Shown: piece after piece, positions 1 to 20,304 of the stretch
Layout of the letters: every line of letters starts with the position of its first letter
Position numbering within the stretch: the first letter of the stretch is position 1
Virus record (IMG/VR): IMGVR_UViG_3300031857_001738
Location: 1 to 20,304 of that record
Origin: a virus
Direction: 5' to 3' (one strand)
Length of the DNA: 20,304 bases
Made by a program: the position numbers and the translations under genes
Notes under the pieces: model-generated
What the model saw: only the letters and a program-made list of their open reading frames with translations
Told to the model about the DNA's origin: nothing
Database searches by the model: none

Positions 1-2
1 CT

Positions 3-3000
3 AACGTAGATCCTAAACGGTTGGACCCTGTAGCGAAGAGCCTCGTCAAAAAAGTCGAAGCATTTCTTGGGTTTGGTCGCACTGCTGCACAGATGGGGTA
101 TGCCTCGGCTGAGGATGTGCTGGCTGCGGTTAAGTCTGGAGAGATTGGAGGCAGGCGCTTTACGCCTTCCTACGAGCAGACGATTACCGGGAAAGAGATC
201 TCTGCGCCAAGAGAGATAAAGATTCCAGCGGCGGGGAAGGTCGATGAATTTGTTCGTCCTGCACCTGAAGCCAAAGCTGCGACCCCTCCTGTTAAGGAAA
301 CGCCTAAGGGCAAGAAGGGGAATAAGGGCAAGGCGAAGACCGATGTTATGGTGCAAGAGCCGGAGTCTCAAGCACAGACAGAGGCTGCTGTCGCCGCGCC
401 CGAAGAAGAGGCTTCTTCTGTTACTCCTGAAGGGTTGGTCCGGGCTTTCTCTCCTCGCTCTAAAGAGAACTTGGTAGACAAGATCTACAACTTCTTCTCG
501 ATTGATCGTCGCTCCTCTTTCCGGCAGAAGTTTCTGGATCGGTATGATCCTGTAAAGGAATGGGCAATTAAAGCATACGAGCAAACGGGTGACAGGAAGT
601 ACCTTGCTGCTGCATCCGGTGCTTATCAGGCCCTCCTGTTCTCCGATAAGGCGCAAGACATTGCGATGGCAGGTTTGGAGTTTGGCGGCTTCTCTTACGA
701 TGGGAATATCTTTCGCGCTGTAGAGAATGAAAAGAACTCTCCGATCAAACTCTTTGGAGAGTTGGCTGCTATGCCTGCATCTCAATCTGGGTTTGCTAAC
801 AAGCTGGAAGAGTTCTTTGAGGCAGCATATGCTCGGCGCTACCTGGATCTTGCGGAAGGACAAAACAGAGATCCTGGTGGCGTAGTTAAGATCGAGGATG
901 TCAGACGCACATGGGATGCTTTTAAGGACGATAAAGTCATCGACGATGCAATGAAACGCTTCAAGGCATTCAACGATAACTTGATTGATGTCTTAAGGAA
1001 GAGTGGTTTCATTGACAAAAAAATGGCAGAGTCGTGGAAGCAATCCTACTACATTCCTTTCTATCGTTTGCCTACTGTCAAGACTCAGGATGGAGACGTT
1101 GAAACGGGAGAGGTGGACGCGCCGAAGGTTGGAACAAAGGCGACGAATCTAGCTGCCGCAAAGTCATTGTCTGGGCGCAACCTCCGTGTCAACGATGCCA
1201 TGGAGAACATCATCTACAACACCTACTTCATGATCGGCACTGCTATGAAGAACGTAGCAGGTGAACGAATCGTAAGGGATGGCATTACAACTGGGTATAT
1301 AAAAGAACTACCTATCGACGAGAAGACTAAACGTCGCGCCAAGGAAGATCCTGGGTCGAATGTCATCAGCATTCGAGAGAACGGTGTCAAGAAGTTCTAT
1401 CAGGTTGATGATCCGCTGGTGTACGATGCCGTTGCAAAGTCTACTATCCCGGTGCAGGATGCGCTGAAGATGATGGGATCGTTTACTACAGCACTTCGGC
1501 GCGGGGTTACTACGACTCCTTCGTTTATTCTAAAAAATCCAATTCGAGATACTTTACAGGTATGGATGCAGGGCGGCTTTGGATCTGACCTTACGCCTCC
1601 TGTTGGCGAATACGTTAAAGGCATTACTTCTGTGTTGCAAAACTCTCCTGAATACCGTGCGCTGCAAGGTGCTGGTATTGCTGGGTCTGGCATTCGAACT
1701 CAAAACATTGCATCTGCTGCAAAATCAATTCGAGAAAAGATTGGAGTTGAGCAGAGAGCTTTCTATAAAAAGTTCTACGACATACTTGAGAATGCAGCAG
1801 ATAAGTCTGAAGGGATCAGTCGTGTTCAGGCATACAAAAATGCATTAGAAAAGACTGGAGATGAAGCGGAGGCTTTGTTCGCCGCGATGGAGACTATTAA
1901 CTTCTCTCGGCGTGGCACATCTCGTGGCGCGCAGGTAGCGATTGCTTTGCTGCCATTCTTTAATGCTCGGCTCCAGGGTTTAGATGTTGCTTATCGCACC
2001 CTGAAGGGCGACAAGATGATCCCTACTGAACTGACAGGAAGTTCAAAGAAAGCGGTCTATACCCGAATGGCTTACGTCTCTGCTCTTTCGGGGGTTTATG
2101 CTGTTTTAATCTCAGGCACTAAGGCTTGGCTGAATGCAACAGATGAAGAGCGAGATAGTAATATCTTTGTTCCTATAGACTGGATTCCTGGAATAAAAGA
2201 GGGGACTGCCTTAAAGTTTCCCATCCCTCAGGAGCTTGGCCTTGTTACTAAGATGTTCCCTGAGAGATTGGTTTCCTACTATAGGGGCCTGGATGATGGC
2301 CCAGAATTAGTAGATGCAATGGCTCGTGGATTGCTTGCTACGTTAAGCATGAACCCTATCCCTCAAATTTTTCGTCCGTACTTTGAGCATACTGCCAACT
2401 TTGATATGTACACTCAGAAGCCTATCGAGAACGCTTATCTTCAACGGCTTCTTCCTGAAGAGCGTTACACCGAATACACTTCTGAGGTTTATAAGATGGC
2501 AGGTCAAGCTATGGGTGTATCCCCAGTAAAGCTGGATCATTTGATTCGTGGTTATACGGGATCTCTTGGCGCTATGACCGCTGATATTATCGGCATGATT
2601 CTCGAAGAAGGCAAAGCTGCTCCTAAGCCTGAGCGTATTCGCTTTAGCGAACCGTACCTTCTTCCTGGGATCGGTCAGCTATTCCGCAGTGCTAATGGAC
2701 GCAAGGCTGTCGAGGATCTGTACGAGCTGGATGAGGCTGCGAATATGGCAGTAGCCACTCTGAGAGCAGTATCCAGAGGGCAGAGGGAGATGTCTCCTGA
2801 GCGCCAGGATGAGCTTCGCTCTATGCTGTACATCGACAAGGCTATTCAGCCTACCCTGAAACGGGTTCAAGCATTGAACCGCATGAAGCGTACTGTTCTT
2901 GCGGCTGAAGATATGTCTCCAGAACAGAAACGAGACGAACTCAACTCTATTCAAGAAGAGATCGTCTCGCTTTCTTCTGAGATCAAAGATCTCAAATCAG

Positions 3001-3050
3001 AGTTGCCGCTTCGTTTTCGAGTTGGTCTATCAAAACTTCTCGGGTTTTAA
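3..3050 (+). CDS. Large polyvalent virion-associated protein, LPD38-like (5' partial)
   Basis: The frame is open to the left edge with no stop, so the true start lies outside the window and at least 1015 residues are visible. The first visible part holds a small helical segment and then a Lys/Ala/Pro/Glu-rich low-complexity linker (roughly residues 85-135 of the visible part). The long remainder is helical. A central segment reads ALRRGVTTTPSFILKNPIRD and, further on, NFSRRGTSRG followed by PFFNARLQGL. From memory this pattern matches the large polyvalent protein associated domain LPD38 found near the C-terminus of giant phage proteins. These are thought to travel in the virion and enter the host with the DNA. 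The C-terminal 60 residues form a charged likely coiled coil. The last 59 bp overlap the convergent gene ending at 2992. Family assignment is moderate; the coding call is certain. Confidence 0.85.
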   Translation, partial: NVDPKRLDPVAKSLVKKVEAFLGFGRTAAQMGYASAEDVLAAVKSGEIGGRRFTPSYEQTITGKEISAPREIKIPAAGKVDEFVRPAPEAKAATPPVKETPKGKKGNKGKAKTDVMVQEPESQAQTEAAVAAPEEEASSVTPEGLVRAFSPRSKENLVDKIYNFFSIDRRSSFRQKFLDRYDPVKEWAIKAYEQTGDRKYLAAASGAYQALLFSDKAQDIAMAGLEFGGFSYDGNIFRAVENEKNSPIKLFGELAAMPASQSGFANKLEEFFEAAYARRYLDLAEGQNRDPGGVVKIEDVRRTWDAFKDDKVIDDAMKRFKAFNDNLIDVLRKSGFIDKKMAESWKQSYYIPFYRLPTVKTQDGDVETGEVDAPKVGTKATNLAAAKSLSGRNLRVNDAMENIIYNTYFMIGTAMKNVAGERIVRDGITTGYIKELPIDEKTKRRAKEDPGSNVISIRENGVKKFYQVDDPLVYDAVAKSTIPVQDALKMMGSFTTALRRGVTTTPSFILKNPIRDTLQVWMQGGFGSDLTPPVGEYVKGITSVLQNSPEYRALQGAGIAGSGIRTQNIASAAKSIREKIGVEQRAFYKKFYDILENAADKSEGISRVQAYKNALEKTGDEAEALFAAMETINFSRRGTSRGAQVAIALLPFFNARLQGLDVAYRTLKGDKMIPTELTGSSKKAVYTRMAYVSALSGVYAVLISGTKAWLNATDEERDSNIFVPIDWIPGIKEGTALKFPIPQELGLVTKMFPERLVSYYRGLDDGPELVDAMARGLLATLSMNPIPQIFRPYFEHTANFDMYTQKPIENAYLQRLLPEERYTEYTSEVYKMAGQAMGVSPVKLDHLIRGYTGSLGAMTADIIGMILEEGKAAPKPERIRFSEPYLLPGIGQLFRSANGRKAVEDLYELDEAANMAVATLRAVSRGQREMSPERQDELRSMLYIDKAIQPTLKRVQALNRMKRTVLAAEDMSPEQKRDELNSIQEEIVSLSSEIKDLKSELPLRFRVGLSKLLGF

Positions 3051-3501
3051 GAGGGGTGACCAGGATGACAACCTTCCTCCGGTCTGTCTTGTTGTGTGTC
3101 ATCTCGACAGACTTTACGCTAGATCCTGTCATGCAGTCGATTACTCCAGCCCTCCAGAGGATGCGAACGCAAACATCTAGGAACGCACTGTAGTCCTGGA
3201 TGCCGTATGTATCCTCTTTGACGATGGATAGTTTAACTGCCTTTAGGGGGAGGAACTTGAGACTGGTGGAGATCGTTGCAGCGATGCGATACATCGCTGC
3301 GCTAGCATCTCTCTTCTGTACGATTTCTCCATGCTCCCCTTTAGCCGTCATGCTTTCCGGCATAAAGGGATCGTTGATTATGATCCTGATCGGTTGTCCT
3401 TTGCGGGGGAGGATGCGTTCCTCAGGTTCTTCTGCGATAGCGTCAGGGTTTCCCATCTGCCATCCCACTGGGTACTTGTCCCGTTTCTTAGATACTGCCA
3501 T
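2992..3501 (-). CDS. Hypothetical protein, possibly RusA-like resolvase fold
   Basis: 169 residues starting MAVSKKRDKY. This ATG has a good ribosome site (CAGGAGA, spacing about 6), which is better than the longer upstream frame. Residues about 85-150 contain a predicted strand, then QDYSAFLDVCVRILWRAGVI and a strand rich in Val. This loosely follows the RusA layout (strand, D-x-D helix, acidic turn, strand). Only scattered Asp residues (D103, D109, D122) could serve as metal ligands, so catalytic competence is doubtful. The gene is the last of the leftward recombination operon. Its 5' part overlaps the end of the M15 peptidase frame by 124 bp, and its 3' end overlaps the + strand virion gene tail-to-tail by 59 bp. 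Coding is likely; function is a guess. Confidence 0.7.
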   Translation of the reverse strand: MAVSKKRDKYPVGWQMGNPDAIAEEPEERILPRKGQPIRIIINDPFMPESMTAKGEHGEIVQKRDASAAMYRIAATISTSLKFLPLKAVKLSIVKEDTYGIQDYSAFLDVCVRILWRAGVIDCMTGSSVKSVEMTHNKTDRRKVVILVTPLKTREVLIDQLENEAATLI

Positions 3502-3842
3502 CTTGTTCTCCTGTCTCGTGTGTCGCAATGTATGAAGTTCCCTTGGATAGAAACTCCTACCCCTTGGAACTTTCCAAACCTCTCTACTTCTCTGTAGAGA
3601 TCTTGTAGGTTGAGTTCTGGGCAGAACCAATCTACTGCTACCCCTAGAGTGTGTCGTCCAGGGCCTGCGCCCTTTGCCTTTTCGATAGGGTGATTGGGGC
3701 AACGGTATGCGCTTGTTACGGTAAGAGGCTTCCCCAGGAAGTCTCTAAACTCTTGCATGACAGAAAGAAAGGCGGGGGTGATCCCCGCCTTTTTGCAATG
3801 TCTGCACATCAATTCGTTGCTGGAGAAGTTCTTAGACTGCAT
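3378..3842 (-). CDS. M15 family D,D-peptidase (endolysin-type)
   Basis: A 154-residue frame whose first 117 residues form a complete M15A-type metallopeptidase. It begins FSSNELMCRHC, has the TVTSAYRCPNH segment, and carries the zinc ligands H64 and D71 (RHTLGVAVDW) and H105 (FIHCD). Such proteins cut peptidoglycan peptide cross-links and commonly serve as phage endolysins. No signal peptide or membrane segment is seen, so release would need a holin. The start codon overlaps the dUTPase stop as TAATG and is preceded by GGAG. The last 37 residues after WQYLRN lie inside the start of the next gene and look like read-through with no domain character. Either the 124-bp overlap is real or a nearer stop was lost. 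Confidence 0.85.
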   Translation of the reverse strand: MQSKNFSSNELMCRHCKKAGITPAFLSVMQEFRDFLGKPLTVTSAYRCPNHPIEKAKGAGPGRHTLGVAVDWFCPELNLQDLYREVERFGKFQGVGVSIQGNFIHCDTRDRRTRWQYLRNGTSTQWDGRWETLTLSQKNLRNASSPAKDNRSGS

Positions 3843-4291
3843 TAGGCTCCGGTCGAACCGAAGCCTCCTGCTCCTCTGTCGGTAGACGATAGTGCTTCGG
3901 CGGTTTCAAACTCGATCTCTTCGTATTGTGCCACTACCATCTGAGCGATGCGAGTTCCCTTCTCGATCATCAACGATTGATTGCCGACCTGCTTGTACCC
4001 GTTCCACAGAAGGATGACGCCGATCTCCCCCCGGTAGGAGGGGTCAATCGTGCCAGGAGCATTTAGGACAATCACTCCCTGCTTCAGTGCCATGCCTGAA
4101 CGAGAGCGGATCTGCGCCTCGTAGCCTGGAGGAAGTTCGATAGAGAGGCCAGTCTTTACCAGCAACGGTTCTCCAGGAACAAGGTATACCGTCTCGTCGG
4201 CATAGAGGTCCATGCCTGCATCTTCGTCAGCGCCGTGTGCGTAGATCGGGATGCGAACAGATGCGTTTGAGGTCTTCAGTTTAATCTTCAT
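3842..4291 (-). CDS. dut: dUTP pyrophosphatase (dUTPase)
   Basis: 149 residues from MKIKLKTSNA. All five trimeric dUTPase motifs are visible: DAGMDLYA (24-31), RSRSGMA (62-68), GTIDPSYRGEI (80-90), GTRIAQMVV (112-120) and the C-terminal glycine-rich RGAGGFGSTG (139-148). It hydrolyses dUTP to dUMP and pyrophosphate, which keeps uracil out of phage DNA and supplies dUMP for dTTP synthesis. The in-frame upstream extension lacks family character, and an AAGGAAA site precedes the chosen ATG. The start overlaps the preceding small gene by 11 bp, and the stop shares TAATG with the peptidase, so translation is probably coupled. Normal length for the family. Confidence 0.95.
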   Translation of the reverse strand: MKIKLKTSNASVRIPIYAHGADEDAGMDLYADETVYLVPGEPLLVKTGLSIELPPGYEAQIRSRSGMALKQGVIVLNAPGTIDPSYRGEIGVILLWNGYKQVGNQSLMIEKGTRIAQMVVAQYEEIEFETAEALSSTDRGAGGFGSTGA

Positions 4292-4460
4292 TCTTTGTTT
4301 TGCTTTCCTTTGCGTAGCGAGTAGCCAGATCGAATACCCTAACGAGTTCACGTTCAACGTGTTCCGGCATGAGTTGGTTGGACAGCACCAGATCGGCGAG
4401 TGCTTTCATAGACTTGCCAATCAGCTTCTGCTTTCGTACTTGTGTTGTTACCTTCTTCAT
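4281..4460 (-). CDS. Small hypothetical protein (59 aa)
   Basis: Starts MKKVTTQVRK with an AAGGAGAT ribosome site 7 bases upstream, one of the better sites in this operon. The protein is basic at the N-terminus and then amphipathic helical (ALADLVLSNQLMPEHVEREL), ending in a Lys/Glu-rich tail. It overlaps the 3' part of the membrane/coiled-coil gene by 107 bp in another frame and the dUTPase start by 11 bp. No family is recognised. The strong ribosome site and sensible composition make it more believable than a random frame. Confidence 0.6.
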   Translation of the reverse strand: MKKVTTQVRKQKLIGKSMKALADLVLSNQLMPEHVERELVRVFDLATRYAKESKTKNED

Positions 4461-4671
4461 GTTCAATCTCCTTCAAGATCTGTTGTTTGAGTTCTTTGTC
4501 CCGCCGCTCCCTCAGGAGAGCGGCTTCATAGTTTGCTTTCGCACGGGCAGCGATTATCCCCCATGCGTATGCTCTTCCATACTGTCGCAGGGATAGCCAT
4601 AGGATTATACCAACTCCCATGACCATCAATGCGATGAATCCAATCATTCCTTCAGTCATGCTTATCGTCAT
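4354..4671 (-). CDS. Small membrane protein with N-terminal TM helix and coiled coil
   Basis: 105 residues. A single hydrophobic segment near residues 9-27 (GFIALMVMGVGIILWLSL) is followed by a charged helix (about 40-75) with RERRDKELKQQ character, probably a coiled coil facing the cytoplasm or periplasm. The last 36 residues overlap the 59-aa gene in another frame. The layout of one TM plus coiled coil resembles spanin or holin-accessory proteins, and the lysis-type M15 peptidase lies just downstream. No diagnostic motif supports that role. AAGGA lies 5 bases before the chosen ATG. The start overlaps the end of the RuvC-like gene by 20 bp. Confidence 0.6.
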   Translation of the reverse strand: MTISMTEGMIGFIALMVMGVGIILWLSLRQYGRAYAWGIIAARAKANYEAALLRERRDKELKQQILKEIEHEEGNNTSTKAEADWQVYESTRRSGAVQPTHAGTR

Positions 4672-5140
4672 GTTCGTCCTTGTTGATTTGGGTTAGGGCA
4701 ACACCGATAGCAGCCCACACGTCCTTCGATACCTTGTAGAGTGGGCCACCCTTTTTTGTCACATCGGTGGATTGTTTAGCTTGATACGAGTCGATGATGG
4801 CTTGACGGACGTTTGCGTCCTTCGCTTTCATCGACCCGCACATAGCGATCTTCACTTCGCGCCGGAAGATTCGGGAGACGTTGTCAGCGCCACAAGATTC
4901 CAGGTGCTGCATAATTCTCCCGATCCACACGCACGTCTCGAACACCTCTGCCCCTACTGCCATACCGTAGGAGGCAATCATTTCGATTGCCACATCAGCA
5001 GGCAGTAGTTGCTCTAGGCGTTGCAGAAGCTCTTGGTTATTGCAGATTCCGAAGGCATAGAGATGCCTGTCTTTGCGCCTTACGAGGGCATAGGCGGTCT
5101 TGACGGGGCCGGGATCTATTGCCAGTACGGAATCGTGCAT
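4652..5140 (-). CDS. RuvC-like Holliday junction resolvase
   Basis: 162 residues with the RNase H-like RuvC pattern: first strand with D9 (VLAIDPGPVKTAYAL), second acidic site E53 (VAIEMIASYGM), and a C-terminal KDVWAAIGVAL with D140 in the helix that carries the last catalytic Asp. A KDANVRQAIID segment precedes it, as in RuvC proteins. It is expected to cut branched recombination or replication intermediates before packaging. It lies in the leftward recombination operon, 3 bp from the preceding 94-aa gene, next to the ERF protein and the nuclease. The length is close to the usual 160-190 residues. The tail is Asp/His-rich. Confidence 0.85.
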   Translation of the reverse strand: MHDSVLAIDPGPVKTAYALVRRKDRHLYAFGICNNQELLQRLEQLLPADVAIEMIASYGMAVGAEVFETCVWIGRIMQHLESCGADNVSRIFRREVKIAMCGSMKAKDANVRQAIIDSYQAKQSTDVTKKGGPLYKVSKDVWAAIGVALTQINKDEHDDKHD

Positions 5141-5143
5141 CGT

Positions 5144-5428
5144 CTATTCCCAGGGGTTCTTAGCGGCCTTCGGGGCAGAGACGATAGCGGATTCCTTCGG
5201 GGTGAAGGGAGCGGAGACTTTGACGGAGACAAAGGGTTTCCCCGTCTTCGTCTTACGGTTCCACCCTGCGAGGGAAACCTTGGGGCTGTTGCCTTTCTGG
5301 CATTCCCCGTAGAGATGCATGACGAGATCAGTGCTGAACTCGACATCGCCCTTCCAGTCGGGAGCCTTTTCATTCTGCTTGCGGTCGTTCAAAAAGAGAG
5401 CGCCGGAATCTAAAAACTTGTTTTCCAT
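5144..5428 (-). CDS. Small phage protein, possible SSB-like
   Basis: 94 residues starting MENKFLDSGALFLNDRKQNEKAPDWKG. The GALF-NDRK...PDWKG opening and a second half with KTGKPFVSVKV recall short phage and plasmid proteins (DUF736-like and relatives) with a small beta-barrel. They are often encoded between annealing proteins and resolvases. The chain ends KNPWE, an acidic-aromatic tip resembling the partner-binding tip of single-stranded DNA-binding proteins. Role as an SSB-like partner of the ERF protein is inference from position and tip. Start is supported by AAAGGA. Nine bases separate it from the ERF gene. Confidence 0.75.
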   Translation of the reverse strand: MENKFLDSGALFLNDRKQNEKAPDWKGDVEFSTDLVMHLYGECQKGNSPKVSLAGWNRKTKTGKPFVSVKVSAPFTPKESAIVSAPKAAKNPWE

Positions 5429-5437
5429 GTTGGTCCT

Positions 5438-6148
5438 TTACTTGAGTTTATTTGCTGCGGTGATAAACATCTGGGTCAGTTCCTGCTCCCGGTTAGGAGC
5501 TTGGAGTTTGACTTGATTGATCTGTTGGTTGTAGCGAACCCATACTTGTCGGGCCTCTTCCTTCGAGGAGCAGTGTTCCAACTCGTCCTGGATCTGCGCC
5601 ATCAGAGCATCGACATCGGTTGGCTCTGCTTCGGGGGCAGGAGTGGGTTTAGCCTTGGGGGTAACCTTGGCTTTCGGTTGCGGGGTAAACTCTGCGATCT
5701 GGTTCTCGTCGCGTTCGGGATCGTCTCCCGTTTCAAGCTGGAAGGTCTTCAGCAGGAAGTACTTGTTGGCTCCGGTCAGGGCTTTGTACAGACCCTTGTC
5801 TCCGATTCCGTTCTTGTTCTTGTCGTTGCCGCATCCGAAGAAGTTGCAGGAGATCTCCCCTCCCATCTCGTGGATGATCCGGTAGTTCACCTTAACAGTG
5901 GTGTTGCCGTATTCGTCTGGGCCTACTACATTCAGGACATCGGAGATGATGATGAGTCCGTTCTCGATCAGATGAGGACGCAGTGCAGCGAGAGCATCTC
6001 CCTCCGTTGCGTACTTGTACCCGTGGAACTCGTTCTTCCCGGCTTTGTGTACAAAGCTAATGCCTGCCATCGTCTTGCCGATAGCAGCGATCACCTGTAG
6101 TTTATCTACAGGTACTGTCTCGATTGCCTTATCAGTTAATGTTTCCAT
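5438..6148 (-). CDS. erf: ERF family single-strand annealing protein
   Basis: 236 residues. The N-terminal two thirds carry the ERF superfamily signature: IGKTMAGISFVHKAG, HGYKYATEGDALAALRPHL (about 42-60), and the diagnostic GDKGLYKALTGANKYFLLKTFQL (about 116-138) followed by DDPERD. The linker 155-178 is Pro/Lys/Ala-rich. A helical C-terminal domain (178-236) probably handles oligomerisation or partner binding. ERF proteins anneal complementary single strands in phage recombination and genome circularisation. The start shares TAATG with the upstream nuclease stop, so the annealase and nuclease are made together, as in lambda beta/exo-type pairs. Confidence 0.9.
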   Translation of the reverse strand: METLTDKAIETVPVDKLQVIAAIGKTMAGISFVHKAGKNEFHGYKYATEGDALAALRPHLIENGLIIISDVLNVVGPDEYGNTTVKVNYRIIHEMGGEISCNFFGCGNDKNKNGIGDKGLYKALTGANKYFLLKTFQLETGDDPERDENQIAEFTPQPKAKVTPKAKPTPAPEAEPTDVDALMAQIQDELEHCSSKEEARQVWVRYNQQINQVKLQAPNREQELTQMFITAANKLK

Positions 6149-7074
6149 TACTTCTTCCTCTTTAGTTTGGTCTTGTTTGCTTGAACGATATTAATCAGTG
6201 CTTCTGATACTTCTTTCCTGCGTTGGTCGCAGTTCTTGTTGACGCCGCAGTAGTTGCCTTCGCAACGTCTGGCGGTTCCGGTGCGGATCTCTACCCATCC
6301 GCCTCGAATCTGTGCGGCTTTCTGTTCCGCTTCTTCTTGCGTATCGAATACGCGATGCGCTCTTGTTGCATCGGGACTCATAACAGCGAAGCGGTCAGGG
6401 GTGCGCCACTGTTCCTGATCGGTGCAGTAGGGGAGAGGATCTCCGAAGGCGTGTGCCTCCTCTGCTTTCTGGTGTTCTCGTACTCGTTGGGTAAGGTATT
6501 CCTCCTGTTGTTGGTCTGCCCATAGACGCACGTCTAGGATCTGAATCGGTGGCTTCTGCTCAGGGTTGAACGGGTTGCGACCGTGATCCCTGGTGATGGC
6601 AACGATCTTTGCTTGGCTCACTCTGCGCCCAGTATTCTGGCGCACGATGTGGGCATAGGAGTTTAGCTGTGCCTCCCATTCTGCTGGCACTCCCTTCTCA
6701 ATCTTGGAGGTCGTGGTTACCTTCCAGTCGTAGATACAGTATGTATCGTCAGGAAGGGGGACGAGGATGTCGATTTGTCCGGTGACTACCCACCCGTTTA
6801 TGGTATGGTAGTACCGCTCTTCGACGATGTACTCGTCGGTATACGGTTGTAGAGCCTCTTCGGCGAACGCATGGAAGGCAGTCCCGACAGAACTCCAAAG
6901 CCTGTCGATGATGTCCTCCTCTGTGCCAAGGGTCTTAAGTATCCTGATCCGTGGAGGTTGGATCAGTCCGGTGACGCTGATGTGGCTGTTCCCTTTGTTG
7001 TACCCATCGTAGGCCAGCACCGCTGCTACTGGGTCCGGTAGGTTGTGTCTGTTCCAGAATGTTTTCGATGGCAT
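6148..7074 (-). CDS. PD-(D/E)XK nuclease with C-terminal Cys cluster
   Basis: 308 residues. The core has H68 (GTAFHAFAEEAL), D102 (TGQIDILV), D116-x-K118 (IYDWKV) and Q136 (EAQLNSYAHI), the layout of the RecB/Cas4/lambda-exonuclease-like PD-(D/E)XK nucleases. C218, C272, C277 and C283 near the C-terminus (C-x4-C-x5-C plus a distant Cys) could hold an Fe-S cluster, as in Cas4 and AddB-type nucleases. That is inference. It is the likely 5'-end resecting partner of the downstream ERF protein. The first 140 bp overlap the ribbon-helix-helix gene in another frame. AGGAG lies about 12 bases upstream of the chosen ATG, so the exact start is less certain than the gene. Confidence 0.88.
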   Translation of the reverse strand: MPSKTFWNRHNLPDPVAAVLAYDGYNKGNSHISVTGLIQPPRIRILKTLGTEEDIIDRLWSSVGTAFHAFAEEALQPYTDEYIVEERYYHTINGWVVTGQIDILVPLPDDTYCIYDWKVTTTSKIEKGVPAEWEAQLNSYAHIVRQNTGRRVSQAKIVAITRDHGRNPFNPEQKPPIQILDVRLWADQQQEEYLTQRVREHQKAEEAHAFGDPLPYCTDQEQWRTPDRFAVMSPDATRAHRVFDTQEEAEQKAAQIRGGWVEIRTGTARRCEGNYCGVNKNCDQRRKEVSEALINIVQANKTKLKRKK

Positions 7075-7171
7075 CCGTGACTAAACTCCTAATGGTCGTT
7101 TCATTTTCTACTGCTTTAATCTTTAGTCTTCGATGCAGATCGCTCGTAGTGGTAATGGTGATCCGTGGCAT
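6935..7171 (-). CDS. Ribbon-helix-helix (Arc/CopG-type) regulator
   Basis: 78 residues starting MPRITITTTSDLHRRLKIKA. The first 42 residues give a short beta strand with alternating residues (RITITT) and two helices (DLHRRLKIKAVENET and IRSLVTDAIENIL). This is the standard ribbon-helix-helix fold that binds DNA as a dimer. The C-terminal 30 residues are low-complexity and lie inside the nuclease frame. The ribosome site is weak (CAGAGG directly before ATG). It is the first gene of the leftward recombination operon and diverges from the primase-helicase over 64 bp carrying an inverted repeat, the usual setting for an autoregulator. Confidence 0.7.
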   Translation of the reverse strand: MPRITITTTSDLHRRLKIKAVENETTIRSLVTDAIENILEQTQPTGPSSSGAGLRWVQQREQPHQRHRTDPTSTDQDT

Positions 7172-7235
7172 CCTCTGTAGAGCATACACATTTTTACATT
7201 TGCACACAAGTGCATCGTCAAGGTAGGATGGGCAG
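7172..7235. promoter_or_regulatory. Divergent control region with inverted repeat
   Basis: The 64 bp between the ribbon-helix-helix gene (-) and the primase-helicase (+) is the only place promoters for both could sit. It contains the inverted repeat TGCAC-ACAA-GTGCA at 7201-7214, next to an AT-rich stretch (7187-7200). I infer an operator for the adjacent ribbon-helix-helix protein that controls both directions. No consensus sigma-70 boxes are clear. Confidence 0.45.
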
Positions 7236-8978
7236 GTGCCAACATTCGAGGATCTTGCAGCGCAGTTCCTGCGTAGTGGCCGTGGGTCGTGGCGTTCTCT
7301 TTGCCCGGAGTGCAGCCACACTAGACGAGGAGCGAACTCCAAGATCCGCATCTTAGCGTGGTCGCATGGAGATGCTGGCCCCGTCTACTACTGCCATCAC
7401 TGCAACGCATCTGGTGTCGTGCGAGAGGAGGAAGACTGTTTGAATTTAAATGACTTGGAAGAATACTTTGCAGCGCCGATCCCGGTAGCGCAAGTACCTG
7501 AAGAGATTCCGGCGCGTCCTGCTGAGCCTGTGCGCTTGCAAGCGGCACATCTGGAGTACTTGTCTAAGCGAGGGATCTCGCAGGAGACTGCGAATCTAGG
7601 CAAGCTGTACAGCGCCAGGAAGTTCTTCCGTACGGGAGGAGAGCAAGACTGTATTGCCTTTCCCTTCTACGATATGGATGGCGAGATCGCCTCCAGCAAG
7701 TACCGGAGTACAATCACCAAAGCCTTTAGCCAGGATCAGGGCGCAGGAGGTTTGTTATTCGGTCTGCACCAGACATTTGACACATCCAGGCCTCTCGTCA
7801 TTTGCGAAGGAGAGATGGATGCTTTATCTGTTGCGGAAGCAGGGCATCCGAATTGGGTGTCCGTTCCTGCTGGTGCGCCAGCGAAGAAAGAAGAAGGCAA
7901 CAGTCTGCGCTTCTCGTGGATCGCTGAACTCGAAGAGTTCCTGTCCAAATTTAGACAGTTCGTTCTGTGTGTAGACTCCGATACTCCAGGCAAGCAGCTT
8001 GCAGAAGAGATCGCTCGACGCCTGTCTCGCAGCAAGTGCATGACGGTAACGTACCCGAAGGGAAGCAAGGACGCTAACGATGTCCTCATGCAGCACGGGA
8101 AAGAAGTTCTGGCTAAAGTTCTTGACGAAGCAAAGCCCATCCCTCTCACCTCCCTCTACACTGCTGACCATTACTTCGATCAGGTCATGGAACTGTTCAC
8201 CAAAGGTGACGGTAGAGGAGCGAGTACAGGGTTTGTCGGCGTAGATCAACTGTATACCGTGGCGCGAGGACAGATGACCGTAGTCACGGGCGTGCCGTCA
8301 TCCGGTAAGTCGAACTTCCTCGACATGATCATGGTGAATCTGGCGCATCAGGTTGGGTGGAAGTTCGCGATAGCATCGATGGAGAACGAGCCATCGAAGC
8401 ACATCGCCAAGCTCTCGGAGATGCACCTGAAGAAACCCTTCTTCTCGCAGTGGCCTGGGTCCATGTCCATGCAGGAAGCAAAGGACGCTGTTGATTGGTG
8501 CAAGAAGCACTTCACCTTCATCGACTTCGCTACCAGCAGGGATCTGCCTACGGTAGATAGTCTGCTAGATCGCGCTCACGCAGCCGTTATGCGCTACGGG
8601 ATAGACGGCCTAGTCATCGACCCTTACAACTGTCTAGACCTGCACAGAGGGGATAAGCAGAGCGAAACAGACGCAGTCTCCGCGATGCTATCGAAGATCA
8701 GTGCCTTCGCTAAGGCATCGAACATTCATGTCTGGTTCGTGGCGCATCCTCAGAAGATGCAGACGATGGGAGGGAATCCTATCCCTGGAGGGTACGACAT
8801 CTCAGGTAGCGCACACTGGTTCAATAAGACTGACTGTGGGCTAACCGTGCATCGGAAAGATGCAGATGGATACGTCGAGATCCATAGCTGGAAGTGTAGA
8901 TTCAAATGGGTAGGCAAGCAGGGGATGACGCGATTGAAGTACGACATCCCCACGAGTACCTACTACGAGTTGCCCTAG
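7236..8978 (+). CDS. Primase-helicase, T7 gp4-like
   Basis: 580 residues starting with GTG; an in-frame TAG twelve bases upstream leaves no other start. Zinc ribbon C23, C26, C53, C56 (template recognition); TOPRIM primase core with E191 (VICEGEMDAL) and D247-x-D249 (VLCVDSDTPGKQ); RecA-like DnaB-type helicase with Walker A GVPSSGKS (352-359), IASMENEP, and Walker B around GLVIDPYN. It primes the lagging strand and unwinds the fork as a hexameric ring. Length is close to T7 gp4. It is the only + strand gene inside a - strand block. Its TAG stop overlaps the TAG stop of the opposing VWA gene (shared CTAG). An internal near-copy of the palindrome family lies at 7943-7956. Confidence 0.95.
   Translation: MPTFEDLAAQFLRSGRGSWRSLCPECSHTRRGANSKIRILAWSHGDAGPVYYCHHCNASGVVREEEDCLNLNDLEEYFAAPIPVAQVPEEIPARPAEPVRLQAAHLEYLSKRGISQETANLGKLYSARKFFRTGGEQDCIAFPFYDMDGEIASSKYRSTITKAFSQDQGAGGLLFGLHQTFDTSRPLVICEGEMDALSVAEAGHPNWVSVPAGAPAKKEEGNSLRFSWIAELEEFLSKFRQFVLCVDSDTPGKQLAEEIARRLSRSKCMTVTYPKGSKDANDVLMQHGKEVLAKVLDEAKPIPLTSLYTADHYFDQVMELFTKGDGRGASTGFVGVDQLYTVARGQMTVVTGVPSSGKSNFLDMIMVNLAHQVGWKFAIASMENEPSKHIAKLSEMHLKKPFFSQWPGSMSMQEAKDAVDWCKKHFTFIDFATSRDLPTVDSLLDRAHAAVMRYGIDGLVIDPYNCLDLHRGDKQSETDAVSAMLSKISAFAKASNIHVWFVAHPQKMQTMGGNPIPGGYDISGSAHWFNKTDCGLTVHRKDADGYVEIHSWKCRFKWVGKQGMTRLKYDIPTSTYYELP
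7943..7956. repeat. Palindrome family, intragenic copy 1 (one mismatch)
   Basis: GTCCAAATTTAGAC inside the primase-helicase gene, encoding part of LSKFRQ. One base differs from the GTCCAAATTTGGAC consensus. The surrounding 17-mer (7942-7958) is identical to the one at 10741-10757 on the other strand. Confidence 0.6.
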
Positions 8979-10159
8979 CTCTTAAGCCGGATGACCTCCC
9001 CAAAGGGAGGGCGGCTCTTGTAGTTGCCGACCTGGAACCACAACACCGGAACGCCTGGATCAGGCCCGAAGTCGTCGCATTCCATGTCGGTTAAGTAGAC
9101 AAACGCTTTAGGCTTGAGGTCGTGTTCGCTGGAATAATCGAACACTGGACGGAAGCGAGTGCCGCCACGCTGTGCTTGGAACTCGCTGACATCCATCGGT
9201 TGTCCTGGCTTGAACATCTCGTGCTTGTACACGGTAGTATCGCAGTACAACAGGTGTGTTTTCTCAGGCTTGACCTTGGTGAGGAAGTGATTGATTAGGC
9301 CCAGGAACATCTCCAGTTCTGCTTTGGATACAGAAGCGGAGGTATCCAGTCCGACTACCAGCTTGCCTACGCCATCCTTCAGGAGCGATGGCATATACAT
9401 ACCCTGACCCATGAAACGCCGGGACGGGCGCTGCCATGTGTAGTCTACCGGGAAGATGGGTGCCATAAACTTCTGGAAGAGATAACGGTAATCCTCTTCT
9501 GGCTCACGCACTTGTACGAGAAGATCCCGCAAGGCTCCCGGCATCTTGCCTGCTACTCGCGCAGTCTGTTCGGCCTGCGCTACGGTTGTCATGATCTGTT
9601 GCTCCAGGTCAGCACGTTCCTCTGCTGTACCACCAGCACTCAAGACATCGCCGTTGCTGTAGTCACGCTGCTGCTGCCCTTGGCCTTGGCCTTGGTCCTG
9701 GCTGGGTTGACCCTGCCCTTGTCCTTGACCGTTGCTAGGTTGGTTCTGCTTCTGCTGCTGCTGAGGGAGCAGCTTGTAGATCTGCTCCCATGCCATGCCT
9801 GCGTACCGATTATCCAGCAGCGCCATAGACGGTAGCTTGTACCCACAATCTCGTATCAAGATATTGATAGCGAAGTCCATCGCGATGTTTGCTTTGCGAT
9901 GGTCGTGGCTTTTGATACGCAACGGATGCATGAGGGCAACGTGCATGATCTCGTGGATGATAACCGCTTTGAGTTCGTCCTGAGTAATGGATAGAACAAA
10001 GTCAGGGTTATAGTAGAACCGCTTACCGTCTGTCGCCATGGTAGGGCAGGCTTTGTCAGCCTGCCACTCGTACCGGAGAGCGAGACTTCCGAAGAAGATC
10101 TCGCCCCCGATTGCCATCTGGACGGTCGTTTGCACGATACGTTTTGAGGCTTCTGACAT
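8975..10159 (-). CDS. HExxH metallopeptidase-like plus VWA domain protein (DUF2201-like)
   Basis: 394 residues from MSEASKRIVQ; the ATG shares TAATG with the preceding stop. The N-terminal domain has HEIMH (H69, E70, H73), a zinc-peptidase motif. Residues about 133-167 are a Gln/Gly-rich flexible linker made of short GQGQ-type repeats. The C-terminal half is a von Willebrand A domain with MIDAS motif D272-x-S274-x-S276 and a later YLTDME (D358). This order, putative metallopeptidase then VWA, matches the DUF2201 family from memory. VWA proteins of this kind pair with MoxR AAA+ ATPases as chaperone-like machines, and a MoxR gene lies two genes upstream. Substrate unknown. The stop overlaps the primase-helicase stop tail-to-tail. 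Confidence 0.88.
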   Translation of the reverse strand: MSEASKRIVQTTVQMAIGGEIFFGSLALRYEWQADKACPTMATDGKRFYYNPDFVLSITQDELKAVIIHEIMHVALMHPLRIKSHDHRKANIAMDFAINILIRDCGYKLPSMALLDNRYAGMAWEQIYKLLPQQQQKQNQPSNGQGQGQGQPSQDQGQGQGQQQRDYSNGDVLSAGGTAEERADLEQQIMTTVAQAEQTARVAGKMPGALRDLLVQVREPEEDYRYLFQKFMAPIFPVDYTWQRPSRRFMGQGMYMPSLLKDGVGKLVVGLDTSASVSKAELEMFLGLINHFLTKVKPEKTHLLYCDTTVYKHEMFKPGQPMDVSEFQAQRGGTRFRPVFDYSSEHDLKPKAFVYLTDMECDDFGPDPGVPVLWFQVGNYKSRPPFGEVIRLKS

Positions 10160-11052
10160 TACGCAAACATCCCCTTCATCTGGTTGATGATCTCTTCGGC
10201 CTCGTCGCCAAGTACCTTGGCCTGGGTAGCAACATCTTTGCGGGTCGAGTCGTTCTCCCGCAGGTAGTCGGCATTGTACTGGCACAACTCTTCGTCGATG
10301 CGACGAGCGATGCTATCGAGCCGCTCATCGCCGCCGACATTCAGCCGGGGAAGAAGAGAGGCAAGCTCCCGGATGTTCTCTACAAGCGAATCGCGGAAGG
10401 CCCCGGCACGTTCTCCCGTGTACCCCGTCAGCCTCTCGTGCATATGCTGGCACTGTTGCTGGACCCTCTCGAAGAGATCGACGCAAGCGGAGTTGTAGTT
10501 GTGCGACAGACGCTTCTGTAGATCCTGCTCCATCTGCTTCATCACATCCTTGCCCAGGGCAACTCGGAAGTCTCCAGACTCAGGCACCGGGGAGAAGCTG
10601 ATCTCCCACGAGAACTTGCTACGGATGGACTCGACAGGCGGGAAGTCATCCTGATTGAACAAACCGTTGAGACGATACTTGGCCTCGTTGATTACGTCCG
10701 GGTACTGCTTGACGAAAGTATTGAGAGCCTCCTCGTGCTTCTGTCTAAATTTGGACATCTCCTCCTGGTACTTGTTGAAGTTGGCGACAGGGAGGATGCG
10801 GACGCCCTCGGCATCATGCCAAGGGAGCGTCTGCTCGTAGTGCCACGCCCGTGCCAGCGAGATGTTGCTGGACAATTCCGTCATATACCGCTTGCTGGCA
10901 AGCTGCTTGTTGAAGCGGCCCACCTCCCCAGCGTTGGCGTTTGCGCCGTGATTCTGTTCGACCTCGGCAGTGGCCTTCTTGTCGAACTTCCGCGCCGTCC
11001 ATTGCGCGACAGAGAACCGGACGAGGATCGCTTTCTCAGAAAGAATAGACAT
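10159..11052 (-). CDS. Unknown helical protein of the MoxR-VWA operon (DUF3150-like?)
   Basis: 297 residues, AAGGAGAT ribosome site. Mostly helical and charged, opening LSEKAILVRFSVAQWTARKFDKKA, with a central WHYEQTLPWHDAEGVRILP segment and C-terminal long helices. From memory such proteins (DUF3150-like) occur between MoxR-type ATPase and VWA genes in phages and plasmids; I hold that name loosely. It lies 24 bp after the ATPase gene and overlaps the VWA gene by TAATG, so the three are probably made in fixed ratio and act together, perhaps as substrate adaptor. An intragenic palindrome copy lies at 10743-10756. Confidence 0.75.
   Translation of the reverse strand: MSILSEKAILVRFSVAQWTARKFDKKATAEVEQNHGANANAGEVGRFNKQLASKRYMTELSSNISLARAWHYEQTLPWHDAEGVRILPVANFNKYQEEMSKFRQKHEEALNTFVKQYPDVINEAKYRLNGLFNQDDFPPVESIRSKFSWEISFSPVPESGDFRVALGKDVMKQMEQDLQKRLSHNYNSACVDLFERVQQQCQHMHERLTGYTGERAGAFRDSLVENIRELASLLPRLNVGGDERLDSIARRIDEELCQYNADYLRENDSTRKDVATQAKVLGDEAEEIINQMKGMFA
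10743..10756. repeat. Palindrome family, intragenic copy 2 (one mismatch)
   Basis: On the + strand GTCTAAATTTGGAC, inside the 297-residue gene. On the coding strand it encodes MSKFRQ. The 17-mer 10741-10757 is the exact reverse complement of 7942-7958. Confidence 0.6.
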
Positions 11053-11076
11053 AGAATTATCTCCTTAGGTTGGGGG

Positions 11077-12105
11077 TTAGAACATCAGGTTGTTGTATTC
11101 GGGCTTGTTGTGCATAGCCAGAACGCTGGGGTGAGCGATTGCCGTTTGATCCTTGGTGCAAAGATCTTTAAGGAATAGGCAACCGTATTCGGGCGAGAGA
11201 CGGGTCATGTACGAGCAGATAGAGTGCGAGTACTTTGCGGCCCACGAGTTGGACAGATAGATGGATGTTGCGTACGAACTGCTTGGGTCAGTAGGCACCG
11301 GGACGTTCATAGGATCTGCCTGGATAGCAGACAGCGTAGGCAGCGACCTGTAGGTGCGGAGGAAGCCCAGGAACTCTGTGCCTGTACCTCTACCGATACA
11401 GCCGTGTACCAGCTCCGCAGCGACATCGGCGCTGGGTTCCTGATCCATGATGCGAGACAGCATCTCGACAGAACGAGGGGTACAGAATGCAAACTCACTC
11501 TTGTTTGGCTGTTGTACCAGAAGATCTTTACGGAAAGAGAAGAAGCTCCGGATCTCAGGCCGAATGTTGGGGGAGATAGGCTTAGGCGGGATGATGTCCA
11601 CCTTCATCGCGCTGCTGCCCTTAGCTGCCCACTCGTGCCAGCTATCGTAGCCAGACTCCAAGGTAATGTGCAGGAACCGATTGAGAAGAGGGACAGGAGG
11701 TTGGTTGTAGTTGCCACCGTCCTGGGCGCGGTTGCCTGTAGCGCAGATGTACGCGCCGTCAGGCATCTTGTAGTCTCCAAGCTCACGCTCCAGGACAAGT
11801 TGGTATAGGGCGCACTGTACAGACGGGGGCGCATCCGGCAACTCTTCAATCGCCATCAGCGTGTTGCCATCCTTCGGTAGCCAGCTTGGGATGGCACGGT
11901 GGCAGGTGCCGTCTTTGATGTACGGGATGCCCATGTCTACCGGATCCATCATGGTAGGCCGCACGTCGATGTGCGTCCTGCCTAGAGACTGCGCGACTTG
12001 GCGCACGATAGAGGACTTGCCGACCCCGGCTTGTCCCCAGATCCACATCGGGACACGGGCATTGATGGCGATCTGAATCGCCTTGACGAGTTCTGTTGAA
12101 AACAT
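11077..12105 (-). CDS. MoxR-type AAA+ ATPase
   Basis: 342 residues. Walker A GQAGVGKS (24-31), Walker B TLMAIEELPDA (about 82-92), sensor 1 CATGNR with N125, and a likely arginine finger in LLNRF (R143) give a complete AAA+ core of the MoxR/BchI-like class. A helical lid domain follows. These ATPases act with VWA-domain proteins to insert cofactors, remodel or activate complexes. The VWA partner is two genes downstream in the same operon. Start ATG is supported by AGGAGAT. A perfect hairpin (12118-12131) sits just upstream of the ribosome site. Confidence 0.92.
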   Translation of the reverse strand: MFSTELVKAIQIAINARVPMWIWGQAGVGKSSIVRQVAQSLGRTHIDVRPTMMDPVDMGIPYIKDGTCHRAIPSWLPKDGNTLMAIEELPDAPPSVQCALYQLVLERELGDYKMPDGAYICATGNRAQDGGNYNQPPVPLLNRFLHITLESGYDSWHEWAAKGSSAMKVDIIPPKPISPNIRPEIRSFFSFRKDLLVQQPNKSEFAFCTPRSVEMLSRIMDQEPSADVAAELVHGCIGRGTGTEFLGFLRTYRSLPTLSAIQADPMNVPVPTDPSSSYATSIYLSNSWAAKYSHSICSYMTRLSPEYGCLFLKDLCTKDQTAIAHPSVLAMHNKPEYNNLMF

Positions 12106-12117
12106 ATATCTCCTGTT

Positions 12118-12131
12118 GTGCTGGGCAGCAC
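12118..12131. repeat. Hairpin upstream of the MoxR gene
   Basis: GTGCTG-GG-CAGCAC, a perfect 6-bp inverted repeat about 5 bases upstream of the AGGAGAT site of the ATPase gene. It occupies the place that GTCCAAATTTGGAC takes in front of other clusters. It may be an operator or an mRNA element. Confidence 0.5.
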
Positions 12132-12153
12132 TTCTTTATTCTATCAAATGGTT

Positions 12154-12183
12154 TAGGGCAAGTGCAGTGCAGTACTTGCCCTA
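12154..12183 (-). terminator. Strong inter-cluster hairpin, possible terminator
   Basis: Perfect 10-bp stem TAGGGCAAGT / ACTTGCCCTA with a 10-base loop, between the end of the small-gene cluster (12191) and the MoxR gene (12105). No U-run follows in either direction, so it may be a weak or factor-assisted terminator, or an mRNA-stabilising or processing hairpin. Confidence 0.45.
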
Positions 12184-12190
12184 TAGTGTT

Positions 12191-12316
12191 TTACAGTAGC
12201 GAAATGATCCAGTAGATGATGGCGCATAATACTAGCGCAGCCACGCCTGACAGGATCATGCCAACAACGTCTATGATTGCTTCGTTTAGCTCGTCGATGA
12301 GCTTGAGAATCTTCAT
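12191..12316 (-). CDS. 41-aa single-TM membrane protein
   Basis: Reads MKILKLIDELNEAI and then a long hydrophobic stretch VVGMILSGVAALVLCAIIYW to the end. The N-terminus is short and amphipathic, followed by one transmembrane helix. The ATG overlaps the preceding stop as ATGA and is preceded by GGAGG about 10 bases upstream. It is the last gene of the cluster that starts at 12722. No family recognised. Plausible roles are a holin-like or host-membrane-targeting peptide, but nothing shows it directly. Confidence 0.7.
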   Translation of the reverse strand: MKILKLIDELNEAIIDVVGMILSGVAALVLCAIIYWIISLL

Positions 12317-12411
12317 AGATCTAGATTCCTCCACGCCCTCCACGCAATGAAGTACATTCCCACGAGCAGTGGTGCGATGAGAATGAGTTCGATGATTTCT
12401 TTAACTGTCAT
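12313..12411 (-). CDS. 32-aa single-TM membrane protein
   Basis: Reads MTVKEIIELILIAPLLVGMY and then FIAWRAWRNLDL: a hydrophobic helix with a positively charged C-terminal end, suggesting the C-terminus stays in the cytoplasm. Start and stop both overlap neighbours as ATGA, so it is translationally coupled on both sides. The ribosome site GGAGGG lies about 12 bases upstream. No family recognised. Confidence 0.65.
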   Translation of the reverse strand: MTVKEIIELILIAPLLVGMYFIAWRAWRNLDL

Positions 12412-12722
12412 TGGATCGTTTGCCCTCCAACGTACGGCGAGAAGCCTGCGCCATCGAGATCTCGCGACCTCATAACGTCGAGCAGGTGCCGGATCTCCTG
12501 CTCGTCTTGGTCAAGCTGGGCAACATCCAGTCGGTACTGGAGTTCGTCGCCGTGGTCCAGCGCCAGCACTAGGGCGCGAACTTTCTCGACGAGGTAGGTG
12601 GAATGAATCCCATCCTTGGTCTGATCGAGGTACCCATCGGGTCTGCATATCATGAGCAGTTGGCTGAGCGCCCACTCCTCAAAGGTCATGGCTTGGCACG
12701 TTCCTAATGTGAAATCTTGCAT
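12408..12722 (-). CDS. Hypothetical helical protein (104 aa)
   Basis: Starts MQDFTLGTCQAMTFEEWALSQ. The sequence is acidic and helical (VEKVRALVLALDHGDELQYR, AQLDQDEQEIRHLLDVMRS). No known family. It is the first gene of a cluster with two tiny membrane proteins, coupled by ATGA. Ribosome site GGAGATACT directly abuts the upstream palindrome at 12733-12746. Confidence 0.75.
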   Translation of the reverse strand: MQDFTLGTCQAMTFEEWALSQLLMICRPDGYLDQTKDGIHSTYLVEKVRALVLALDHGDELQYRLDVAQLDQDEQEIRHLLDVMRSRDLDGAGFSPYVGGQTIQ

Positions 12723-12732
12723 AGTATCTCCT

Positions 12733-12746
12733 GTCCAAATTTGGAC
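12733..12746. repeat. Palindrome GTCCAAATTTGGAC, copy A
   Basis: Perfect 14-bp palindrome, ending 10 bp from the ATG at 12722. The ribosome site AGGAG follows it directly on the - strand. Confidence 0.85.
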
Positions 12747-12747
12747 A

Positions 12748-12855
12748 CTATCGGTTGAAGAAATAGAATGCCGCACCCAGGATTACGATGTACGGCAAAT
12801 AGGCGAAGCAGAAGTGTGTAACGGTGTCGAGGATGTGGTTTATACGCTCACGCAT
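12748..12855 (-). CDS. 35-aa single-TM membrane protein
   Basis: Reads MRERINHILDTVTHFCFAYLP and then YIVILGAAFYFFNR. A basic N-terminus is followed by an aromatic-rich hydrophobic helix. It overlaps the end of the preceding 57-aa gene by 8 bp and has only a weak GTGAG ribosome site, so it probably depends on coupling. It ends one base before palindrome copy A. It is the last gene of the cluster starting at 13804. No family recognised. Confidence 0.6.
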   Translation of the reverse strand: MRERINHILDTVTHFCFAYLPYIVILGAAFYFFNR

Positions 12856-13021
12856 ACTCACACTCTCGCACCTTGCGCCATCCCGTTGTACTCCGGCGCT
12901 CGATAACGACAGCGCCTTCCGGCATAGGATGACCGAAAGGGAAGGTGCCGTAGGTGCCGTCAGGTAGACGGACTAAAGCAGGGTTGTAGCAGTGGGGGCC
13001 TTCCCGCCTTGTGTGGCTCAT
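12848..13021 (-). CDS. Hypothetical protein (57 aa)
   Basis: Starts MSHTRREGPHCYNPALVRLP and continues with DGTYGTFPFGHPMPEGAVV, a small probably all-beta protein with a basic C-terminal end. The start overlaps the previous stop as ATGA; AGGAG lies upstream. The 17 bases around its start codon are identical to those around the start of the 124-aa gene (see findings), so it also begins MSHT. No function known. Confidence 0.7.
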   Translation of the reverse strand: MSHTRREGPHCYNPALVRLPDGTYGTFPFGHPMPEGAVVIERRSTTGWRKVRECEYA

Positions 13022-13392
13022 GCTTTTACTCCTGTCGCTTTCTCGTATGCCGCATCCGCACGGCAGCGGATATCGGCGAACAGCTCGACTAGCTCATCCG
13101 CTGAATAGGGTTGGCCGTTCCCTGCCGCGTTGATAATATCGGCCAGGGCATCGGCGCATTCCTTAGTGGTCGCCAATAACTCCGGCGCGGCGGCGATTAG
13201 ACGGGCGTTGGCGGGTTCAAACTCGAACAGATCATCGGCTAATGCCACACACTTATGGGTAGTCAAGCTCCTGATTGCGGTTATAGGTCGCTTCATGTAG
13301 TGATCCGGCTCCTCCGGGCTTGGGGTGTACAATTCCGATTGCCATGACTTCCAGACTCGCTCCGCTGCCCATGGTCCTGGTGTGTGGCTCAT
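13018..13392 (-). CDS. Conserved phage protein, 'HTPGPW/NARLIAAAPELL' family
   Basis: 124 residues from MSHTPGPWAAERVW, with NARLIAAAPELLATTKECADAL in the middle and a helical C-terminus. This pattern is very widespread in phages and prophages of Proteobacteria and Actinobacteria but has no established function. The start is supported by GGAGG 6 bases upstream and by ATGA overlap with the preceding gene. The longer upstream frame adds residues that belong to the shadow of the neighbouring gene. Confidence 0.85.
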   Translation of the reverse strand: MSHTPGPWAAERVWKSWQSELYTPSPEEPDHYMKRPITAIRSLTTHKCVALADDLFEFEPANARLIAAAPELLATTKECADALADIINAAGNGQPYSADELVELFADIRCRADAAYEKATGVKA

Positions 13393-13592
13393 GCTTTCCT
13401 CCACTTGCTTGCAAGGGTGCAGGATCGGGGAGTTACGTTGAGGTCTGCTACCAGACCTCTCTCCATGTCTACTGCCATGTACTGCATGATCCAGCACTGC
13501 GCCAACTCTTTCAGCTGGCTCAGTGTGTTGGCATATCCTATGTCATCCCACTTGTCATTGTCGGTTGATCGGGACATTAAAATGTAGCGCAT
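13389..13592 (-). CDS. Hypothetical protein (67 aa)
   Basis: Starts MRYILMSRSTDNDKWDDIGYANTLSQLKELAQ. It looks like a small alpha/beta protein with a strand, an acidic loop and an amphipathic helix. The ribosome site GGGGGAG is close. TAATG overlap with the upstream gene and ATGA with the downstream one put it in the middle of a five-gene coupled cluster. No family recognised. Confidence 0.7.
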   Translation of the reverse strand: MRYILMSRSTDNDKWDDIGYANTLSQLKELAQCWIMQYMAVDMERGLVADLNVTPRSCTLASKWRKA

Positions 13593-13804
13593 TACTCCCC
13601 CTTCTCCAGCCGCGCCGCCATCATCTGTGCCTGATGGATTGCTTCATCCTTAGGCGTGGACCTACCGAAGTCGTCGTCGGAGGTACCGTCCTCGGCGCGA
13701 GCGCCGTCTACGAAGACGGAGTAGTTCAGCGCCTTCCCTCTCCAGCACCGGACGAATATGTGTTGTCCGGTCTTGCTTTGCATCTCGTACTCAAATGTAT
13801 ACAT
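13592..13804 (-). CDS. Hypothetical protein (70 aa)
   Basis: Starts MYTFEYEMQSKTGQHIFVRC. Three short strands are followed by an acidic loop (GTSDDDFGRSTPKDE) and a C-terminal helix (AIHQAQMMAARLEKGE). It is the first gene of a five-gene coupled cluster. AAAGGAG lies between palindrome copy B and the ATG. No family recognised. Confidence 0.7.
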   Translation of the reverse strand: MYTFEYEMQSKTGQHIFVRCWRGKALNYSVFVDGARAEDGTSDDDFGRSTPKDEAIHQAQMMAARLEKGE

Positions 13805-13816
13805 ATGTTCTCCTTT

Positions 13817-13830
13817 GTCCAAATTTGGAC
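13817..13830. repeat. Palindrome GTCCAAATTTGGAC, copy B
   Basis: Perfect copy 12 bp upstream of the ATG at 13804, followed on the - strand by AAAGGAG. On its other side lies GTTGGTTGGTTA (13835-13846), a TTGG tandem repeat that recurs near copies E and F. Confidence 0.85.
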
Positions 13831-13843
13831 ACTTGTTGGTTGG

Positions 13844-14116
13844 TTAGAAATGGTTAAGCTCTACTGCTTTATCGCTCAAGTATTCGGCAATCTGCTCAAG
13901 TTCTTTTAGAACATTGCACAAACTATCTCTCCGCAGGAGATACTCTCCGAAGGCCAGCCCCAGGGCATCGCCGCCCTGGGGGTAGTAGTCTCGCCCGTTG
14001 GGCGCTGTTTTATCCAGCGCCTCTATGGCGGTTCTCAGTGCGTCCATGGCGTTTATGGCATCCCCCAAGAGGGTCGTCGCATTAGTGCCGTTTAGATGTA
14101 TAGTTGGCAGGGTCAT
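13844..14116 (-). CDS. Hypothetical protein (90 aa)
   Basis: Starts MTLPTIHLNGTNATTLLGDA. Two helices flank a GRDYYPQGGDALGLAFGEYL segment. Small phage proteins of this layout are common, but I know no function. It overlaps the end of the 138-aa gene by 35 bp and has no clear ribosome site, so expression would depend on coupling to that gene. Confidence 0.6.
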   Translation of the reverse strand: MTLPTIHLNGTNATTLLGDAINAMDALRTAIEALDKTAPNGRDYYPQGGDALGLAFGEYLLRRDSLCNVLKELEQIAEYLSDKAVELNHF

Positions 14117-14498
14117 ATATCGGGTTGATTGCCTCTACTTTTGGAGATTGTTCTTGTACTTTCAGGAACACTGTCTCTGCGTGAGTGACAGGTTGGCCTG
14201 ATAGGATGTTGACAAATGTATCGTGCAGGTATGGGTTGTACTGTACGTTAGAAGAAGTGTCGGATGGTGCGTAGTAACAAGCGAAGATGCCCTCGCAGTA
14301 TGCGTGGACGTTCTTTCTCTTCTCCCTCAGGACACGATTGCGTCCCGATTGGTTTACGACAAACTCGACATCGTGAAGCATGATGTTGTCGGCGTAGTCT
14401 ACGACACGTTTGGTTCTTGGGTCTCGTACGCTGAAGGTCTTGCGGTGCAGGTTGAAATATACCTGCACCTTCTTTCCTGCCATGTGCGGGAGTATCAT
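14082..14498 (-). CDS. Conserved phage protein (138 aa), unknown function
   Basis: Starts MILPHMAGKKVQVYFNLHRK. The stretch KVQVYFNLHRKTFSVRDPRT, then RVVDYADNIMLHDVEFVV and GRNRVLREKRKNVHAYCEG, matches from memory a widespread phage family with no known role. The C-terminal third looks unique to this phage. The ribosome site AGGAGGACAG lies directly after palindrome copy C on the - strand. Confidence 0.8.
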   Translation of the reverse strand: MILPHMAGKKVQVYFNLHRKTFSVRDPRTKRVVDYADNIMLHDVEFVVNQSGRNRVLREKRKNVHAYCEGIFACYYAPSDTSSNVQYNPYLHDTFVNILSGQPVTHAETVFLKVQEQSPKVEAINPIYDPANYTSKRH

Positions 14499-14881
14499 CT
14501 GTCCTCCTGTCCAAATTTGGACACTAGCAAGCGGCTCGCACGGGGTGAAGGCCTGTACCGCTTGCGCTGGGCTGCATCCATATAAGACTGGAGGCAGCGT
14601 TGCATTGTGGCATGGGTTATGCGCGTCCACTTCAGAGCGTTACGCATAGCCCACTCCCAGGCCGCAGCTTCACGGTCTAGCCGTGCCTTGGGTTGGTCGC
14701 CTACGATGTGACCGATCTCGTGAAGAGCAACAGCGTAGGTCTTCTGTGTCTTGACAGGACGCAAGCGAACGCGCCTAGTTTTTACCCAGGCGCGTCCACT
14801 CGTCCCATCTTTCCATGTCACTGCTATTGTGTGTTGCAGTAGCAGGGATATGATGTGGTTGGCGAGTTGTTTTGTGTTCAT
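14495..14881 (-). CDS. HEIGH zinc-metallopeptidase-like protein (128 aa)
   Basis: Residues 47-75 read KTYAVALHEIGHIVGDQPKA and then RLDREAAAWEWA. HEIGH (54-58) is an HExxH zinc motif and E71 is the expected third ligand, the layout of ImmA/IrrE-like and related small phage metalloproteases. No DNA-binding domain is attached. ImmA-type enzymes cut phage repressors; whether this one cuts a repressor is unknown. The start ATG is only 4 bp from palindrome copy D; the best GGAGG site lies beyond the palindrome, about 24 bases upstream. The 3' end reads through copy C. Confidence 0.8.
   Translation of the reverse strand: MNTKQLANHIISLLLQHTIAVTWKDGTSGRAWVKTRRVRLRPVKTQKTYAVALHEIGHIVGDQPKARLDREAAAWEWAMRNALKWTRITHATMQRCLQSYMDAAQRKRYRPSPRASRLLVSKFGQEDR
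14509..14522. repeat. Palindrome GTCCAAATTTGGAC, copy C
   Basis: Perfect copy 10 bp upstream of the ATG at 14498 and followed by AGGAGG on the - strand. It also forms the last codons of the HEIGH gene, encoding SKFGQ. Confidence 0.85.
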
Positions 14882-14885
14882 AAGT

Positions 14886-14899
14886 GTCCAAATTTAGAC
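14886..14899. repeat. Palindrome family, copy D (one mismatch)
   Basis: On the + strand GTCCAAATTTAGAC, flanked symmetrically by AGT and ACT. It sits 4 bp upstream of the HEIGH gene start. The mismatched base makes the TAA stop codon of the clamp-like gene (14894-14896). The ribosome site GGAGG lies on the far side of the palindrome. Confidence 0.75.
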
Positions 14900-15457
14900 A
14901 CTGTACCTCCTGGCTTTGTACCCAGCAGCTTCTCGCACGGGCATCAAGAGAGACTGCACGTCCTGCCCGTCTTCCCGCGCAGATTCGAGGATGATGGCGT
15001 TGTTGTTGGGATTGTGCGGGTGAACATACATCCGCACGCAATCATCCGCAGCGCCGTGGATCTCCAGGAGATCCTTCATCATCTTGGGGTTGAAGACGAT
15101 GCAGATGTGGTCACCCGTCTTAGACGGGATAACCCGCAGGTAATCCGGGAAGCCTACTTCCAGCGGCTCGAAGGTAGTCTTACTCGCCCTGGTGCGGAAG
15201 GATATGTCTGCGGCAGTGGCCCCCATAACCTCGATGGGTTCCTTCCCTGCCATCTTAGACAGCGAGATGGCATCTGTCGCTTTCAGGACTACGTGACGGT
15301 CCATCTTGTCCTGTACGAACAGGTGCTTGACCCGTGTCAGACGGTGGTTGTCCGTTGCCACTGTCTCTTTATTGGTAATGAAGATCCCGTTCAGGGTGAA
15401 CCGGGAAGCCTCCTTCGATACGATCTTCTGGATCATCAGGCTTAGTTTGGTAAGCAT
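14894..15457 (-). CDS. Short beta-sliding-clamp-like protein (DnaN-like)
   Basis: 187 residues from MLTKLSLMIQ. Residues 18-48 (RFTLNGIFITNKETVATDNHRLTRV in outline) match the LNG...ATDGHRL region of DnaN domain 2. FPDYLRVIP (103-111) matches the FPDYRRVLP at the end of that domain. FNPKMMKDLL and the final LMPVRE match the last half of domain 3 (MPMRL end). Domain 1 and the first half of domain 3 seem absent, against about 366 residues in cellular DnaN. It could form a smaller ring or act on the host clamp site. Ribosome site AGGAGAAAA. Its stop codon lies inside palindrome copy D. Confidence 0.8.
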   Translation of the reverse strand: MLTKLSLMIQKIVSKEASRFTLNGIFITNKETVATDNHRLTRVKHLFVQDKMDRHVVLKATDAISLSKMAGKEPIEVMGATAADISFRTRASKTTFEPLEVGFPDYLRVIPSKTGDHICIVFNPKMMKDLLEIHGAADDCVRMYVHPHNPNNNAIILESAREDGQDVQSLLMPVREAAGYKARRYSV

Positions 15458-15478
15458 AGGTTTTCTCCTAGTTGGTTT

Positions 15479-15492
15479 GTCCAAATTTGGAC
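15479..15492. repeat. Palindrome GTCCAAATTTGGAC, copy E
   Basis: Perfect copy 21 bp upstream of the clamp-like gene start. AACCAACTAGGAG lies between it and the ATG on the - strand. Confidence 0.85.
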
Positions 15493-15493
15493 A

Positions 15494-15537
15494 GAGTACA
15501 GTGTACTCATCCAAGCACACTCATAGAATGTGCTTGG
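15494..15537. repeat. Two hairpins between clusters
   Basis: GAGTAC-AGT-GTACTC at 15494-15508 and a 9-bp stem CCAAGCACA / TGTGCTTGG at 15511-15537 with a 9-base loop. They fill the gap between the end of the 96-aa gene (15546) and palindrome copy E. No U-run follows, so termination is uncertain. Confidence 0.55.
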
Positions 15538-15545
15538 TCAGTACG

Positions 15546-15836
15546 CTACTCGTAGCGTGGCCGCTTCTCAGGGAAGTACTTTGGCGCGTGATCTTCATGC
15601 ACCTCAGCAAAGTACAACCCCTCAGAAAGTACGCTGCTCATGTCAGGCCGATCTAGATTAGGCCCGAATGTGCGGGAATTTAGCTTGTCATTCAAGCGCC
15701 TACTGTATTCGTAGGCCTTGTCTTCTGAGCGAAACAGGCGAACTGTTCGCGCCAGTTCACCTACCGTGTAATACCAACCGCCCTCTTCTGGCCCACCGTA
15801 GGCGAGGTCTTGGAGATATACGCTGACAAGATACAT
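15546..15836 (-). CDS. Conserved phage protein (96 aa), unknown function
   Basis: Starts MYLVSVYLQDLAYGGPEEGG and continues WYYTVGELARTVRLFRSEDKAYEYSRRLN, then SVLSEGLYFAEVHE and a C-terminal PRYE. From memory it belongs to a recurring phage family without known function. It looks like a small alpha/beta protein. AGGAGGAAC lies directly upstream and 8 bp separate it from the Cys-rich gene, so it is the last member of the cluster starting at 16419. Confidence 0.8.
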   Translation of the reverse strand: MYLVSVYLQDLAYGGPEEGGWYYTVGELARTVRLFRSEDKAYEYSRRLNDKLNSRTFGPNLDRPDMSSVLSEGLYFAEVHEDHAPKYFPEKRPRYE

Positions 15837-15844
15837 AGTTCCTC

Positions 15845-16126
15845 CTAGCACCCGCAGCAGGGATAGTCCTCGTGACCGCACGCCATGCGCCCTACACATC
15901 TCCCTTCTGGAGTGTACAGGCCGCGAGGGTCAGCCTTGCTGGCGTAGTAGCCAGCAGGGCGATAGGGCGAGTAAAGGCGTTGGCCTGTCGCCTTGCCCTT
16001 GCGCTTTGGCGCTGGGCAGGTTGGGCAGTAGATGCCCAACAACTTCTGGTAGTTAGCGCGAGATCCCGCGCTGATAGAGGCACCGCACGATCCGCAGGTG
16101 CCGGGATATTTTGTTGTTAGTACCAT
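15845..16126 (-). CDS. Cys-rich zinc-ribbon-like protein (93 aa)
   Basis: Starts MVLTTKYPGTCGSCGASISA. The CGSCG pair (about 10-14) and CPTCP (about 34-38) form a zinc ribbon of the kind used for nucleic-acid or protein contacts. A second Cys cluster, CVGRMACGHEDYPCCGC, closes the chain, and the middle is basic (PAPKRKGKATGQRLY). The start overlaps the end of the 100-aa gene by 10 bp. No ribosome site is clear, so translation is probably coupled. Possible nucleic-acid-binding regulator; unproven. Confidence 0.75.
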   Translation of the reverse strand: MVLTTKYPGTCGSCGASISAGSRANYQKLLGIYCPTCPAPKRKGKATGQRLYSPYRPAGYYASKADPRGLYTPEGRCVGRMACGHEDYPCCGC

Positions 16127-16419
16127 GATTTTTCTAGTACCGTGCAAAACTGGTTCCACGCATGGCCGCGCCGGGTCCAAGGGTTGCCCGCTCTGATGGC
16201 CCGCGCCATAGATCCGGTCATCACGTCATCTTCCGGGTGCTGGTCGCGCCGGAACTCTGGCTCGTTGCCGTCCCAATTGGACGTGTTAGCGCCGTCGAGT
16301 ATCCCGACCACGTCTGCAGCGGCCCAGTCGGGCCGATCGTAGGAGTGGCAGTAGTCGGGCGTGATCAGCGTGATCCCGCCACCGTTGTCGAACAGCAGTT
16401 CGAATTTTATGTAATTCAT
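16117..16419 (-). CDS. Hypothetical protein (100 aa)
   Basis: Starts MNYIKFELLFDNGGGITLIT and continues with an acidic, Trp- and Asp-rich middle (ANTSNWDGNEPEFRRDQHPEDDV) and a C-terminal helix. The ratio of acidic to basic residues and the length leave open a DNA-mimic or interaction protein, but there is no direct support. TAGGAG precedes the start, behind a TTGG repeat and palindrome copy F. Confidence 0.75.
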   Translation of the reverse strand: MNYIKFELLFDNGGGITLITPDYCHSYDRPDWAAADVVGILDGANTSNWDGNEPEFRRDQHPEDDVMTGSMARAIRAGNPWTRRGHAWNQFCTVLEKSWY

Positions 16420-16448
16420 AGTAGGCTCCTATTGGTTGGTTGGTGTTT

Positions 16449-16480
16449 AGACTGTCCAAATTTGGACACTTAGACAGTCT
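16449..16480. repeat. Inverted repeat enclosing palindrome copy F
   Basis: AGACTGTC (16449-16456) and GACAGTCT (16473-16480) are perfect 8-bp complements that can pair with the palindrome in the loop. The alternative is pairing within the palindrome itself. The repeat overlaps the last codons of the 257-aa gene. Confidence 0.5.
16454..16467. repeat. Palindrome GTCCAAATTTGGAC, copy F
   Basis: Perfect copy 34 bp upstream of the ATG at 16419, the most distant of the set. TTGGTTGGTTGGTG (16432-16445) lies between it and the ribosome site. Confidence 0.85.
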
Positions 16481-17243
16481 GGATCTGAACGAGCTTGGAG
16501 GCACGGGCAAGAGCTTGCATGGCAAGCCGACCGTGCTTCTGGATCACGATGTCCTTCCGGGCGTCCGTATTGCCACGCTTGCCATCGCACAGACAGCAAT
16601 CGTGACAGGTTGTCAGGTTCCCGGCCTCGTCACTCTTAGGACACACTATCTCCCCCAACATCCTGGCGCTGTTCCCGTAGGGCGACACACGGAACGTGCG
16701 CCAACCTGCTAGCTTGGCCCGTACTTGTTCTGTAGGGCTGTCTACGCTAGCCATCAGCCAGCGGGATAGGTCAGGACGGTTTACCCACTGATGGGTATAT
16801 CCTGTCCACTTCTTCGAGGAAGATGCGATCAAGGGGATGATCTCGTCATCCTGAATGAAGGCACCGTCTCCGTATGTGCCGATACGGGTACGTCTATTGC
16901 GGAATACCCTGGGGTACTCCGACTTGGTCAGGTAGGGATAGTTGCCACGTTGGTAGCAATCCCATACCGCCGTTACACTTTTCTGCAAGTTAACGTAGCA
17001 CTCCCGGTCTGCTACCTTGCCATCTACGATGGTTCCACGGAGTTTACAATCTCCGCAGACGTGTTCATCCGCGCCGGAATAGGTGGCGCTTGCCGGGTTG
17101 GCGTGACGATACAGGATATAAACCTGTATCATCGGGCCTGTCCCGGTGTTCTGGGATGGACGGAGAAAGCCCGTAGCGATTACTACGGTGTTCTCCGTCT
17201 CTTCAAGAATGTACCCCTGGGCAAGGGGCGTTTTCTTCTTCAT
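16470..17243 (-). CDS. Conserved Cys-rich phage protein (257 aa)
   Basis: Starts MKKKTPLAQGYILEETENTV. It contains CGDCKLRGTIVDGK (about 63-76), a downstream CYVNLQKSVTAVW, SYPRVF-like Tyr/Arg-rich stretches, and a second Cys pair set TTCHDCCLCDG near the C-terminus. Two metal sites seem likely. I have seen similar proteins in phages (CGDC plus CHDCCLC layout) but know no function. Ribosome site GGAGGACAAG lies between palindrome copy G and the ATG. It stands alone in its cluster. Confidence 0.8.
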   Translation of the reverse strand: MKKKTPLAQGYILEETENTVVIATGFLRPSQNTGTGPMIQVYILYRHANPASATYSGADEHVCGDCKLRGTIVDGKVADRECYVNLQKSVTAVWDCYQRGNYPYLTKSEYPRVFRNRRTRIGTYGDGAFIQDDEIIPLIASSSKKWTGYTHQWVNRPDLSRWLMASVDSPTEQVRAKLAGWRTFRVSPYGNSARMLGEIVCPKSDEAGNLTTCHDCCLCDGKRGNTDARKDIVIQKHGRLAMQALARASKLVQIQTV

Positions 17244-17259
17244 GTCTTGTCCTCCAAGT

Positions 17260-17273
17260 GTCCAAATTTGGAC
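17260..17273. repeat. Palindrome GTCCAAATTTGGAC, copy G
   Basis: Perfect copy 16 bp upstream of the ATG at 17243, with symmetric flanks AGT on the left and AGT on the right. Four bases separate it from the stop of the 27-aa gene. Confidence 0.85.
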
Positions 17274-17277
17274 AGTT

Positions 17278-17361
17278 CTAATAAAGGGTGATGTAAATCA
17301 CCAAAAGGAAAGCGGCTACGCCCATGAAGGCGAAGCCGTCGAGGATGTCGGACTTGTTCAT
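17278..17361 (-). CDS. 27-aa single-TM membrane protein
   Basis: Reads MNKSDILDGFAFMGVAAFLL then VIYITLY: a short polar N-terminus and one hydrophobic helix. A strong GGAGGTGG ribosome site and TAATG overlap with the preceding gene support it despite its size. It is the last gene of the first cluster. No family recognised. Confidence 0.65.
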   Translation of the reverse strand: MNKSDILDGFAFMGVAAFLLVIYITLY

Positions 17362-17486
17362 TAGTCCACCTCCAGGGCCAGCGAGGATGCGCTGACCATG
17401 CGCAGGTCAGCCCACGCCTTGTGGCGCTTGTACAGCGCCTCAACAAACCGCACCCTGGCGGCGCGGACGATCTTGCGGTTCAGCAT
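17361..17486 (-). CDS. Small basic protein (41 aa)
   Basis: Reads MLNRKIVRAARVRFVEALYK and then RHKAWADLRMVSASSLALEVD. It forms one long basic amphipathic helix and an acidic end, so RNA or membrane-surface binding is possible. TAATG overlaps on both sides. GGGGG lies about 15 bases upstream, so translation is probably coupled. Confidence 0.6.
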   Translation of the reverse strand: MLNRKIVRAARVRFVEALYKRHKAWADLRMVSASSLALEVD

Positions 17487-17644
17487 TAGTAGATCTTGAC
17501 CCCCTTATCAATCAGCACGATAACCGCATCGTGCAGTCTGGAATCGCGTACTCCGGAAACAAACAAGACCCATTGCGCGTGGGCCGTCTCGTAAGACATC
17601 CCGTAATTCTGTATAGCAAAGCCTAGCCATTCAACGTAGCTCAT
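17486..17644 (-). CDS. Hypothetical protein (52 aa)
   Basis: Starts MSYVEWLGFAIQNYGMSYET and ends LHDAVIVLIDKGVKIY. A small helical protein with a C-terminal strand. Strong ribosome site AGGAGG 7 bases upstream; TAATG overlap with the next gene. It is the first gene of a three-gene cluster and is preceded by two hairpins rather than the palindrome. No family recognised. Confidence 0.65.
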   Translation of the reverse strand: MSYVEWLGFAIQNYGMSYETAHAQWVLFVSGVRDSRLHDAVIVLIDKGVKIY

Positions 17645-17670
17645 ATAATCCTCCTAGCCTGTCTCTTCAG

Positions 17671-17712
17671 TGCGGGTAGGCTAATTCCCGCAGACACGGG
17701 TTATACCCGTGT
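17671..17712. repeat. Two adjacent hairpins after the Csx16-like gene
   Basis: TGCGGG / CCCGCA (17671-17692, 10-base loop) and the perfect ACACGGGT-TAT-ACCCGTGT (17694-17712). They lie between the Csx16-like gene stop (17719) and the next cluster. No U-run, so they are either weak terminators or RNA elements. Confidence 0.55.
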
Positions 17713-17718
17713 TTCGAC

Positions 17719-18033
17719 CTAGTACCCATCGCTGCGTGAGGTGGTCACGCAGTAGTCGAAAGCCATGACTACATACGCTTCCAGACGCGCACCAGCGGCG
17801 ACCATGTCGGCGGCGGTGTACTCCGCGCCGCGAGGCGGTGCGCCGGAGAACTCCACGGCGACGACCTCGTCTGCTAGTGCGGCGAGGGATAGCGGGATGT
17901 TACCCGCTACGACCTTGCCCCGGACATCGTCCGGGGTGGCGTTGCCCGTGATGACGGGTGCCGCCAGGAACCGGGCGTCATTGCGCCGGATGAAATCGAT
18001 AGCGGCAGGGTGCCGCGAAATGATTACGTACAT
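17719..18033 (-). CDS. Csx16-like (CRISPR-associated VVA1548 family) protein, putative type III anti-CRISPR
   Basis: 104 residues. The order of motifs follows the Csx16 family as I remember it: SRHPAAIDFI (6-15), GKVVAGNIPLSLAALA (39-54), PPRGAEYTAADM (67-77) and GARLEAYVV (81-89). The usual family pattern is SRHPGA, GDVVIGTLPVNLAA, RG-EL and GARLEEY. Csx16 proteins occur with type III CRISPR systems that signal with cyclic oligoadenylate, and recent work links them to breakdown of that messenger. In a phage with no CRISPR genes around, an anti-CRISPR role is the natural inference. GGAG lies 8 bases upstream. The start shares TAATG with a possible 31-codon leader. The last 14 residues look extra to the family. 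Confidence 0.75.
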   Translation of the reverse strand: MYVIISRHPAAIDFIRRNDARFLAAPVITGNATPDDVRGKVVAGNIPLSLAALADEVVAVEFSGAPPRGAEYTAADMVAAGARLEAYVVMAFDYCVTTSRSDGY

Positions 18034-18128
18034 TACATTTCTCCAATAGGTGAAGTGTCACCAATCAAGGGTATCCGAAGATACCCTTTGTTGATACCAC
18101 TTGAATTTCGCTCGCCTTTACTATCCAT
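18033..18128 (-). CDS. Possible 31-codon leader ORF coupled to the Csx16-like gene
   Basis: Starts MDSKGERNSSGINKGYLRIP and ends in TAATG, the same coupling seen throughout this block, with GGAAG just before the ATG. The hairpin 18067-18088 lies within it, so ribosome movement could open or close it. No family recognised and composition is not distinctive. It may be chance. Confidence 0.3.
   Translation of the reverse strand: MDSKGERNSSGINKGYLRIPLIGDTSPIGEM
18049..18088. repeat. Two hairpins in the leader of the Csx16-like gene
   Basis: GGTGA-AGTG-TCACC (18049-18062) and the perfect 9-bp stem AAGGGTATC-CGAA-GATACCCTT (18067-18088). Both would be in the 5' leader of a transcript entering the Csx16-like gene and in the start of any + strand transcript of the non-coding region. 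Confidence 0.6.
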
Positions 18129-18511
18129 ACTTCCGACAGCCGCTATTTTGTGGGTCTTTAATTCACTGTATAGTTTTATACCCCAACTACAGGTATACTT
18201 TGCTATCTCGTTTCACAACGGGTGAATTGCCCGTGGCTTGTCTCACGACAAATAGACCATCCGCACAACGGAGAACTATGCGATATAAGGGCGTGGCAGC
18301 ATCTATGCTGCCGGATAGGCTACCGTTTCTCTCACCTATCCACCATCACACTCTGTGTTCGAAGAGCTGTCACCTCTTACCGCGCTATTTAGCGCGAGTG
18401 TGTGGGCTATATTCGGTTGTCAAAGATCGAATCCCCTTCTGATCGGGGCTGGCGCAACCCGTATAGTTTCGTACGGGAATTGCATTTACCATCACTTCCC
18501 GTATGCTGTAT

Positions 18512-18551
18512 GTATAGTGCTATACGGCGTTCAGTGTATAGCGCTATACGG
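18512..18551. repeat. Iteron-like pair 1
   Basis: Two 16-mers, GTATAGTGCTATACGG (18512-18527) and GTATAGCGCTATACGG (18536-18551), 24 bp apart start to start. Each contains a palindromic GTATAG-CTATAC core. Confidence 0.8.
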
Positions 18552-18579
18552 GACGTGAATAAACAGCGTGTAAACGCGA

Positions 18580-18675
18580 GTATACGCGCTATAGGCTAGC
18601 GATTATCGCTAGCGTATAACGCTATACGGTGTTCAATGTATAGTGCTATACGGTTATGCCGAATAGCGCGTATAC
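18580..18675. repeat. Nested inverted repeats around iteron pair 2
   Basis: GTATACGCGCTAT (18580-18592) and its exact complement ATAGCGCGTATAC (18663-18675) enclose iteron pair 2. Just inside lies the perfect GCTAGCGA-TTA-TCGCTAGC (18595-18613). The segment could extrude as a cruciform or fold as one large RNA stem. Confidence 0.65.
18614..18653. repeat. Iteron-like pair 2
   Basis: GTATAACGCTATACGG (18614-18629) and GTATAGTGCTATACGG (18638-18653), again 24 bp apart, with a spacer (TGTTCAAT) nearly identical to that in pair 1 (CGTTCAGT). Together the pairs are two copies of a 40-bp unit. Confidence 0.8.
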
Positions 18676-18715
18676 AAAATGGAATAAGGGGACGCGGTTA
18701 CCCGCATCCCCTGCT

Positions 18716-18756
18716 AACTGCTAACGATACCGGAGTATCGTTATCAGTTATTTTTT
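18716..18756 (+). terminator. Intrinsic terminator, + strand
   Basis: AACTG (18716-18720) pairs with CAGTT (18745-18749); inside, after one mismatch, TAACGATAC (18722-18730) pairs with GTATCGTTA (18735-18743) around loop CGGA; then ATTTTTT (18750-18756). This is a textbook rho-independent terminator for rightward transcription. It overlaps the stop codon of the - strand gene 18748-19350. In the leftward direction no U-run follows. Confidence 0.8.
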
Positions 18757-19350
18757 GGCCGCTATCCCGGCAAATAGCGGAGCAAAGGCCTTGTCGCTCA
18801 TAATAATTCGGGCGAAATCCTCAACAGTTTTAACCGTTGAGGCGATCTTGCGGAGTCTCTTTAAATCGGCCGGAAGTTCCGCCTCCGCCTCCGCCTCTCC
18901 CTCTCCCTTGCCTTCTTCTATGGGTTCCCCGTTAATCAAACGGGACACGGCGTCCCGGAACTGGGAAACCGTGAGTTTCTCTTTAGTTTTACGAGCGATT
19001 AACTTCCGGATATCGTCGGCCATAATGGCCGCATCTTCAGCATTCTTGCCGAGCCGCGAAAGTTCCAGCGCACAACCAAAACCCAAGTCTGAAACTTCCG
19101 ACTTCTCAATTTTGGCATTCTCCATTAGGGCGCCTATGGCAGCATACTGATAAAACGCACCGTACGACAAACCTGGACCGTCCGGGCTATCAATAAATTT
19201 CTCTACACTTGAAAAACCCAGTTCGACATACTGACGTTCGCTTACAATCTGGTGCGCCGCAATGGCCATATCAGCGAGAATACCCGCCATTTTTTTGTTT
19301 GCGTTGCGGAGTATCTCCGCATTCTTTTCCGGTGCGATAACCTGATACAT
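18748..19350 (-). CDS. Putative DNA-binding regulator (200 aa)
   Basis: Starts MYQVIAPEKNAEILRNANKK with AGGAGAAAT upstream. Residues about 35-75 (IVSERQYVELGFSSVEKFID, then GLSYGAFYQYAAIG) look like a helix-turn-helix of the kind found in ParB-like and phage regulatory proteins. The rest is helical, with an acidic Glu/Ala/Gly linker (about 148-162) before a C-terminal helical domain. It diverges from the small terminase, and its promoter region has an inverted repeat, so autoregulation is likely. It is also the closest protein gene to the iterons and could bind them. Family not firmly recognised. Confidence 0.75.
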   Translation of the reverse strand: MYQVIAPEKNAEILRNANKKMAGILADMAIAAHQIVSERQYVELGFSSVEKFIDSPDGPGLSYGAFYQYAAIGALMENAKIEKSEVSDLGFGCALELSRLGKNAEDAAIMADDIRKLIARKTKEKLTVSQFRDAVSRLINGEPIEEGKGEGEAEAEAELPADLKRLRKIASTVKTVEDFARIIMSDKAFAPLFAGIAAKK

Positions 19351-19381
19351 AATTTCTCCTGATGTCTCCTGCAGTCTAATT

Positions 19382-19410
19382 GAACCAATAGGTTCTATTT
19401 GAGTATAGCA
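19382..19410 (-). promoter_or_regulatory. Promoter with operator-like inverted repeat
   Basis: On the - strand an extended -10 element TGCTATACT (19402-19410) is followed, where transcription would begin, by the perfect inverted repeat GAACC-AATA-GGTTC (19382-19395). It lies about 32-60 bp upstream of the regulator ATG. A matching -35 box is poor, as usual for extended -10 promoters. The repeat is a candidate operator for autoregulation. GGAATAGTTCC (19420-19430) nearby is a second possible half-site pair. Confidence 0.5.
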
Positions 19411-19509
19411 GCGATAGATGGAATAGTTCCTAAAATTTTGTTAATCAAGTAATTTATTTGGTAGTGTGCTTTATGCTGTAAAGTGTATGGGGATGGTAGA
19501 GTGGATTAC

Positions 19510-20055
19510 ATGGCAAAGAAAATAGATCGAATAGCGGAATTAGAAAGATTAATGACGCCTAAACAGGTGAAGCTTGCGAGAGCGTTAGCCGCTGGAGGGA
19601 TCCCGAAGGTGCAAGCGTATAAACAGGTCTACGGATGGAATGGGAAGAGTGCAAATAGTGCGCAGGTTGCCGCAACTCGAGCGGCGGGGAACTCTAAGGT
19701 AAGTCTATTGGCGAGTGAGTTGAGAGATAGGGATAACAGCCTGTTATGGGCAGATAAGGAGAAGTTCCGAAAATGGCTCATGAAGGGCATCACCGATACA
19801 GCATCCACCACTGAATCAGATATTACCCGATTGAAAGCGCTGGAACTTGCGGGCCGGACCCGATACGCAAGTTTGTTCGAGGAACCGGCAGCAAATGAGA
19901 CCACTGCTCAAACCCATGGCGCGATAGTCGATGCAATCCGCGCCAAACTGCAAGCGTTGATCGGCGGTTCGCTTGCTCCGGGCGATGCTAGCCCCGGTAC
20001 CTTGACGCTGGAGGCGGTGGCAGAGGACCCCACGGGGGCAGGGGAGGGGGAGTAG
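19510..20055 (+). CDS. terS: Terminase small subunit
   Basis: 181 residues from MAKKIDRIAELERLMTPKQV. The N-terminal pattern LMTPKQVKLARALAAGGIPK followed by VQAYKQVYG is the helix-turn-helix of phage small terminases, which recognises the packaging site. AQVAATRAAGNSKVSLLASEL and the helical WADKEKFRKWLMKGI section fit the oligomerising core. The C-terminal tail (from about residue 135) is Ala/Gly/Pro/Glu-rich. The ATG is chosen over an upstream GTG because the family homology begins here; the ribosome site is weak (GAGTGG). The large subunit would be expected beyond the right edge. The 3' end runs into a G-quadruplex-type tract. Confidence 0.85.
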   Translation: MAKKIDRIAELERLMTPKQVKLARALAAGGIPKVQAYKQVYGWNGKSANSAQVAATRAAGNSKVSLLASELRDRDNSLLWADKEKFRKWLMKGITDTASTTESDITRLKALELAGRTRYASLFEEPAANETTAQTHGAIVDAIRAKLQALIGGSLAPGDASPGTLTLEAVAEDPTGAGEGE

Positions 20056-20058
20056 GGG
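20034..20058 (+). other. G-quadruplex motif over the terS stop
   Basis: Runs of G5 (20034-20038), G4 (20041-20044), G5 (20046-20050) and G4 (20055-20058) separated by 1-4 bases meet the usual G-quadruplex pattern on the + strand. The TAG stop lies at 20053-20055. Confidence 0.7.
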
Positions 20059-20240
20059 AGGTGCGGTGGTGTGTGTGTGTATAGTACTCCACACATCCGA
20101 TTCCACACATTTACCCCCCCCTTATTTCCCCCATCCCCTCCCTTTCTCTTCCACCTGCTCCCACCTAACCCCCCCCTTTACCATTTGGGTCCCCTGCTTG
20201 CGCCCAGATATATTTATTTCCACCTCGCTTCGCGGCAAAT
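20056..20240. other. Low-complexity non-coding stretch after terS
   Basis: Contains a GT-repeat (about 20070-20080), then C8 (20114-20121), C5 (20128-20132), C4 (20135-20138), C3 (20140-20142) and another C8 (20169-20176). The first four C runs form a G-quadruplex motif on the - strand. TGTGTG and CACACA segments (about 20070-20098) can pair. I see no gene. Homopolymer runs of this length are also prone to sequencing error. Confidence 0.6.
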
Positions 20241-20268
20241 AAAAAAGGCTGGTGTTTAGCCAGCCTTT
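20241..20268 (-). terminator. Intrinsic terminator, - strand
   Basis: AAAGGCTGG (20244-20252) pairs with CCAGCCTTT (20260-20268) around a 7-base loop. On the - strand the stem is followed by TTTTTTATTT. It should stop leftward transcription entering from beyond the right edge, protecting terS from antisense reading. In the + direction only UUU follows, so it would be weak there. Confidence 0.7.
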
Positions 20269-20304
20269 GCGGAGTGTGTATTTAGATTTAGGCTCTGCTA
20301 GAGC

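Follow-up and report, generated by a model that had tools for sequence, protein, structure and literature searches.

A short phage relative of the bacterial beta clamp retains the peptide cleft and lacks the standard dimer interface

The short clamp gene and its surroundings

The window, meaning the whole stretch of DNA analysed here, is itself a virus record of 20,304 bases and carries a gene for a short clamp relative on the minus strand at 14894–15457, recognised by profile matches. Its open reading frame starts with an ATG at 15457, runs through 187 codons (14897–15457) and ends in a stop codon at 14894–14896, with AGGAG, a likely ribosome-binding site, on the minus strand at 15465–15469, 12 nt upstream of the ATG. 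Alignment and modelling divide the product into three half-domains with approximate boundaries, all encoded on the minus strand. Half-domain 2A (residues ~1–50; 15308–15457) holds R19, L22, T35, N37, H38, R39 and L40, which correspond to the listed cleft positions R152, L155, T172, G174, H175, R176 and L177 of E. coli DnaN. Half-domain 2B and its linker (residues ~51–112; 15122–15307) contribute P104, R108 and V109 (E. coli P242, R246 and V247), and half-domain 3B (residues ~113–176; 14930–15121), also delimited by hhalign, contributes N123, M126, N152, L170, M172, P173, V174 and R175 (E. coli N320, Y323, V344, V360, M362, P363, M364 and R365). After the MPVR cleft strand comes an 11-residue C-terminal tail (residues 177–187; 14897–14929, minus strand; pLDDT <50), which is common to the close relatives, is absent from E. 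coli DnaN and, beginning at the cleft, might cover or lengthen it. The last five residues of the window protein are RRYSV, as in three of the four close relatives; in the fourth, L005, they are LRYSV.

A palindrome, TGTCCAAATTTGGACA, lies in the leader of the short clamp gene at 15478–15493, and a copy with one mismatch at 14885–14900 spans the stop codon and precedes the next gene. Nine copies with at most two mismatches occur in the window, at 7942, 10742, 12732, 13816, 14508, 14885, 15478, 16453 and 17259 (span 7942–17274), against none in 100 shuffles; seven are just 5' of minus-strand gene starts, mostly ahead of a GGAG-type site, and two are inside coding sequence. A relative (G003) has the form TGTCTAAATTTAGACA, with both arms altered in concert, also before its short clamp gene. 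The palindrome is suggestive of an operator or an RNA hairpin in the gene leader. Exact copies are present in 34 viral stretches, with clusters in another contig of 61 kb and in small contigs, whose fetched stretches contained no short clamp, and neither string was found in the open-licence literature.

A profile scan of the window genes identified a Toprim/DnaB-type primase-helicase, an ERF recombinase and a dUTPase. The minus-strand region at 8975–12105 is a MoxR-VWA-like cassette within the phage, with genes for a DUF2201 metallopeptidase/VWA protein, a DUF3150-like protein (weak match) and a MoxR-like AAA ATPase (weak match) in series. The 56.9-kb relative G001 gave no DNA polymerase by PF00476, PF07733 or PF00136, and its eight scanned large ORFs, a set that does not include a 2377-aa ORF, contained a terminase and no polymerase. 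Among 55 distinct short-clamp records, 7 showed PolA (two lists that share one record gave 3 of 14 and 4 of 42). PolB (PF00136) and the clamp loader PF13177 were each found in none of 34 records, and Pol III alpha in none of 14. Because polymerases are missing from most records tested, most short-clamp carriers appear to use the host polymerase.

A family of short phage proteins with a clamp fold

The window protein matched NCBIfam dnaN TIGR00663 over residues 12–129 (E 3.4e-9; 36.1 bits, below the curated cut-off of 137.65), Pfam DNA_pol3_beta_2 (PF02767; E 0.0015; 19.2 bits, below the curated cut-off of 27) and PHROG 947, a processivity factor, over residues 10–132 (E 2.2e-11). In a phmmer search of PDB sequences (best E 4.8e-4) every match was to a bacterial clamp or a fusion containing one, and the clamp match exceeds chance. 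When 48 short members were compared with nine full-length clamps by hhalign, a single alignment (probability 99.8, E 4e-28) ran across domain 2, jumped 3A and resumed in 3B through to the end, and the short-family profile matched E. coli DnaN in two places, 136–294 and 314–366 (i-E 1.2e-7). One MAFFT alignment matched the C-terminal segment to 3A and the final strand rather than to 3B; the profile comparison and the motif FN..Y/M..D.L favour 3B as the second piece. An earlier note on this DNA had read the chain as DnaN domain 2 and the last half of domain 3 with domain 1 gone, and both the profiles and hhalign bear this out, assigning the protein to the clamp superfamily and not to an unrelated family.

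The AlphaFold2 model of the window protein, built on an alignment of 44 rows drawn from the window and IMG/VR, is of low confidence (pLDDT 66.5, pTM 0.69). It contains three beta-alpha-beta-beta-beta units, of which the third has no clear first strand. Its best PDB matches are beta clamps, with Elizabethkingia 8dt6_A at Z 10.8 and E. coli 8vat_G residues 128–366 at Z 10.6 (3.3 A, 161 residues aligned), and PCNA 1plq gave Z 10.2. The relative L083 was modelled with high confidence (pLDDT 93.8, pTM 0.89) and aligned 165 of its 178 residues with E. coli 6fvl_D 126–366 (Z 14.0, 2.9 A); its 2B unit is made up entirely of strands and has no helix, so one ring-lining helix would be lost. Both predicted folds are clamp folds, as the earlier reading of the sequence anticipated. 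Alignment and secondary structure together give three half-domains, and two complete domains of the PCNA type are absent. The BFVD structure library contains more phage proteins, of 160–215 aa, that share this fold.

The window protein belongs to a widespread phage family of about 160–190 residues and is not a lone oddity. With the window protein as query, tblastn found matches in 49 phage records, all below 60% identity; in 29 of these a single place covered at least 80% of the query. An alignment query found matches in 216 phage records, with coverage of at least 80% in 191, as well as an additional short relative of 191 aa (L012). IMG/VR holds four close relatives (L002–L005, 68–93% identity), and a scan of it with a Roufvirus-type alignment matched 393 stretches, 262 of them encoding relatives. 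From these 262 we kept 80 loci for analysis, which encode 69 distinct proteins of 158–190 aa (start chosen by script) and include one, L043, that looks frameshifted. A scan for close relatives in 84,980 bacterial and archaeal species, one genome each, returned 49 stretches and no relatives. We also observed a longer relative of the window lineage, L014 (9989–10717; 243 aa), which has a long additional C-terminal tail and lies on a 56.8-kb contig that carries a 916-aa PolA frame; a scan with this protein as query recovered itself alone.

Phage records annotate members of the family as "hypothetical", as "DNA polymerase III beta subunit" or as "RusA-like Holliday junction resolvase". Since these genes are already known, often under the beta-subunit name, short phage clamps as such are not new. 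The best PHROG match of the window protein, phrog_3007 (E 1.7e-17, residues 15–176, profile 19–186 of 190), is labelled RusA-like, as are many phage records. We rejected the resolvase identity, to which we give next to no chance: none of 44 members matched a RusA family in Pfam at E 0.01, nor did the window protein match the RusA profile even at E 10, whereas 43 of the 44 matched TIGR00663 and 30 matched PF02767 (E 0.01), and the fold is that of a clamp in both models. The match itself is sound, with members such as Roufvirus pIS4-A gp46 sharing the 2A-2B-3B build over a near full-length profile match, although the window protein is only ~25–30% identical to them; it is the label that appears wrong. 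One example is found at 19980–20516 of L006, and the mislabel is carried in many phage records, whose "RusA-like resolvase" annotation is thereby corrected.

Cleft, ring contacts and origin

For E. coli beta, 18 cleft residues and seven interface residues (I78, R103, F106, I272, L273, E298 and E304) are listed in the review PMC11139829, and the comparisons that follow refer to those lists. All 18 cleft positions are covered in each of 48 non-redundant short members aligned with E. coli DnaN, and mean identity to E. coli is 0.814 at the cleft versus 0.235 in the 146 other covered columns, a cleft value reached by 0 of 20000 random column draws. A subset of 16 sequences below 60% identity gave 0.774 at the cleft versus 0.220 elsewhere. 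No part of the family is better conserved than the cleft residues. Five of the listed residues (R152, L155, P242, M362 and P363, E. coli numbering) are invariant in 48 of 48 members, while V344 (identity 0.02) and L177 (0.27) are the weakest cleft positions. The window protein agrees with E. coli at 13 of the 18 listed positions and 29 of the 146 others, its five cleft changes being G174N, Y323M, V344N, V360L and M364V. Short members keep 11–17 of the listed residues (median 15) and the eight full-length phage clamps examined keep 15–17 of 18; cleft conservation, being high in full-length phage clamps too, reads as retention and not as a sign of a decoy role.

Domain 1 and half-domain 3A are missing in all 48 members with the same deletion limits, and the seven listed dimer-interface residues fall within the deleted parts in every one. 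The retained half-domains 2A, 2B and 3B hold every published cleft residue, and domain 1 and 3A hold the published interface residues; the deletion follows function, because the cleft is retained and the ring contacts are gone. A separate domain 1 (PF00712) was found elsewhere in the record in 0 of 45 short-clamp records, many of which are fragments that give no proof for a particular phage, and in three of three full-length controls. Standard ring assembly is probably impossible for such a protein, which stands outside DnaN proper, with neither the three-domain build nor the interface. The earlier note had also proposed that the protein may form a different ring, bind clamp-binding peptides as a competitor or hijack the host clamp: peptide binding is well supported by the sequence, the cleft being the part retained, and hijack through the normal ring interface seems unlikely, as the deletions remove that interface on both its sides. 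A search of the open-licence literature on short, truncated or mini phage clamps found no description of the 2A-2B-3B form, its retained cleft or its lost interface, which is weak evidence of absence.

The absence of 1.5 domains, together with the full-length clamps encoded by other phages, could mean that a full-length clamp gene has decayed here to a fragment, or that the short gene is one half of a split clamp. We rejected this reading and hold it to be very improbable, given the steady length of the protein over 80 loci (with L043 apparently frameshifted), purifying selection and the failure to find domain 1 elsewhere in the 45 records, with deletion limits identical in 48 of 48 members as a further point against it. 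The short clamp ORF is under purifying selection, with dN/dS of 0.11–0.33 in six pairs from four sequences. In a tree built on 28 of the 57 rows (19 of the 48 short clamps and all 9 full-length ones), the window protein and L004 are placed next to two full-length phage clamps, L013 and L018 (96/89), and apart from the other short ones, and the branch of the window lineage is long (1.48). If this placement is right, the one-and-a-half-domain form would have arisen twice, though a single clade of short clamps was not rejected by the AU test (p 0.352).

Possible roles of a clamp without the standard ring

In bacteria, proteins of DNA replication and repair share the clamp cleft as a dock, and the cleft is also a target for antibiotics. 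From its sequence, it is likely that the short clamp binds clamp-binding peptides at all, and we see roughly an even chance that it is a beta-clamp peptide cleft freed from the ring, acting as a competitor or adaptor rather than as a ring. Such a protein would bind the QLxLF-type motifs of host proteins in solution and without encircling DNA, with Pol III alpha, clamp-loader delta, Hda, Pol II/IV/V and MutL as candidate clients. Host proteins are the more likely clients because phage ORFs carry no clear excess of clamp-binding motifs: 0 were found versus 0.4 expected in the window and 1 versus 1.7 in G001, and counts were not above shuffles in the window, G001, G005, pIS4-A and Vibrio pieces, with 3 versus 1.3 expected in G003 and 2 versus 0.6 in the phage 4316 piece. 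Competition with the host clamp might then redirect or withhold its partners, and meanwhile phage replication could perhaps be driven by the phage primase-helicase and recombination genes. The short clamp might inhibit, recruit or tether. In PMC11139829, clamp-loader delta is reported to bind a monomeric clamp variant ~50 times tighter than the dimer, and an isolated cleft could therefore be a strong competitor.

Several observations weigh against a free cleft. In the window protein 5 of the 18 listed cleft positions are changed, the 11-residue tail begins right at the cleft and the model is of low confidence (66.5), and a pure inhibitor would be of little gain to a phage that depends on host Pol III. 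Half-domain 3B is also left without its packing partner 3A, which hints at an oligomer. An unusual sliding clamp could be built if the missing 3A were replaced by 3B' from a second chain, paired with 3B, and two such dimers, each the size of three domains, closed through their 2B edges, giving a tetrameric ring in which three half-domains in each of four chains make 12, the number in bacterial and PCNA rings. Like-with-like pairing is conceivable, as the half-domain is a pseudo-symmetric repeat; the core face of 3B would otherwise be exposed, and a length of about 160–190 residues has been maintained despite great divergence. We nevertheless consider this ring unlikely, since 2B has no ring-lining helix in the confident L083 model, the family is near neutral in net charge with no evident rise in basic inner residues, and the clamp loader was not found in any of the 34 records, so that a foreign ring would need opening by the host loader. 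We know of no clamp with a tetrameric assembly of 12 half-domains.

The short clamp could also be a processivity factor that forms no ring, akin to the herpesvirus factors with a clamp fold, such as the monomeric UL42, holding a polymerase through its cleft and DNA through a surface of its own. In Acinetobacter phage 4316 its gene lies immediately downstream of a DNA polymerase I gene, an adjacency that suits a processivity role and counts against a free cleft, and PolA is present in the 7 records noted above; the window protein, moreover, has a pI of 9.1 versus 5.2 for E. coli DnaN. We give this alternative a low probability, as PolA was not seen in the other 48 of 55 records, PolB in any of 34 or Pol III alpha in any of 14, and with a median pI of 7.6 (range 5.4–9.7) the family as a whole does not share a basic DNA-binding face.

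The free cleft and the tetramer can be joined in a broader proposal that we advance tentatively and with some doubt, that phages trimmed a host replication hub to its docking pocket, possibly twice independently, either as a soluble decoy or adaptor for proteins with clamp-binding motifs or as a tetrameric ring of 12 half-domains. If the protein is indeed a natural and widespread ring-less cleft of 180 residues, it would be a ready tool for capturing clamp clients, a possible phage route to host take-over and a test of the minimal working clamp.

Compared with E. coli DnaN (residues 126–366), the short clamp has the same fold for domain 2 and the second half of domain 3 and the whole motif cleft, but it has no domain 1, no 3A and no standard dimer interface, has 187 versus 366 residues and carries the additional C-terminal tail. 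The full-length clamps of Rhizobium phage 16-3 (p081) and Paracoccus phage Psul1 are likewise phage-borne and have the same cleft, yet they have three domains and 378 and 384 residues, respectively. PCNA also has a clamp fold with fewer domains than DnaN, but forms a trimer ring of two full domains per chain as opposed to 1.5 domains in the short clamp; T4 gp45 and herpes UL42/UL44 likewise have the fold in two full domains, fewer than DnaN. The clamp inhibitor Gp168, according to the title of entry 7evp, is another phage protein aimed at the clamp hub, although it binds the clamp, whereas the short clamp resembles the clamp itself.

In the three phages pIS4-A, AB4P2 and Tbat1_6 the short clamp gene is part of a small run of genes that includes one for a ParB-like protein; at L006, L007 and L008 the ParB-like gene sits close upstream and has the same orientation.

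Follow-up and report, generated by a model that had tools for sequence, protein, structure and literature searches.

Five copies of a 14-base palindrome ahead of early phage genes, predicted to bind a small ParB-HTH-like protein

Introduction

Ahead of the early genes of an uncultured phage, known from a virus record, lies a non-coding region in which five copies of one 14-base palindrome stand next to the gene of a putative DNA-binding protein. What are these sites for? The window analyzed here is the whole stretch of this record, 20,304 bp long. A first-pass annotation of the sequence had proposed a replication origin, a partition site or a packaging site, with the neighboring 200-aa protein or the small terminase subunit as the ligand. 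The explanation that we favor, with moderate confidence, is that the array heads an early leftward operon and consists of predicted binding sites of a small, ParB-HTH-like phage protein.

Results

The GTATAnnnnTATAC sites form two pairs with a spacing of 24 bp, four sites in all, and a fifth, conserved site is located at 18168. The 16-mers start at 18512 (GTATAGTGCTATACGG), 18536 (GTATAGCGCTATACGG), 18614 (GTATAACGCTATACGG) and 18638 (GTATAGTGCTATACGG), exactly where the first-pass annotation had placed them. The palindromes are listed below together with their state in L003, the closest relative of the window.

18512..18525, minus strand: site P1 (GTATAGTGCTATAC), 24 bp from P2
18536..18549, minus strand: site P2, perfect 14-bp palindrome GTATAGCGCTATAC, extended unit 18530-18551
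18614..18627, minus strand: site P3 (GTATAACGCTATAC), absent from L003
18638..18651, minus strand: site P4, extended unit 18632-18653, absent from L003
18168..18181, minus strand: lone fifth site with perfect arms, within the leader (GTATAAAACTATACAGTGAA, same extended motif), kept in L003
18459..18476, minus strand: degenerate sixth site; its L003 counterpart GTACAACACTGTAC, located 24 bp beyond the second copy, has perfect arms

The sites are all oriented alike, on the minus strand, and belong to a directional extended unit, CCGTATAGnnCTATACASTGAA, whose strong matches within the 20-kb window occur in this intergenic region only. As the arm of a 5+4+5 palindrome, GTATA is found five times in the real sequence, and none of 200 dinucleotide shuffles of 18034-18747 gave even two. 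The proposed duplication of a 40-bp unit held as well, its two copies being identical at 35 of 40 positions, against 26 of 40 for the best of 60 shuffles. The repeats are real, and chance is excluded. An Rfam search over the array returned no credible family.

The expectation that such repeats should recur in close relatives was borne out by L003 (14.3 kb), whose 200-aa protein is 86% identical to that of the window. At the same locus, L003 carries a single tandem array in which three copies of the 22-24-bp directional unit follow one another at exactly 24 bp, and it has the lone site too; missing from it are the P3/P4 block and the terminator-like hairpin described below. The third copy of its array carries a paired change (GTACA...TGTAC); another paired change in L003 (GCTAACGAT/ATCGTTAGC) preserves the palindrome that lies centrally between the two pairs of the window.

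The elements surrounding the array are as follows.

18580..18592, unstranded: left arm of a 13-bp perfect inverted repeat, arm kept in L003
18663..18675, unstranded: right arm of the same repeat, in the window only
18595..18613, unstranded: central palindrome GCTAGCGAT-T-ATCGCTAGC
18687..18712, minus strand: 11-pair hairpin resembling an intrinsic terminator, separating the 200-aa gene from the array
18415..18428, minus strand: boxA-like antitermination signal GATCTTTGACAACC, conserved in L003, L007 and L037, weaker in others
18034..18414, minus strand: structured leader (RNA fold) of about 380 nt, from boxA to the first leftward gene
17719..18033, minus strand: first gene after the leader (Cas_VVA1548-like, PF09652), start of the leftward genes
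18748..19350, minus strand: 200-aa protein, the likely ligand; its predicted fold is of the ParB/Noc DNA-binding (HTH) type, a CTPase domain is lacking, and among viral models it resembles DUF3102
19414..19463, unstranded: AT-richest 50 bp of the window (22% GC), between the 200-aa gene and terS
19483..20055, plus strand: small terminase subunit gene terS (weak match in PHROG), running divergently from the leftward operon

On the minus strand, the 200-aa gene is followed by the terminator-like hairpin (18712-18687) and then by the array. The 13-bp perfect inverted repeat was confirmed, and the palindrome reported ahead of the second pair is present, with arms of 9+9 rather than 8+8. We take the signal at 18415-18428 to be boxA-like from its match to the boxA consensus. 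The RNA fold of 18034-18445 gave a z of -4.6. Extreme constraint on the leader, which is 99% conserved, was considered and rejected, as coding stretches of the window and L003 are likewise 98-100% identical.

Several further observations were made in and around the early genes. Long non-coding leaders headed by boxA occur in the window (18034-18428, minus strand) and also in L033, L034 and L044, differing by clade; none of them has an Rfam match, and they may represent a phage structured RNA. Candidates for type II hammerhead ribozymes lie between early genes in the window (17653-17719, minus strand), L007 (3656-3721), L028 (2128-2194), L033, L034 and L044, with scores of 31-42 bits, those of L007, L028 and L034 exceeding the Rfam gathering score of 37; L035 has a weak HDV-like ribozyme match (3286-3347, minus strand; 35.1 bits, gathering 44). 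A 16-bp palindrome, TGTCCAAATTTGGACA or with one mismatch, is present in the window at 10742, 12732, 13816, 14508, 14885, 15478, 16453 and 17259, mostly directly ahead of genes of the leftward operon, in a manner reminiscent of stoperators or translational hairpins; like positions in relatives hold the same palindrome or others (TTGTCTAGATTCTAGAC, GAGTCTCANTGTGAGACTC, GTCCAAATTTTGGAC). After terS, a G-rich and then a C-rich tract (20056-20200) is conserved in L003. In G003, about 1.1 kb of non-coding DNA (L027 1361-1640) holds three copies of a GCCTCAGGGCTGATAAACGTAAGCCGA-type repeat.

We then consider the 200-aa protein, which had been suggested as the natural ligand. A profile built from eleven of its homologues found no convincing relative among Pfam, PHROG and PDB sequences, and used as a query for further loci it found none new. 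The AlphaFold model of the window protein (pLDDT 84) had no significant Foldseek match in the PDB, and its structural neighbors in BFVD were viral models including DUF3102 proteins. By VIA-align, eleven ParB/Noc/Spo0J/SopB chains lead the comparison of the window model (Z 8.1-6.0, residues 24-142), the first unrelated row standing at 5.3; for the AlphaFold model of the L033 homologue, which is 18% identical, six ParB/Noc rows lead with a Z of 7.6, the next unrelated row being at 6.2. Z values near 8 are moderate for a fold comparison, and unrelated helical proteins can score as high. Profile comparison of the HTH family with the ParB HTH by hhalign was not significant (probability 0.1%). It is the fold that points, provisionally, to a ParB/Noc DNA-binding domain.

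In the window and 13 related records no ParB_N CTPase domain (PF02195) was found, the control being detected in 11 of 14 genomes, and the 200-aa protein is too short to contain it. ParA (PF13614) was absent from 11 records, the window being a fragment, and no other segregation partner was found. Against 50,697 phage records, neither the nucleotide sequence of the region nor the HTH protein nor TerS gave a match, and a genome scan with the TerS alignment yielded no cellular relative.

Relatives were gathered by a TerS profile search, which returned 23 loci. Among them the GTATA array is found in L003 only, and many others carry different palindromes at this locus. In six relatives (L033, L034, L035, L036, L039 and L044) we found an exact parS 16-mer, TGTTCCACGTGGAACA, which is the chromosomal parS of Pseudomonas putida and corresponds to parS2/parS3 of P. 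aeruginosa (PMC7022226, PMC4368675). Its positions, all in phage records in which ParA and the ParB CTPase domain were not detected, are given here.

L033 3443: exact parS 16-mer
L034 3959: exact parS 16-mer
L039 3019: exact parS 16-mer
L044 3947: exact parS 16-mer
L036 4462: exact parS 16-mer
L062 16628 (= L035): exact parS 16-mer

Scanning of the window revealed no parS within 2 mismatches. The GTATAGCGCTATAC palindrome agrees with parS at 6-8 of 16 positions, and a kinship of the two is not compelling on this count. At the same locus, L007 has a repeated GTGGAACATC and no GTATA sites.

The half-sites of parS were compared over 2 kb beside terS in sixteen relatives, ten with a homologue of the 200-aa protein and six without. 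GTTCCAC half-sites are present at the locus in nine of ten other homologue-bearing records; GTTCCAC/GTGGAAC occurs 27 times in the ten homologue-bearing records against 2.4 expected, an 11-fold enrichment whose counts are not independent because the records are akin, so that p-values come out optimistic, and once in 12 kb in the six records lacking the homologue. Exceptions among the homologue-bearing records are L028/L045 and L038, with no half-site or one. In ParB, residue 173 (Arg; Gln in Noc), which follows the Ser of the recognition helix, contacts the site and helps to select it (PMC7383237). With the register inferred from the invariant Ser62 and a helix start at residue 63, the equivalent residue in the alignment is Arg in L033, L034, L039, L044, L037 and L007, Lys in L035, L036, L038 and L028, and Tyr in the window and L003. 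The clade of the window and L003 combines a Tyr in place of the parS-contacting Arg with a different palindrome.

With a predicted ParB/Noc-like fold next door and exact parS at the locus in homologous phages, the 200-aa product is a credible ligand of the array, and the earlier suggestion of a partition-type site was a good guess.

We weighed this against a replication origin, in which the repeats would be iterons for an initiator and the long non-coding region, with its boxA leader RNA and repeats, the start of phage replication, possibly RNA-primed as in extrachromosomal mycobacteriophages. Repeated direct sites of the iteron type, for which about 17-22 bp is usual, are indeed present as a 22-24-bp directional unit in 4 + 1 copies; they are non-coding and sit where divergent transcription units meet, and the repeat type turns over fast between relatives. 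parS is typically near origins, an RNA-based phage origin beside parS has a precedent (PMC7157519), and L037 has at this locus GTGGAAC/GTTCCAC pairs together with seven TGTGGAWAA DnaA-like boxes, one of them exact. Against this, no recognized Rep or initiator gene adjoins the array and no DnaA-like boxes are found in this region of the window. The AT-rich segment that had been claimed was not found at the array, whose GC content of 45.7%, compared with 52.6% in the window, is not notably low, so the adjacent AT-rich unwinding element and DnaA boxes of an iteron origin are both lacking here; the AT-richest 50 bp lie about 740 bp away. Cumulative skew shows small changes only in the window and no switch at the homologous position in two larger relatives, G003 (probably complete, given a 127-bp end overlap) and G005. 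An origin is not supported by skew, DnaA boxes or AT-richness, is kept open by the DnaA-like boxes of L037, and appears unlikely overall.

As an observation on L037 itself, arrays of DnaA-like boxes (TGTGGAAAA/TGTGGATAA) with 11-bp spacing occupy 4124-4446, and parS half-sites adjoin them within that intergenic locus.

About equally improbable is the idea that the 24-bp directional units are promoter/operator elements unrelated to the neighboring protein and serve a different regulator of the phage or an RNA polymerase modified by it. Every site points toward the leader, and the lone site is about 130 bp ahead of the first gene. Good sigma70-like promoters precede boxA or the first gene in at least five relatives, whereas a sigma70 scan gave no strong site over the array and, for the window and L003, no conspicuous one ahead of boxA. 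Promoters are seldom palindromic, however, and phage promoters tend to recur, while this motif is found nowhere else in 20 kb; a search for T7-type RNA polymerase had no match, but its control set matched nowhere either.

A cosB/pac packaging site bound by the small terminase subunit is very improbable. The start of terS is 0.8-1.0 kb from the array, and repeated TerS-binding sites near terS occur in other phages. The TerS of L007 is 81% identical to that of the window, but GTATA sites are absent from L007, so that their presence tracks the HTH protein rather than the terminase; the remaining TerS-bearing relatives, L003 excepted, also lack the repeats, and co-conservation of sites with TerS is thus not seen. 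Of the first-pass interpretation as a whole, the protein as ligand, the partition-type site and the repeats in a relative have found support, and the small terminase as ligand has not.

Just as improbable is chance or a functionless assembly duplication: the P3/P4 block and right 13-bp arm, lacking in L003, are perhaps in part a recent duplication, but the shuffle test speaks against chance, and the independently assembled L003 retains the unit, the 24-bp period and the lone site.

An integrase is encoded by five relatives and by neither the window nor the L003 fragments, which is uninformative for the array.

Discussion

In the explanation that we favor, the dyad-symmetric palindromes would be bound by the 18748-19350 product through its ParB/Noc-type DNA-binding domain, with no CTPase domain involved. 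Dimers would occupy the two 24-bp-spaced pairs and also the lone site, some 340 bp deeper in the leader, and a nucleoprotein complex would form where the leftward early transcription unit, with its boxA-bearing structured leader, begins. Such a complex could set the timing of transcription of this unit, much as nearby promoters are affected by KorB at OB sites or by ParB at parS, and may additionally mark the DNA as a centromere-like locus. We infer the binding, the direction of regulation and the cooperation between distant sites, and also the role of the complex, be it transcription control, centromere or origin. A spacing of 24 bp corresponds to 2.3 turns, so that neighboring dimers are not on one face of the DNA, which speaks against this explanation.

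More speculatively, and with considerable doubt on our part, the phages may form a lineage with a stripped-down ParB, reduced to its DNA-binding domain with neither CTPase nor ParA, combined with either the parS of the host chromosome or a re-specified palindrome array; at the segregation site of the host the phage would act by binding, mimicry or competition, and protein and site would switch specificity together. If true, these phages would possess a compact system whose ParB-type DNA-binding domain does without the CTP clamp considered central to ParB action, and their naturally matched partners, an Arg-type protein with parS and a Tyr-type protein with GTATAGCGCTATAC, would lend themselves to the study of switches in DNA-binding specificity. 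Given an exact chromosomal parS in phage genomes lacking ParA, one may also ask, and test, whether the ParB of the host is recruited or decoyed by phages.

As neither a CTPase domain nor sequence homology to ParB was found, we file the system as a ParB/KorB-like operator-centromere and not as ParABS. Among known systems, DUF3102-like phage proteins are similar as structural neighbors in BFVD, although a Pfam search of the 200-aa protein had no DUF3102 match, and the literature searched gave no function for them. The extrachromosomal mycobacteriophages (RedRock) likewise have repeated sites in a non-coding region, next to an RNA that is structured or non-coding, but they encode ParA and ParB, and their parS consists of 8-bp direct repeats, neither of which was found here (PMC7157519). 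Compared with ParB-parS and Noc-NBS, the phage has no ParB_N CTPase domain, ParA was not found, and the sites of the window are neither parS nor NBS; alike are the predicted fold of the DNA-binding domain, the 14-16-bp even-dyad palindromes near the gene and the exact parS in relatives, and sites of this sort can affect nearby transcription. KorB of IncP plasmids (RK2) differs in that it works as a CTP-dependent sliding clamp and has an N-terminal domain, which is missing in the phage protein, and no counterpart of KorA is known for the phage, but in KorB-OB, as is predicted here, a ParB-family DNA-binding domain acts at operator sites, where it silences promoters (PMC11790492).
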